NCBI GenBank assembly: GCA_937967405.1
Contig: CALCJV010000022.1
Coordinates: 42,670-106,669, forward strand
Direction: 5' to 3'
From: an uncultured Chloroflexales bacterium
GTDB lineage: Bacteria > Chloroflexota > Chloroflexia > Chloroflexales > Chloroflexaceae
DNA: 64,000 nt
The translations under genes and the position numbers were made by a program. The notes below the pieces were generated by a model. The model worked only from the letters and a program-made list of their open reading frames with translations, did not search any database and was not told the origin of the DNA. Below are positions 1 to 64,000 of this stretch, piece by piece (position 1 is the first letter of the stretch; each line of letters opens with the position of its first letter).

Positions 1-1158
1 GGCTGCTGCTGCCAGTCTTAAGCGGTCGCGAACATTTGCCGGATCAGTTGTGCCTGCCGTGTAGAGGCGCACAAACTCGGTATCTTTGATCAGCATATCA
101 TAGGCAACCTGTAGTTGCTCGCAATCGGTGATGCTGCCGCGCTCCAGCCGTTTCGCAATCCCGTACATCACGGCATCGTAGACGGGCGCATTGATGGCAC
201 GCTTCGGACGAAAGGGCCGCTCGCCTAGGCAGCGATGCACCGTGTCAATCGTATTCGTAAAAACCCGCACCAACTCGGTTTCTGACTGTTTCTCTAGTTC
301 GCGGTTATCGCGCATATACTTATTCAGAAACGTAAGTAACGGCTTTTCGTATTGCTCTAAATTATAGTACAATGCAAAGAAACGCAGAATCAGTTCTTGG
401 TCTTTCATCCGTTGATTGACCGGCCCAAAAATACTGCGCCAGTTGGTATACGTATTGAGGTCTTGCAAGAGCCTGAGCAGCTTGCCCTGATAGATACTGG
501 CCCGTATCTCCTGTGGCTGAAGCGATACACCGCCCGTATTGAGCCGTTCAAAGATGTAGTAGATGCTACTGCTGTCCTCTTCTTCAGGCTTATCCTGTTT
601 GATTACTGTAGCATGGATAATCGCATTGTCCAAGTCTCGCCGATCACGCGGTTCGAGATCGGCGTAGGCTTTACCCTCAAATTCGGGGTTGAGCGGTTTG
701 TTGCGCTCGCCTTTTAGGATAAATGGGACTGTGCCTTCACCTTTGGGGAACATCCCATCATAGAAATGGCGCAGGCTCCGCAGGCGTTGCTGGCCATCTA
801 TCACGAGCAGCTGGCGCGTCTTGGGATCAATCGCCAGAAAGATACCGGGCACTGGTAAACCCAACAGCAACGATTCGATGAAGCGGGAAGCCCGCGCTTG
901 GGTCCAGACATACTTGCGCTGAAATTCCGGTACAATGATGTCTTCATCACGAATACGTTGCACCAACCCACGCACATCATAATCAGCTCCATAGCTAGAG
1001 ATGGAGTAGGTAAAGGGCGTTTCTTTATCCTCAAGCGTGTCTTCGATGTCTTTGCGCTGTTCGACATCAGCGAGAACTTGCTGTTCATAGTCAAGGAGAT
1101 CGGTGTCAGATGGATCGGTTGGGGGGGCTGAAGTGCGTTCTAGGTCGTGCATACGCAT
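1..1158 (-). CDS. DUF262 (ParB/GmrSD-N-like) domain protein, 3' end truncated by window edge
   Basis: Minus-strand frame is open from position 1158 to the window edge and absent from the supplied ORF track. Translation MRMHDLERTSAPPTDPSD...VPEFQRKYVWTQARASRFIESLLLGLPVPGIFLAIDPKTRQLLVIDGQQRLRSLRHFYDG carries the DUF262 DGQQR motif. AAAGGAACG lies upstream of ATG. Confidence 0.85.
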   Translation of the reverse strand, partial: MRMHDLERTSAPPTDPSDTDLLDYEQQVLADVEQRKDIEDTLEDKETPFTYSISSYGADYDVRGLVQRIRDEDIIVPEFQRKYVWTQARASRFIESLLLGLPVPGIFLAIDPKTRQLLVIDGQQRLRSLRHFYDGMFPKGEGTVPFILKGERNKPLNPEFEGKAYADLEPRDRRDLDNAIIHATVIKQDKPEEEDSSSIYYIFERLNTGGVSLQPQEIRASIYQGKLLRLLQDLNTYTNWRSIFGPVNQRMKDQELILRFFALYYNLEQYEKPLLTFLNKYMRDNRELEKQSETELVRVFTNTIDTVHRCLGERPFRPKRAINAPVYDAVMYGIAKRLERGSITDCEQLQVAYDMLIKDTEFVRLYTAGTTDPANVRDRLRLAAAA

Positions 1159-1224
1159 CGTTCCTTTCATTGGAAGAATCGCCTCAACAATATGGACAGT
1201 ATAGCATATCCCTAGCTTCCCCCC

Positions 1225-2217
1225 TCACGGGCGGCGGAAGGGCTGCCCTAGCGCGGCGGGTGCAGCCGTATTCAGCCGTGCAAGCACGTGTTGCACGGGC
1301 TGGCTGAGCGGTGCGGGCAGTTGCTCGATCCAGCGTTGCAGGGTCGGGTTGCTGCCTGCATTCACTAGCACGAGGATCAGGATCATCAGCGCAAACGGCG
1401 CAACTTGGAAAATCTGGGTGGGGACGTTCGGGATGAGACTCTGCGAGCGTGTGGCAAAGAGCTGCAATGCACCGAAGAGGTAGCAGCCAAAGGCCACGCG
1501 CCATGGGTTCCAGCCGCCAAAGATCACAATCGCCAGCGCAATCCAGCCTGTGCCTGCAATGTGGCGGTAGCTCCAGCCCTGCTTCAGATCGAGCGTGTAG
1601 GCCGCCCCCGCAATGCCCACCAACGCCCCACCCAGCAGCACATACAACAGCTGCAACGGCAACACTGGCACACCCCGCGCATAGGCCGTCGTGGGGCGTT
1701 CGCCCAGTGCGCGGAGCGTCAGCCCAGCGCGGGTGCGGAACAGAAACCACCATACCAGTGGCACGAGCAGGAAGCTCGCATAGATCAGCAGATTGTGTTG
1801 GAACAAGACCTGCCCCAAGATCGGTAGGTCTTGCAGCACGGGGATTGGCTGCGCGGGCACGGCTACGCCCGGGATCCGCACGTAGGGGTTGCCCAGAAAC
1901 GAAGATAGATCGGTGCAGAGCAGCGCAAGCACAAAGCCTACTGCCGTCTGCGAGAGGCGTAAGCCAAGACTGACAAAACACAGTACCAGTGCCACGAGCA
2001 TGCCCACGCCGGCCGCCGCCACAAAGCCGAGCAGCACATTCTGGGTATGCACCCCGACGGCAAAGCCCGTCATGGCAGCAAGCAGCATCTTGCCATCAAG
2101 GGAGAGGTTAACCACGCCGGACCGCTCGGTGATCGTCTCGCCCATCGTGGCAAAGATCAGCGGTGCGGCTCCCGCGAGGATCGCCGCAAGGTTAATCAAG
2201 ATTTGCTGGGTATCCAT
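1225..2217 (-). CDS. ABC transporter permease, BMP/nucleoside (NupQ/YufQ-like) family
   Basis: Hydrophobic 330 aa; GETITERSGVVNLSLDGKMLLAAMTGF is typical of this permease family. Located in an operon with a second permease, an ATPase and a BMP lipoprotein. Confidence 0.88.
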   Translation of the reverse strand: MDTQQILINLAAILAGAAPLIFATMGETITERSGVVNLSLDGKMLLAAMTGFAVGVHTQNVLLGFVAAAGVGMLVALVLCFVSLGLRLSQTAVGFVLALLCTDLSSFLGNPYVRIPGVAVPAQPIPVLQDLPILGQVLFQHNLLIYASFLLVPLVWWFLFRTRAGLTLRALGERPTTAYARGVPVLPLQLLYVLLGGALVGIAGAAYTLDLKQGWSYRHIAGTGWIALAIVIFGGWNPWRVAFGCYLFGALQLFATRSQSLIPNVPTQIFQVAPFALMILILVLVNAGSNPTLQRWIEQLPAPLSQPVQHVLARLNTAAPAALGQPFRRP

Positions 2218-2256
2218 TGGCTTTCCTTTCGGTAACAGGTGTCAGGTGGCGGATAG

Positions 2257-3345
2257 TTATCGTCTGCGCTCCTGCACACCCTGCGCGATCAGGGCAAACA
2301 GTACCAGCGTGCCCTGCAACACACCGGCAATGCTGCTATCTATACCGAGCTGCAACGGGAGCTGGATGCTGCCGATGGAGAAGCTCGCAAACAGAATGGC
2401 GACGGGCCCGACCCAGACTGGATTGAAGCGCACCAGCAGGACCACTAACAGGGCGAGAAAGCCGATCCCACTTGAAATATTGGGGATCAGGGCACGATAC
2501 ACCGCAAGGATTTGCAAGGCTCCGGCTAGCCCCGCCAGTGCGCCACATCCTGCCAGCGATTGGACCAGTCGGGCGTGGGCGGGCACACCGAGCCGTTCGG
2601 CGGCGGCAAGGTTCAATCCGGTGGCGCGTAGTTCCAAGCCCCAGTGTGTGCGGGTCAGTGCAAACCAGACCACGCTGATGCCAACAAGGGCGATGATCGG
2701 GGCGAGGGGCACAAGCCGACTACCTTCAAGTGTTGGGAGCCACAGAGCTTCGGGGAGCGGTTCAGTACCGGACATGGAGGCTACGCCGGGCCGCTTCCAC
2801 GGCCCGAAGACGAGATACAGGGTGATGCCGATGGCGATGAAGTTTAGGCCTAAGCCGACGAAAATCTCACTGACGTTGGTATACAGGCGCAGCACGCCGA
2901 CGAGCAACGCCCACAGCATACCACCGCTTGCACCCGCACTGAGGGCGAGTAGCCACAGCACTGGCGGCGGCAGATCGGGCAGCAGCCGCAAGGGAACCAT
3001 GGCGAGCACCGCGCCGATCACGATCTGTCCCTCGATGCCAAGATTGTACAATCCAGCCGAGAAGGTCAACGTTAAGCCTGCTGAACAAAGCAGGAGCGGG
3101 GCGGTCAGCATAATCAGATCAGCGATAGTGCGCGGATTGCGAAACGCACCCGACAGGATCAGGCGATAGGCTTCAAGCGGGGCTGTCCCTGATGCCAACA
3201 GGACGAGTGTGGTGAACAGGAGCGTTCCACCAATGATGATCGCCGCCGATGTGAGCAGTTGTATGGCAGGCTGCATGCGTGTACGTGGGAGAGGCGGCGC
3301 GGGCAAGGCTTCGGGGGTGGTTTCGGTGGGAAGGTTATCCGTCAC
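2257..3345 (-). CDS. ABC transporter permease, BMP/nucleoside (NupP/YufP-like) family
   Basis: 362 aa; FSAGLYNLGIEGQIVIGAVLA motif; overlaps the ATPase ORF by 11 nt. Confidence 0.88.
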   Translation of the reverse strand: MTDNLPTETTPEALPAPPLPRTRMQPAIQLLTSAAIIIGGTLLFTTLVLLASGTAPLEAYRLILSGAFRNPRTIADLIMLTAPLLLCSAGLTLTFSAGLYNLGIEGQIVIGAVLAMVPLRLLPDLPPPVLWLLALSAGASGGMLWALLVGVLRLYTNVSEIFVGLGLNFIAIGITLYLVFGPWKRPGVASMSGTEPLPEALWLPTLEGSRLVPLAPIIALVGISVVWFALTRTHWGLELRATGLNLAAAERLGVPAHARLVQSLAGCGALAGLAGALQILAVYRALIPNISSGIGFLALLVVLLVRFNPVWVGPVAILFASFSIGSIQLPLQLGIDSSIAGVLQGTLVLFALIAQGVQERRR

Positions 3346-4843
3346 GGGCGGCTACCTCAGCAAAGCCCACCCCGCCAATCAACTCGGCAAGGCGGGTGGC
3401 GGTCATTGTGGCGCACGGCAGCAGGTGCGACACCTGTCCGCCAAAGAAGACTAAGAGCAGATCGCTGTAGTCGAGTAGTTCATCGAAATCGGCAGAAGCA
3501 AACACAATCGCCGTGCCCTCTGTACGGCGGTGCAGCAGACGTTGCCAGATCGCTCGCGCCGAAACCACATCGAGGCCACGGGTCGGCTGATCGAACAGCA
3601 GTCCGGTGCATTCGGCCGACAAGAGGGCCAGCATCGCCCGTTGCTGATTGCCGCCCGAAAGCGATGCAAGCGGTGTATCGGGCGTGGCTTTGATGTTGTA
3701 AGCAGCAATGGCCGTTTCGGCTTGGGTGCAGGCATCCGCACGATTGATGATTAACCCGTGCGGCTTCCTCGTGAGGAGCAGATGCTCAGTCAGGGTCAGT
3801 GCGCCGATCACGCCATCGTGCATCCGGTCGGCGGGCAGATACTCTATGCCTGCTGCCCGAAATGCGCGGTACGGGGCGCGGGTCACATCTACACCATGGA
3901 GGAGGAGCTGCCCCCGTTCGGGGCGCAAGCGTCCCGCCAGCAGGCGCAGCAACACCTGCTGGCCACTGCCATCTAGCCCGCACAAGCCAACCACGCAGCC
4001 ACGCGGCAGGCTCAGGGTCAGGTTGGACACGGTCAGGGCCCCCTCACGCACAGTGATCTGATTGAGCTGCCAGACGGGGGTTGCCGACGCTGGGGTGGGT
4101 GGCGCGGTGGTGGGGCGGGGCGGAGCGGGTGCGCCCTCCTGTCCAAACATCAGCTTAATCAGTTCGGCTTGCGGCTGCGGCATTGCAAGCTGTGGGCCAA
4201 CTACGCGCCCATTGCGGAGGATGCTCACCGTTTGGCAGAGTTCGGCAACTTCGTCGAGCTTGTGCGAGACAAACAGCACCGTCTCGCCCTGTGCAGTGAG
4301 GCGACGCAGCGCAGCAAACAGAGCCGTTTTCTGGGCGGCAGTAATGCCGGTGGTTGGCTCATCGAGGATCAGCACCTTTACGCCGCACGCAAGCAGGCGC
4401 ATAATTTCGAGTTGCTGGCGTTGCCCAACCGTCAGGCGGGCAAGCGGCTGATCGGGTGCGACGGTGAAGCCGAGCTGCTGGTTGAGCTGGATGAGTCGCT
4501 GGCGGGCGACGGCAAGGCTGGGCAGGGCCCGACGGGGGCTAGCGCAGAAGAAGTTCTCAAGGGCACTGAAGGCAGGTATGTCCATGGGGTCTTGATGCAC
4601 CATGCCTACCCCAGCCGCCAGTGCTGCTGCTGGCGTGTGCAGGCGAGCGGGCTGCCCATCGAGCAGCACCTCGCCGCTGTCGCGCTGGAGAAAGCCCGCC
4701 AGCAGCTTCATCAGGGTGCTTTTGCCTGCGCCATTCTCGCCCAGAATGCCGTGAATGTTGCCCGCCGCAAAGCTCAGGCTGATCGCATCATTGGCTCGCA
4801 AGCTGCCAAACGTTTTCGTCAAATTGCGGATCTGAACATCCAT
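3335..4843 (-). CDS. ABC transporter ATP-binding protein, two nucleotide-binding domains (NupO/YufO-like)
   Basis: Walker A GENGAGKST, LTVGQRQQLEI, LILDEPT; second half degenerate with LSGGNQQRAMLA. Likely start MDVQIRNLTKTFG inside the longer ORF 3335..4888. Confidence 0.88.
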   Translation of the reverse strand: MDVQIRNLTKTFGSLRANDAISLSFAAGNIHGILGENGAGKSTLMKLLAGFLQRDSGEVLLDGQPARLHTPAAALAAGVGMVHQDPMDIPAFSALENFFCASPRRALPSLAVARQRLIQLNQQLGFTVAPDQPLARLTVGQRQQLEIMRLLACGVKVLILDEPTTGITAAQKTALFAALRRLTAQGETVLFVSHKLDEVAELCQTVSILRNGRVVGPQLAMPQPQAELIKLMFGQEGAPAPPRPTTAPPTPASATPVWQLNQITVREGALTVSNLTLSLPRGCVVGLCGLDGSGQQVLLRLLAGRLRPERGQLLLHGVDVTRAPYRAFRAAGIEYLPADRMHDGVIGALTLTEHLLLTRKPHGLIINRADACTQAETAIAAYNIKATPDTPLASLSGGNQQRAMLALLSAECTGLLFDQPTRGLDVVSARAIWQRLLHRRTEGTAIVFASADFDELLDYSDLLLVFFGGQVSHLLPCATMTATRLAELIGGVGFAEVAARDG

Positions 4844-4881
4844 TGGGCGATACCGTGTTGGTGCGCTCGGTGTGGCGACAA

Positions 4882-4914
4882 GCGGCAAGCGGGAGCCGTA
4901 CCCCCGCTTGCCGC
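4882..4914 (-). terminator. Intercistronic hairpin between BMP lipoprotein and ATPase genes
   Basis: Perfect 12-bp stem GCGGCAAGCGGG / CCCGCTTGCCGC with 9-nt loop. Confidence 0.6.
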
Positions 4915-4930
4915 CTATGCTAGATTATGG

Positions 4931-6193
4931 TTACTGGCTTCGTCCGGTAATTCCTTCGAGCAGTTGCGGCATATACCAGATCTGCTCATCGGTGGCAACT
5001 TCACCTTCGGCAAGGAAGACGGTACCGTCTTGAAATTTGAGCGGGCCGGTAAACAGGCTGATGCTGCCATCCGCTAGCCCCGCGATGAACTCATCCAGTT
5101 GGGCACTCGCTTCATCGCTCAAGCCTGCGCCCTTGATAAAGCCGATAGCACTGGTATCCTTGTTGTTGATGTCGGTCCAGTCAGGGTCGAGCCACTGCCA
5201 CGCAGGTTCCCATGTTCCTTGTTTGGCGGCAGTTAGGATTTGCAGATAGGCAGGGCCCCAGTGGAAGTAGGGTACACCCAGACACACGGCTTCGGCTTGG
5301 GCACATGCCCCCTCAAAGTCGTAGGGCAGAGCAAAGACGGGCGTGCCTGCTTGGGTGGCTTTGTTCGCTTCAATCAGGGCTTCCGTCGTGTCAATGCCAG
5401 AGATGATGACATCCGTGCCGGAGTTGATGAAGTCATTGGCGACTTGGGTCGGGTCGAGGGTCACGCCGGGAATGTTGAACCAGAAGCCGATCCACGTCAC
5501 TTCAAAGGAAAGATCGGCGGGATCGTTGCCGCGCAGTTCGGTCCAGCAATGGCGTGCGCCGAGAAAGGCGGAGTTGACGAGGCGGCGGGTTTCGTCGTTA
5601 ATCAGCGGGCCAAGGTAGCTGATACGTCCTGACTTCGTCGTGAGGGCGGCGGCACAGCCAGCAATCATTTTGCCATACTCCATCTTGCCCATAACGTTGC
5701 CGAGATTGGCAGGAGCCAGCCCAGTCAGGACATCATCGCCCGAAGCATGAATGAAGATCACGTCGGGGTGGGCTTTGGCGGCTTCGCGGGTTCCATCCTT
5801 GAAATCATCGGAGTTGGTGATAATCAGCTTTGCGCCCTGAGCCACCAGTTCATCTACCACCTGCACCACCTGTACATTCGGCTTGTCCGCCGGATTGACT
5901 TTGTCAATGTAGATGAACTTGCTGCCGGGGAGCCGCTCTTCGGCATACAGTGCACCCTCGTAGTGGGCTTGGCTCCAGCCGCCGTCGTTGATGGGCCCTA
6001 CCAGCACCATCCCGAACACAAACGGTTCATTGGATGGATCGGCGGCTGGGGTTTCGGTAGCAGCTGAGGCTTCGGTCGGGGCAGGGGCTTCGGTCGGAGT
6101 CGGTGCGGAGCCGCCACACGCACTGAGCAGGATGCTGCCAAGCATGAGCAGCACAATGATCAATTGTGCCCGCAAGAACATAGTCGGTTGCAT
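4931..6193 (-). CDS. BMP family ABC transporter substrate-binding lipoprotein
   Basis: Lipoprotein signal ...LMLGSILLSACGGSAP; FVFGMVLVGPINDGGWSQAHYEGALYAEERLPGSKFIYIDKVNPA is BMP-family. Confidence 0.9.
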   Translation of the reverse strand: MQPTMFLRAQLIIVLLMLGSILLSACGGSAPTPTEAPAPTEASAATETPAADPSNEPFVFGMVLVGPINDGGWSQAHYEGALYAEERLPGSKFIYIDKVNPADKPNVQVVQVVDELVAQGAKLIITNSDDFKDGTREAAKAHPDVIFIHASGDDVLTGLAPANLGNVMGKMEYGKMIAGCAAALTTKSGRISYLGPLINDETRRLVNSAFLGARHCWTELRGNDPADLSFEVTWIGFWFNIPGVTLDPTQVANDFINSGTDVIISGIDTTEALIEANKATQAGTPVFALPYDFEGACAQAEAVCLGVPYFHWGPAYLQILTAAKQGTWEPAWQWLDPDWTDINNKDTSAIGFIKGAGLSDEASAQLDEFIAGLADGSISLFTGPLKFQDGTVFLAEGEVATDEQIWYMPQLLEGITGRSQ

Positions 6194-6412
6194 TCGGTTT
6201 CTCCCTCAAATCGGTATAACGAGAATCTATAACCCGGCTGCATCGCTGTGACCCAGATTGCCGCAGGGCCCGACGCAGGCTTCGGGACAACATCAACACC
6301 GCAGGGTGGTTCCTGTGATCAGGCACACGCCGGGCTACATTGCCGTTTGGGGATTGAACTCACGTTTTGAGTTGGGTGTTACGTTTGTCTCAGGCAAGTG
6401 AGGTTAACGAAA

Positions 6413-6441
6413 AGTATAGTAGAGGATGGGGCAACTGTCAA
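6413..6441 (-). promoter_or_regulatory. Sigma70-like promoter for the BMP transporter operon
   Basis: On the minus strand TTGACA - 17 bp - TATACT (CCTTGACAGTTGCCCCATCCTCTACTATACTTTTCG). Confidence 0.75.
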
Positions 6442-6618
6442 GGTTGCGAGAGCGACACCACCAGCCGCTTTGCTTGGGCGGCTCCTGCCATAGCGCGTAC
6501 CGCACCGGCATGGCCTCGTCATCCGTGCCACGTCCCCCAGCCCAAACATGTATCGCGTATAATGAGTGTATCGGCTGCCACAGCCGATCCGTGTTGCGCC
6601 TCACCCAGCGAGGAGCTG

Positions 6619-6627
6619 TGCTATACT
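6619..6627 (+). promoter_or_regulatory. Extended -10 promoter element (TGCTATACT) upstream of ruvB
   Basis: TGTGCTATACTTG; the same TGCTATACT string occurs upstream of several other genes in the window. Confidence 0.5.
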
Positions 6628-6685
6628 TGTGCTACACCGCTCTGGTGCGGGCCAATCCGAAGCGCACCTCCACTAATCACGAGCA

Positions 6686-7744
6686 ATGCCCATGAACGAT
6701 GAAGAACGCCTGCTTAATCCGCATGTCCAAACCGAAGAAGCCCAAACTGAAAAGAGCCTGCGCCCGCGTATGCTTTCCGAGTTCATCGGGCAAGAGAAAG
6801 TGGTGCAGCAGCTCCGGATTGCCATTGCGGCGGCACGCGGGCGCAACGAGCCACTCGATCATACCCTGTTCTACGGGCCACCCGGCTTGGGCAAAACGTC
6901 GCTGGCGGGCGTGCTAGCCAATGAGATGGGGGTCAATCTCAAGATCACCAGTGGCCCGGCGATTGAGCGAGCGGGCGATCTGGCCGCGATCTTGACTAAT
7001 CTCCAGAAAGATGACCTGCTCTTTATTGATGAAGTCCATCGCCTCAATCGTGCGGTGGAAGAGGTGCTGTATCCGGCGATGGAGGATTTTGCGCTTGACT
7101 TGATTGTCGGCAAAGGCCCCGGCGCACGCAACCTGCGCCTGAAGCTGCCGCGCTTCACCGTCATCGGCGCAACCACCCGTGTTGCCTTGCTGACTTCGCC
7201 ACTGCGAGATCGCTTCGGCGCAATTCATCGCCTCGAATTCTACTCGGCTGAAGCTATGCGCGAGATTATCGAACGCTCTGCCCGCATCCTCAAAGTGGCG
7301 ATTGAGCCAGACGGTGCGTATGAAATCGGGCGACGCGCACGCGGCACACCCCGCATCGGCAACCGCCTGCTGCGCCGTGTGCGCGACTACGCACAGGTGG
7401 TGGCCGATGGAGTGATTACGCTGGAGGTTGCCCGCACGGCCCTGCACACGCTTGAAGTGGATGAACTGGGGCTGGATGAGAATGACCGCCGCCTGCTGCA
7501 TGCGATCATCACCCTCTTTGATGGCGGCCCCGTCGGGCTATCCACGCTGGCGGCGGCAACGGCGGAAGAAGTAGATGCGATTGAGGATGTGTATGAGCCG
7601 TTCCTGATCCAGCTCGGCTTTGTGCAGCGCACCCCGCGTGGGCGGATTGCCACCCAACGCGCCTATGTGCATCTCGGCATCCCCTACAGCGAGAGCCACG
7701 CTACCAAAGCGTTACCACCCGATGAGGATGCCGAACAAGCACGG

Positions 7745-7753
<9 letters not shown>
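6686..7753 (+). CDS. ruvB: Holliday junction branch migration DNA helicase RuvB
   Basis: [77 protein letters not shown]: full RuvB signature. Confidence 0.97.
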
Positions 7754-8755
<1,002 letters not shown>

Positions 8756-8767
8756 CGGTGGCGATCC

Positions 8768-10843
8768 TTATCGGGTGAGTCTATTTGGGTTGGGTACATC
8801 TAGTTGAATGATATACAGCGTGAGGACGCTGACTTGGGGCGATTGGCCTCGCAGCGTTGTGGGGAGAACGGGCTGTGCGCCCCAGCCCAGCACATACACC
8901 GCTTGCGGATCGAGCGTGGCTGGATCAAAAGGGGTGGGAACTGGTGCAGCAATGCCAAAATTGCGCCCGTTAAACAGCCGTTCGATGAGCACCTGCCGAT
9001 TGAACAGCCCATCCTTGCTTGCGTCGGTGAAGGTTCCGTTGGGCGGGAAGGTGAAGCCATTCGCATTGATGGTTACATCCTGCCCCGCCCCTGCCGCAAG
9101 ATCGCCAAGATAGGTGGCAGAACTACCATAGACGAGCACGGCTTCTTGCAGCGCGAGTGGGCCGGTATTTTCGATCCGCCCGCTCACCGTTTCGGCAACC
9201 TCCTCAACCGGACGCGGGCGCAGCAAGAGGCGTTCATCCACTCCGAGAGGATTGCCCCCAAGCGTTACCATCCCCTGTACTCCGGCATAGGCTGTTTGCG
9301 CGGCACTGCGTTGCAGCATACTCGCAAGACGCAGCTCTGGTACGATCATGTGCTCGGCTTGAAACAGACGCAGCGATGACACATCCACCAGCACATCTGT
9401 AAAGCGGCTATCGGCCGGAGTCCACAGCAGGGGCGTATCGCTCGTCGGTGGGCCAAAGTCTGAACGTTGCTCATGGGCCAGCGTTTGTACGGGCATGCTC
9501 AGCGTGAAGCTCTCGCGGCGGGGCGAGAAGATGGCGATATTGGCCGTGGTGGGGGCGTAGGTCTCGCCCTCGAACATCTGCACAATATTGATCTGGAGCA
9601 GCTGGGGGCGCACCCCCCGAATAAACAGGCCAGCGATATAGGTTCCTCCCACGAAGAGCATGATCGTGGCGGGAATGGTGAACCATGCCCAATCTGCCCG
9701 CCGCATGCGCCGCAGCAGCAGGAAGTTGAGCGGCCCTACGGCGAGAATATAGCCAAGAATATACACCAGCAAGATACCAATTGGCGGCAGGGCTAGTTCG
9801 GGCAATTGCAGTGTCGTGCGGATCAGGTTCTCATTATTCCAGCGCAGCAGCGCAGCGGGCATAAAGCGTGGCAGGATTGCCAGCAGTTCAGCCCACAGGG
9901 CAGGTTCACTGCTCCAGCCCCGCAAGGCGGCCAGATCGAAGGCGGCGAAGGTGACCAAGCCAGAGCCAACCCGCCACGTACTCAGCAACGCGCTTGCATC
10001 GAGCGTCCACGCATCTGGCTTCAGCGACACGGCAAAGGCACTGGTGCTAGCGAGTGGGAGCGGGACGGCTGCTGGCACGAGGTCGGCAAGGGCGGCGAGG
10101 GCCCGATTAGCCTGTAGCTCACCCACCTGCACCGGCAGCAGTGGCGCAAGCTGCCCCAAGCTCTGCACATCAGCCAGTGCGCCCCCACTCACGATCAACT
10201 GCCCGCCCGTGCGAAGCCAGACCGACAACGCCCGCAGGCGCGGCTCGGTCAGGTGCGCGGCAGGCACATCGTGCAGCACCAGCGCATCAATCCCATCCAG
10301 CACGCTCACCCGTTCCGGTAGCTGCTCAGGGCTGAAATGCAGGACACGCACATCGCTGACACTCGCATTGTTTGAGTCTACCGGCATGCTGGACAGGCTA
10401 TTCAGCAAGGTGTTGTCGCTGCCAACGACCCCCATCACAAAGGTATCGCTACTGATTGGTTCAAGCCGTAAGCGGGTGCGGGTGACAATCCGATCTGCTA
10501 CCAGCAGACGCACCTCTGCCGAGCGCGTAAAGCTATTCGAATAGCCATACAACTCGATCTGCTTGCGGGCCCCACGCGGCAAGTCGAGCACCTGTTGGTA
10601 GGGAGCCGAACTGCCACTGTGCTGCACTTCCAACACGCCTTGCAGATCAGGCCCATCGTTGCTAATCGTCACCCGCACGGGATACCAGACCCCCACCCGA
10701 AAGCTATCATCGAAGCCAGCCTGTGCCATAAGCGTAACCGGATCGGCGGCAGGCTCGGCCGCGGGCGGTTGTTGGGCATTGGCAACGAGCGGCACAAGCC
10801 ACAGGCACATTACCAGCACCACCCACCCCCAGCGGTGGCTCAT
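8768..10843 (-). CDS. Exported membrane protein with GATase-like fold segment, conserved hypothetical
   Basis: Signal peptide ...LVPLVANAQQ; GIDALVLHDVPAAHL...LRALSVWLRTGGQLIVSGG resembles GATase-like domains; central TM segments ILLVYILGYILAVGPLNFLLLRRM. Confidence 0.7.
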   Translation of the reverse strand: MSHRWGWVVLVMCLWLVPLVANAQQPPAAEPAADPVTLMAQAGFDDSFRVGVWYPVRVTISNDGPDLQGVLEVQHSGSSAPYQQVLDLPRGARKQIELYGYSNSFTRSAEVRLLVADRIVTRTRLRLEPISSDTFVMGVVGSDNTLLNSLSSMPVDSNNASVSDVRVLHFSPEQLPERVSVLDGIDALVLHDVPAAHLTEPRLRALSVWLRTGGQLIVSGGALADVQSLGQLAPLLPVQVGELQANRALAALADLVPAAVPLPLASTSAFAVSLKPDAWTLDASALLSTWRVGSGLVTFAAFDLAALRGWSSEPALWAELLAILPRFMPAALLRWNNENLIRTTLQLPELALPPIGILLVYILGYILAVGPLNFLLLRRMRRADWAWFTIPATIMLFVGGTYIAGLFIRGVRPQLLQINIVQMFEGETYAPTTANIAIFSPRRESFTLSMPVQTLAHEQRSDFGPPTSDTPLLWTPADSRFTDVLVDVSSLRLFQAEHMIVPELRLASMLQRSAAQTAYAGVQGMVTLGGNPLGVDERLLLRPRPVEEVAETVSGRIENTGPLALQEAVLVYGSSATYLGDLAAGAGQDVTINANGFTFPPNGTFTDASKDGLFNRQVLIERLFNGRNFGIAAPVPTPFDPATLDPQAVYVLGWGAQPVLPTTLRGQSPQVSVLTLYIIQLDVPNPNRLTR

Positions 10844-12966
10844 AGCTGGTCACCTCCATTGCTTGGGCGGGTACTCTTCACCGTGCCGGCCGTATCTGTA
10901 CCACACGCCGCGTCTGAAGTATCCTCGTAGCGAGGCAAATTGGGCCGACTCGGTGTCGCTGCGGGTGGATCGGTAGGGGGATCGCGTTTGAGCAGGCGGT
11001 TCAAGAAATCAGGATCGTTAGGCATCATGTCCGAACGCACGGTATAGACTGGCGTATCCTGATTGGGGTCATACACCGGCAGATTGACGGGAGTTGTGCT
11101 GCGAGGCGGCTCCGGCGCAACGGAATCGCCATCGGCAGGCAGAGGGTATAGCTCGGCATAGCGTGGGACTGGGCTAGGGTCGCTATAGCTGGGGACACCG
11201 CGTGGGGTGGGCGGTTTGTCTGGCGCAGGCACAGGGCGAGCATCCACATCCGGCGGCACTGGCTCACCCTCGATGACCGTCGGTAGCAGGGTGGTGATTG
11301 AGGCAGGCGACTCTGCGTCAGATAGCCCTGCCCCAAGTGTGCCGCCATTCCCGCTGTTGGGCAGGGGTAACTGTTCGCGCAGCTTGCCTAGCTCACGCTG
11401 TAGCTCCTGAATCTCGAAGCGTAGCTCCTGCATCCGCCCTTGTGCGGTTACCTCATTAGATTCGTGATAAAAGCGTAGCATCTTCAGCGCATCATCTAGT
11501 GATCGCGCCTTGTCACCGCGCTTGAACTCGTCGCGGTAGTTGTTGATCGTGGCGACGACATGGATCGGATCGGGCACGGCAAAGAAGGTGAATTGCCCAC
11601 TCGCACCAGCCGTTTCCAGAATCACATTCCCATAGCCAAGTATCCGGCTAATCAAGGTCGTCTTGCTATTCACATTCTGGATCGCGCCCAAGCTGGCATT
11701 GCGGCGATTGCTGGGCCCCCACGGTTTCTGCTCAATATCGGTGATGTTGGTCGGCGAGAGGATGTACATGTCATTGCGGTAGTCTTCGATCTCATAGGCA
11801 ATCCACGCCACGAAGAAGACGAGAATGGCCACAAACGCAACCCACCACACAAAGCCGGGGAGCAAGCTCAACTGCGTCACCAGAAACAGCCCCAGCAAGG
11901 CCACAAAAAAGAATCCAAACGGACGCAGCAGGGCATAGATCATAAACAGCCAGTGTCGCCGCCACGTGATCGTCCCCGTTTCCTCATTGATTTCTGGGTT
12001 CTCCGCGATCAGGCGGCGCAGCAGCGGCGGAGACGTTTGAGCGTGGACTTCTTTCGGGGGCGGCGGGTGGGGCACTTTCTTCTTGTACACCTTCTCATCT
12101 ATCATCTCGCGGAACTCACGCTCACTCGTTTCGCCGCGTTTGGCATTGACCTGCTCCATAATCTGCTTCTGCATCTCCTGCGCGTATTCCGCAGTTGGGA
12201 ACATCAGCGGCCCGCGCCGCGATTGGCTCGCGGATTGGATGCGGATCGTGCCGTAACCGAGCCAGTGGGCCAAATAGGTATCGGATTTGACCGACACATC
12301 TTGGATGCTCTCAATCGCAATCTCATCCGTCGAGTATCGCCCCATAATCGTGCGATCCGAGAGGATCACGCGGCGGTTGGTCAAGATCAAGTGATCGTTC
12401 TCGCACTCGACATAGATCAGGTAGATGATCGGGATCATCAACGCGGCAGTCGCCAGCAAGAAGAAGTTGGGCAGATCGAGAAAGGTTTGCAGGGAGGGTT
12501 GCGTCGTTGAGTCGAAGTAGACGACCCGCCCACCAAGAAAAAAGCGATAGGCAATTATCCCCACCACAATCAACGCCAGCGTCAACAGGAAGGCCCGCAA
12601 CGGTGCAGCAGTTTTGTTGGTGCCGGGCTTGGATTGCTTGTGGGTCGGAAAGATGAACGCCGCCAAAATCAGCATTGCCACGACTGCCACCAAAATCGCA
12701 TTGACTAGCCCAAACTCGGTGGCGGGGATGCCTGTAGTGACAAAAAACTGCAAGCCCAGCCCGCGTAGGATCGCTATCGTTGTAGCAACAATCAAGATCA
12801 CGCCGGGAATCAGCATATGCGAGAGAAACGAAATCCAATGATCAGAGGTGATCTTGATGATCTCTTCCCCGTCCATCCAGACGATATGATCAAGGTGGGT
12901 GCCGGGCACATCCAGCTGGGCCCGGATCACGGGGGCATTTTGGTTGGGAGTGGCTTTAGCTGGCAT
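10840..12966 (-). CDS. Membrane protein with two bacterial PH (bPH2-like) domains
   Basis: NDHLILTNRRVILSDRTIMGRYSTDEIAIESIQDVSVKSDTYLAHWLGYGTIRIQSA and a second copy NDMYILSPTNITDIEQKPWG...LGAIQNVNSKTTLISRILGYGNVILETA. Confidence 0.8.
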   Translation of the reverse strand: MPAKATPNQNAPVIRAQLDVPGTHLDHIVWMDGEEIIKITSDHWISFLSHMLIPGVILIVATTIAILRGLGLQFFVTTGIPATEFGLVNAILVAVVAMLILAAFIFPTHKQSKPGTNKTAAPLRAFLLTLALIVVGIIAYRFFLGGRVVYFDSTTQPSLQTFLDLPNFFLLATAALMIPIIYLIYVECENDHLILTNRRVILSDRTIMGRYSTDEIAIESIQDVSVKSDTYLAHWLGYGTIRIQSASQSRRGPLMFPTAEYAQEMQKQIMEQVNAKRGETSEREFREMIDEKVYKKKVPHPPPPKEVHAQTSPPLLRRLIAENPEINEETGTITWRRHWLFMIYALLRPFGFFFVALLGLFLVTQLSLLPGFVWWVAFVAILVFFVAWIAYEIEDYRNDMYILSPTNITDIEQKPWGPSNRRNASLGAIQNVNSKTTLISRILGYGNVILETAGASGQFTFFAVPDPIHVVATINNYRDEFKRGDKARSLDDALKMLRFYHESNEVTAQGRMQELRFEIQELQRELGKLREQLPLPNSGNGGTLGAGLSDAESPASITTLLPTVIEGEPVPPDVDARPVPAPDKPPTPRGVPSYSDPSPVPRYAELYPLPADGDSVAPEPPRSTTPVNLPVYDPNQDTPVYTVRSDMMPNDPDFLNRLLKRDPPTDPPAATPSRPNLPRYEDTSDAACGTDTAGTVKSTRPSNGGDQL

Positions 12967-12983
12967 TGCAGTCGCTCCTGTCG

Positions 12984-13706
12984 TTACTCAAGTGGATCGG
13001 GGTGGGCAGCGATGCCCATTGTCGGACAGGCGGCGGCGGTAGCGTGCTGCCGCCAGAGAGCCAGCACGTACTCCACCTCTTCTTCCGGCGAGAGGTGATC
13101 CGTATTGATCACAATCGCATCGCTGGCGGGTTGGAGCACGTGGGCATCAAGCTGATCGCGGCGGGCAAGCTCCACCACTACACGCTCAAGGGCATCACCA
13201 TGATGGTGAATGTATTGTGCGTGGCGGCGGCGGGCCCGCTCGTGCAACGAAGCCGAGAGATAGATTTTGAGCGGCGCATCTGGCATAACCACCGTGCCAA
13301 TATCCCGCCCCACCATCACCACCTGCCCGCGTGTGCCAATCGCCCGTTGCTGGCGCACCAGTTCGCTCCGCACAGCAGGCTGGAGGGCCACGAAGGAAAC
13401 GTGCTGATCAATCACCGGCTGGCGTAGCTCTAGCGTAATGTCTTGCCCATTGGCCCGCACGGTATATTGGCGGCCATCGGCAATCGTGGGGCGCAACACC
13501 TCGATCTGGGTGCGCTGGGCCAATGTGGCAAGCGCGGCCGCATCGTGCAGATCAAGCTGTTGTTGCAAGGCCACCACCGTAAGGGCGCGGTACATCACGC
13601 CCGTATCAAAGTAGATGTAGCCAAGCTGCCGCGCCAGCAATGCGCCCAACGTACTCTTGCCAGAACCAGCGGGGCCATCTATTGCGATCACTGCCGGAGG
13701 CTGCAT
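12984..13706 (-). CDS. cmk: Cytidylate kinase
   Basis: IAIDGPAGSGKSTLGALLARQLGYIYFDTGVMYRALT; GRDIGTVVMPDAPLKIYLSAS. Confidence 0.95.
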   Translation of the reverse strand: MQPPAVIAIDGPAGSGKSTLGALLARQLGYIYFDTGVMYRALTVVALQQQLDLHDAAALATLAQRTQIEVLRPTIADGRQYTVRANGQDITLELRQPVIDQHVSFVALQPAVRSELVRQQRAIGTRGQVVMVGRDIGTVVMPDAPLKIYLSASLHERARRRHAQYIHHHGDALERVVVELARRDQLDAHVLQPASDAIVINTDHLSPEEEVEYVLALWRQHATAAACPTMGIAAHPDPLE

Positions 13707-13847
13707 GGATTTTCCTTGCTAGGCTATCGCTCCGCATACCCACTCAGGATGTTCAGCTCGTCACTATCGCTGGTATTGTAGCATAGCGATGCTCTACACG
13801 GCAACTAACGCAGGGTGCGTGCGCCGCTGTGCCCAGCCCATTTGCCC

Positions 13848-15368
13848 CTACTCAGGCAATTGGGCTAGGGCCCGCTGCAAGCGTTGCAGCACCCGCTCGC
13901 GCCCGATTGCCGCCAGCGTCTCAAATAGGGGCGGCGCAACACTGCTCCCAGTTGCCGCCACCCGCAGCGTACCAAAGAGTTGGCCCGGCTTCAGCCCTAG
14001 CTCCTCGGCCAGTGGGCGCAGGGTCGCTTCGAGCGTGGGCGTGTCCCACGCCTCGACATGGGTGAGGTGTTCGAGCGCGGAAGCAAGGGCCGTGCGCGTG
14101 CTGGCCGCATCCATCTTCTTTTGAATCAGCAGCTCAGCGGGCGGCGGGTCAATCTCCTGCAAGAAGCATGCTAGCAATGCGGGAGCTTCGCCCAGCTCCT
14201 TCAGCCGCTCGTGGATCAATGGCACAAGCTGGCGCACATACGCCTGCTGCGCGGCGGTAGGCGGCGTGTCAATCAAGCCCGCCGCACTCAGGAAGGGCAA
14301 CAGGCGGTGGGTCAGATCATCAGGATCAAGCGCACGGATGTAAATGCCATTCATATCAAGCAGCTTATCTGGGTTCCAGCGGGCCGGCGAAGCCTGTACC
14401 CGCTCCAACGTGAAGCGTTCGATCAACTCCGCTCGACTCATAATCTCGGTGTGGTCATCATAGCTCCAGCCTTGGAGCGCGAGGTAGTTCGTCAAGGCTT
14501 CGGGCAGGTAGCCGCGCTCCCAGAAGCGATTCGCACCAACGTCATCTTTGCGCTTGGAGAGCTTGCCGCGCCCATCTTGGCGCAGGATGTTGGGCACATG
14601 CGCGAACTGGGGGATGTCCCAACCGAAAGCTTTGTACAATAACACATGGTAGGGCGTACTGGGAACCCACTCTTCACCACGAATCACATGGGTGATACCC
14701 ATCAGGTGATCGTCAACCAAATGGGCGAAGTGGTACACCGGCATGCCCGTAGATTTGATCAGTACAATATCGTAGAGTTGGTTGTTCTCGATGCTAATCT
14801 CATCGCCGCCGCGAATCAAGTCGCTAAACTCCGTCGTCCCCGTCAGGGGTACTTTCAGGCGCACGGTGTAGGGCTTGCCACTCGCTTCAGCTGCCGCAAC
14901 TTGGGCAGCATCCCAATCGCGCTCGGCTCCACGATAACGAAAGCTCTTGAGGCCGCGAGCAAGGGCGGCCGCTTTCTGCTGTTCTAGCTCCTCTGCGGTG
15001 ACAAACGATTTGTACGCCAACCCACGCTCTAGCAGCGCATCGGCATAGCCTCGGTAGATGCCAAGTGCGTGGCGTTGCGATTGCACATAGGGCGCGTGTG
15101 GCCCGCCAATATCGGGGCCCTCATCCCAATCCAAGCCCATCCAGCGCAGGGCCGCCAGAATCTGGGCTTCGGCTCCTTCAACATAGCGGGTTTCGTCGGT
15201 ATCCTCAATGCGAAGCAGGAACTGCCCCCCGTGATGCCGCGCAAAGAGCCAGTTGAACAGGGCGGTGCGAACCCCGCCAATATGCAACGAACCTGTCGGA
15301 CTAGGCGCAAAGCGCACCCGTACAGGCGATGGTTCGGTTGTCACGCTTGTCATGGCTGTTTTTTTCAC
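13848..15368 (-). CDS. gltX: Glutamate--tRNA ligase
   Basis: VRFAPSPTGSLHIGGVRTALFNWLFAR, LSKRKDDVGANRF (KMSKS-like). The start may be a few codons downstream (MTSVTTEPS). Confidence 0.96.
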   Translation of the reverse strand: MKKTAMTSVTTEPSPVRVRFAPSPTGSLHIGGVRTALFNWLFARHHGGQFLLRIEDTDETRYVEGAEAQILAALRWMGLDWDEGPDIGGPHAPYVQSQRHALGIYRGYADALLERGLAYKSFVTAEELEQQKAAALARGLKSFRYRGAERDWDAAQVAAAEASGKPYTVRLKVPLTGTTEFSDLIRGGDEISIENNQLYDIVLIKSTGMPVYHFAHLVDDHLMGITHVIRGEEWVPSTPYHVLLYKAFGWDIPQFAHVPNILRQDGRGKLSKRKDDVGANRFWERGYLPEALTNYLALQGWSYDDHTEIMSRAELIERFTLERVQASPARWNPDKLLDMNGIYIRALDPDDLTHRLLPFLSAAGLIDTPPTAAQQAYVRQLVPLIHERLKELGEAPALLACFLQEIDPPPAELLIQKKMDAASTRTALASALEHLTHVEAWDTPTLEATLRPLAEELGLKPGQLFGTLRVAATGSSVAPPLFETLAAIGRERVLQRLQRALAQLPE

Positions 15369-15396
15369 TCCACATTCAAACTGCTCCCGCGCTGTA

Positions 15397-16227
15397 TTAT
15401 AGCGGGGATTGAGCCACCCCTCGCAGGAGATCGGGCGGGACGGGCTGGCGCACGGGCACGCCGCGCTCGCGTAGGTAATCCTTCACTGCGCCAATCGTAT
15501 ACGCCCCAAAGTGGAAGATCGAGGCGGCAAGCACCGCATCGGCGTTGCCCTCAACTAAGCCGCGATACATATCTTCAGGCGACCCAGCCCCCCCCGATGC
15601 GATCACAGGCACACGCACCGCCGCACTGATCGCCCGCAGCAACTCCAGATCGTAGCCAGTGCGCTGCCCATCGGCATCCATACTGTTAATCACAATCTCG
15701 CCCGCACCGAGTTCCACGCCGCGCCGTGCCCACGCCACCGCATCCAGTCCGGTATGGCGGGGCTGCCCGCCGGTGTGCGTGTAGACCAGCCACGTTGCGC
15801 CCGTTTCGGCCGCAGTAGCAGGATCGCTGCGGCGGGCATCTATCGAGAGGACGATGCACTGGCTGCCGAAGCGCACCGCGCCCGCTTCGATCAGGTCCGG
15901 ATTGATCACTGCCGCCGTGTTGATCGAAACCTTATCCGCCCCTGCTCGCAGCATCCGGTACATATCGGCGGTGGTGCGAATCCCGCCCCCCACCGTGAGC
16001 GGGATAAACACCTCCCGCGCCGTGCGCTCAACCACCTCCACCATAATTGCCCGCTCATCGCTACTGGCGGTAATATCGTAAAAGACCAATTCATCTGCGC
16101 CAGCTTCATTGTATGCCGCTGCCAGCGCAACGGGATCGCCCGCATCGCGGTGGTTCACAAACGACACGCCTTTGACGACCCGCCCCGCTTTGACATCAAG
16201 ACACGGGATAATTCGTCGCGTTAACAT
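15397..16227 (-). CDS. hisF: Imidazole glycerol phosphate synthase cyclase subunit
   Basis: [36 protein letters not shown]. Confidence 0.97.
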
Positions 16228-16271
16228 GCTCCACTCCTCTCTCAGAACAGGTGCAAGATGTCAGGACAGGC

Positions 16272-16955
16272 TTAGGGCAATTGGGCTGACACCGCGCACC
16301 TGATACCCGATACCTGTGTTAATTGGGTTAATTCGCTGATGATCGCGTGCGGCGCGGGCCCATCCGGCGGCAGTGGCGTAGCCTGCCGATTCAGCCACAC
16401 GAAATCTATGCCTGCGGCGGAGGCTCCACGCAGATCAAACTCCAGTGAGTCTCCGACATACACCGCCTGCTGCGGCGATACCCCAAGCTGCTGCAAGGCT
16501 AGCCCAAAGATTCGCGGATCGGGCTTGGCCACACCCACCTCGCTGGAGATGATACAGCACTGCATCCACTGTTCCAGCCCAAAGCAGGCGATCTTGGGGC
16601 GTTGGCTGTGGGCTGGCCCGTTGGTAATCAAGCCCAAGCGGTAGCACCGGTGCAGCCGCTCGAGCAACTCGGCTGCACCAGCGAACAGCTCCAACTGATC
16701 GTACCAATTGACCCGATAGCGAGCAACGGCTTGGGCCCGCACGGTAGCATCAGCGACCCCGCACGCCGCAAGGTACGCATCGAAATCCGCTGCATAGATG
16801 TGCCGCGCAATTGCGTGTTGGGCTATCTGACCCAGATCGAGAGCGGGGTAGGCGGCTTGCACCGCTGCTAGCGACCACATTAGCCGCGCCCGCCAGTAGG
16901 CGGTGTAGTCGTAGAGCGTATTATCAAGATCGAACAAGATCGCCGTGTAAGGCAT
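16272..16955 (-). CDS. HAD-superfamily hydrolase (YjjG/5'-nucleotidase-like)
   Basis: ILFDLDNTLYDYT; LITNGPAHSQRPKI; VGVAKPDPRIFGLALQQLG; VGDSLEFDLRGASAAGID. Confidence 0.88.
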   Translation of the reverse strand: MPYTAILFDLDNTLYDYTAYWRARLMWSLAAVQAAYPALDLGQIAQHAIARHIYAADFDAYLAACGVADATVRAQAVARYRVNWYDQLELFAGAAELLERLHRCYRLGLITNGPAHSQRPKIACFGLEQWMQCCIISSEVGVAKPDPRIFGLALQQLGVSPQQAVYVGDSLEFDLRGASAAGIDFVWLNRQATPLPPDGPAPHAIISELTQLTQVSGIRCAVSAQLP

Positions 16956-16971
16956 GGGCGCAATCCTCTGT

Positions 16972-18507
16972 TCAGGCGCAGTGACGGATCACCAATATCG
17001 TCTGGTCATCATCTTGGTCTTGTCCAACAGTAAATTGCTCAATTGCAGAGAGGAGTGCGGCCGCGATGTCAGGCGCAGTGTGGAATTGCTGACACATCTG
17101 CGTACAGAGTTCGAGCAGCCGCTCAAAGCCGAAAATATCACCATTTGGCGCACGCGCTTCACTCATGCCGTCTGTGGCGAGGATCAGCGTGTCGCCCACT
17201 TCAAATGGGATCTCCTCCGTTTGGTAGGGCATGCCCACCACCGGTACACCGATAGCGGGGCCCGTTGCATCAAGCAGCTGTGCGACGGCGTGATGCGGGC
17301 AATAGATCACGGGTGCGTGCCCAGCATTCACGTAGCAGATCTGCTGGGCAGTCCGATCAAACTGGCCCACTACAACGGTAGCGAAAGTATTCAGCTTGCG
17401 GAAATCGTCGCGCATATCCCGCATCGTGCGCTGAATAATCGTCAGTGGGGTGACATCCGGCGCGAACACGGCTTTGCTGCGAAGTGAGGTGCGGATCATC
17501 GTCATCAGCATCGCGGCCGCGAAGCCCTTGCCCGCCACATCCCCAATCGTAAACAGGAGACCACCTGAGTCGGGGGTATAGAAATCATAGAAATCACCGC
17601 TGACCTGAAACACAGGGCGGTTCTCGGCGTGTATATCTAGCTCGGCATGCTGCGGTGGGTGCTGCGGCAACAGCAGGCGTTGGGCTTGGCGAGCCAGCTC
17701 CATCTCCGTTTTCAGGCGCGTCTGCGCGATAGTTTGTTGATAGAGCAGCATGGTTTCGGCGTGCGTGCCGGCTTGCTCAGTGATGCCGCGAATGAGTTTG
17801 ATCTCTGGTGAATTGAAATTGGGTTCGTGCTTCAGTGCGCCAATCGCTACGCCCGTGTGCTCAAGAATGGTGATCAACTCAACGAGCATCCCTTGCACAC
17901 CCGTCGGCAGAGCCAGCAAAGGTGAGGTTGGTGCAAGGCGCAGCGTGGTCAAGCCAGCCTGCTGCATATGGCCCAGCAGATTGCTCAGGTCGGCATCCGG
18001 CAGGAGCGGCTCCGGATCCCATGCTATCTGCACCGTATTGCCCGCGATCAAAGCCGCAAAGCTGCTGCGAATATGGGTGAGTTCGCGGGTTTGGCGGGCA
18101 ACCGTCTGCATCAGTTGGTGCATATCAAAATGCCGCCGCGTCGAGCGGGTCAGTTCATAGAGGGCAAGCAGCTGATCTTGGGTCTCGACAAGTTCGGCCG
18201 TCATCGCTTCCAATTCGCCTTCTTGGTGCAGCAGGCGCGCGATGGTCATCGCATCGGCGGTGAGACGCACCGTCGAAACTTCGGGCGCGTCGTGCAGACG
18301 CAGTTCGCCGGAGACGGTGCCGTGATATTGGATCGGTGCGGAGCGGTAGATCGTGCTGAGTTCGACGTGCGGGGGATGCTGCCAGACCAAATCATGGTGT
18401 TGCCAAACACTTACGGCACTAGCACTTGCGGCAAGCCACGCATCAGCGAGGGCAGTGACCTGATCCTGACAGAGAGCCAATGCCGTTTTCAGCTGTTCGA
18501 GATCCAT
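16972..18507 (-). CDS. PP2C/SpoIIE-family serine phosphatase with GAF-like sensory region
   Basis: RQAQRLLLPQHPPQHAELDIHAENRPVFQVSGDFYDFY...GDVAGKGFAAAMLMTMIRT; likely start MDLEQLKTALALC, preceded by GGGGAGG. Confidence 0.88.
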   Translation of the reverse strand: MDLEQLKTALALCQDQVTALADAWLAASASAVSVWQHHDLVWQHPPHVELSTIYRSAPIQYHGTVSGELRLHDAPEVSTVRLTADAMTIARLLHQEGELEAMTAELVETQDQLLALYELTRSTRRHFDMHQLMQTVARQTRELTHIRSSFAALIAGNTVQIAWDPEPLLPDADLSNLLGHMQQAGLTTLRLAPTSPLLALPTGVQGMLVELITILEHTGVAIGALKHEPNFNSPEIKLIRGITEQAGTHAETMLLYQQTIAQTRLKTEMELARQAQRLLLPQHPPQHAELDIHAENRPVFQVSGDFYDFYTPDSGGLLFTIGDVAGKGFAAAMLMTMIRTSLRSKAVFAPDVTPLTIIQRTMRDMRDDFRKLNTFATVVVGQFDRTAQQICYVNAGHAPVIYCPHHAVAQLLDATGPAIGVPVVGMPYQTEEIPFEVGDTLILATDGMSEARAPNGDIFGFERLLELCTQMCQQFHTAPDIAAALLSAIEQFTVGQDQDDDQTILVIRHCA

Positions 18508-18674
18508 GCACCTCCCCTTTCGTATACGTTGTATAGTGTACCATGCAGTGTATATCCTGACTACCGCCGAATGGTACGGATTCCGATCTTGCTTGGCGCA
18601 CACCTGCTACAGTTTAGCCCGTTAGGTAGATATACTGCACAAACTAATCCTATTTACAATAAACGAGGTCTACC

Positions 18675-20654
18675 ATGCAAAGTCTCTGGAATGACACCGA
18701 AGCCGCCCAGTTTACGGATGATCTGGGGCAACGGGTGTATACCTCGCGGCTCCTCGGCAGCGATCCGGCACTGGTGATGCACGGCGGGGGCAACACCTCT
18801 GTCAAATCTACGCTGGTCAATATCTTCGGGGAAACTGAGGATGTGCTCTATGTGAAAGGGAGTGGCTGGGATTTGGCAACCATCGCAGCCGCCGGCTTTG
18901 CGCCGGTGCAGTTGCCCTACCTGCTGCGCCTCGCCCAGCTCGATCAGCTTAGCGATGCGGCGATGGCGCGTGAACTCCGCAAAGCAACGCTTGATCCGGC
19001 TGCCCCTGCGCCATCCGTCGAGGCCATCCTACACGCGCTGCTGCCCTACAAATTTGTAGACCACACTCACGCCGATGCAGTGGTGACGCTCACCAACACA
19101 CCGCACGGCTTCGAGTATGCCCGCGAGGTGTATGGCGATGCGGTGGTGTATATCCCCTACATTATGCCCGGCTTCGAGCTAGCCCGCTACTGCGCGGAGG
19201 TGTTCCCGCAACAGGCCAGCCACCAGACGATTGGCATGCTGCTGCTGAATCATGGCATGTTTAGCTTTGGCGATACGGCTCGCACCGCCTACGAGCGCAT
19301 GCTTGATCTGGTCAGTCGGGCAGAGGCGTTCTTGCAACAGCGCGGGGCGTGGCAGATCACATGGGGCGCAGCCGCCGATGCCGCGCCAGATCGCCCGCTC
19401 CGCACCGAGCTTGCCACGCTGCGCCGCGCTGTGGCCGAAGTGGCCGGTGTGCCCCTGCTGCTCCGGAGCCACCGCGATGCACAGGGCTTGGGCTTTGCTC
19501 GGCTAGCGGATGTCGCCATGCTCGCGGGGCAAGGCCCGCTCACCCCCGATCATATCATCCGCACCAAGCGTGTACCCATGATCGGGCGCGATGTGCACGC
19601 CTATGCGGAAGCCTACACGCGCTACTTTGAGACCCACGCTTCGCTTGTGGCCCAACCGCTCACCATGCTGGATGCTGCGCCACGGGTGGTGCTTGATCCC
19701 GAATTGGGGCTGTGTACGTTGGGGCGGCAGGCCAGCGAGGTAGCGATTGTCGCTGACATTTACCGCCATACGATAGACAGCATCATGCGGGCGACCCGCC
19801 TCGAACGCTGGCAAGCCCTCCCTCAAGCCGACCTATTCCGCGTCGAGTATTGGGATTTGGAGCAAGCCAAGCTGAAGCGGCAAGGCTCCCCGCCCCCGTT
19901 CGCGGGCGAGATTGCACTGGTGACCGGTGCGGCATCGGGCATTGGCAAGGCGTGTGCGGCTGCCCTGCTCGCGCAGGGCGCGGCGGTGGTGGGGCTAGAT
20001 AGAGACCCAGCGATTCAGACGTGCTTCAGCCAGCCCGATTGGTTGGGCATGGTGTGTGATGTGACTGATCCGGCGGCTATTGAGGCGGCACTGGAAACAG
20101 CCGGGCAGCACTTCGGGGGGCTGGATATGCTGATCCTGAATGCGGGCATTTTCCCGCCTAGCCAGCGCATCGCCGAGCTTGATCTGGCCACGTGGCATCG
20201 GGTGCAGCAGGTCAACCTTGATGCGAATGTGGTGCTGCTGCGTGAAGCCTACCCCCTGCTCAAGCTCGCCCTACGGGGCGGGCGGGTGGTGGTGATTGGC
20301 ACGCGCAATGTCCCTGCACCGGGCGTGGGTGCGGCGGCGTATTCGGCATCCAAAGCGGCTCTGACCCAGCTAGCACGGATCGCTGCGCTAGAGTGGGGGC
20401 GCGACAATATCCGCGTGAATATGCTACACCCAGATGCAGTCTTCGATACCGGCATTTGGAGTGCTGCCGTGCTGGAGTCGCGGGCGGCAAGCTACGGCAT
20501 GAGTGTGGAACAGTATAAACGCCGCAATGTGTTGCAGACCGAAGTGACCAGTGCCGAAGTTGGGGCATTGGCGGCGGCTCTGTGTAGCCCGGTGTTTGCC
20601 CGCACAACTGGCGCACAGATTCCAATAGACGGCGGCAACGAGCGGGTGATCTAA
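18675..20654 (+). CDS. Bifunctional class II aldolase / short-chain dehydrogenase (rhamnulose-1-phosphate aldolase-lactaldehyde dehydrogenase type)
   Basis: N-terminal class II aldolase (MHGGGNTSVKS, HTHADAVVTL, LLNHGMFSFG) fused to SDR (ALVTGAASGIGKACA, LNAGIF, YSASKAALTQLAR). Confidence 0.88.
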   Translation: MQSLWNDTEAAQFTDDLGQRVYTSRLLGSDPALVMHGGGNTSVKSTLVNIFGETEDVLYVKGSGWDLATIAAAGFAPVQLPYLLRLAQLDQLSDAAMARELRKATLDPAAPAPSVEAILHALLPYKFVDHTHADAVVTLTNTPHGFEYAREVYGDAVVYIPYIMPGFELARYCAEVFPQQASHQTIGMLLLNHGMFSFGDTARTAYERMLDLVSRAEAFLQQRGAWQITWGAAADAAPDRPLRTELATLRRAVAEVAGVPLLLRSHRDAQGLGFARLADVAMLAGQGPLTPDHIIRTKRVPMIGRDVHAYAEAYTRYFETHASLVAQPLTMLDAAPRVVLDPELGLCTLGRQASEVAIVADIYRHTIDSIMRATRLERWQALPQADLFRVEYWDLEQAKLKRQGSPPPFAGEIALVTGAASGIGKACAAALLAQGAAVVGLDRDPAIQTCFSQPDWLGMVCDVTDPAAIEAALETAGQHFGGLDMLILNAGIFPPSQRIAELDLATWHRVQQVNLDANVVLLREAYPLLKLALRGGRVVVIGTRNVPAPGVGAAAYSASKAALTQLARIAALEWGRDNIRVNMLHPDAVFDTGIWSAAVLESRAASYGMSVEQYKRRNVLQTEVTSAEVGALAAALCSPVFARTTGAQIPIDGGNERVI

Positions 20655-20768
20655 GGCGAATTGCCGCCCATGCCTATGCGCGGGGAGCGCGGGTCCCACA
20701 TACCCCAGCACTAGCACGGCTCTCCTTCATGCATGAGCCATCATTCACCCAATCCGCACCACCGGCCC

Positions 20769-21728
20769 CTACCCGCGCCCGCCCTCGCTTGGCAGGGCGG
20801 CAACCTGCTGCGCGTAAGCCTGAAAGCCCGCCGCATCGAGCGGCTCGTTGCCGTACCACACGCGGTCAAAGGTCTGGATGATCGGCGTAATCTCGGCGCG
20901 GAGTTGCGGGTTGCCGCGCAGCTGCTCAAGGTACTCGGAGTTGGTCAAGGCGCGGTCGTAGCGCAGCAGATTGGCGGCATCGAGGCGGAGCAGCAGCGCA
21001 AGGTACATGTAGCGCACAGCGGTGCGGAAATCGCCGTCGCGGGCAAGGCTCTGGGCGTGGCTCACCGCTTCGGCGGGGGTCAAGCGAGCATCGGGATCAT
21101 CGGGATCGGGGGCGGTGCGGGCAACCGACACGGTGCTGCGGCGCAGGCTCCGCACCAGCACCACCAGCACCACCAGCAAGAGCAGTAGCGATACGCCGAT
21201 CACGATCACGTTAAATACGGGTGATGCCGCCTGCCCCACGTCGGTGGCGGGCTGGAACAGGGTTTCGAGCCACTCTAGCAGCGGGCGCAGCAGCTGATCG
21301 AGCCACGCCAAATCAATATCGGGGCGTTCCGGCTCGGCAAACGGCGGGCGGCTGAGTAGCTCTGCCAGTTGTTGCTGGGCATCGGCGGGAGCGGACGCAC
21401 TGGGCCGCGCCAGCGTATTGAGAATCGCTTGCAGCCGCGCCGCAATCGTTGCCGTATCAGGGGTAGGGGTGTCCATTGCCTCCGCCAGCCACCGATTATC
21501 CACAGGTACTGACGTGCCATTGGCAAGCTGCACCGCATCGGTCGCCGTCAGCCGATCTGCCGCACGCTCCAAGCCGAGCAGATCGCCCCGCTGGGCGGCA
21601 ATCAAGGCCTCACGGAGCCAAATTTCGTAGGTGCGCGGATCGGGCGGCGGCTGTTGCGCGGCCGCCGAGCGACCACCCAGCAACAACAGGCCCACCATCA
21701 GCCCCCACCCAAGCCTGCGCCACATCAT
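20769..21728 (-). CDS. DUF4129-like exported membrane protein
   Basis: Signal-like N-term MMWRRLGWGLMVGLLLLGG; one TM; C-term YLALLLRLDAANLLRYDRALTNSEYLEQLRGNPQ...FDRVWYGNEPLDAAGFQAYAQQVAAL resembles DUF4129. ATG overlaps upstream stop (ATGA). Confidence 0.72.
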   Translation of the reverse strand: MMWRRLGWGLMVGLLLLGGRSAAAQQPPPDPRTYEIWLREALIAAQRGDLLGLERAADRLTATDAVQLANGTSVPVDNRWLAEAMDTPTPDTATIAARLQAILNTLARPSASAPADAQQQLAELLSRPPFAEPERPDIDLAWLDQLLRPLLEWLETLFQPATDVGQAASPVFNVIVIGVSLLLLLVVLVVLVRSLRRSTVSVARTAPDPDDPDARLTPAEAVSHAQSLARDGDFRTAVRYMYLALLLRLDAANLLRYDRALTNSEYLEQLRGNPQLRAEITPIIQTFDRVWYGNEPLDAAGFQAYAQQVAALPSEGGRG

Positions 21729-22306
21729 TGCTGCACCTCGCGGGCGGCATGCCGGGCCCACAGATTGCGATCCAACACAGGCGGCGCAACGCGCTGATCG
21801 GCAGGGTAAGGATTGGGATCGTCACTATCATTTGCAGATCGAAAGGCCACAAGCGTTGCTGTGGTTGCGGTGGACCAGATGCCTAGCCCCACGCTATCGC
21901 GCATAGTGGCGTGGAGCATGCCGACCAACAGTACCCCAAGCAGCACCGCAATGCCTATTAACAGCAGGCTACTGCCGATCAGACAGCCCCCTAGCAGGAG
22001 GGTTCCGGTCGCTTGTCGGCGGCCGCTTGTGCTATCGCCGAGCGACATCAAGCTCATGAATAGGCCCGTCTTGATAAGCCAGATGCTCACGGTGATTAGG
22101 GACACCATGAGGATAGCGATCAGGCTTGCGCCAAGCAGGTTGGGCATGCGTTGGAGGGCGGCACGATAAGCTGCCGTGAACGTGCGAGCAGAGCCACTGC
22201 CTACGCCAGCAATGAGCACAGCCCCTAGCAGCACACGGGGAAAGGCAACGGTGACAAGATTGGTTCCCGCTCGCCGATTGAGCAGGAGCAGCAGCCAATG
22301 CTTCAT
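21725..22306 (-). CDS. Small integral membrane protein, diverged/shortened tandem paralogue of upstream gene
   Basis: FTAAYRAALQRMPNLLGASLI...SLGDSTSGRRQ matches LTAAYRAALQRFPTLVGASLL...SLGDSTSGKAQ of the adjacent protein; start MKHWLLLLLN chosen from ATGA overlap. Confidence 0.75.
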   Translation of the reverse strand: MKHWLLLLLNRRAGTNLVTVAFPRVLLGAVLIAGVGSGSARTFTAAYRAALQRMPNLLGASLIAILMVSLITVSIWLIKTGLFMSLMSLGDSTSGRRQATGTLLLGGCLIGSSLLLIGIAVLLGVLLVGMLHATMRDSVGLGIWSTATTATLVAFRSANDSDDPNPYPADQRVAPPVLDRNLWARHAAREVQQ

Positions 22307-23259
22307 CGCAGCTTTGCCCCCTCGTGGCGGGCCCGCAGATCGAAGTACAGCACTGTTGTCACCGCGAAATAGACTGGTAACAGGACAATCTCCATCAGAT
22401 ACCATACCCCGTTAGCAAGAACACCCTCCGCAAACCAGTTATTTGGCTCGGAGATAAGAATCTGCTTGAGGACGGTGTAGAGGGGGTGGAAGATGATCTG
22501 GATAAACCAGATGAATCCAGAGAGCAGCAGAAGAATTAACAGCACCTGCCTGAACGAGCCACGTGTAAGGCTGATGCTGCGCCCAATTGCAGCACCTAAA
22601 CCGCGCCCTTCGAGCATGATGACCTGTGGTAGAAGCAGGAGCAGGACATTTGACAGCACCGCGACGAGCAACACTATCGGGCTGCTGCCCAGCATACATA
22701 GCCCTAAAATGAGCGAGGGGGTTTCTTGGGCTTTGCCGCTCGTACTATCGCCAAGCGACCACACACTCCGAAAGAAGCCACCCATGATTAAGTAGCCGAC
22801 AGAGTTGAAGAGTTGACTTGTAAAGAATGTGAGCAGGCTCGCCCCCACTAGCGTTGGGAAGCGTTGCAAGGCGGCGCGATAGGCCGCCGTAAGCGTCAAT
22901 CGCTCTTGGCTCAGGTGGCTGCCGTAGGTCTGCACCACCGCCCCAGTGACGATTGGTCTAATAATCAGAACCGCCACCACCCATAAACACAGCAAGACCC
23001 CTCTGCCAAAAATTGTGCTCGGCTGCACAAGGTGCTCCACAAGGCGTGCCGGTTCTGCGAGCAGCGGTTGCAGCAGTTTCAAATCGGCAAATACACCACT
23101 GAGAGCAGTGCCAATGCTAATCTGGACGAACGATGCGGGGACGTGCAGCGATGCTATAATGGTAGAGACCCGCGCAACACAGGCGCGGTAGGTTTGGGCA
23201 GCAGTGCGTAACAATTCAGAGAATGGCATTGGTCGGTTTGCAGTTTGATCTGGTTGCAT
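22303..23259 (-). CDS. Multi-pass membrane protein, conserved hypothetical
   Basis: 318 aa with several TM helices, in an ATGA-coupled operon with its paralogue and a DUF4129 protein. Confidence 0.75.
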   Translation of the reverse strand: MQPDQTANRPMPFSELLRTAAQTYRACVARVSTIIASLHVPASFVQISIGTALSGVFADLKLLQPLLAEPARLVEHLVQPSTIFGRGVLLCLWVVAVLIIRPIVTGAVVQTYGSHLSQERLTLTAAYRAALQRFPTLVGASLLTFFTSQLFNSVGYLIMGGFFRSVWSLGDSTSGKAQETPSLILGLCMLGSSPIVLLVAVLSNVLLLLLPQVIMLEGRGLGAAIGRSISLTRGSFRQVLLILLLLSGFIWFIQIIFHPLYTVLKQILISEPNNWFAEGVLANGVWYLMEIVLLPVYFAVTTVLYFDLRARHEGAKLR

Positions 23260-23377
23260 TGGTTCCTCGCACGCTTGTAAGTATAGCGAAGATCGAGACC
23301 CGTCTTCGTTGACATTATACCTGTTTACACCGATTCTTGACAGAGATTGCCGACACTTCTATAGGAGACGATCCGCC

Positions 23378-24076
23378 ATGCGCTACTTACCCATATTTGC
23401 GTGCTCTCTATTGCTAGTGCTGCTGATTGGGCTGCTGCCGCTCGGTGCAGCTCAGGCCCAATCGGCAACGCCCACCGATCAGTCCCAGATTGCGGTGGAG
23501 CCAAACGCCGCGCCGCCCGGCTCACGGTTCGCGTTTTTCGCGCTCGGCTTTAACCGCAACGAGCGCGTGGCGTATTGGTTCAACCAACCAGATGGGCTGA
23601 TCCTGAGCAACGATCAGGCGTATCGGGCGCGAGCCGCACGCAGCGGGCGCGTGGATTTTGCGTGGCTTGCGCCGCTCACAGCTCCAGCAGGTACGTGGCA
23701 GATTGTGGTCTATGGGCTAGAGAGTCGCGTGACGCATACGCTGGAGTTTACGCTCACACCCGCCGCTCATACCACCAACCCAGATGCACCGCCCGATGGT
23801 ACGGTGGGCGTGAGTCCGGCAGTGGTGGCTCCGCGTGAGACAGTGTATTTCTTTGCGACGGGCTTCAAGCGACGCGAGCGGGTCGCATTCTGGGCGGTGC
23901 GCCCGAATGGGAGTACCGTGCGCCAAGACCGCTCGGTGATTGCCAATAATGATGGGCGGGCCGATTGGTCGTGGACTGTGCCGCGCAATGCGGTGGCGGG
24001 TGAGTGGCAAATGGTGGCCCGCGGCGTAGATAGCGGCGTGATGCGGGTGATCGGCTTTGTGGTGGTGGTGGAGTAG
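23378..24076 (+). CDS. Secreted protein with two tandem approx. 90-aa repeat domains
   Basis: Signal MRYLPIFACSLLLVLLIGLLPLGAAQA; repeats VEPNAAPPGSRFAFFALGFNRNERVAYWFNQPDG and VSPAVVAPRETVYFFATGFKRRERVAFWAVRPNG. Confidence 0.75.
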   Translation: MRYLPIFACSLLLVLLIGLLPLGAAQAQSATPTDQSQIAVEPNAAPPGSRFAFFALGFNRNERVAYWFNQPDGLILSNDQAYRARAARSGRVDFAWLAPLTAPAGTWQIVVYGLESRVTHTLEFTLTPAAHTTNPDAPPDGTVGVSPAVVAPRETVYFFATGFKRRERVAFWAVRPNGSTVRQDRSVIANNDGRADWSWTVPRNAVAGEWQMVARGVDSGVMRVIGFVVVVE

Positions 24077-24084
24077 GGGTGGTC

Positions 24085-24130
24085 GGGCGCAGGAGCTAGG
24101 TGGCAGGGAACGCAACCCACGAAGGGCACG
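24085..24130 (+). repeat. 46-bp direct repeat copy 1 (flanks Rpn/DUF4351 gene)
   Basis: GGGCGCAGGAGCTAGGTGGCAGGGAACGCAACCCACGAAGGGCACG, identical to 25477-25522. Confidence 0.95.
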
Positions 24131-24336
24131 AAGGTATGCAAAGGAGATAGGAAATCGCGGATAGACGGATAGAAGAGAGAAAATCGGACACGCATCGGCA
24201 TGTCCGCTCCCTATCCCTGTCACTCTATCCCTGACTCCCTTCGTATTTTTCGCGTTATTCTCTCTCCACTTTGTGCGTCAGATTGTTCTCCGTATTTTCC
24301 CGCTACGCTGCATCAACGCGGCGGGATGTAAGCCCG

Positions 24337-25395
24337 CTACTCCGTGCCTGCCGCGTCGGTCGCGCTCGCGGGGGGATTGGCGGCTAGCCACGCCGTCAGG
24401 TCAGCGAAAGTGGTGAAGTCGAGCAGACTCTCGACCAGTGCCAGCAGCTGCTCGCTATCGAGCGCACGGATTTGCGCCGTCACCTCCTCTGGCAACGCTC
24501 CGAATTTGCGCGTCAGGAGGCGCAGGGTCACGGCTACACGTTCCTCCTTGCGCCCCTGCTGCAAGCCCTGCTGCAAGCCCTGCTGCAAGCCCTGCTCAAT
24601 GCCCTGCTGCAAGCCCTGCTCAATGCCCTTCCGCAGCCCCCGCCGTTCAAAGCTGGTGATGTACTCCATCGCTTCTCCTCCTAATTCGGTTGCGACATCC
24701 TCCCAAAACAGGTCATCCATCGCCTCTGGCAAGGTTAGGAACCAGTCCACGATGCTCAGCAAGCGGCGCACCTCATCCTTGCTGTACCCCCGCCGCAACA
24801 GGTCGCGGAAGAGCTCCAGCTTGGCCGCCTTGCGTCGCACTGCATCGTGGCGCAGCTCCAGCGTTGCTAAATGGGCCCGCACTAGCAATGCCATCGGGTT
24901 CGGGTCGGTACGGAGTTCATCCTCGCGCCCGCGATAATCGAGCAGCTTGACCATCGGGAACTGGATTTCGACGCGCATCCCTAAGGTGACATCCACATAG
25001 CGGTCGGGTCGCCAGTTGGGGTCGTCATCGCCGAGCACGGCGAGCGTCACCACCGAGTGGTTGTAGTGCAGGCGCAGGCGGAACTGATACACGGCTACGC
25101 GATACGGAAACATCTGGTCGGCTTGGCTCTGGATTTCGATGTGGATCAGCAGCCAATACTCACCGCCATCGCGCAGCCAGACGCGCACGAGCCAATCCAC
25201 CGAACGCTTGCCAATCAGACTGGTCGGGGCGATGCGCTGCAATTCGGTGGGCAGCGGTTCAGGCGGACGGCTCCAGTCAATGGCGTGAGCAACGGCGGGG
25301 AAGAAGAAGAACAGGAAGGGCTGGAAATAGGCTTCCAAGATGGCTTTCCACGGCGCATCGAAGCTATCAGGCGGAGTGGAGATTGATTGGTCCAT
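24337..25395 (-). CDS. Rpn-family recombination-promoting nuclease/putative transposase-like protein with C-terminal DUF4351-like domain
   Basis: Starts MDQSISTPPDSFDAPWKAILEAYFQPFLFFFFPAVAHAIDW; VDWLVRVWLRDGGEYWLLIHIEIQSQ; C-term RLLTRKFGALPEEVTAQIRALDSEQLLALVESLLDF. Confidence 0.82.
   Translation of the reverse strand: MDQSISTPPDSFDAPWKAILEAYFQPFLFFFFPAVAHAIDWSRPPEPLPTELQRIAPTSLIGKRSVDWLVRVWLRDGGEYWLLIHIEIQSQADQMFPYRVAVYQFRLRLHYNHSVVTLAVLGDDDPNWRPDRYVDVTLGMRVEIQFPMVKLLDYRGREDELRTDPNPMALLVRAHLATLELRHDAVRRKAAKLELFRDLLRRGYSKDEVRRLLSIVDWFLTLPEAMDDLFWEDVATELGGEAMEYITSFERRGLRKGIEQGLQQGIEQGLQQGLQQGLQQGRKEERVAVTLRLLTRKFGALPEEVTAQIRALDSEQLLALVESLLDFTTFADLTAWLAANPPASATDAAGTE
24544..24638 (+). repeat. 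In-gene tandem repeat (15-nt CTGCTGCAAGCC-type units) encoding (G-[IL]-[EQ]-Q-G-L-Q-Q)n linker
   Basis: Encoded protein segment GIEQGLQQGIEQGLQQGLQQGLQQGRKEE on the minus strand. Confidence 0.85.
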
Positions 25396-25476
25396 CGGCT
25401 GATCCTTTCGGCATAGGCTTCTTCGCACAAGGATACGACATCATTGGGGGCGTTGTCAAGCGGGCACGGGGCGGTA

Positions 25477-25522
25477 GGGCGCAGGAGCTAGGTGGCAGGG
25501 AACGCAACCCACGAAGGGCACG
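25477..25522 (+). repeat. 46-bp direct repeat copy 2
   Basis: Identical to 24085-24130. Confidence 0.95.
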
Positions 25523-25662
25523 CAGAGGGGCAAAGGGGGGACGGGCAGGAAGTCCCGCCACTCGCCCCCTAGCACCTGACCGCGCTCATGCCCTGCGTAT
25601 TTTTCGTGGTCTGTCTGGCGTATCTTCTCTACCCCCACGCCATCCGCCATCTTAATCGCCCG

Positions 25663-27441
25663 CTAGCTAGGGCGGGTACGGAGCGACAGGAACAGCTCGC
25701 GGAGCTGGCGTTCTTCCACTGGCGAGGGCGCACCCGTCATCAGGTCGGCGGCTTGCTGCGTCTTGGGGAAGGCCATCACCTCACGAATCGAGCTTTCGTC
25801 GGCAAGGATCATCACGATCCGGTCAATCCCAAAGGCCACCCCGCCATGCGGTGGTGCGCCATACTCAAAGGCTTCGAGCATATGCCCAAACTGGGACTGC
25901 GCCTGATCAGGGCTAATGCCAAGCAGCTCGAACAGCTGCTGCTGCACTTCGCGCCGGTGGATGCGGATGCTGCCGCCACCCGCCTCATAGCCATTCATCA
26001 CGAGGTCATAGGCTTTGGCCCGCACCGTTGCGGGGGCATCCTTCAGCTTGGGCAGGTCATCGTCGTGGGGCGCGGTGAAGGGGTGGTGTACGGCATCCCA
26101 CCGCCGCTCGTCGGGGTTCCATTCGAGCAGCGGGAAATCGGTAATCCACGCAAACTGCACCACGTTGGGATCAGCCAAATTTAGCCGTTGGGCAAATTCG
26201 CGGCGCAACTTATCCAGCACCGCCGCAACCGTCGCCGCACTATCGGCAACCACCAGCAGCAGATCGCCCGCCTGCGCCTGCGTGCGGCTGAGGATCGCCT
26301 GTAGCTCATCCTCACGCAAGAACTTGCTGAACGACGAACGGATCGCTGCATCCGACTGATCCGGCACAGCCGCCCACGCCAAGCCCTTGGCCCCGCCGGC
26401 CTTCGCCAATTCGACCAACTCATCAAGTTGCTTGCGGCTGTAGCCCCCGCAGCCGGGCACCCGCAACGCCTTGACTTGCCCGCCGTAGGCGATGGCCCCG
26501 CGAAAGACCTGAAACTCGGTTTCGGCGAGCAGATCGGAGAGGTCAATCAGCTTCAGTTCGTAGCGCAAGTCAGGCTTATCGCTGCCGTAGTCGCGCAGGG
26601 CTTGGGCATATGTCAGGCGCGGGAAGGGCGTAACCACCTGCTTGTGCGGTGCAACGGCATGCACCAACGCGGTGAAGAGCCGCTCGATCAGCTGGAGCAC
26701 GTCCTCCTGCTCGACAAAGCTCAATTCCATATCCAGCTGGGTAAATTCGGGCTGGCGGTCAGCTCGCAGGTCCTCATCGCGGAAGCAGCGGGCAATCTGG
26801 AAGTAACGATCCATGCCAGCTACCATCAGCAGTTGCTTGAGCTGCTGCGGGCTTTGCGGCAAGGCATAGAACATGCCCGGATGGACACGACTGGGCACAA
26901 GGTAATCGCGTGCGCCTTCGGGTGTAGACTTGAACAGGATCGGCGTTTCGACTTCGATGAAACCTTCCTGATCGAGATAATCGCGGATGAACTTGACCAC
27001 CTGATGGCGCAAGATCAGGTTGCGCTGCATGCGTTCGCGACGCAGATCGAGGTAACGATACTTGAGCCGCAAGGCCTCATCTTCGTTGCCCTCTTTGGCA
27101 ATATACAGAGGCGGCGTGCGGGCGGCATTGAGGATCGTCACCGTCTGCGCGTGCACCTCAATCGTGCCAGTCGGCAACTCTGGGTTGACCGCTTCGGGCG
27201 CACGCTGCACCACCACGCCCTGCACCTGCACCACATACTCGCCGCGCACCTGTGCCGCGATGGCGTGCGCTTCGGGTTGCTTGGCAACATCTATCACCAC
27301 TTGCGTAATCCCGTAGCGATCTCGTATATCGAGAAAGATCAGCGAACCATGATCACGGCGGCTATGCACCCACCCCGCAAGGGTGGCGGGCTGCCCCGCG
27401 TCAGCTTCGCGCAGTGCGCCACAGGTAACAGTTCGATACAT
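25663..27441 (-). CDS. aspS: Aspartate--tRNA(Asp/Asn) ligase
   Basis: [90 protein letters not shown]. Confidence 0.96.
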
Positions 27442-27610
27442 GAATTTGCGTTCTCCTCCCTCTACCCCATCTGATGGATGTCAGACCTTGTGTAACCTCA
27501 TGGTATTATAGCGCAAGAAGTCACCCTGCTAGGTATCAGGTGCTAGGTGTTAGGTGTGAGAACGATACAACATTGCCTTCTTTGGAGGGCATGCTGCTTA
27601 CGCCCTGCCA

Positions 27611-27632
27611 CCTGAAACCTGTCACCTGTCAC
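27611..27632 (+). repeat. 22-bp inverted repeat, left copy, bracketing the TagA/WecG gene
   Basis: CCTGAAACCTGTCACCTGTCAC; perfect reverse complement at 28388-28409. Confidence 0.95.
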
Positions 27633-27639
27633 CCGAAAC

Positions 27640-28398
27640 GTGTCACCTATGCACCATATCCACATCTTAGGCATACGCATTGATGACGTGACCCAAGCCG
27701 AAGCCTTGACGCACGCCGCTACGTTGATCGAGGACGGCATCGCGCACGGATGCGGGCATCAGGTCGTCACCGTCAACCCCGAATTCGTGATGGAGGCGCA
27801 GCACAACCTTGCCTTTCGGGAGGTGCTGTGCGCCGCTGATCTGGCTACGCCGGATGGCTTCGGGCTGCTGCTCGCGGCTCGCTGGCAGGGCACGCCCCTG
27901 CGCGGGCGGGCAACCGGCGTGGCACTGGTGCAGCAGCTGGCAGCCCTAGCAGCCGAGCGCGGCTACCGTATCTTTCTGCTGGGGGCTGCACCCGGTGTAG
28001 CCGAGCAAGCTGCTGCCGTGTTACAGCGTCACCACCCCACGCTCGTGATTGCGGGCTGCTTTGCTGGCTCACCGCACGCACGCTATGCCCCTTTCATTCA
28101 GCAGATCATCGCCGCCGCCCAGCCCCACATCCTGCTTGTTGCCTATGGCCACCCAGCCCAAGACCTGTGGATTGCCCGCCACCAACCCGTGCTAAAGATT
28201 CCGCTTGCGATGGGCGTGGGCGGCGTGTTCGACTACCTCGCTGGGCGTGTACCGCTTGCGCCTCGCTGGATGCGCCAGCTAGGGCTGGAGTGGCTGTTCC
28301 GCCTGATGGTACAGCCGCATCGCTGGCGACGGATCATCACCGCCGTGCCGCTCTTTTCGTGGGCGGTGTTGCGGGCGGGCAAGCGTGGTGACAGGTGA
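27640..28398 (+). CDS. WecG/TagA/CpsF family glycosyltransferase
   Basis: HILGIRIDDVTQAEALTHA, VTVNPEFVMEA, ADLATPDGFGLLLAARWQG, FLLGAAPGVAEQAAAVL, VAYGHPAQDLWIARHQ. Start GTG 27640 or ATG 27649. Confidence 0.92.
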   Translation: MSPMHHIHILGIRIDDVTQAEALTHAATLIEDGIAHGCGHQVVTVNPEFVMEAQHNLAFREVLCAADLATPDGFGLLLAARWQGTPLRGRATGVALVQQLAALAAERGYRIFLLGAAPGVAEQAAAVLQRHHPTLVIAGCFAGSPHARYAPFIQQIIAAAQPHILLVAYGHPAQDLWIARHQPVLKIPLAMGVGGVFDYLAGRVPLAPRWMRQLGLEWLFRLMVQPHRWRRIITAVPLFSWAVLRAGKRGDR

Positions 28399-28409
28399 CA
28401 GGTTTCAGG
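28388..28409 (-). repeat. 22-bp inverted repeat, right copy; contains the TagA/WecG stop codon
   Basis: GTGACAGGTGACAGGTTTCAGG. Confidence 0.95.
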
Positions 28410-28427
28410 GGTTAGGGTTCAGGTGAC

Positions 28428-28506
28428 AGGTGCTAAGGGGCAGGTACTAGGTGATAGGTGTTGGGTGTTAGGTACTAGGTGCTAGGGGTCAGGTAGTTGG
28501 GGCTAG
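28428..28506 (+). repeat. 79-bp inverted repeat arm A (heptad array AGGTGNN-like)
   Basis: AGGTGCTAAGGGGCAGGTACTAGGTGATAGGTG...TTGGGGCTAG; exact reverse complement of 28831-28909 by manual comparison. Confidence 0.93.
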
Positions 28507-28510
28507 GGGC

Positions 28511-28682
28511 AGGGCCAGAAGGCAGACCACGAAGAGCACGAAGAGCACGAAGAGCACGAAGGAAGGTCAGGTGCTAGGGGTCAGGTATTAGGTGCTAGGT
28601 GCTAAGGGGCAGGTACTAGGTGACAGGTGATAGGTGTCGGGTGTTAGGTGCTAGGGGCTAGGGGTCAGGTAGTTGGGGCTAG
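28511..28682 (+). repeat. Composite repeat unit B: nonamer (CACGAAGAG)n followed by heptad (AGGTGNN)n array
   Basis: 28511-28620 matches the reverse complement of 28886-28995 with one mismatch by eye; then a 7-nt indel and a few substitutions. Confidence 0.9.
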
Positions 28683-28830
28683 GGGGCAGGGCCAGAAGGC
28701 AGACCACGAAGAGCACGAAGGGCACGAAGAACACGAAGGGGGGCAGGGGCGGGTGTCAGGGGTCAGGTGTCGGGTGATAGGGGTCAGGGGATAGGGTGAT
28801 CTAACGTTGTGTTTTTATCGGGTATGTTTC

Positions 28831-28995
28831 CTAGCCCCAACTACCTGACCCCTAGCACCTAGTACCTAACACCCAACACCTATCACCTAGTACCTGCCCC
28901 TTAGCACCTAGCACCTAATACCCGACCCCTAGCACCTGACCTTCCTTCGTGCTCTTCGTGCTCTTCGTGCTCTTCGTGGTCTGCCTTCTGGCCCT
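28831..28995 (-). repeat. Inverted arm pairing with both arm A and unit B
   Basis: CTAGCCCCAACTACCTGACCCC...CTTCGTGCTCTTCGTGGTCTGCCTTCTGGCCCT. Confidence 0.93.
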
Positions 28996-29091
28996 TACAC
29001 CCGACACCTATCTCCTGATCCCTGACCCCTGACCCCTAGCACCGAGCACCTAGCACCTGACCCCTAGCACCTGACACATCCCAGTCTGCGG

Positions 29092-29097
29092 TATAAT
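29092..29097 (+). promoter_or_regulatory. -10 element TATAAT immediately upstream of MBL-fold hydrolase start; possible leaderless transcript
   Basis: GCGGTATAATATGCCTATTATGACACTAACC; the second in-frame ATG (29107) is about where the transcription start would be expected. Confidence 0.55.
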
Positions 29098-29106
29098 ATG
29101 CCTATT

Positions 29107-30072
29107 ATGACACTAACCCAGATCACCGAACACACCTACTACATGCCCGGCGCAAACAATCTCGGCGTGATTGCCACCGGCGATGGCGGCGCAATTGCGA
29201 TTGACACCGGCTTGGATAAGGACATTGCCCGCCGCTTCCGCAAAGCGATAGACGAAGCTGGGCTGACGCTCCGTGCGATCATCAGCACGCACCACCACGC
29301 CGACCATATTGGCGGCAACGATTACCTGCTCCGCAACGTGCCCGATGTGCGCCTGCATGCGCCGCCGCTCGAAGCCACCTTCATCGAATACCCCTTGCTC
29401 GAACCAACCTACTTAAACTACGGCGCAAGCCCCATCAAGCCCTTGCAAACCCGTTGGCTGATGGCCAAAGGTACACCCGTCAATCACCTCATTGGCGAGA
29501 CCGAAGCAATCATCGCCGGGCAGAGCTTTGCCTATGAGATCGAAGGCGTGACGCTCGAAATCATTGGGCTGCCGGGCCACAGCCGCGTCCAGATTGGCGT
29601 AGTCTACGAGGGAGTCTGTTTTGCGGCCGATGGCTTCTTCAGTGAGAGCATTATCAGAAAGCACGGCATCCTCTATGCCCACGATATTGCTTTGCAACTC
29701 GCCACGTTTGATCGCTTGATGCAGCGCAGCGAGGCGTGGTATCTGCCCGGCCACGGCGACCTCACCCCCGCCAGTGTGATACAGGCCGTCCTCGCCGCCA
29801 ATCGAGCTGCAACTGAACACGCCACCGCATTGGTGCTAGCGGCAGTTGCCCAGCCCGGCGATACAACGGCAATCACGGCGCGGGTGCTGCAAGCCTTCGA
29901 GCAGGAGATCGCCGCTACCGAAACGATCCCGCCCGCACAGACCATTCCGCAGTACGCGATCTTTGCGGGTGCAGTTGTGGCGCACCTCAGCTATCTTGAA
30001 CAGCAAGGCGTGGTCGAAGTGGTGCTCGCCGAACGGCAACTGCTCTGGCAACGCAAAGGAGCCACTGGATGA
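29107..30072 (+). CDS. MBL-fold metallo-hydrolase
   Basis: AIDTGLDKDIARRF, ISTHHHADHIGGNDYLL (HxHxDH), GLPGHSRVQIGVVYEGVCFAADGFF. ORF extends to 29098. Confidence 0.92.
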   Translation: MTLTQITEHTYYMPGANNLGVIATGDGGAIAIDTGLDKDIARRFRKAIDEAGLTLRAIISTHHHADHIGGNDYLLRNVPDVRLHAPPLEATFIEYPLLEPTYLNYGASPIKPLQTRWLMAKGTPVNHLIGETEAIIAGQSFAYEIEGVTLEIIGLPGHSRVQIGVVYEGVCFAADGFFSESIIRKHGILYAHDIALQLATFDRLMQRSEAWYLPGHGDLTPASVIQAVLAANRAATEHATALVLAAVAQPGDTTAITARVLQAFEQEIAATETIPPAQTIPQYAIFAGAVVAHLSYLEQQGVVEVVLAERQLLWQRKGATG

Positions 30073-31463
30073 GTGCTATCCCCACCCACGCTGATGTGGT
30101 GATTGCAGGGGCAGGCATCGCGGGCATTGCCACCGCCTACTATCTGACCCGCGTGCATGGCGTGCGCGATGTTGTGCTGATTGAACCGGGCCCACCCATG
30201 ATGCTGACCAGTGCCAAACCAGTCGAGGGCTACCGCAATTGGTGGGGCGATGGAGCAATGGTGCAGTTTATGAATCGCAGCCTCGACTTGCTTGAACAGC
30301 TTGCCGATGCCACCAACAACATCCCGCGAATGTCGCGGCGCGGCTACCTGTTTGCCAGTGCCCAGCCAGAGAGCTACGCCTTCTTTGAGCGCGTGTCCGC
30401 CGAGTTTGCGGCGTTGGGCGTAGGCGCGATCCGCCACCACACTGGCAACAGCCCAACGCCCGCGTATACTCCGCCACCTGCCGATGATCGCTATGCTCCA
30501 TCGCTTAGCGGCGCAGACCTGATTAGCAACCCGACCCTGATCCGCACCCAGTTTGGCTACTTACCGGATACCACTCGCGTCCTGCTGCATGCGCGGCGGT
30601 GTGGCTGGTTTAGTGCCAGCAGCACCGGCGGCTATCTGCTCGCCCAAGCCCAAGCATACGGCGCACGCCTAATTGCAGGCAGCGTGAGCGGGGTGCAGGT
30701 GGCAAGCGGGCGCATTGGTGGCGTGCAGGTGACGACGGCTGATGGTAGCCCGCACCTGATCCAAACGCGCACCTTCGTGAATGCGGCGGGGCCCTTCCTA
30801 AACCACATCGCCGCCATGATGGGGTTATCATTGCCAATGTACACCGAGCCACACTACAAAATCTCGTTCCGCGATGTCAAGCGCATCGTACCGCGTGATG
30901 CTCCGCTCGTGATCTGGTTTGACCCGATCCGACTGGTGTGGCGCGACGACGAGCGGGCTGCCCTCGAAGCCGACCCCGCCCAGCATTGGCTGCTCGATGA
31001 GCTACCTGCTGAGATGCACTGGCGGCCAGCTGGACGCGACATCTGGCAGGATGATACGGTGATTGTGGCGTGGACATACCGCACCGCACCCGAACCGCCG
31101 ACCTTCCCGTTGGCGATTGAGCCACGTTACCCTGAACTCGTGCTACGCGGCTTAGCCAGCATCCTGCCCGAAGCCGCAAGCTACATCGGCAATGTGGTTG
31201 GGCTGGAGTATGACGGCGGCTACTACAACCGCACCCAAGAAAACCGCCCCTTGATTGGGCGGCTCCCTATTGAAGGCGCGTATGTGTTGGGTGCGCTATC
31301 TGGCTTCGGCTTGATGGGCTGCTTGGGCGCAGGCGAACTGCTCACCGCGCACATCACGGGCGGCACACGGCCTAGCTACGCCGATGCCTTTGCACCACAA
31401 CGTTACGCCGATCCTGCGTACCAGCAGCAGTTGCAGAACTGGCCGGCGGCGTGGCAGCTGTAA
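30069..31463 (+). CDS. FAD-dependent (DAO-family) oxidoreductase
   Basis: ADVVIAGAGIAGIATAYYLTRVHGVRDVVLIEPGPPM; YNRTQENRPLIGRLPIEGAYVLGALSGFGLMGCLGAGELLTAHI. ATGA overlap with upstream MBL gene. Confidence 0.9.
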   Translation: MSAIPTHADVVIAGAGIAGIATAYYLTRVHGVRDVVLIEPGPPMMLTSAKPVEGYRNWWGDGAMVQFMNRSLDLLEQLADATNNIPRMSRRGYLFASAQPESYAFFERVSAEFAALGVGAIRHHTGNSPTPAYTPPPADDRYAPSLSGADLISNPTLIRTQFGYLPDTTRVLLHARRCGWFSASSTGGYLLAQAQAYGARLIAGSVSGVQVASGRIGGVQVTTADGSPHLIQTRTFVNAAGPFLNHIAAMMGLSLPMYTEPHYKISFRDVKRIVPRDAPLVIWFDPIRLVWRDDERAALEADPAQHWLLDELPAEMHWRPAGRDIWQDDTVIVAWTYRTAPEPPTFPLAIEPRYPELVLRGLASILPEAASYIGNVVGLEYDGGYYNRTQENRPLIGRLPIEGAYVLGALSGFGLMGCLGAGELLTAHITGGTRPSYADAFAPQRYADPAYQQQLQNWPAAWQL

Positions 31464-31469
31464 CAAGAA

Positions 31470-32159
31470 CTATCCGGCTTGGTGGGCGGCGTGGACAAAT
31501 GCCGCAATACGTTGCGGGTCTTTCACGCCATCCCGTTCTACCCCACTGCTCACGTCTACGCCCCACGGGCGCACGCGCTGAATGGCCGCCGCGACATTCT
31601 CTGGCGTAAGCCCGCCCGCCAGCACAATTGGCACTTGCTGGGCGAGGCTCGCGGCCTGCTCCCAATCGGCAAGCGTGCCTGTGCCGCCATACTGTCCAGC
31701 GACGTGGGCATCTACTAGCAGGCGAAACACGACTGGGCGCAGATCGGTGGGGAGCGTATTGGGGAGTAGGCTGGGGCTAGCACACTGGCGTAGCGTATGG
31801 GCAAGCCACGCCTGATCGTGCGGGCTAGCCGGGCTAGCATTGAGGCGCACAGCCTTGAGGATCGGGAGCTGAATAGAGGCAACCTGTGCGGGCAACTCAT
31901 CCCCACTGAGCTGCACATAATCGAGATCACACTGCGTGGCCAGCGTGTTGATCATTGCTGGATCGGCATTGACAAACAGCCCAACAATGCGGATGCGGCG
32001 CGGATGCTGGCGTAGCGCAGCAACAATCGGCATAGCTTGGGCCGGGGTGATCTGGCGGCGGCTCGGCGCAAACACCAAGCCCACCAAATCCGCCCCAGCT
32101 GTAGCGGCAGCTAGGGCGGCTTCAGCGGTCATTACTCCACAAATCTTGACGGCCGTCAT
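31470..32159 (-). CDS. trpF: Phosphoribosylanthranilate isomerase
   Basis: MTAVKICGVMTAEAALAAATAGADLVGLVFAPSRRQITPAQA; VPIVLAGGLTPENVAAAIQRVRPWGVDVSSGVER. Confidence 0.95.
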   Translation of the reverse strand: MTAVKICGVMTAEAALAAATAGADLVGLVFAPSRRQITPAQAMPIVAALRQHPRRIRIVGLFVNADPAMINTLATQCDLDYVQLSGDELPAQVASIQLPILKAVRLNASPASPHDQAWLAHTLRQCASPSLLPNTLPTDLRPVVFRLLVDAHVAGQYGGTGTLADWEQAASLAQQVPIVLAGGLTPENVAAAIQRVRPWGVDVSSGVERDGVKDPQRIAAFVHAAHQAG

Positions 32160-34231
32160 ACCGTTGCGGGGTATTCCTCTGGCGTTTCGGCAGTGTCCAC
32201 CGCCGGAGCAGAACCATCGTGCTCCCCGCTAACGGGCAGATCGGCTTCGGCACTCACAGCAACTGCCCCTTCCGCCACAGCACTGGCGGCCGCGTCCGCG
32301 TTGGCAGGCATCTCAGCATTGGTCAGTGCATCGGCAGGCACATCAGCGTCCGCGTTGGCTTCCCCATTCACCGGTGCAACAGCTTCCGCGTCGGCCCCTA
32401 CAACGCCTGCGGTTTCTTCCTCAACCTTAAGTTGGTAGTACGTATGCCGCCCGCGCCCCGTCTTCTCCAGTATGCCCCCATTGATTGCCTGCTTCGCAAA
32501 CGTTCGCATCTGCTCGTTGGTATAGTTGATGATTTGCTGATTTCGCAGCTCACGCAACCCATCAATGATCTGGGTGAAGGAGACTGGCCGACCAAAAGCC
32601 CTTATCATGTTCCGGAATGCCTGCCATTCCGCATCGCTGAAGCGCACTTCGGCTTCAACCGGCGTAGGCGCAATGCCTTCCGCCGCACCTGTTTCCGCAA
32701 AGCGCACTTCGGCTTCAACCGGCGTAGGCGCAATGTCTTCCGCCGCACCTGTTTCCGGAGGTGCGGCTAGGAATGTATCCGTTGCAACAGCATGGGATAT
32801 ACTCGGCACCTCAAGCTCATCAATCAAAGCTGCCAATGTCGGGGAGATGGCAGGGGCTGCGCTAGATGTATCACTTGCCAAATCGGCCCACACCGCTTCA
32901 AGGAGTGCAGTAGCATCTGCGGTAAGCTGCTGGCTGGTTTCAAATGGATTGGGCGGATCAGTGCGGTCAGCATCGGGGGCAATCGCAAGCAAGTCATCCT
33001 CGCTCAAATCAGGCAGTTCTGGCTCGGCAAAGGGCACAACGGCATCCACTTCACCAGCTAGCAAGGCCAATTCCTCAAGCCCCAGCGCAGTTGGGCTATC
33101 GGCTTCGCTAGCATCATCGGTATCATCGAGGGCCTCGACCGACATAGTGGCGGTAGGGGCACTCACCCCCGTGCGCTCGCTTGCGGGCTTGCGGCGGCGA
33201 CGGCGACGGCTACGGTTCGCGGAGCTACCCGCCGTTGCCGCTTCGGGGGCCGGGCTAGTTCCTTTGGCCTGCCCGTTGTTGCTGACGGGTAGCTCTACGT
33301 CCGGAGCTTCGCCAAGTGGGACTTCCTCACGCAGATCGCCGACAAACTGCGAGAGCTTGAGCGGGTCTTCACCGGGCAAGAAGACTTCGTTGACCGTGCC
33401 ACTCGTGAAGATCTGGACGTGTCCGCGGCGTTCGGCATCCTGCACGAAATCCTTGAATTTGGTAAAGGCTCGCCCATTCATATCCTTGTAGCGATTCTCT
33501 TTAAAATCGCCCCCCATCAGCTCTTTCATCACCAGCTTGATCGAGCCAAGCGTGGAGACATAGCCGCGTTCACGGACGAGACGCACCGCAGCCACGAGCG
33601 TATCGTAGATGTCGGGGGCTTTGGGTGCAGGCGGCGTTGGCTCAATTGTCGGCGACAGGGCGACAGCCGCCGCTGCCGCCGGTAGTTCCGGCTCCAAGCG
33701 TTGCTTGGGCAACGCAGCGGGAGCAGGCTTGCCATGCAACTGTTCGTAAAACAGAAACTCATCGGCACTCTGGGCAAGATGGGTTGAGGCTGCCCCGCCA
33801 ATGCCAATAATGATGACTTCTTTGCCTTGTTGGCGGATACTGTGCACCAACGGAATGAAGTCACGGTCGCCAGTCACGAGGACGAATTTCTCGACGTTCT
33901 GATGCATAAACAGCGTTTTCATCGCATCTATACAGATGTTCATGTCAACGCTGTTTTTGATCGCTCGCCCAGTGCGCCCCACGTCCTTATCATAATAGTA
34001 GGTCGGCACGTACATCGGCTCAATACTATTCGCATATAAGGCACTGGTGATACGCGGGTAGCGATACCAATCTGCATAAGCACGCGCAATAATGACCCGC
34101 CCTAGATCGTGGCAGCGGTCCATAATCGTTTCGAAATTCGGGTTTTCGTCCAGCTTATCGCGGACACTGACATACACGTTTTCGAAATCAATAAAGACCG
34201 CTACATCAGGTCTTCGGTGTTCGTAAAGCAT
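32156..34231 (-). CDS. NYN-domain (LabA/DUF88-like) putative RNase with OST-HTH/LOTUS-like domain and C-terminal winged-helix-like region
   Basis: VAVFIDFENVYVSVRDKL...VDMNICIDAMKTLFMHQNVEKFVLVTGDRDFIPLVHSIRQQGKEVIIIG; IYDTLVAAVRLVRERGYVSTLGSIKLVMKELMGGDFKENRYKDMNGRAFTKFKDFVQDAERRGHVQ. Confidence 0.85.
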   Translation of the reverse strand: MLYEHRRPDVAVFIDFENVYVSVRDKLDENPNFETIMDRCHDLGRVIIARAYADWYRYPRITSALYANSIEPMYVPTYYYDKDVGRTGRAIKNSVDMNICIDAMKTLFMHQNVEKFVLVTGDRDFIPLVHSIRQQGKEVIIIGIGGAASTHLAQSADEFLFYEQLHGKPAPAALPKQRLEPELPAAAAAVALSPTIEPTPPAPKAPDIYDTLVAAVRLVRERGYVSTLGSIKLVMKELMGGDFKENRYKDMNGRAFTKFKDFVQDAERRGHVQIFTSGTVNEVFLPGEDPLKLSQFVGDLREEVPLGEAPDVELPVSNNGQAKGTSPAPEAATAGSSANRSRRRRRRKPASERTGVSAPTATMSVEALDDTDDASEADSPTALGLEELALLAGEVDAVVPFAEPELPDLSEDDLLAIAPDADRTDPPNPFETSQQLTADATALLEAVWADLASDTSSAAPAISPTLAALIDELEVPSISHAVATDTFLAAPPETGAAEDIAPTPVEAEVRFAETGAAEGIAPTPVEAEVRFSDAEWQAFRNMIRAFGRPVSFTQIIDGLRELRNQQIINYTNEQMRTFAKQAINGGILEKTGRGRHTYYQLKVEEETAGVVGADAEAVAPVNGEANADADVPADALTNAEMPANADAAASAVAEGAVAVSAEADLPVSGEHDGSAPAVDTAETPEEYPATV
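32641..32758 (+). repeat. Approx. 60-bp tandem duplication inside the NYN/OST-HTH gene
   Basis: GCGCACTTCGGCTTCAACCGGCGTAGGCGCAATG(C/T)CTTCCGCCGCACCTGTTTCCG twice in tandem; protein RFAETGAAEGIAPTPVEAEVRF. Confidence 0.95.
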
Positions 34232-34462
34232 CGTGCGTGTGTATAGCTCCTATCGTTGGGAGGTACAACTTCTTTCAATAAAAACGGATGAAAACCGACT
34301 CTTATGCCGCTCCATGCCAGTAGGATTTCATACCGTTTGTACTATAGCATTAGCTTGCGCTTCGTGCAACTGTGCACCGAAGGATCAAGCACCCAGCTCT
34401 TGACAGAAGGCTCCCGTTCTGGTATTTTGAATCACAAAGTAAACGATGTTCACTTGAGGTAC

Positions 34463-35143
34463 ATGCTTATGACCATAACTGCATCCCTTACCCCACGAGG
34501 TGAACGCATGCGCGAGACCCTCCTGAATACGGCCCTCACCCTGTTTGCCACCCACGGCTACCACGAAACCACGATGCGGGATATAGCGGCCGCCGCCGGA
34601 TGCTCGCCGGGCCTAACCTATCGCTACTTCAATAGTAAAGAAGACCTTGTCCTCGCCCTCTATGAACGGCTTGCGGCCGAATTTGAAGCCCATGTTGCTG
34701 CCCTGCCGCACGCGCCGCTTGCCGAACGCTTTCAGCGCATTATGCTGCTGCGCTTCCAGCAAGTCGAACCGTACCGCAAAATCTACCAAGCTATTCTCGG
34801 TTCAGCCCTTTCACCCCAAAACGAACTAGGCATCCTCGGCGAACAGACCCAAGCCTTGCGGGCGGCGGCGCAGCATCTTTTTGTACAGGTGGCGCAAGGC
34901 GCAAGCGACGCGCCTGATGCGGCACAAGTGCTTGAGGTGGGGCAGGTACTGTATGCCACACATATGTGTCTAGTGCTCTTCTGGCTCTACGATGAAACGC
35001 CCGGCCACCACGCCACCTACGAGCTGCTAGAGTTGGCCTACGATGGGCTACGGATCGGTCGCCCATTGCTGCGCGTGCCTCCTGTTGCCCATGCCCTCTC
35101 ACGCCTGAGCCGTGCGCTTACGCCGGTCTTTGGCCGGATTTAG
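34463..35143 (+). CDS. TetR family transcriptional regulator
   Basis: RMRETLLNTALTLFATHGYHETTMRDIAAAAGCSPGLTYRYFNSKEDLVLALYERL. Confidence 0.92.
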   Translation: MLMTITASLTPRGERMRETLLNTALTLFATHGYHETTMRDIAAAAGCSPGLTYRYFNSKEDLVLALYERLAAEFEAHVAALPHAPLAERFQRIMLLRFQQVEPYRKIYQAILGSALSPQNELGILGEQTQALRAAAQHLFVQVAQGASDAPDAAQVLEVGQVLYATHMCLVLFWLYDETPGHHATYELLELAYDGLRIGRPLLRVPPVAHALSRLSRALTPVFGRI

Positions 35144-35269
35144 TCGGCGTGCAGTAGAACCAAAAAACACAAACGTACTGATGATCGGGATACATGGTAC
35201 AATACGATGTGAATGGTATGTCTTCCATTCCGATCACTGGATCGCCATCACGCGAAAGGAGCGAACCCA

Positions 35270-36067
35270 ATGACAACCCCGCGCACCACCCAAGAGTTGC
35301 TCGCCCGCGCATCAACGGAGGTGCTGGCCAATGAAGCCGCGGAAGTGGAGCCACTGGTTCCCTATACCCCGCTCGCCGAATTGCTGGCCCTCGAACCTGT
35401 GGACGGCGAACTCGACTATCCAGAGCGTGATGGTAACTTGATGGCTGAGAATACCGAACAGTTTGCGTGGATTGTCCTGATCAAGGAAACCCTTGAGATT
35501 TTGTTCCGTGACCACCCTGATGTGTTTGTCGCGGGGGATTTGTTGTGGTATCCGATCAAGGGCAACAACCGCCTGTGCTTTGCACCCAATGCAATGGTGG
35601 TCTTTGAGCGACCAAAAGGGCGGCGTGGCGCGTACCAGCAGTGGGCAGAGGCTGGGCTACCGCCGCAGGTGGTGTTCGAGATACGCTCGCTGGGCAACCG
35701 CGCCCAAGAGCTGGCCGACAAGCTCCAGTTTTACGATCTGTTCGGGGTGGAGGCGTACTACCTGTACGATCCCGATACCGACACATTGCAGGGGTGGCTC
35801 CGCGATGGGGCAAGTTTGCGCCCGCTCTCGATCCTGCACGAGTGGGTCAGCCCGCGCTTAGGCATCCGCTTCGATGAAGCCGAGACGTGGGCCACCCAAG
35901 CCGAAGCCCGCGCCGCCGCCAAACTCGCCGCCCGCGCCCAAGCCGAAGCCCGCGCCGCCGCTGAACAGCGTGTCACCGAAGAACTGGCCACGCGGGCTGC
36001 GCTCGAAGCCGAGTTAGCCCGTATGCGGGAACAACTACGCCAATTGGGGCGCGAGGAGGAGCTGTGA
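35270..36067 (+). CDS. Uma2 family endonuclease-like protein
   Basis: FRDHPDVFVAGDLLWYPIKGNNRLCFAPNAMVVFERPKGRRGAYQQWAEAGLPPQVVFEIRSLGNRAQELADKLQFYDLFGVEAYYLYDPDTDTLQGWLR; Ala/Arg/Glu-rich coiled tail. Confidence 0.9.
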   Translation: MTTPRTTQELLARASTEVLANEAAEVEPLVPYTPLAELLALEPVDGELDYPERDGNLMAENTEQFAWIVLIKETLEILFRDHPDVFVAGDLLWYPIKGNNRLCFAPNAMVVFERPKGRRGAYQQWAEAGLPPQVVFEIRSLGNRAQELADKLQFYDLFGVEAYYLYDPDTDTLQGWLRDGASLRPLSILHEWVSPRLGIRFDEAETWATQAEARAAAKLAARAQAEARAAAEQRVTEELATRAALEAELARMREQLRQLGREEEL

Positions 36068-38943
36068 ACGCCGAGCGGTTCATGGTGATTGATGGGCATG
36101 CCCTTGCCTTCCGTGCCTTCCATGCGCTGCGGGATGCCAACCTCCGCACAGCTGAGGGCGAAGCAACGTTTGCCGTCTTCGGCTTCTTTCGGATTCTGCT
36201 GGCGAGTATTCAAGAATATCGCCCACATTACGTTGCGGTTGCCTTCGATGTCGGGCGCACCTTCCGCGATGACTTGTATGCCGCGTATAAAGCGGGGCGA
36301 GCCGAAACACCGGCCGAGTTCCACAGCCAGCTGGCCCGCATCCAAGAGGTGCTGCGTGCGCTGAATATCCCGATCTACACGGCTGAGGGCTACGAAGCTG
36401 ATGATGTGATCGGCACGCTAGCTCGCCAAGCCACCGCCCAGCACGTCGAAACCCTGATCCTCACTGGGGATACCGACACGCTCCAGCTTGTCAATGAGCA
36501 GGTGCATGTGCTCCTCGCCAACCCCTACAGTCGCAGCGCGGGGATGACCCGCTACGATCCTGCGGCGGTACGCGAACGCTACCACGGGCTGCGCCCCGAT
36601 CAGCTAGCCGACTTGCGTGGGCTGAAAGGCGATGCATCGGATAATATCCCCGGCGTGAAGGGCATCGGCGAGAAGGGGGCCATCAGCCTGCTAAACGAAT
36701 TTGGCAGCATCGAACACATCTATCAGCAGCTTGAGGCCGTGCCGTTGCGCTATCGCAAGCATCTCGAAGGACAGCAAGCGCAAGCCGAGTTTAGCCGCCA
36801 ACTCGCAATGATTGTGTGTGATGCACCGGTTACGCTCGATCTGCCTGCTGCCCGCGTAGATGAGTATGACCGCACGGCGGTGATTGAGCTATTCCAGCAG
36901 CTCCAGTTTGGGAAAACCTTGCTCGATAAGTTGCCCACACCAATTGCCGACGCACCCTATGCTGCCCTGCCTCCAGCCCCAGCTGCCACAGGGCCAGTGC
37001 CACCCACGACAGGTGCTACGCAACAACTGGACATGTTTGCCCTGCAGGATGCCCCCGCCGTACCAATCCCACCGCCGCCGACCTCTGGCGACTATCGCAC
37101 CGTTAGCACGCCTGCCGATCTGGATGCGCTGCTGCACGCCCTGAACAGGGCCCCAGCATTTGCTTTTGATGTAGAAAGCACTGGACTTCATCCGCTCACC
37201 GATACGCTGGTCGGCATTGCCTTGTCCACCCAAGCGGGCACAGGTTGGTACATTCCGGTTAGCCACCGCACCGGTGAACAGTTGCCGCGCCACACGATTG
37301 TCGCTGCGCTGCGGCCCTACTTCGCCAATCCACAGCAGGCCAAGTATGCCCACAATGCCAAATTCGACATCGAGCTATTGCAGCAGGTCGGCATGCCGGT
37401 GCAGGGCCTTGCCTTCGATGTGCTGCTCGCTGCGCGCCTCTTGGGGCGGCCGCAAGCTGGGCTGAAAGACCTCGCCTCCTACGAATTGCGCCTGTCGGAG
37501 CCGATGCAGAAGATTGTGGCATTGATCGGCAAAGGCAGCCAGCAGATCAGCTTCGATCAGGTGGCGATTGAGCACGCCACGCCCTACGCCGCCGCCGATG
37601 CCGATATGACCCTGCGCCTGACAGCCCACTTCCGCGAGCAGCTTGCCGCGGAGCCATCGCTACAGGCGATCTTTGCCGAGATCGAATTGCCCTTGGTCAG
37701 CGTCCTTGTAGCGATGGAAACGGCGGGCATACTGGTCGATCAGGGCTATCTCCAGCAGCTCCACGAGCGGCTGAGTGCACGCCTGCACGAGTTGGAGCAG
37801 GAGATTTATGGGCACGCTGGGGGTGCATTCAACATCAACTCCGGCATACAACTGAATGAGGTTCTTTTTGACAAACTTGGGTTGCCGACAACGGGGCTGA
37901 AGAAGCTACGCGCATCTGACCGCTTCTCACTCACCGCCGATGTCCTCGAGACGATGGCCGATCTGCACCCGATTATTGCGGCGATCCTGAAGTATCGCCA
38001 GCTTGCCAAACTCAAATCTACCTATGTAGATGCGTTGCCCCAGCTTATCAACCCGCACACGGGACGCATCCATACCACCTACAACCAGATTGGCACGGCA
38101 ACTGGGCGCATCTCATCAAATAATCCCAACATGCAGAATATCCCCGTCCGCACGGACGAAGGCGGTGAGATTCGGCGAGCATTTGTCGCCCCTGCGGATC
38201 ACGTCCTGCTGGCCGCCGACTACTCGCAGATCGAGCTGCGCGTGCTCGCCCATATCACCCGCGATCCGGGCTTGGTGCAGGTCTTCCGCGAGGGGCGCGA
38301 TATTCACGCCGCCACCGCTGCCCAGCTGTTTGGGGTAGCGCAGGAGGACGTAACCAAGAACCAACGCCGGATTGCGAAGACGGTGGTGTTTGGGGTGATC
38401 TACGGGATCAGTGCGTTTGGCTTGGCCCAGCGCATCGGCGGGCTAGATCGCGGCAGCGCACAAGCGTTGATCAATGCGCTCTTCGCCAAATTCCCCAGCA
38501 TTCGCACCTACATTGATGAGACACTCGAACGTGGGCGACGCGACGGCTACGTGCAATCCCTGTTCGGGCGGCGACGCTGGATGCCCGAACTGAATAGCTC
38601 GGGCCCCCGCAAAGCCGCCGCCGAACGCGAGGCGATCAATGCGCCGATCCAAGCCACTGCCGCCGATCTGATGAAGCTGGCGATGCTCAAGGTTGCCGCC
38701 GCACTGCACGAACGCCAGCTTCAGAGCCGGATGCTGCTGCAAGTGCATGATGAACTGATCCTCGAAGTGCCGTACCCAGAGCTTGCAGAAGTTGGTACAA
38801 TGGTGCGTGAAGTGATGGAGTCTGCCTATCAACTCAGCGTGCCGTTGCAGGTGGGGGTTGAGGTGGGCCCCAATTGGGAAGCGATGCAACCCTTTGAACC
38901 GGAACGGGAAGCACATTCGCGTGAGCCAAACGAGGAACAGTAG
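36064..38943 (+). CDS. polA: DNA polymerase I
   Basis: 5'-3' exo ([26 protein letters not shown]), 3'-5' exo ([39 protein letters not shown]), polymerase ([49 protein letters not shown]). Start GTG 36064 or ATG 36082. Confidence 0.97.
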
Positions 38944-38945
38944 GT

Positions 38946-40028
38946 ATGACAACCCGTATAGCGCATGATGCTGAGCGACCCAACGCGCCCCCCACCGGTG
39001 ATCGATCTGTGCCGCCGGTGCCGCCGCCGAACTTGGCGCACAGCGCAGCGGCAACCAATCACCAAGCCGCTGTCGCCCCTGTCTTTTCGGTCGTTGCCCC
39101 AGTCTACAATGAAGAAGCCCTGTTGCCTGAATTCTATCGGCGCACCGTTGCAATGCTTGAGGCTCTCGGCGAGCCATTTGAGATTGTGCTGGTTAATGAT
39201 GGCAGTCGGGATCGTTCGCCACAGATCATGCGTGAGCTACATACCCATGATGAGCGCGTGAAGGTGCTCTTCTTTTCGCGCAACTTTGGGCATCAGCTAG
39301 CGATCACAGCGGGTACAGATTATGCGCGGGGGCAGGCCGTGGTCGTGATTGACTCTGATCTGCAAGACCCGCCTGAAGTCATCCCCGATCTGATTGCCAA
39401 GTGGCGCGAGGGCTACCACGTTGTCTACGCCGTGCGGGCCGAGCGGGAGGGCGAGACGTGGTTTAAGAAGACGACGGCGGCGATCTTCTACCGCATGATC
39501 ACCAAGATCACAAATGTCAACATTCCGGTAGATACAGGCGACTTTCGCTTGATGGATCGCAAGGTCGTCGAGGCATTGCGATCCATCCGCGAGCACAGCC
39601 GCTTCATGCGCGGGCTATCGGTGTGGGTTGGGTTCAATCAGGTGGGCGTGCCCTATCGCCGTGCCGCCCGCAGCGCAGGCAGCACCAACTATCCGCTCCG
39701 CAAGATGGTGCGCTTTGCCTTCGACGGCATTACCAGCTTCTCCTATCTGCCGCTCCAATTGGCAACGATTGTCGGCTTTAGCGTTGCTGGGATCAGCGTG
39801 ATCGGCATTATCCTTGCGATTGTGCTGCGCCTCAGCGGGAACAATGCCTTTGAAGGGCAAGCCACCACGCTCGTCAGTGTGCTCTTTCTGGGTGGGGTGC
39901 AGTTGATCTTTCTCGGCATCATTGGTGAGTATCTGGGACGCATCTACGATGAAGTCAAACGCCGCCCACTCTACATCGTCGCTGAGACGTTGGGCTTCGA
40001 GGATGAGCAGCCGCCCAGCAGCGGATAA
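38946..40028 (+). CDS. Glycosyltransferase family 2 (DPM1/GtrB-like) with C-terminal TM helices
   Basis: [24 protein letters not shown]...[19 protein letters not shown]...[43 protein letters not shown]. Confidence 0.93.
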
Positions 40029-40029
40029 G

Positions 40030-40060
40030 GCGCAAGCCAGCTCATGGCTCCGGCTTGCGC
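40030..40060. terminator. Bidirectional hairpin between convergent GT2 and lepB genes
   Basis: Perfect 9-bp stem GCGCAAGCC/GGCTTGCGC in the 41-bp gap between converging genes; no strong T tract. Confidence 0.55.
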
Positions 40061-40069
40061 GGGCTGCGC

Positions 40070-40975
40070 TTAGGGGAGCGGCGCGGTATACTGTGGGCTA
40101 GGGATCAGGCCGAAATCGCTGAGCGGGAAATACAGCACCCACGCCTGCCCAATCACGCGATGCAGGGGCAAGGCATCCCACTCACGTGAGTCGCTGCTAT
40201 TCAAGCGATTGTCGCCCATCACAAAGATTGTATCGGGAGGTACCGTGACCGGCCCTACGCTGCATGCTGAACCGCTATTGCAAAAGGTGCTAGCTCCATG
40301 CAGGTACGGCTCATCCAGCAGCAGGTTATTCACATACACCCGCCCATCCCTGATCTCAATCGTCTCGCCGGGCAGGGCAATCACACGCTTGATGAAATCC
40401 TTCTGCACATTGAGCGGGTACTCAAACACGATAATATCGCCACGCTGGGGCATATGGAAGGGGTAAATCACACGCGGCTCAAGCTCTTGATTGCCGGGCA
40501 GTAGGCGGAGCGGCGCATTCAAATCGAAGTGAAAGTAGACAATTTTGTTGACCAGCACATATTGCCCGCTGTGCAGGGTTGGTTCCATACTGGCTCCTTC
40601 GATCTTGAAGTTCTGGACCATGCTCCGCACAATGATAAATACGAGGACAATATACATGATTGTTTCCAGCACCTCTTTGACGGCGGTGCGAACGGCATAG
40701 GGTACGGTGGGGGCCGGCGTGCTGTGCAGCATCTGAATCCATTCACTATGCGATGGCTCAGACCCGTTCGGTAGCTCAGGGGCGGTTGGCTCGGTATCGA
40801 ACGTGGGCGTTGCTGAAGGACGCAAAGGGGGGGGATTTCCTGATAGACTCACAATCACTCCACCTATAGCAAGATTCGGCAAGCAGCATACACTGCGCTG
40901 CTGCACATCAATTCCAATCCAAGTAAGTAGAGAGTATGATATGATTACTAGGATGTACCATACCAAAAAGTACAC
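40070..40975 (-). CDS. lepB: Signal peptidase I
   Basis: FKIEGASMEPTLHSGQYVLVNKIVYF; RGDIIVFEYPLNVQKDFIKRVIALPGETIEIRDGRVYVN; FVMGDNRLNSSDSREWDALPLHRVIGQAWVLYFP. True start may be downstream (e.g. VSLSGNPPP). Confidence 0.93.
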   Translation of the reverse strand: MYFLVWYILVIISYSLLTWIGIDVQQRSVCCLPNLAIGGVIVSLSGNPPPLRPSATPTFDTEPTAPELPNGSEPSHSEWIQMLHSTPAPTVPYAVRTAVKEVLETIMYIVLVFIIVRSMVQNFKIEGASMEPTLHSGQYVLVNKIVYFHFDLNAPLRLLPGNQELEPRVIYPFHMPQRGDIIVFEYPLNVQKDFIKRVIALPGETIEIRDGRVYVNNLLLDEPYLHGASTFCNSGSACSVGPVTVPPDTIFVMGDNRLNSSDSREWDALPLHRVIGQAWVLYFPLSDFGLIPSPQYTAPLP

Positions 40976-41033
40976 TCCCTGCTATTATACTCGATAGACG
41001 CTTGAATGGCTAGACGAGGAGCCTGAGAATTCC

Positions 41034-42041
41034 ATGCACACTGCCCACTTTGTGACCCCTACTGATGATGGCCGCGTGCGCTGTGAGGCGTGTTTGTGGC
41101 GGTGCGAGCTGCATCCTGAGCAAACTGGCCGCTGTCACATGCGCGTTGCCCGGAATAATCACACGCTGGAGCTGCTCAATTATGGCTTGATTAGTGGGGC
41201 GAATGTCAGCTCAATTGAAGAGCATCGCCTGTGGCATTTCTTCCCCGATACGCTGGTGTTGGGAATCGGCAGCTGGGGCTATGCGTTCCCCGTCGATCAG
41301 GAGCGCGGCCCTTACACGACGATTCCCACTGATCCTACCAAACACCGCAGCCTGCCCGCCGAGAAAGCTGCCGCGTTTGCGCTGAAGCGGCTCTGTCGCG
41401 GCGTAGTTTGGGCTTACGGCGATCCGGCAGTCTCCGCCGAGTATACCCTCGAAATTCTGCGAGCGAGCCGCGCTGCGAGCCGCTACACGGCATTGGTAAC
41501 AACGGGCTACATGACGAGTGAAGCCTTCGAGCAGTTTGGGCCCTATTTGGATGGGATTGCGCTGGATATGCGCGGCTTCGGCGACAGTGCCTACCAACGC
41601 CTCGCCGGTGCGCCACACTGGGATGCGATCCTCGAAAGTGTCGCATGGGTCAAGCATCGCTGGCAAGTGCATATCGAAGTTACCACCCGCATGCATCACG
41701 GGGTCAATGATGATCCGCAGGAGCTACGCGCCCTGACGGCGTGGATCCGGCGGGCACTGGGGGAGCAAACCCCATGGCATATTCTGCCTGGCGATGCGGG
41801 CGTAGAGACCGCCGCTGCCGTGTTTCGCGCTCGGCGCATTGGGCTTGATGCCGGCTTGCACTATATTTACGGCATCGAGCCGGAGCAGAATACCCACTGC
41901 CCGCGCTGTGGCAATACCCTGATTGCACGCTCCAAAGGCGTATCGCGGGTGGTGGGCATCAGTGATGGGCAGTGCAATCGCTGTGGCTTTCAGCCCTACC
42001 TGCGGACCTCGATCTTCAAGCCACGCCGCCCCCAAGAGTAG
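41034..42041 (+). CDS. AmmeMemoRadiSam/PFL-activase-like (COG1180) family protein lacking the radical-SAM CX3CX2C motif
   Basis: N-terminal CEACLWRCELHPEQTGRCHMR and C-terminal CPRCGNTLIARSKG...GQCNRCG match COG1180-type ends; the position of the cluster loop reads DTLVLGIGSWGYAFPVDQERGPYTT without Cys. Confidence 0.7.
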   Translation: MHTAHFVTPTDDGRVRCEACLWRCELHPEQTGRCHMRVARNNHTLELLNYGLISGANVSSIEEHRLWHFFPDTLVLGIGSWGYAFPVDQERGPYTTIPTDPTKHRSLPAEKAAAFALKRLCRGVVWAYGDPAVSAEYTLEILRASRAASRYTALVTTGYMTSEAFEQFGPYLDGIALDMRGFGDSAYQRLAGAPHWDAILESVAWVKHRWQVHIEVTTRMHHGVNDDPQELRALTAWIRRALGEQTPWHILPGDAGVETAAAVFRARRIGLDAGLHYIYGIEPEQNTHCPRCGNTLIARSKGVSRVVGISDGQCNRCGFQPYLRTSIFKPRRPQE

Positions 42042-42162
42042 TGGCCCTGCGCCCCGACAGGCCGGCCCCGCCCAGTGCGGGCTAGGAGGACGGCTTACGC
42101 CCCCTGCGCTCCTCTGACTATTAAAACATCCTTTCATTAAAATAATCGTCCCAAACTGCCCC

Positions 42163-42190
42163 TCGACAATTTCAGAAATTGTGCTATACT
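42163..42190 (+). promoter_or_regulatory. Promoter: TCGACA - 16 bp - TGC TATACT
   Basis: CCTCGACAATTTCAGAAATTGTGCTATACTTG upstream of the HTH ORF. Confidence 0.65.
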
Positions 42191-42342
42191 TGTACATCCA
42201 TCGAGTAATCCGGTGCTGAAAAACTTACGAGAGTTTCTGTGGTTTCCAGCCAGAGAGCTGAGGCAGTGTCCCCACAAGGTGGGGTGTTTCAGCCACTTTA
42301 TTGTCTCTCAAAACATTATTACACAGGGATGAGGAACAACCT

Positions 42343-42678
42343 ATGCCACAACGACAGATTACGCTGAGTAAAGCTGAACGCCAAGAGCTGATCCGCCTCC
42401 GCGACACCGCCGATAAGCCGTATCTGCGCGAACGGGCCGCCGCGATTCTCAAAGTCGCCGATGGCACTCCGGCAGCTGTGGTGGCTCGACAGGGGCTGTT
42501 GCGGCAGCGTAAGCCGGACACGATTTACGATTGGCTAAATCGCTTTCACGCTGAGGGTATCGAGGGCTTGTGTATTCGCCCCGGACGCGGGCGTAAGCCA
42601 TCGGCAGCGACGAATGGCACGCACCCCGAAGGTGAGCCAAGCAAGCCTAAGGCACACCAAGCGACTGCCCGATCATAA
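42343..42678 (+). CDS. Orphan helix-turn-helix protein resembling the N-terminal DNA-binding part of IS630-type transposases
   Basis: LSKAERQELIRLRDTADKPYLRERAAAILKVADGTPAAVVARQGLLRQRKPDTIYDWLNRFHAEGIEGLCIRPGRGRKPS; no DDE catalytic ORF follows. Confidence 0.65.
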   Translation: MPQRQITLSKAERQELIRLRDTADKPYLRERAAAILKVADGTPAAVVARQGLLRQRKPDTIYDWLNRFHAEGIEGLCIRPGRGRKPSAATNGTHPEGEPSKPKAHQATARS

Positions 42679-42680
42679 AA

Positions 42681-42712
42681 GTTGCGCCGGACTTCGCTCA
42701 GTCCGGCACAAC
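42681..42712 (+). terminator. Hairpin downstream of the orphan HTH ORF
   Basis: GTTGCGCCGGAC-TTCGCTCA-GTCCGGCACAAC, 12-bp stem with one mismatch; weak T tract. Confidence 0.45.
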
Positions 42713-42751
42713 TCTGCTTGCCTGCGTTGGTCAGCGCACATATACCCACCA

Positions 42752-43198
42752 TCATTGCGGCAATGTTGGTGCAGCATACTGCATGAGCCAATCGAGTGCG
42801 AGGAGATAGCCCTGCCAACCTAGCCCCGAAATTTGCCCCGTTACCACAGGTGCAACTACCGACGTATGCCGGAACGGTTCGCGCCGATAGACATTGGAGA
42901 TATGCACTTCGATGATCGGCACGCTCAGATTGGCAAGCGCATCGCGCAGTGATAGCCCATAGTGCGTTAGTGCGCCCGGATTGATGATCACGCCGCTCAC
43001 TAGCGGTGCGTGTTCCTGTATCCAGTCAATCAATACCCCTTCGTGGTTGGATTGAAAGCACTGCACCTGTGCGCCGTGTGCCACTGCCCGTGCGTGCAAC
43101 GCAGCATTGATTTGGGCGAGAGTTGTTGCCCCATAGATGTGCGGCTCGCGCTGTCCTAGCAGATTCAGGTTCGGCCCATGCAGTACCAGCACATTCAT
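42752..43198 (-). CDS. aroQ: Type II 3-dehydroquinate dehydratase
   Basis: MNVLVLHGPNLNLLGQREPHIYGATTLAQINAAL; QSNHEGVLIDWIQEH; IINPGALTHYGLSLRDALANLSVPIIEVHISNVYRREPFRHTSVVAPVVTGQISGLGWQGY. Confidence 0.97.
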   Translation of the reverse strand: MNVLVLHGPNLNLLGQREPHIYGATTLAQINAALHARAVAHGAQVQCFQSNHEGVLIDWIQEHAPLVSGVIINPGALTHYGLSLRDALANLSVPIIEVHISNVYRREPFRHTSVVAPVVTGQISGLGWQGYLLALDWLMQYAAPTLPQ

Positions 43199-43296
43199 GA
43201 TCTTGCTCCTTTGTTTTGATTGGTGAATATGCGCTGCTTGCACCAAACGTAGGATTTACAAGCGCGTGGCTCCGCGCAGGCAAAGTCCCCGCTTGG

Positions 43297-45150
43297 CTAC
43301 AGTGGGAAGAGCAACGGCAGCACCAGCACCGTCGCCACCAGAATGATGAGCTGGAGCGGCACTCCCACCCGCGCAAAGTCGGTGAAGCGGAAGCCGCCGG
43401 GGCCAGTTACCAGCACATTCACTGGCGAGCCAGTCGGGGTGGCAAAGGCGACGGAGGTGGCGACGGCGATGGTCATCAGGAAGGTTGCCGGATTCACGCC
43501 CAAGCCGACCGCCGCTTTGAATGCGACCGGAGCCATCAGGATTGTAATCGCGGTGTTGGAGGCGAATTGGCTCAGCACCACCGTTACGAGAAAGACTCCC
43601 GTCATAATCGCCGCCGGCCCATAGGGGCCAAGGTTTCGCACGATGGACTCGGAGAGGAGCTGGATCGCGCCGGTATTTTCCAGTGCAGTAGCTAGGGGGA
43701 TCATGCCCGCGATCACAAAGATGCTTTCCCAGCTCATAGCGCGGTAGGCATCCTCGATGGTGAGGCAATTGGTGAGCAGCATCGCCAGCGCACCAAACAG
43801 CACCGCCGTGACAATCGGCACAATGCCCGTAATCATCATCGCCACCATCGCCACCAAAATGGCCACCGCCGTCCAGCCTTTCCCCGTCAACTTGTCGCTG
43901 GCAACGTTGGGATCACTGAGATACGTCTTCGCAACCACTACCACGTCGCGCTGCTCGTTGCGGAGTAGCGCGACCTTTTCCCAGCTCCCTTCAGCCAACA
44001 GGGTATCGCCGAAGCGCAACGGCGTATGCACAATGTTGGGAAGCGGCTTGCCCAGCCGCAAAATACGCAGGACATTCAGCCCATAGCGTTCGCGGAAGCG
44101 GACTTGGGCAAGGCTGCGCCCAATCAAATTGGAGCGCGGGGTAAGCAGAATCTCAACCACGCCGATGTGGTCACTAATCTGTTCGAGGTCATCCTCGTGC
44201 AACGGGCGCAGCCGCAATCCCTGTTCAGCGGCCAGCTGCTCAACTGAAGCCCGTTCTCCCCACGCATATAGCACCGTATTCGCTGGGATGATCGTGTCGG
44301 GCGTAATCGGCTCGACCCGTGCGGGCCGATTGAGTTCACCGCCTTGCACCTGCATGCCCAGCACATCCACATTGTAGCGTTCGCGGATATTGGCTGAGCG
44401 CGGCGAGTGCCCACTCAGCAGCGCAGACGAACTGACATACAGCGCAAAGGCCCGATCCTGCACCGCATAGGGCTGGATCAAATCCGCAAAGCTCAGCGTC
44501 GTATCTTCCACAGGCACGACATGGGCACCCGGCGGCACGCGCTCTGGGGTAAGCCACCGCCCTACCGTGAGCATGTACCCGACGGCAATCACCCAAACAA
44601 TAATCCCCATCGGCGTAAAGGCAAAGAAGCCGAATGGCTCATAACCTTGATCGGCGAGAAAATCACTTACGACGATATTGGGCGGCGTGCCAATCAGGGT
44701 CATCATGCCCCCAATCAGTGCGCCATAGGCCAGCGGCAGCATCAGCTTGGAAGGGCTGAGGTTGGCTCCGATGGCAAGCGACACTACCACCGGCAACAAG
44801 ATCGCGGTTGCGCCGGTGGAACTCATAAATGCCGAAATCAACGTAATCACCCCCATCACCAGCAACGTCATGCGGATTTCGTCAGTTCCGGCGATCCGTC
44901 CTAGCCGCACACCCAGCGCACGCGCCACACCGGTCTGAGCGATCCCTGCCCCCACCACAAACATGCCCCCAACAATAAACACGGCCGAGTTGGACAATCC
45001 AGCAAGGGCTTCGTTGGGCGTAATCAAGTTGGTAATGAGCAGCGCAAAGACGGACAGGAACGCCACCACAGAGAGAGGCAACCGATCCCATACGAATAAG
45101 CCAACCGTGACGAGCAGGATCAGCACGGTTATCCCGATGTCAACAGTCAC
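43297..45150 (-). CDS. SLC13/DASS-type anion transporter with TrkA-C (RCK_C) domains
   Basis: SNSAVFIVGGMFVVGAGIAQTGVARALG; FMSSTGATAILLPVVVSLA; IGTPPNIVVSDFL; VEILLTPRSNLIGRSLAQVRFRERYGLNVLRILRLGKPL. Confidence 0.9.
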   Translation of the reverse strand: MTVDIGITVLILLVTVGLFVWDRLPLSVVAFLSVFALLITNLITPNEALAGLSNSAVFIVGGMFVVGAGIAQTGVARALGVRLGRIAGTDEIRMTLLVMGVITLISAFMSSTGATAILLPVVVSLAIGANLSPSKLMLPLAYGALIGGMMTLIGTPPNIVVSDFLADQGYEPFGFFAFTPMGIIVWVIAVGYMLTVGRWLTPERVPPGAHVVPVEDTTLSFADLIQPYAVQDRAFALYVSSSALLSGHSPRSANIRERYNVDVLGMQVQGGELNRPARVEPITPDTIIPANTVLYAWGERASVEQLAAEQGLRLRPLHEDDLEQISDHIGVVEILLTPRSNLIGRSLAQVRFRERYGLNVLRILRLGKPLPNIVHTPLRFGDTLLAEGSWEKVALLRNEQRDVVVVAKTYLSDPNVASDKLTGKGWTAVAILVAMVAMMITGIVPIVTAVLFGALAMLLTNCLTIEDAYRAMSWESIFVIAGMIPLATALENTGAIQLLSESIVRNLGPYGPAAIMTGVFLVTVVLSQFASNTAITILMAPVAFKAAVGLGVNPATFLMTIAVATSVAFATPTGSPVNVLVTGPGGFRFTDFARVGVPLQLIILVATVLVLPLLFPL

Positions 45151-46754
45151 ACCGTTTCTCCTGTAATCTGGCGCCGGGCAAGCGGCAAGGTAAAGATGAA
45201 GCGCGAGCCGCGCCCGACTTGACTTTCCACGTAGATTTTCCCGCCATGCGCTTCAATGATCGCCCGGCTGAGATACAAGCCTAGCCCTGCGCCTTGCGTT
45301 GTCCGGCGCAGACGGTTATCTATGCGGTAGAACCGCTCGAAGATGCGTTCCTGTTCCTCCGGAGGAATCCCCTCGCCCTGATCGGCAACATAGCCTAGAG
45401 CCTGATTCAGTTCGGGCAGGGGATGCCCACCAATACGGATACGCCCCCCGTGCGGGCTGTACTTGATCGCATTCGAGATCAAATTGGTGAGCACCATCCG
45501 GATACGTTCGTAATCGGCGTGGACGGGCGGCAGATCGTCCGTGAAGCGCAGTTCGAAGGTGAAGCGGTCTTGCGTTTGAGCGGCAAAGGCTTGCACCACA
45601 CTGGCGGCCAATTCGGGGAGTGACCAGTCGCTCAGTTCAAGGCGCATGCCACTCGCCTGCAAGCGCGAGACATCGAGCAAATCTTGGATTTGACGGGCCA
45701 AGCGATCCGCCTCCGCCTCAATCACACGGAAGCCTTCGCGCATGGCAGCCAAAGTCCATGCGGCATCCTCGCGTTGGAAGGTGCTGGCATAGCCTTTGAT
45801 GATACTGACGGGGGTCTTCAGTTCGTGTGAGATCACCGAGATGAAGGTATTTTGGAGTTGCTCATCGCGCTTCTGCTCGGTAATGTCGCGCACATTCGCA
45901 ATCGCCCCCAGAAATGCGCCGGTGCTACTGCGCTGAGCCGCATAGCGGCTCTGGATGTAGCGTTCGCGCCCGTCGCGGCTTGTCAGCCAGCCCTCGACAA
46001 TCGGGTTGTTCAGCGGCGGGCGGCGTTGCAACGGACAATCTACAAGGCAGATGTTGGCTCCTTGTGCATCGCGCACGCCAAGAACCTCGGCACACGGTCG
46101 CCCAATCGCTTCAGTGCGGTTCCAGCCGGTCAGTTGTTCCATCGCTTTATTGAAGGTGGTGATGCGCCAACGGGCATCAATAATCATCACCCCATCGGCA
46201 CTCTGCTCAATCATCGCATCAAGGCGTTGCTTCTCGCGCAGCACGCTCTGGTAAAGGCGCGCATTGCTCACGGCAATGGCGGCTTGGTCGGCGAAGGCTT
46301 GTAACAGGCGAGCTTCATCCACATTGAAGCTGACATTTAAGGCGGCGCGAAAGACGTAGATCGTACCGACCGGTGCAGCTGCTACAGTCAAGGGCAGGGC
46401 AATGACTTGGCGCAGGGGTAGCCCCGTCTCACCGGCAATCTCGCGCAGCACTGCGCTGGCGTTGGGCTTGCCTAACGTCTCGATGGGCAGCGCAAGCAGC
46501 CGCCGAAAGGCCGGTAGGGCAGCCGACGGAATTCCTGCCGCTGCGTAGATCTGCTGGGGCGGGGTTGGCTCCGTGCCCAGTTCATCGTCCGATAGGGCGA
46601 TCAGTCCAGCGTTGCCCGCAAGCATCTCTACGGCCACCGTGATCACCAGATCAAGCACACTCGTCAGATCGAGTTGGGCCGTGATCGCCCGGCTGATCTT
46701 AAGCAGGTATTCGCGCTGGCGTAGGCGTTGATCGGGGAGTTCCATCGCCATCAT
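45147..46754 (-). CDS. GAF-PAS sensor histidine kinase
   Basis: GAF-like N-term, PAS (LDAMIEQSADGVMIIDARWRITTFNKAMEQLTGWNRTEAIG), H-box VISHELKTPVSIIKGY, N/G boxes LTNLISNAIKYSPHGG, DQGEGIPPEEQERIFERFYR. Confidence 0.94.
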   Translation of the reverse strand: MMAMELPDQRLRQREYLLKISRAITAQLDLTSVLDLVITVAVEMLAGNAGLIALSDDELGTEPTPPQQIYAAAGIPSAALPAFRRLLALPIETLGKPNASAVLREIAGETGLPLRQVIALPLTVAAAPVGTIYVFRAALNVSFNVDEARLLQAFADQAAIAVSNARLYQSVLREKQRLDAMIEQSADGVMIIDARWRITTFNKAMEQLTGWNRTEAIGRPCAEVLGVRDAQGANICLVDCPLQRRPPLNNPIVEGWLTSRDGRERYIQSRYAAQRSSTGAFLGAIANVRDITEQKRDEQLQNTFISVISHELKTPVSIIKGYASTFQREDAAWTLAAMREGFRVIEAEADRLARQIQDLLDVSRLQASGMRLELSDWSLPELAASVVQAFAAQTQDRFTFELRFTDDLPPVHADYERIRMVLTNLISNAIKYSPHGGRIRIGGHPLPELNQALGYVADQGEGIPPEEQERIFERFYRIDNRLRRTTQGAGLGLYLSRAIIEAHGGKIYVESQVGRGSRFIFTLPLARRQITGETV

Positions 46755-46763
46755 CCGCTCCGG

Positions 46764-47438
46764 CTATTCGGTGCTACTCAGCGGCACAAGCGGGATCAGC
46801 GAGATGTGCGTAATCCGCGGCTGGGCTAGGGCGGGCGGCAGATCGCAGGCTGGCAGGGGTTCGAACAGGAGCAGGGCCCGCCAGCAGCTCAGCTCCTGCC
46901 AATTGATCCCGCGCTGCTCCACAATCGTCACTTCACGCGGGAAGGATTGTACCGGATCATAGACGACACTGGCTTGCAAGGCCGAGGTGCACGTGCACAG
47001 ATTGGTGGGCAAGAACGCCTCTGTGCGCTGCCCATCCAGAGCGGCAATGCGCTGGAAAAGGGTCGTCACCGTGAGCGACTCGATTGGGCAGGTGTTTTCG
47101 ATTACCTGTGTAATCTGCTCGTGATACACCTCAACATCCTGCTGGCACCAGATTTGCGGGCGTTCGATTACCAGCCGGTAGTGCGGCACGGGCTGCGCCT
47201 GCCACGCGCTACGGGCCCGGTTGAACTCAGCGGCAGGGGAAACATACCAACCCACAGAGCCAAGCAAGCCCAAAAGCATGGCTAGCCCACTGCCCAAAAG
47301 CAGGGCCCGACCCATATGCCATTGGAAGAAATGTGGCTGCACAGGTTTTGCTCCTGTGGTCTGAACTGCTTCAGCACATGGCTCGACCGATTGACTGACG
47401 GGGCACACCCGTGATCGAGGCCTGATCAAGGTTTTCAT
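46764..47438 (-). CDS. DUF6174-like membrane-anchored protein
   Basis: One TM (GRALLLGSGLAMLLGLLGSVGWYV), then WQAQPVPHYRLVIERPQIWCQQDVEVYHEQITQVIENT. Confidence 0.6.
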   Translation of the reverse strand: MKTLIRPRSRVCPVSQSVEPCAEAVQTTGAKPVQPHFFQWHMGRALLLGSGLAMLLGLLGSVGWYVSPAAEFNRARSAWQAQPVPHYRLVIERPQIWCQQDVEVYHEQITQVIENTCPIESLTVTTLFQRIAALDGQRTEAFLPTNLCTCTSALQASVVYDPVQSFPREVTIVEQRGINWQELSCWRALLLFEPLPACDLPPALAQPRITHISLIPLVPLSSTE

Positions 47439-47564
47439 AGGGATTGTACCACGAAACGCCCCGCGTCTCTGGTACGAGTTATGCTATACTCCAAATAGCG
47501 TTGCGATTCGCAACGGAGATACAGCGTTAACCCCTCCAGCCGCACAGGAAAGGAGCGATTGTTT

Positions 47565-48278
47565 ATGACCATCGAGCCGGTGCAACCACTGCACTTCGCA
47601 GACACCCTCTGCGTCAACAGTGCCTTCCCGCTACCCGCGCATCGCGCCCGTGCGCTCCTGCCCAGCCCGCCGCCGCTCAATTTGGTCGAGGTCTTTCCGG
47701 GGCGAGCGGTGCTGGTTGTGTCATTCTCGCTCTACCGCGAGAGTCCCTTTGGCCGCTATGCTGAGGCGGTCGTTGCCCTGATGGCTACCCATGAACGCGC
47801 CACCCCAACCATGACATTGGCTCGCTTGACACAGGAGAGTCGCTATCCTGCGTATGTGCTGCACATGTTTGTGAATAATGCTGCCGCCAGCCAATCGGGG
47901 ACGGCGTGGGGCTTACCGCGCCAATTGGCTACGGTGCAGATCGAGGAGCACCCCACCCTCACCACCTGCCGCGTAGAGCTAGAGCAACAGCTGGTGATGC
48001 AGATCGCCGTTGAACGCCCTGCCACCGACCGCCAACGCACGATGCAGATCGAAACCTATAGCCTACACGAGGGCACACTGATGCACGCAACCATGCACTG
48101 CGCGGCCGCAGCCTATGGGCGGCAACAGGGTGGCGGGGCAACCTTGACATGGGGCACCCACCCCTTAGTCCACGCGCTGCTTGAAGCGAAAGTCTCCCCA
48201 CAGCCCTTGATGGTACGCTACTACGATCAGATGCAAGCCGACCTGACTGCACCTGAGCCAGCGCAGGTGGAACGCTAG
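47565..48278 (+). CDS. Acetoacetate decarboxylase-like (ADC-fold) protein
   Basis: VNSAFPLPAHRARALLPSPPPLNLVEVFPGRAVLVVSFSLYRESPFGRYAEAVVAL; GTAWGLPRQLATVQIEE; AGGAAAGGAG RBS. Confidence 0.6.
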   Translation: MTIEPVQPLHFADTLCVNSAFPLPAHRARALLPSPPPLNLVEVFPGRAVLVVSFSLYRESPFGRYAEAVVALMATHERATPTMTLARLTQESRYPAYVLHMFVNNAAASQSGTAWGLPRQLATVQIEEHPTLTTCRVELEQQLVMQIAVERPATDRQRTMQIETYSLHEGTLMHATMHCAAAAYGRQQGGGATLTWGTHPLVHALLEAKVSPQPLMVRYYDQMQADLTAPEPAQVER

Positions 48279-48401
48279 CGGGCGGGTGGCGGCTCCTCGG
48301 TGGGCAAGGGGTCGCTGGGCATCCCTACAGCCAGTCGCCCCTGCAAGCCTAACTGGCGTGGGCCTTCGCATCCTGCTGGAGTCCCCCCGCATGGTGTAGG
48401 C

Positions 48402-49151
48402 ATGGTCATGTGGGTTGTGGTGTTGATGACCTTGGGTATGGTGTTGCTCGGCGCATGTGCCGCGCCCAGCCCGTCCCTGCATCTGCGCTATGTAGACCTG
48501 AGCCACACGCTCACGCAAGATATGCCGCACCTGCCCAATACCACCGCCACCCACATTGAGCGCACCCGCGACGGCACACCCCACACGCTGACCCTTGCCC
48601 TGAACAATGGCACAACGCTGCATCTGCTCGCTGCCCCCGATCCGGTAACGGGGGCAGTGGATCGGGGTTGGACTGTAGAACGGCTCTCGCCGCGAGATTT
48701 AACGCTACCAGCGGTGGTCCTTGATCTGCGGGAGCAGGCCCAAGACCCACCGGCCTACCCAATCACGGCCGCCGATGTGCAAGCGTGGGAGCAACAACAT
48801 GGACAAATTCCTGCCGATGCACTCGTCCTGTTCCTAACCGGCTGGGATGTGCACTGGGGTGATCCAGCCGCCTACTTGAACCTTGCGCCGGAACAACAGC
48901 TCGGCGTGCCGCACCTGCACCCCACAACACTTGACCTGCTGCGGAGGCGCAAAGTGCGCGGCATCGGCATTGATTCGCCGCTGATCAGCCACGAGCCGCC
49001 CCGTGCCCCCCCTAATGGCTGGCTGCTGCTGACCAACCTCACGCGCCTCGAGCAGCTCCCCGCGACTGGGACAACAGTCTGGATTGGTGTGCTCAAGCTA
49101 CAGGGTAGCCCCGCTAGCCCCGCAATGGTACGGGCCGTGCGCCCAGAATAA
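48402..49151 (+). CDS. Cyclase/kynurenine formamidase-like lipoprotein with altered metal-site motif
   Basis: Lipobox MVMWVVVLMTLGMVLLGAC; YVDLSHTLTQDMPHLP is typical of the family. The HxGTHxD motif appears as NNGTTLH. Confidence 0.72.
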   Translation: MVMWVVVLMTLGMVLLGACAAPSPSLHLRYVDLSHTLTQDMPHLPNTTATHIERTRDGTPHTLTLALNNGTTLHLLAAPDPVTGAVDRGWTVERLSPRDLTLPAVVLDLREQAQDPPAYPITAADVQAWEQQHGQIPADALVLFLTGWDVHWGDPAAYLNLAPEQQLGVPHLHPTTLDLLRRRKVRGIGIDSPLISHEPPRAPPNGWLLLTNLTRLEQLPATGTTVWIGVLKLQGSPASPAMVRAVRPE

Positions 49152-49234
49152 CAACCGGCGGCACAACCTACCTCCCCCATGCTCGTCCCCCCCCGTTGTC
49201 GCGGGTGTGGTTCACGTGGATGAGGTTGATTGAT

Positions 49235-49263
49235 TTGACAGGTCTTTTGAGCACAGGTATAGT
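49235..49263 (+). promoter_or_regulatory. Sigma70-like promoter TTGACA - 17 bp - TATAGT
   Basis: TTGACAGGTCTTTTGAGCACAGGTATAGTG, about 330 nt upstream of the peptide-ABC substrate-binding gene. Confidence 0.7.
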
Positions 49264-49595
49264 GTGTAGCAACACGGAATACCTAACCACACCCAGTATG
49301 GGTAGTTTACGCATCCGGTCAAACGCAGCCAATGACACGCAAAGGTGTATGGCAGTGTTGGCAATCCTCCTCTACCAAGCGATTGATCGTAGAGAGGCGC
49401 GAGCATATACAGACGTATGCCTAACTGAATGACTGCACCTCCGCCTGCGATGGCAATGTCGGCCACCCATTGGCCACGTTGTTGTGTACCCATTGGGATA
49501 GATAAGGGTAGTATCCGCTACTGGCAGCGTCTGTCCAGAGATTTGGGCGACGCGATGTGCACCGATTCTCTAGTTGTGACAAGGAGTAACAAAAC

Positions 49596-51587
49596 ATGTC
49601 ACCGAAGCTCAAATTCCCCCTGAGCGGTGTCCTGCTACTGGTGTTGCTGGTGCCAATTCTAGCAGCCTGCGGCGGCGGTACGGCGAGTGCACCCGTTGTC
49701 GAAACTGTCGTGGTGACGGCCGAACCGGAAGTGGTGGTGGTCACGGCTACGCCCAGCGAAGCTACAGACAGCACCACCACCCCACCCACCGATGAACCGG
49801 TTGGGCAGTGGCGCACCCCCCACCCCATTCTCAGCAAGCTCGAAGTGCGCCAAGCAATTGCCCACTGTACGGATCGGCGGGCCCTGATCGAGTCGGTCTA
49901 CCCCTTCCTTGAAGACGACCAGAAGGATGCCCTGCTGATGAACACCTTCCTGCCGCAGGGTCACTGGGCCCTTGCCCCCGATGACAAGATCACGATCTAC
50001 GAATTTGATCCAGAAAAGGGCAAGGCCTTGCTCGAAGAAGCGGGCTGGAAGCAGGAAGAAGGTAGTAGTGTGCGGACAAACGAAGCCGGTGAGCCACTCA
50101 CCCTGAAATTCACCACTACCAATGCCGCCTTCCGCCAGACGTGGGCGGCCGTGCTCGAACAGCAACTGCTCGAAAACTGTGGCATCCAGATCATCCGCAC
50201 CCACGCGCCCGGCTCGTGGTGGTTTGGCAGCACCACTGGGCTACAACGGCGCGACTTCGAACTCGGCGCGTTCGCGTGGGTGGGGCAAGCCGATCCGGGC
50301 GGTACGACGCTCTACGCCTGCAACCAGATTCCGTTGCCCGACAACAACTGGGAAGGGCAGAACTATATGGGCTGGTGCAACGAAACCGCTAGCCGGGCCG
50401 TGATCGCTGCGAACAACACGCTTGAGCGCGAGAAGCGCATTGAGCAGTACCACATCCTTCAGCGCGAGTTCACTGCGGATATGGTCAGCCTGCCGCTGTT
50501 CAACCGCTTTGAGGCCGCTGCCGCCAGCAACGACCTCGTCAACTTCCGTCCCAATCCGACCACCGACTCGATTCTCGTGAATGTGGATGAGTGGGAGCTA
50601 GCCGATGGCGGCGATACCGTTGTGTTAGGCTTTACGCAGGAACCGGCTTCGCTGTGGCTGGTCGTCGAAGATGCTGCTGTCGCCAATTCCGCATCCGGCT
50701 TGCTTAAGGTGCGGGCAGTCACATCCTTCGATTACGATTACCAACCCGCTGCCCTCAAAGAGCTGCCCACCATCGAGAATGGCGGAACCGTGCTCACGCT
50801 CGTCGAAGTCTCGGCCGGCGATACCGTCTGGTCGGTAGATGGCGAAGCAGTTGAGCTGGCAGAGGGCGTAGAGGTGATCAATGCCGATGGCGAAATTGTC
50901 GCCTACGATGGCTCGCCGATCACGCTCAACCAACTCGCTGTGACATTTGAGTTCCCGCCCATGAAATGGGAGGACGGCGAGCCACTCAAAGCCGCCGATT
51001 ACGAACTGGCCTACAACATTGACTGCAACGAGGAGTCGGGTGCAATCTCGCTCACCGTCTGCAAGTCTATCGCGGATGTGGAGTTCCGCGACAATGGCTA
51101 CACGATCACCTACCTGCCCGGTGCCCAGTGGGCCGAATACTTCGCCTATACGCTAGGAACCTACAGCAACCTGTTCACCGTCGGAGCCTATCCCTCGCAT
51201 CAGGTACTCGCCGATGGGCGCAAGCTCGCCGACGTGCCGGCGAGCGAGTGGTCTACCTTGCCCGAAATAGCCGAGCGACCGCTCAGCTATGGGCCCTATC
51301 GCCTTGTTGAGTGGCAAAAGGGCCAGCGCATGGTCTTTGAAGCCAACCCCAACTACTACAAGGGCGAAGTAGCGATCAAGACGCTGATAATCGAGTTCTT
51401 CGATGATACCAACCAAGCCGTCGCGCAGCTCCTCACCGGCAATGTAGATGTGCTCGGCTCGGAGACGCTCGGCGCAGGGCCTGAACTGGAGACCGTCCTT
51501 GCAGCAGCTGAAGCAGGCCAAATCCAAGCCTTCCCGCTGGCCAGCCCAACGTGGGAGCATATGGATATGAACCTATTCATTCGTTAA
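49596..51587 (+). CDS. ABC transporter substrate-binding lipoprotein (peptide/Opp-Dpp, SBP family 5)
   Basis: Lipobox VLLLVLLVPILAACGGG; WRTPHPILSKLEVRQAIAHCTDRRALIESVYPF; RPLSYGPYRLVEWQKGQRMVFEANPNYYKGEVAIKTLIIEFFDD. Confidence 0.92.
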   Translation: MSPKLKFPLSGVLLLVLLVPILAACGGGTASAPVVETVVVTAEPEVVVVTATPSEATDSTTTPPTDEPVGQWRTPHPILSKLEVRQAIAHCTDRRALIESVYPFLEDDQKDALLMNTFLPQGHWALAPDDKITIYEFDPEKGKALLEEAGWKQEEGSSVRTNEAGEPLTLKFTTTNAAFRQTWAAVLEQQLLENCGIQIIRTHAPGSWWFGSTTGLQRRDFELGAFAWVGQADPGGTTLYACNQIPLPDNNWEGQNYMGWCNETASRAVIAANNTLEREKRIEQYHILQREFTADMVSLPLFNRFEAAAASNDLVNFRPNPTTDSILVNVDEWELADGGDTVVLGFTQEPASLWLVVEDAAVANSASGLLKVRAVTSFDYDYQPAALKELPTIENGGTVLTLVEVSAGDTVWSVDGEAVELAEGVEVINADGEIVAYDGSPITLNQLAVTFEFPPMKWEDGEPLKAADYELAYNIDCNEESGAISLTVCKSIADVEFRDNGYTITYLPGAQWAEYFAYTLGTYSNLFTVGAYPSHQVLADGRKLADVPASEWSTLPEIAERPLSYGPYRLVEWQKGQRMVFEANPNYYKGEVAIKTLIIEFFDDTNQAVAQLLTGNVDVLGSETLGAGPELETVLAAAEAGQIQAFPLASPTWEHMDMNLFIR

Positions 51588-51608
51588 GCCTATTGCAGCT
51601 ACCCAATA

Positions 51609-51639
51609 GGGTGGGAAGGCCCGCACAGTCTTCCCACCC
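51609..51639 (+). terminator. Intercistronic hairpin between substrate-binding and permease genes
   Basis: Perfect 10-bp stem GGGTGGGAAG/CTTCCCACCC with 11-nt loop. Confidence 0.6.
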
Positions 51640-51671
51640 CGCGCCTACGCGGCTGGAAATGGAATCCGCCC

Positions 51672-52880
51672 ATGACCAACTTTCTCATTCGTCGCCTGTT
51701 TCAGATGTTCATTGTCGTTGTGCTGGCCTCAATCGTGTCGTATGCCTTGCTCTATATTGCGCCCGGTGGGCCGCTGCTCGGCTTGCAGCAGCAGCAGCAG
51801 GGCGGAGCCAACCGCATCACCGAAGCCGATATCGCTCGGATCAAAGCCCGCTTCGAGCTTGACCTGTATATGCCCGTGCGCTTTACGCGCTGGTTTGTGG
51901 GCTTCCCCAAAGAGCCGATTAAAATCGGCGACCAAGTGTACTTCGCTGATCTGCAAGTTGGCTGCGCCACCACCCAAACGGTGCGTCTACGCTACCCCGA
52001 TGGGCGCGTCGAGTTCGCCGAAATCTGCGCTACGCCCGTCACCCTAGCAGACCTAGCGGGGCGGCGCAGCAGCAACGGCATCCTGTTTGGCGATTTCGGG
52101 CTGTCGCAGGTCATCCTGCGAGATCGTCCGATCAGCACCTTGATCTGGAGCCGCCTGCCCTACACCATCGCCCTCATGGGCATCTCCACCTTGATTACGC
52201 TGATGGTTGCCATCCCACTAGGGGTCTACTCGGCAGTGCGCCAGTATTCGCCCTTTGATACCGCGGCAACAACGGTATCGTTCATTGGCACATCGCTCCC
52301 GACCTTCTTCTTCGGCTTGATGCTCATCCTCGTATTTGCCGTGCTGGCCAAAAATGCAGGGCTACCCTATCTGCCGCCCGGTGGCGCAACCGCCAACCGT
52401 GACTACACGATCCCCTTCTTTGGGCTATTTGAGCTGACCGTCAAAGCGAGATCGTTCCTTGATATGGTGCTCCACTTCATTATGCCCTGCCTCGTGCTTA
52501 CCTTCGTGAGTGTTGCCTCGTGGAGCCGCTTTATCCGTTCGAGTATGCTCGAAGTGCTGCGCCAAGATTACGTCCGCACGGCCCGCGCCAAAGGCCTGCG
52601 GGAGCGACTAGTGATCCTAAAGCACGCCTTCCGCAACGCTCTGATCCCATTCATTACGCTCGTGGCCGGCATTCTGCCCGCCCTCGTCGCTGGTGCCGCC
52701 ATCACCGAAAGCGTATTCAACTGGCCCGGGTTGGGGCGGCTCCTCGTAGATGCCCTCAACCGCAGCGACTACACTGTCGCACTGGCGTTACTGTATGTCA
52801 CGCTCGTTCTCCAGCTCGTGGGCTACCTGATCTCGGATATTCTTTATACCGTTGCGGATCCCCGCATCCGGCTCTCGTAA
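51672..52880 (+). CDS. ABC transporter permease (DppB/OppB family)
   Basis: IRRLFQMFIVVVLASIVSYALLYIAPGGPL; SMLEVLRQDYVRTARAKGLRERLVILKHAFRNALIPFITLVAGILPALVAGAAITESVFNWPGLGRLLVDALNRSDYT. Confidence 0.95.
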   Translation: MTNFLIRRLFQMFIVVVLASIVSYALLYIAPGGPLLGLQQQQQGGANRITEADIARIKARFELDLYMPVRFTRWFVGFPKEPIKIGDQVYFADLQVGCATTQTVRLRYPDGRVEFAEICATPVTLADLAGRRSSNGILFGDFGLSQVILRDRPISTLIWSRLPYTIALMGISTLITLMVAIPLGVYSAVRQYSPFDTAATTVSFIGTSLPTFFFGLMLILVFAVLAKNAGLPYLPPGGATANRDYTIPFFGLFELTVKARSFLDMVLHFIMPCLVLTFVSVASWSRFIRSSMLEVLRQDYVRTARAKGLRERLVILKHAFRNALIPFITLVAGILPALVAGAAITESVFNWPGLGRLLVDALNRSDYTVALALLYVTLVLQLVGYLISDILYTVADPRIRLS

Positions 52881-52892
52881 GGAGGTAAACGC

Positions 52893-53894
52893 ATGGCCAC
52901 CACTCTTCCCTCCGCAAGCCTGCCGCTGGAAGAGACCACCATCCAAGCCGAGAGCCAATGGGCGACCGTGCTACGCCGCTTTATGCGCCACCGCATGGCG
53001 ATGATTAGCGCGGTGGTGCTGGTGGTAATCTTCATCGCCTCGTTCCTTGCCCCCTTCATCGCTCCCTTCGGGCGCGACTCGATTGACTTGGGCAACCGCT
53101 TCGTGCTGCCCTTTACGCCCAATTCCGCAACAGGCCAGATACACTGGCTCGGCACTGATCATCTGGGGCGCGATTACTTCACCCGTCTGCTCTATGCTGG
53201 GCGCATCTCGCTCACGGTTGCACTTGTATCTACCCTCTTATCCACCATCATCGGCTTAGTGCTAGGTGTGCTAGCGGGCTATTTCGGTGGCTGGGTAGAT
53301 ATGCTGATTACGCGCACGCTCGAATTTGTGGCAACCTTCCCGCTCTTCATCATCCTGCTCATTCTTGTCACCGTGCTGCTCGAAGACGCGAACCTGATCC
53401 CTATTCCGGGCTTCATCCTCAGTACCGTTATGTGGGTCACCGCTGTCACCCGCGAACGTGAGGCACAGGTGATTGTGCTGGTGACGGTTGTGATTGCACT
53501 CCTGTTCTGGACCGGCACAGCTCGGCTGATGCGAGGCATGGTGCTATCGGTGCGGGAGCAGCCCTACATTGAATCCTCCCGTGCACTGGGCGGCTCGCAC
53601 ATGCGCGTGATGACGCGCCACGTCTTTCCGAATGCCTTCCCGCCGATCATCGTCGATTTCACCCTCGGCCTCAATGGCATCCTCGTGCTCGAGTCGTCCT
53701 TGAGCTTTCTGGGCTTCGGTATCCAAGACCCGATCCCAACGTGGGGCAATATGCTCGCCTTTGCCCAAAGCTACATGTTCCAGCACCCATGGATGACCGT
53801 CGTGGCCGGCTTGCCGATCCTGTTTACCTCATTGGCCATCAACTACATGGGCGATGGGCTGCGCGACGCGCTCGACCCGCGCATGAAGCTGTAG
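52893..53894 (+). CDS. ABC transporter permease (DppC/OppC family)
   Basis: HWLGTDHLGRDYFTRLLYAGRISLTVAL; SRALGGSHMRVMTRHVFPNAFPPIIVDFTLGLNGILVLESSLSFLGFGIQDPIPTWGNML. Confidence 0.95.
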   Translation: MATTLPSASLPLEETTIQAESQWATVLRRFMRHRMAMISAVVLVVIFIASFLAPFIAPFGRDSIDLGNRFVLPFTPNSATGQIHWLGTDHLGRDYFTRLLYAGRISLTVALVSTLLSTIIGLVLGVLAGYFGGWVDMLITRTLEFVATFPLFIILLILVTVLLEDANLIPIPGFILSTVMWVTAVTREREAQVIVLVTVVIALLFWTGTARLMRGMVLSVREQPYIESSRALGGSHMRVMTRHVFPNAFPPIIVDFTLGLNGILVLESSLSFLGFGIQDPIPTWGNMLAFAQSYMFQHPWMTVVAGLPILFTSLAINYMGDGLRDALDPRMKL

Positions 53895-53906
53895 AAGGAT
53901 ACTGCG

Positions 53907-55019
53907 TTGATCAAACCTACCCCTCCCCCAAGCCTGACCCCCGCGCATCAACCGGAGCCTGCGCCCACCCCGCCCGCCCCGCCACGTGAGGTCTTCTTGC
54001 AGGTGCGTGGCTTAAAGACGCACTTCTTTACCGAACGTGGGGTGGTGCACGCCGTAGATGGGGTTGACCTAGAGCTACGACGCGGCGAAACGCTCGGGAT
54101 TGTCGGTGAGAGTGGCAGCGGCAAAAGTGTCACCTCCCTCTCGATTATGCGCCTGATCGAATCACCCGGCGAGATTGTCGCGGGTGAAATTTTGTTGGAT
54201 GGCGTAGACCTGCTCAAGCTGAATGAGGAGGAGATGCGTAGCATTCGCGGCAATCGGATTGCGATGGTTTTTCAGCAGCCCACCACCTACCTCAATCCGG
54301 TCTTCAAAGCGGGCGATCAGATTGCCGAGTCGCTCAAAATCCACCGCAACCTGAACGATAGCGAAGCCCACGAACAGGCGATCCGCCTGCTTGAGCAAGT
54401 GGGCTTGCCCGATCCGGCCCGCCGCGCCCGCCAATATCCGCACGAACTCTCCGGTGGGCAGTGCCAGCGTGTAATGATTGCCATGGCCTTGGCGTGCAAC
54501 CCAGAGCTACTGATTGCCGACGAGCCAACCACCGCCCTCGATGTGACGATCCAAGCCCAGATTCTCGACTTGATGCGGGCATTGCGAACAGGCATAGATA
54601 CTTCAATCATCTTGATAACCCACGATATGGGCGTGATCGCCGAAATGGCCGACCGCGTCGCGGTGATGTATGCGGGCCAGATCGTCGAGTACGCCGATGT
54701 CTACAGCCTGTTTGAGTCACCCAAACACCCCTATACCCAAGGCTTGCTCGGCTCGATGCCGCAGCTAGGCGAGGTGCGCGAGAAGCTACAGGTGATTCGA
54801 GGTGTCGTGCCCAGCCTGATTAACCCACCCACCGGCTGCCGCTTTGCGGATCGCTGCGACTACCGCTTCGAGCGGTGCGAGCAGCCCCCGCCGCTGATCC
54901 AGCTTAGTGATCAGCGCGAGGTACGCTGCTGGCTCTACGCCGATCAGCACACTCTGCCCGCCACAGCTCCGGACTCCACCGCCGCCAGTGTCGCCCTAGA
55001 AACAGGAGCCAGCGCATGA
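53907..55019 (+). CDS. ABC transporter ATP-binding protein (DppD/OppD family)
   Basis: [64 protein letters not shown]. Confidence 0.95.
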
Positions 55020-56092
55020 GCGATGTTGAACAGATACCCACGAGGGTGGCCCCTACCCAGCCCGCAGCTGGGCCTATGGCTGCTACGCAGAGCAAACCGC
55101 CAGACCCGATTCTTGATGTCCGCAACCTGAAGAAACACTTCCCCGTCAAGGGTGGGCTGTTGCGGCGTACCGTTGCCCACGTTAAAGCCGTAGATGGGGT
55201 CAGCTTTACCATGCAGCGCGGCGAAACGCTCGGCTTGGTGGGCGAAAGCGGCTGTGGCAAAACCACTGTCGGGCGCACGATTCTGCGCCTCGAAAAAGCG
55301 ACCGCAGGCGAGGTCTGGTTTGAGGGGCGCGATATTCTCAAGCTCTCTATCTGGCATCTTAAGGCTCTGCGACGCGACATGCAGATTATCTTTCAAGACC
55401 CGTACTCTTCGCTCGATCCACGTATCCCCGTTGGTGAGAGCATCGCCGAAGGGCTGCTTATTCACGGCATCGGCACTAAGCAAGAGCGCGAGGAAAAAGT
55501 CCGCGAGGCCCTGCTGCGGGTCGGCTTGCACCCCTCCAGTATGCAACGCTTCCCGCACCAGTTTTCGGGCGGGCAACGCCAGCGCATCGGCATTGCGCGG
55601 GCCCTTGTAATGGAACCGAAGCTGATTATCGCCGATGAGCCAGTCTCCGCTCTGGACGTGAGCGTGCAGTCGCAGGTGCTGAACCTGATGCGCGAATTGC
55701 AGCAGGAGTTCGGGCTAACGTACCTGTTTATCGCCCACAATTTGAGCGTGGTGGAACACATCAGTGATCGCGTGGCGGTGATGTATCTGGGCAAAATTGT
55801 TGAGCTAGCGGATCGCAAGCAGCTGTTCAGTGTCTCGCGCCACCCCTACTCAAAGGCATTGATCTCGGCGATTCCAGTTGCCAACCCCAAAATCCGCCGC
55901 CAGCGCATCATCCTTGAAGGCGATGTGCCTAGCCCGCTCAATCCACCTTCGGGCTGCCGCTTCCACCCACGCTGCTGGATGGCACAGGAGATTTGTCGCA
56001 CCGTCGAGCCGCCGCTTGAAGAGAAGGTGCCGGGGCACTGGGCCGCGTGCCACTTCGCCAACGATGTTGCCGCGAGCCTGCCGCACAAGTAG
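55016..56092 (+). CDS. ABC transporter ATP-binding protein (DppF/OppF family)
   Basis: [69 protein letters not shown] overlap with the previous gene. Confidence 0.95.
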
Positions 56093-56177
56093 GAGCTAGT
56101 GTCAGGTGCTAGGTTTTAGGGAGCAGGATGAGTCACCGCACATCCGGCACCTGCATCCTAGACGGCAAGGAGCAGCC

Positions 56178-57335
56178 ATGCCCAACACCCGCCCGACGTG
56201 GATCGAACTTGACCTTGCCGCCGCCGCACACAACATACGCCGCCTGCGCCAGATCGCCGGGGTTGCCGTGATGGCCGTCGTCAAAGCCAATGCGTATGGG
56301 CACGATGCCCCCCTGCTCGCCCGCACCTTCCTTGAGCATGGCGCAGCACAACTCGCAGTAGCGACGGTGGGCGAGGCGCACAGCCTGCGCGAGGCGGGCA
56401 TCACTGCGCCGATCATGATCCTCGGCTATATACCGGCGTGGCAAGCGGCAGAGGCCGTAGCTCTGCGCCTGACGTGTGCCGTATATGATTGGGAGATCGC
56501 CCGCGCCCTTGCCCGCGCCGCCAGCGATCAGGATTGGCGCGTGCCGGTCCATATCAAGGTGGATACGGGCATGAGCCGCTTGGGGCTGTATCACGCCGAT
56601 CCGGCGATGCTGGCAGCCGATGTGGTCGCGTTTATCCGCGCTCTGCACGCGCTACCCACGCTGCACGTCGAGGGGCTGTTTACCCACTTTGCCACTGCCG
56701 ACGAAGCCGACTTGAGCTATGCTGAAGGGCAGCTGGCCCGCTTCGCACCGGTGCTCGCGGCAGTCACGGCGGCGGGCGTGCGCCCACCCGTGATCCACGC
56801 CGCGAATAGTGCCGCCACCCTGCGCCTGCCCGCCGCTCGCTTCGATCTGGTGCGGCCCGGCATTGCTTGCTACGGCTTGCACCCCTCTGGCGATACGCTG
56901 CTCCCACCCGATTTCCAGCCTGTCCTCACGCTGGCCAGCGAGATCGCCCACGTCAAGCTAGTTGCAGCGGGCACGCCTGCGTCGTATGGCTGTACGTGGG
57001 TTGCAGCACGCCCATCATTGCTGGTGACGCTGCCGCTCGGCTATGCCGATGGGCTGCGCCGCACCCCAGCATGGCGCGAGGTTCTCATCTGCGGGCAGCG
57101 TGCACCGATTGTCGGGCGCGTGTGTATGGATTATGTGCTTGTGGATGCAACCGATGTTGTCAGCCCGCAACCGTTGCGCTGTGGCGATCCGGTGGTGCTG
57201 ATCGGCGGACAATACGATCCCCACACCGGCACACTGAAACGGATCACTGCCGAAGAGGTAGCAGGCTGGCTTGGCACCATCAATTACGAAGTCACCTCAA
57301 TGCTGATGGCTCGCATTCCGCGTGTAGTCAGCTAG
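56178..57335 (+). CDS. alr: Alanine racemase
   Basis: TWIELDLAAAAHNIRRLRQIAGVAVMAVVKANAYGHDAPLLARTFLEHGAAQLAVATVGEAHSLREAGI; HIKVDTGMSRLGLY; RVCMDYVLVDATDV. Confidence 0.96.
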   Translation: MPNTRPTWIELDLAAAAHNIRRLRQIAGVAVMAVVKANAYGHDAPLLARTFLEHGAAQLAVATVGEAHSLREAGITAPIMILGYIPAWQAAEAVALRLTCAVYDWEIARALARAASDQDWRVPVHIKVDTGMSRLGLYHADPAMLAADVVAFIRALHALPTLHVEGLFTHFATADEADLSYAEGQLARFAPVLAAVTAAGVRPPVIHAANSAATLRLPAARFDLVRPGIACYGLHPSGDTLLPPDFQPVLTLASEIAHVKLVAAGTPASYGCTWVAARPSLLVTLPLGYADGLRRTPAWREVLICGQRAPIVGRVCMDYVLVDATDVVSPQPLRCGDPVVLIGGQYDPHTGTLKRITAEEVAGWLGTINYEVTSMLMARIPRVVS

Positions 57336-57390
57336 ACAATGAGCGTTTGAAGTAGACCGTCGCCACACACAGAAAGGACGCTTTCATTCC

Positions 57391-58500
57391 ATGCAGACAC
57401 CGACTCATCCTTGGCGCACAGTGCTTATGGTGTTCGTGCTGATTGTGGGCACACTCGCTAGTGCGGGCTGTGCGGGTCTCGCCTCACCACTAGCAGGTTC
57501 TGGGGGCAATGCGCCGCTAGCAGCAGGCAGTGCCGCGAACGCACCGGACGTGCCCGACGTACCGGACGTGAATGATCCGCGCCTCACGATTACCAAAGCT
57601 GATCTGGTCAATCCAACTACGCTCAGCATTGTCGCGCAGGCCCAAGCTATTCCCGATGGCACAGAACTGCGCCTCGATCTGCTCGCCGCCGATCAGCCTA
57701 CGGCATGGCTCGCCGAAGATGCAACCACCGTGCACGTGGCCGATGGGCGCATCAACGTGCGAGCCACACGCCGCGCTGATGCCGCCGCCCTCGATTGCAG
57801 CCAGCCGCTTGCGATACGCTTGAGCGGACAAGTCAACGGTACAACCCTTGAGCCAACCTACGCCCTCACGATCCCCGCGATCTACCAAGCGGAGGTATGC
57901 CTGCCGCCGCAAGCGATCCGCATCGCGGTTGGCAATGGCGGCAATGTGCGCGACGCGCCATCAGGTGCAGCCCCAATCATCGGGCAGATCACCTTGGGGC
58001 AAGAGGTGGCCGTGCTAGGGCGATTGGCAGATGGGGACTGGTATCTGCTCCGCACCAGCGATGGAAGAGAAGGCTGGGCGGCCCACGCCGCACTTAGCCC
58101 GCCCGAAGCACAGGTAGCGGAGCTACCCGTGTTAGCTCCCCGCAACCGCACGGCTACCAGCCGTTCCACACCACCGCCCCCCGCACCGGCTGCGCCAGCC
58201 CCGATCCCCGCCGAGATTGACGGCATACCTACGATTGCGGCCGCTGAGCTACCCCCCGAAGCGCGGGAGACCATGCGCCTGATCGCCCGCGGGGGGCCCT
58301 TTCCCTACAGCAAAGATGGCACAATCTTCCAGAATCGGGAACGCCTGCTCCCCCTCCGGCCCGCAGGCTACTACCGCGAATACACCGTTCCCACACCCGG
58401 CGCATCGAACCGCGGGGCCCGCCGCATCGTTAGTGGCAATTCCGGCGAACTGTACTACACCGCCGATCACTACGCCAGTTTTCGGCGCATTGTCGAGTGA
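57391..58500 (+). CDS. Exported (putative lipoprotein) SH3b domain protein with C-terminal RNase Sa/barnase-family guanyl-specific ribonuclease domain
   Basis: N-term VFVLIVGTLASAGC; SH3-like NVRDAPSGAAPIIGQITLGQEVAVLGRLADGDWYLLRTSDGREGWA; C-term LPPEARETMRLIARGGPFPYSKDGTIFQNRERLLPLRPAGYYREYTVPTPGASNRGARRIVSGNSGELYYTADHYASF closely follows RNase Sa as recalled. Confidence 0.9.
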   Translation: MQTPTHPWRTVLMVFVLIVGTLASAGCAGLASPLAGSGGNAPLAAGSAANAPDVPDVPDVNDPRLTITKADLVNPTTLSIVAQAQAIPDGTELRLDLLAADQPTAWLAEDATTVHVADGRINVRATRRADAAALDCSQPLAIRLSGQVNGTTLEPTYALTIPAIYQAEVCLPPQAIRIAVGNGGNVRDAPSGAAPIIGQITLGQEVAVLGRLADGDWYLLRTSDGREGWAAHAALSPPEAQVAELPVLAPRNRTATSRSTPPPPAPAAPAPIPAEIDGIPTIAAAELPPEARETMRLIARGGPFPYSKDGTIFQNRERLLPLRPAGYYREYTVPTPGASNRGARRIVSGNSGELYYTADHYASFRRIVE

Positions 58501-58515
58501 GTAAAGGATAGGGAC

Positions 58516-59061
58516 GTGCAAGAACATACCGATGAATCCATGAACAATCTCGAAGAACTTTTCTATAGCGGTTACGAATCAGGGGTATACGTCCCTAGAT
58601 ATACCCTCAACTTGGACGAGCTACGCGCACAGGCACTGCCTGAGCATGTGTTTGTTGCCCATGTGGATGGGGTTGAGTTGCACACCAAAGCCGATTTTTT
58701 GGCGGCAATGGCCCGCGAATTCCAGTTTCCCGATTATTTTGGCATGAACTGGGATGCGCTCGAAGAATGCCTCACCGATCTAGAATGGCTCCCAGCATCC
58801 GGCTATGTGCTGCTCTATGACAACTGCGATCAGTTTGGGGAGCGTGACGAAGACGCTTGGCGGACTTCACTCACCATCTTGCATGCTGCCGCTGATTATT
58901 GGGAAACAGCCGGACGGCGTTTCTTCGTGCTGCTGCGCTACACTCGTTTCGGCGATACAGACGAGCTAGAAGCGGAGCAGTTGCAAGCCGGGCCCGAAGA
59001 ACAAGAACACAAACAGGCTACACAGCAGCAGCAACAGCACAAACAAGACGACACTGGCTAG
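58516..59061 (+). CDS. Barstar family protein (putative inhibitor of the upstream RNase)
   Basis: HVFVAHVDGVELHTKADFLAAMAREFQFPDYFGMNWDALEECLTDLEWLPASGYVLLYDNCDQF matches the barstar FPxYxGxNxDAL core. Start could be Met9 (58540). Confidence 0.9.
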   Translation: MQEHTDESMNNLEELFYSGYESGVYVPRYTLNLDELRAQALPEHVFVAHVDGVELHTKADFLAAMAREFQFPDYFGMNWDALEECLTDLEWLPASGYVLLYDNCDQFGERDEDAWRTSLTILHAAADYWETAGRRFFVLLRYTRFGDTDELEAEQLQAGPEEQEHKQATQQQQQHKQDDTG

Positions 59062-60144
59062 CACCAGACAGGTGCTGTTGGCAGCGGGCGCGGTGGCATC
59101 GCTGCTGGCGGGGACAGGCGCACCAAACGGCGCATACGGAGCAGGCGGTGGCGGCGATACCAGCCGTGCGGATGCTGTGCTGTTTGGGGCCTCAAGCGCA
59201 GGTACGGGAGGTGTGGCCATGCGGATCGTTTCCGGTGCAGGTGCGGTATCTGTGAGCGGCACACGTGCGGGCGGCGGATCCAGCGCGGCTGGGCTAGTGG
59301 CAGGGCTAGCTACGGCTTCGCGTTGCTCGGTTGGCCCAAGCAGGCGCACGATCTGCAATGCCCGCAGCAACTCGCTGGGGCTGTTGTAGCGCGTGTATGG
59401 GGCCATGGACAGCGCACGTTCTAGCACGCGGTCGTGCAGGGGCGACAGCAACGGATTGAGGCTGCTCGGCGGATTGAGCTGCATGCCTGCCTCACGCTGG
59501 GCCGCAGAGAGCGGGAGCCAGCCCGTAAGCAGGTAGTACAGCACCCCCCCAAGCGCATACATATCGCTGGCACGGGTCGGGGTAGTATCGGGCTGGGCTA
59601 GCTCTGGAGCGCGATAGGGCGTATCGGTAGCAGCAAGCGGGCGGATCAGGGCGAAGGGCGCAAGGCGCGGCTGCTGATCAGCCGCAATCCAGATGTCCGA
59701 GCTGTGCACCTCGCCCACAAGCAGTGCAGTCGGCTGGCTGTGTAGCTGCCCGAACAGGTGCAGCAGGGCTTCGATGCGCGGCATGCCGACATCAAGCTCG
59801 CCGCCCAAGCCGGGCAACAGCTCCCGCGCCGTCGTATGCATATCGCTGCCACCGAGATCACCCACCACCATATACACCGTCTGCCCCGCACTGAAGGTAT
59901 CGAGCAGCGGGAGCAGCGCAGGCGATTGCACTGCTTGCAGCGCGGCGGCAATCTGGAGCGTGTGCTGCTGGGTTACTTGGTCAGGTTGCTCGCAGGCCGC
60001 GATCAAGAGCGGCGTTTCAGTGCTATCCGGCTGTGCTTGATCGGCCACCCGATAGGCACGGTAGATCAGACAGCCGGGCTGGTCTTCCAGCACATAGCCG
60101 ATGCGGTAGCGATCCGCAAGGATGTTGTTCAGGTCAAGTGTCAC
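58966..60144 (-). CDS. Serine/threonine kinase-like pseudokinase with single C-terminal TM helix
   Basis: DRYRIGYVLEDQPGCLIYRAY start; YRAPELAQPDTTPTRASDMYALGGVLYYLLTGWLPL retained; HRDxxxxN replaced by VHSSDIWI and DFG by APF; C-term STCLVLASVVLFVLLLLLCSLFVFLFFGPG. Confidence 0.82.
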   Translation of the reverse strand: MTLDLNNILADRYRIGYVLEDQPGCLIYRAYRVADQAQPDSTETPLLIAACEQPDQVTQQHTLQIAAALQAVQSPALLPLLDTFSAGQTVYMVVGDLGGSDMHTTARELLPGLGGELDVGMPRIEALLHLFGQLHSQPTALLVGEVHSSDIWIAADQQPRLAPFALIRPLAATDTPYRAPELAQPDTTPTRASDMYALGGVLYYLLTGWLPLSAAQREAGMQLNPPSSLNPLLSPLHDRVLERALSMAPYTRYNSPSELLRALQIVRLLGPTEQREAVASPATSPAALDPPPARVPLTDTAPAPETIRMATPPVPALEAPNSTASARLVSPPPPAPYAPFGAPVPASSDATAPAANSTCLVLASVVLFVLLLLLCSLFVFLFFGPGLQLLRF

Positions 60145-60148
60145 AGCA

Positions 60149-61537
60149 TTAGCTCAACGCAGGCGCACAGACTGCACCAGCATGCTGCACGTGCTGCACA
60201 TAGCGTTCGACCCGATCTACGCAGCGTAAGCCACTCCGCACCGCGCCTTCAATCGAGGCGAGGAACTCCTGCTGGGTGTAATCGCCTGCGAGGAAGAAGT
60301 TGGGCACAGGCGTGGCCTGATCGGGGCGATACTGATCTACACCGGGTCGTGCTTGGTAGACCGAATTGGGGATCCGCACAATGGTGTACTTCTTGAGCTT
60401 GGCTTCGGCCGCAATCGGGTGCAGGCGCACAAAATCAGCCATCACGTGCTGGACAATCGCTTCATCATCCAGCTTGATCAGCGTATCGGCGGGCGCAACC
60501 ACAAACTGCACGATGCTTGGCCCGCCTGTGCTGTAATCAGGAGCGACATTAGCCATATCCGCATACACGCTAATATCGGTGTGCGAGCTAAACAGCAGGT
60601 GGTTCACGCCCGTCACTTGGCGGTCAAAGAAGAACTGCAAGGTAATCACTGGGCGACCCTTGAGGTGGCGCAGGTCAGCGAAGTAGTCCATCTCGCGCAG
60701 GGCCTCAGGCAAGACCTTCCGCAGGCTATGCACGGGCATGGCCGAGATGTACACATCGCCGCGCACGATGCTGCCATCATCGAGCACAAAACCATCCACG
60801 TTGTTGGAGATCGGCTCATAGATTATATCCACCACTTTGCGGTTCAGCTCCACTCTACCGCCGCGTGCCTCTAGCTTGGCGATCAGTGGCTCCCAGATGC
60901 GCGTGTGCGGCGAGCCTTTGACGAGGGCCATTTTGGATGCGTCGGTCTCTTGGGCAAAACGCATCAGCGCAGTGAGCATTAGCTTAGCCGACACATCTTC
61001 AGTGCGGGCAAAGTTCAGCGCAAGGGCCATCGTGTCCATCACATCGCGCAATGCCCGCTCACCCATGCCGTGCCGCAAATGCCACGAGGCGTAGCTTTCG
61101 TAATCTTGCCGATCAATGTAGGCTTGGTCACCGAAGATGGGCTGGAGCAGGCCCACAGCCACGCGCAGCTTATCTTTGAGCGGAAGTAGCTTGCTGATTG
61201 CCACACCGGCCAGCCCATTGAGCGGCGCGGGCAAGCCGGGCACAAATTTGATTGGAGCTAACCCGTGTTCGGGCGAGGCGAAAATCATCTCAGCCGTGCG
61301 CCAGTCAAACGTATCGTTAAGGTCATTTTGATCGAGAAACTTGAGCAGATTATGGTAGGCTCCAAAAAAGACGTGTAAGCCACTTTCAACCCAGTCGCCA
61401 TCGGCATCTTTCCACGCCGACACCTTGCCGCCGGGAACGTGCCGCTTCTCCAATACGATGATTTCATGCCCTTGCCGCGCCAGTTGGGTAGCGGCAACCA
61501 TTCCGGCGGGGCCTGCTCCTGCAATGATAATACGCAT
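60149..61537 (-). CDS. FAD-dependent amine oxidase-family enzyme, plant/cyanobacterial-type phytoene desaturase (CrtP/PDS)-like
   Basis: MRIIIAGAGPAGMVAATQLARQGHEIIVLEKRHVPGGKVSAWKDADGDWVESGLHVFFGAYHNLLKFL; ALNFARTEDVSAKLMLTALMRFAQETDASKMALVKGSPHTRIWEPL; FFLAGDYTQQEFLASIEGAVRSGLRC. Confidence 0.82.
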   Translation of the reverse strand: MRIIIAGAGPAGMVAATQLARQGHEIIVLEKRHVPGGKVSAWKDADGDWVESGLHVFFGAYHNLLKFLDQNDLNDTFDWRTAEMIFASPEHGLAPIKFVPGLPAPLNGLAGVAISKLLPLKDKLRVAVGLLQPIFGDQAYIDRQDYESYASWHLRHGMGERALRDVMDTMALALNFARTEDVSAKLMLTALMRFAQETDASKMALVKGSPHTRIWEPLIAKLEARGGRVELNRKVVDIIYEPISNNVDGFVLDDGSIVRGDVYISAMPVHSLRKVLPEALREMDYFADLRHLKGRPVITLQFFFDRQVTGVNHLLFSSHTDISVYADMANVAPDYSTGGPSIVQFVVAPADTLIKLDDEAIVQHVMADFVRLHPIAAEAKLKKYTIVRIPNSVYQARPGVDQYRPDQATPVPNFFLAGDYTQQEFLASIEGAVRSGLRCVDRVERYVQHVQHAGAVCAPALS

Positions 61538-61657
61538 CTCGGTTATTCTTTCCAGACTAAGGCGAATTGTTTCAATCTGTTCTTGCCTCACGCACTCTCT
61601 TGCTTTATAGCACGATTACGCATGCCGCGCAAGCCCAGCATCCCTGCCATCCACCCC

Positions 61658-64000
61658 CTACTCCGACGGCTCCTTGCGGCGGCGGGCGCGTTGCTTGGCG
61701 GCCAGCAGACTCGCAAGGGCTTCCTCCGAATTGGCGGGCTTGGGGGCGGGCGGCGCGGCGGGCTTGGGGGCAGGCGGCGCGGCGGGCTTGGGGGCAGGCG
61801 GCACAACCGGTGCTGCTTGGGGCGCAGGTTCGGCAGGCGCAACCGATGCAGGCGGCGCGGCGGCGGGCGGCGCGGGGCGCGAGGTACGCTCGGTGCTGCG
61901 GCGCACCCGCTCGCGGGCCGTTTGCAGGTGGGCAACCGTCGCCTCGCTCGGTGTGGTTGGGGCGGGGGGGCCAAACGGGTGGCGCAAGCGCAAGCGGAGC
62001 GACGCGAGAGCTAGGTGTAGATCGTTCTGGCGCACCAGCAGGCGACGCATAGCAATATCGAGCGGCAACAGCAGCAACGCGAGCCACAGCAGCGGGATGG
62101 CCATATCTTGCACCACCCCCACCGGCTGCTGAAGCGGCGTAAATATCGTGTCCGGTGCTGGTGCTTCCCGGCCACTCGTCAAGGCGGCTAGCTCACCCAG
62201 CAGGGGCGACACATCGCCCACCGCTACCCCGCGCTCTGGACGGTATTCGGGTGAGTAGGTCACCGCAATCCCGCGTGACACTGTGCCGAGTAGCTCACCT
62301 GCCCCATCCAGCACCGACACCTGTGCCAGATATACGCCCGGCGTATCGGTTGTGGCGGTGGCGCGGTAGCGACCTACGCCGATCTGGGCGAAGGCGAGCG
62401 GCACACCAACATCGTCCGGGTTGAGCAGACGTGACTCGATCTGGGCATCATTCAATACGAGCGGTCGCCCCTCACTATCCCGCACGGTCAGGTCAAGCGT
62501 CGTCTGCGTGCCAGTAGTGGTGGCATCCAATGCCAGCCCAGTGATCTGTTCAGGCGGCAGCAGCAGATCAAGGATGCCCGCTACAAAACGCGGGAACTCA
62601 GCGGAAACGACCCACTCGCGGGCCCACTGGGCTTTCAGGTCGCTGGTCCATGCCACACCGCGCCCTAACCCATACTGCCACTGGGCGAGGATCGGCTTGT
62701 TCTCCGGGCCAATGAGAATGGTACGGGCGGTGCTGCGGCTCTCGGTCACATTGTAGCCAAAGAGCGGTGGCAGTGCGCCTAGCCCGCGCACCACCGGTGC
62801 AGGCAGGGCGATGGCCGGCGTAAACTGCTCCTCGATAATGTCGCGCCCCGCCACCAAAATCGTCTCGCTGAGGAAGATACTCGGTACATCATTCGCGGAC
62901 AGTACCCGGTAGAACCGCCCGCCCCCCAGCTCAGCAATCTGCTCCAGAATCGGGTAGGCTTCGCTGCCAATCGAGACAACCGAGATCGTTGTGCCGTTGC
63001 TTCGCATCGCGGCAATCAAGTCGCCATAGGTGCTGTTGTCAATCCCATCGGTGAGCAGCAGCACATGCTTCACCCGCGCATCCACACGCTCTAGCGCATC
63101 GGCGGCAAGCTGCACGCCAGCGCGGATATTCGTGCCGCCATAGGCACTCACGCGGCTGAGAGCTTGCTCAATGTCAGCTAGTTCGGGCAAGGGCTGCACG
63201 GGCAGGGTCCACTCGGCCGTCGTATCAAACGCCACCACGCCAATCTGATCGTTGCGCTCCAAGCCCAAGCTCGCTTGATAGACCGCCTCTTTGGCCAGAT
63301 CAAGCAGCGTCAGCCCGCGCCCAGCACTCTCCGACATACTGCCGCTGCGGTCAATTACCAGCACCAAGCCAACATCGGGGCGTTCCTGCGTATCTCGGCG
63401 ATCCAGCGCAACCGGCAAGGCTTCCGCCACTGGGCTGCGCCGCCAGCCGCCCGCCCCAAACGATTCGCGCCCACCGATCATGGCTAAGCCGCCGCCCTGA
63501 TCACGCACATAGACAGGCAGCGCAGCCTGCACTGCACGCGGCAACTCGCGGGCGGCAACATCCACCAGAAAGATCGCTGCGTAGCGTTGCAACTGCTCAG
63601 CATTCGCGGGCACTTGCTCTGGGCTAACCAGATCCACCCGCGCACTTGCGGCGATCAACCCCCGCTCCAGCGCAACTGCTCGCTCAGCATCGCTAGCGAT
63701 CAGCAGCACACGCGGGGGGCCTTGCACTGTGGTGAATGCCACCGCCCGATTGTTGATTGGCTGCGTATCGCCCTCTGCATCCAGCCGCACCTCATAGCGG
63801 TTGAAACCCGTCTCGCCACCGGCCACCGTAATCGGCACGCTGCTATTGCCCACCGGAATATCAACCTCCAACACCTCAATCAGTTCGCCATCGGCAAAGA
63901 CTTGGAGCCGTCCGGTTGTGGCAAAGCTGCTGGTCAGGTTGGCTTGCAGGGCAATATCTTGCCCCTCGCGGGCGGTATCGGGGGCAACCAGTGCCGTCAC
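61658..64000 (-). CDS. VWA-domain membrane protein, 5' end outside window; Pro/Ala/Lys-rich repetitive C-terminus
   Basis: VGLVLVIDRSGSMSESAGRGLTLLDLAKEAVYQA...GGTNIRAGVQLAADALERVDARVKHVLLLTDGIDNS (MIDAS DxSxS); C-term (APPAPKPA)3. Confidence 0.9.
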   Translation of the reverse strand: MTALVAPDTAREGQDIALQANLTSSFATTGRLQVFADGELIEVLEVDIPVGNSSVPITVAGGETGFNRYEVRLDAEGDTQPINNRAVAFTTVQGPPRVLLIASDAERAVALERGLIAASARVDLVSPEQVPANAEQLQRYAAIFLVDVAARELPRAVQAALPVYVRDQGGGLAMIGGRESFGAGGWRRSPVAEALPVALDRRDTQERPDVGLVLVIDRSGSMSESAGRGLTLLDLAKEAVYQASLGLERNDQIGVVAFDTTAEWTLPVQPLPELADIEQALSRVSAYGGTNIRAGVQLAADALERVDARVKHVLLLTDGIDNSTYGDLIAAMRSNGTTISVVSIGSEAYPILEQIAELGGGRFYRVLSANDVPSIFLSETILVAGRDIIEEQFTPAIALPAPVVRGLGALPPLFGYNVTESRSTARTILIGPENKPILAQWQYGLGRGVAWTSDLKAQWAREWVVSAEFPRFVAGILDLLLPPEQITGLALDATTTGTQTTLDLTVRDSEGRPLVLNDAQIESRLLNPDDVGVPLAFAQIGVGRYRATATTDTPGVYLAQVSVLDGAGELLGTVSRGIAVTYSPEYRPERGVAVGDVSPLLGELAALTSGREAPAPDTIFTPLQQPVGVVQDMAIPLLWLALLLLPLDIAMRRLLVRQNDLHLALASLRLRLRHPFGPPAPTTPSEATVAHLQTARERVRRSTERTSRPAPPAAAPPASVAPAEPAPQAAPVVPPAPKPAAPPAPKPAAPPAPKPANSEEALASLLAAKQRARRRKEPSE

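What the first reader, a model, noticed from the sequence alone, without database searches (positions are those of the whole stretch)
57391..59061. Exported SH3b-RNase Sa/barnase protein directly followed by a barstar gene
The C-terminus of 57391..58500 keeps the RNase Sa-type landmarks: GPFPYSxDGxxFQNRExxLP, YREYT (catalytic Glu), RGxRRI (Arg), DHYASF (catalytic His). It therefore reads as an active guanyl-specific RNase rather than a remnant. It carries a signal/lipobox-like N-terminus and an SH3-like domain, so it may be anchored at the cell wall or released. The next ORF, 15 nt downstream, is a barstar-family protein (FPDYFGMNWDALEECL). Barnase-barstar pairing is well known, but a surface-anchored SH3b-barnase with linked barstar, beside alr (cell wall) and a pseudokinase gene, looks like a possible contact-dependent or secreted toxin-immunity module.
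Basis: partly seen in the sequence, partly recalled or inferred. Interest (0 to 1): 0.78.

Follow-up and report, generated by a model that had tools for sequence, protein, structure and literature searches.

The report
Exported barnase-type RNase with barstar
A Chloroflexota bacterium carries a classic barnase-barstar gene pair, an exported RNA-cutting enzyme (here probably tethered to the cell surface) followed by the gene for its protective inhibitor; such pairs are common in bacteria, and only the extra SH3-type front end is unusual.

Summary
ORF 57391-58500 encodes a signal/lipobox-like N-terminus, a predicted beta-sandwich, an SH3_3 domain (48.7 bits) and a complete RNase Sa-type domain (PF00545, 81 bits; about 60% identical to Streptomyces RNase Sa/Sa3; catalytic Glu330, Arg345 and His360 kept). 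The next gene, 15 nt on, is a barstar (PF01337, 99.7 bits). The RNase domain is under strong purifying selection (dN/dS 0.09 against a congener). The pairing is not chance: all 18 RNase-positive Chloroflexota genomes found, and 76 of 80 related loci from GTDB genomes, have a barstar gene directly downstream. Exported RNase plus linked intracellular barstar is the ordinary barnase-barstar arrangement. "Simple barnase-barstar gene pairs", and SH3 domains anchoring secreted toxins, were described in 2012 (PMC3482391). The Ig-like/SH3 front end is confined to this genus in what I scanned; elsewhere these RNases carry short leaders, several with lipoboxes or membrane anchors. Neighbouring alr and pseudokinase are incidental: the kinase belongs to an old pair with phytoene desaturase. 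Contact-dependent delivery has no support. Most likely: an envelope-tethered guanyl-RNase for scavenging or competition, with barstar for self-protection. New member of a known kind; low interest.

The parts
57391..58500 (+). Exported SH3b-RNase Sa protein, 369 aa (putative lipoprotein)
57391..57471 (+). Signal sequence with lipobox-like ASAGC (Cys27)
   Evidence: sequence; motif conserved in G022; helix 8-22 in a low-confidence model; no signal-peptide predictor run
57571..57912 (+). Ig-like beta-sandwich region, also present in a 563-aa SH3 protein of the congener
   Evidence: 46% identity over query residues 27-146; strands in a low-confidence model
57937..58095 (+). Bacterial SH3 domain (SH3_3, PF08239), residues 183-235
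58225..58497 (+). RNase Sa/barnase catalytic domain (Pfam residues 280-367; E330, R341, R345, H360)
58516..59061 (+). Barstar-family inhibitor (GTG 58516 preferred because of the AAAGGA upstream; ATG 58540 also possible); Gln-rich C-terminal tail

Best explanation
The two genes form a barnase-barstar bicistron. The first product is Sec-exported and probably held at the cell envelope by a lipid anchor, with an Ig-like and an SH3 domain as stalk or cell-wall contact. Its C-terminal RNase Sa-type domain cleaves RNA after G outside the cytoplasm. The second product has no export signal, stays in the cytoplasm and blocks the active site of any RNase that folds before export or re-enters, so the producer is protected. 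Shown here by computation: domains, catalytic residues, linkage, purifying selection, folds. Inferred: RNase activity, inhibition, lipidation, location. What the enzyme is used for (RNA/phosphate scavenging or harming neighbours) is not resolved and is treated under the rivals.
For: Domains. Catalytic residues aligned to RNase Sa/Sa3 and invariant in 90/90 homologues; in barstar the residues aligned to Asn33 and Asp35 are invariant and the Asp39 position is acidic (Asp or Glu) in 90/90. dN/dS 0.094 for the RNase domain against 0.45-0.46 in N-terminus and linker. Barstar downstream in 18/18 RNase-positive Chloroflexota genomes and in 76/80 loci of other genomes, median 16 nt between domain ends. 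In the phylum samples barstar is in 14 of 14 RNase-positive genomes and in 10 of the other 386. Distance matrices of RNase and barstar agree (Mantel r 0.65; best of 2000 permutations 0.11). AlphaFold2 of the read-through pair gives mean pLDDT 87; the RNase part matches RNase Sa2 (TM 0.92, rmsd 0.6) and the barstar part matches barstar (TM about 0.85). Secreted RNase with linked intracellular inhibitor is known (PMC5021464).
Against: No activity or binding data. The lipobox has Ser at -3. The barstar hot-spot Asp39 is Glu, and Trp38 is Glu, here. The Mantel agreement partly reflects shared species history.
Confidence: 0.85

Rival explanations
1. On purpose (compatible with the anatomy above): a toxin-immunity module. 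The surface-held RNase enters neighbouring cells, by contact or after release, and kills those that lack the barstar.
For: Barstar is the standard immunity protein of barnase-type toxins, and SH3 domains at N-termini of secreted toxins are thought to anchor them to the producer's wall (PMC3482391). A barnase-type domain with barstar also sits behind a long Pro/Gly-rich protein in G267.
Against: No translocation, pore, RHS, CdiA, WXG or PAAR part in the protein, only SH3 and RNase domains; one copy per genome, no cassettes; low polymorphism within the genus (RNase domain 92% identical, dN/dS 0.09), unlike fast-diversifying toxin tips.
Confidence: 0.35
2. On purpose (compatible with the anatomy above): nutrient scavenging. 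The enzyme degrades extracellular RNA for phosphate and nucleosides, next to an oligopeptide-uptake operon.
For: The peptide ABC transporter genes 49596-56092, alr, RNase and barstar lie in a row on one strand; balifase and binase of Bacillus are induced by phosphate starvation (PMC5021464).
Against: The opp-alr-RNase order is seen only in this genus; no Pho-box or phosphate genes were tested.
Confidence: 0.5
3. Intracellular toxin-antitoxin system.
For: RNase toxin with adjacent inhibitor.
Against: The RNase has an export signal and an SH3 domain; most homologues have signal or anchor leaders; the order is toxin first; the barstar protein has no DNA-binding domain.
Confidence: 0.04
4. Inactive remnant.
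For: None found.
Against: All catalytic residues kept, purifying selection.
Confidence: 0.02

Closest known systems
Streptomyces RNase Sa / Sa2 / Sa3 (guanyl-specific ribonucleases, PF00545)
   Same: About 60% sequence identity of the catalytic domain with Sa and Sa3, same active-site residues, same predicted fold, exported.
   Different: RNase Sa is a free secreted enzyme; here the domain sits at the end of a putative lipoprotein with Ig-like and SH3 regions.
Barnase-barstar of Bacillus; balifase-YrdF operon of B. licheniformis (PMC5021464)
   Same: Exported RNase, intracellular barstar-family inhibitor; in balifase both genes are in one operon.
   Different: Barnase proper is only weakly similar (E about 1e-3); no anchor or SH3 domain in the Bacillus enzymes (own knowledge).
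Simple barnase-barstar gene pairs and SH3-anchored T2SS toxins (Zhang et al. 2012, PMC3482391)
   Same: Toxin gene then barstar gene; barnase and Imm-barstar listed in Chloroflexota; SH3 at the N-terminus proposed to anchor the toxin to the producer's wall.
   Different: This exact Ig-SH3-RNase protein was not named in the passages I read.

Membership tests
RNase N1/T1, RNase Sa type (PF00545) | Domain match above curated cut-off | tested here: met
   81.1 bits against 24
RNase N1/T1, RNase Sa type (PF00545) | Catalytic Glu, Arg and His | tested here: met
   E330, R345, H360 align with E54, R69, H85
RNase N1/T1, RNase Sa type (PF00545) | Fold of RNase Sa | tested here: met
   Foldseek to 1pyl, TM 0.92, rmsd 0.6; model pLDDT 88-95 in the domain
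RNase N1/T1, RNase Sa type (PF00545) | G-specific RNase activity | not testable with these tools
   needs an enzyme assay
Barstar (PF01337) | Domain match and fold | tested here: met
   99.7 bits against 23.4; TM about 0.85 to barstar
Barstar (PF01337) | Acidic contact residues Asp35, Asp39 | tested here: met
   Asp72 and Glu76 (conservative change at Asp39); acidic in 90/90
Barnase-barstar gene pair | Adjacent genes, conserved linkage | tested here: met
   18/18 and 76/80
Barnase-barstar gene pair | Physical inhibition of the RNase by this barstar | tested here: inconclusive
   Tethered model pTM 0.60, interface not inspected
Bacterial lipoprotein | Signal sequence and lipobox Cys | tested here: inconclusive
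   ASAGC by eye, conserved in G022; Ser at -3; no predictor run
Contact-dependent inhibition / polymorphic toxin | Secretion-system-specific N-terminal domain or repeats | tested here: not met
   Only SH3-type and RNase domains in Pfam; nothing above cut-off in NCBIfam

The most novel reading that the evidence does not exclude
A lineage of Chloroflexota has turned the freely secreted RNase Sa into a wall-bound surface weapon or defence by fusing it to an Ig-SH3 stalk taken from a resident protein family, so that RNA is cut only at the cell surface (for example in neighbours it touches, or in incoming RNA).
Probability: 0.12. Interest if true: 0.45.

Novelty: new member of a known kind. Interest (0 to 1): 0.2.

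Why it matters
It gives a clean, conserved example of exported RNase plus barstar in Chloroflexota and shows how near-universal the linkage is across phyla. The SH3-fused version could test whether such RNases act at the cell surface or free in the medium. It does not change the picture of barnase-barstar systems.

Tried and rejected
Paralogues of the Ig-like region in the own genome: none convincing (best E 0.26), but a 563-aa SH3 protein in the congener shares it. alr and kinase as functional partners: rejected. PADLOC: no defence model fits the RNase or barstar (the kinase hits are generic kinase similarity). Promoter/terminator scan: nothing above chance. The first fold alignment A2 was discarded because MAFFT laid barstar rows over RNase columns; it was replaced by A3 with in-frame read-through pairs. 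The full-length single-sequence fold was poor (pLDDT 48). Literature searches for an SH3-barnase or Chloroflexota barstar study led only to PMC3482391. Laying the whole genome in the script box was not available.

Full report
What is there. ORF 57391-58500 (+) encodes 369 aa and ORF 58516-59061 (+) 181 aa, 15 nt apart and in the same frame. Pfam finds an SH3_3 domain (residues 183-235) and a Ribonuclease domain (280-367) in the first and a Barstar domain in the second, all well above cut-off. The RNase domain is closest among solved structures to Streptomyces RNase Sa3 and Sa (E 2e-32 and 3e-31), and only remotely similar to Bacillus barnase (E about 1e-3), so 'RNase Sa type' is the right name. 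The residues aligned with the catalytic Glu54, Arg69 and His85 of RNase Sa are Glu330, Arg345 and His360; all are invariant in 90 aligned homologues. The second protein aligns to barstar: the Asp35 equivalent (Asp72) is kept, the Asp39 equivalent is Glu76, and Trp38 is replaced by Glu75.

Is it a functioning gene pair? Only one other genome of the same genus was available (G022). It has the same two genes with the same gap. Between the two species the RNase domain has dN/dS 0.094, the SH3 and Ig-like regions 0.21, the barstar about 0.29, and the N-terminus and Pro-rich linker 0.45-0.46. The enzyme domain is the most constrained part of the protein, which argues against a remnant.

Is the pairing more than chance? 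Among 400 genomes of the phylum, 14 have PF00545 and 24 have PF01337; all 14 RNase genomes are among the 24. In all 18 RNase-positive Chloroflexota genomes found by the family, order and phylum searches, a barstar gene lies on the same strand directly downstream, often overlapping the RNase stop by 4 nt. In the 80 best related loci of a GTDB-wide scan (Actinobacteria, Betaproteobacteria, cyanobacteria, Chloroflexota and others), 76 have a barstar directly downstream; of the other four, L153 has only 89 nt of downstream DNA held. RNase and barstar distance matrices correlate (r 0.65, permutation maximum 0.11), though common species history contributes.

What is unusual here. Leaders of the homologues are mostly signal peptides, lipoprotein signals or membrane anchors with short linkers (by eye). 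Pfam scans of the eight RNase frames with the longest leaders and of 21 members including the window found SH3_3 together with the RNase only in the window protein and, as the second of two matching members, evidently its congener. The Ig-like/SH3 front end resembles a 563-aa protein elsewhere in the congener with the same Ig-like region and three SH3 domains but no RNase, so the fusion probably arose locally by joining an RNase Sa unit to a resident SH3 protein (inference). SH3 domains at the N-termini of secreted toxins, proposed to hold the toxin on the producer's wall, are described in Zhang et al. [quoted passage not shown]

Structure. Because the two genes are in frame, they were folded as one read-through chain (TGA as Trp, a computational tether only) with 24 homologous rows. 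Mean pLDDT is 87. The RNase part matches RNase Sa2 (TM 0.92, rmsd 0.6) and the barstar part matches barstar (TM about 0.85, rmsd 2.2) in the PDB. pTM is 0.60, so the interface is not established and I make no claim from it.

Neighbours. The pseudokinase-like gene (58966-60144, -) lies next to phytoene desaturase in most relatives of the family whose loci were held (21 of 28), although only one other genus of the family has the RNase at all. The alr gene is beside the pair in this genus only. An oligopeptide ABC transporter cluster (49596-56092), alr, RNase and barstar lie in a row on the + strand, which is compatible with a nutrient-uptake role but is not conserved with the pair elsewhere.

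Mechanism. Best supported: export of the RNase, probably with lipid anchoring and SH3-mediated wall contact; cytoplasmic barstar for self-protection. The domain, linkage and selection steps are shown by computation; activity, inhibition and location are inferred from RNase Sa, barnase and balifase (PMC5021464). Purpose (scavenging or competition) is open. Contact-dependent delivery has no positive evidence.

Verdict. A real, well-conserved, ordinary barnase-barstar pair with a genus-level SH3 fusion. New member of a known kind.

Noticed in passing
58966-60144 (-) with 60149-61591 (-): A short protein-kinase-like gene (only a fragment of the Pkinase profile matches) is kept next to a plant-type phytoene desaturase gene in most family members whose loci were held; the function of this pair is unexplained.
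   Followed up: partly
58966-59061: The 3' ends of the barstar and kinase-like genes overlap by 96 nt in convergent orientation, also in the congener; the overlap encodes the Gln-rich barstar tail and the hydrophobic C-terminus of the kinase-like protein.
   Followed up: partly
L042:2353-3819 (G267): A barnase-type domain at the end of a 489-aa Pro/Gly-rich protein with an N-terminal TAGNQAVNRLIQR motif, followed by barstar; from memory this motif resembles cargo of extracellular contractile injection systems.
   Followed up: no
L040 (G401) and L041 (G397): The barstar frame runs on without a stop into a glyoxalase/epimerase-like sequence (by eye), suggesting a barstar fusion protein in two genera of one family.
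   Followed up: no
L167:4263-5954 (G022): A 563-aa protein with the same Ig-like region plus three SH3_3 domains and no RNase; possible source of the front end of the window protein.
   Followed up: partly
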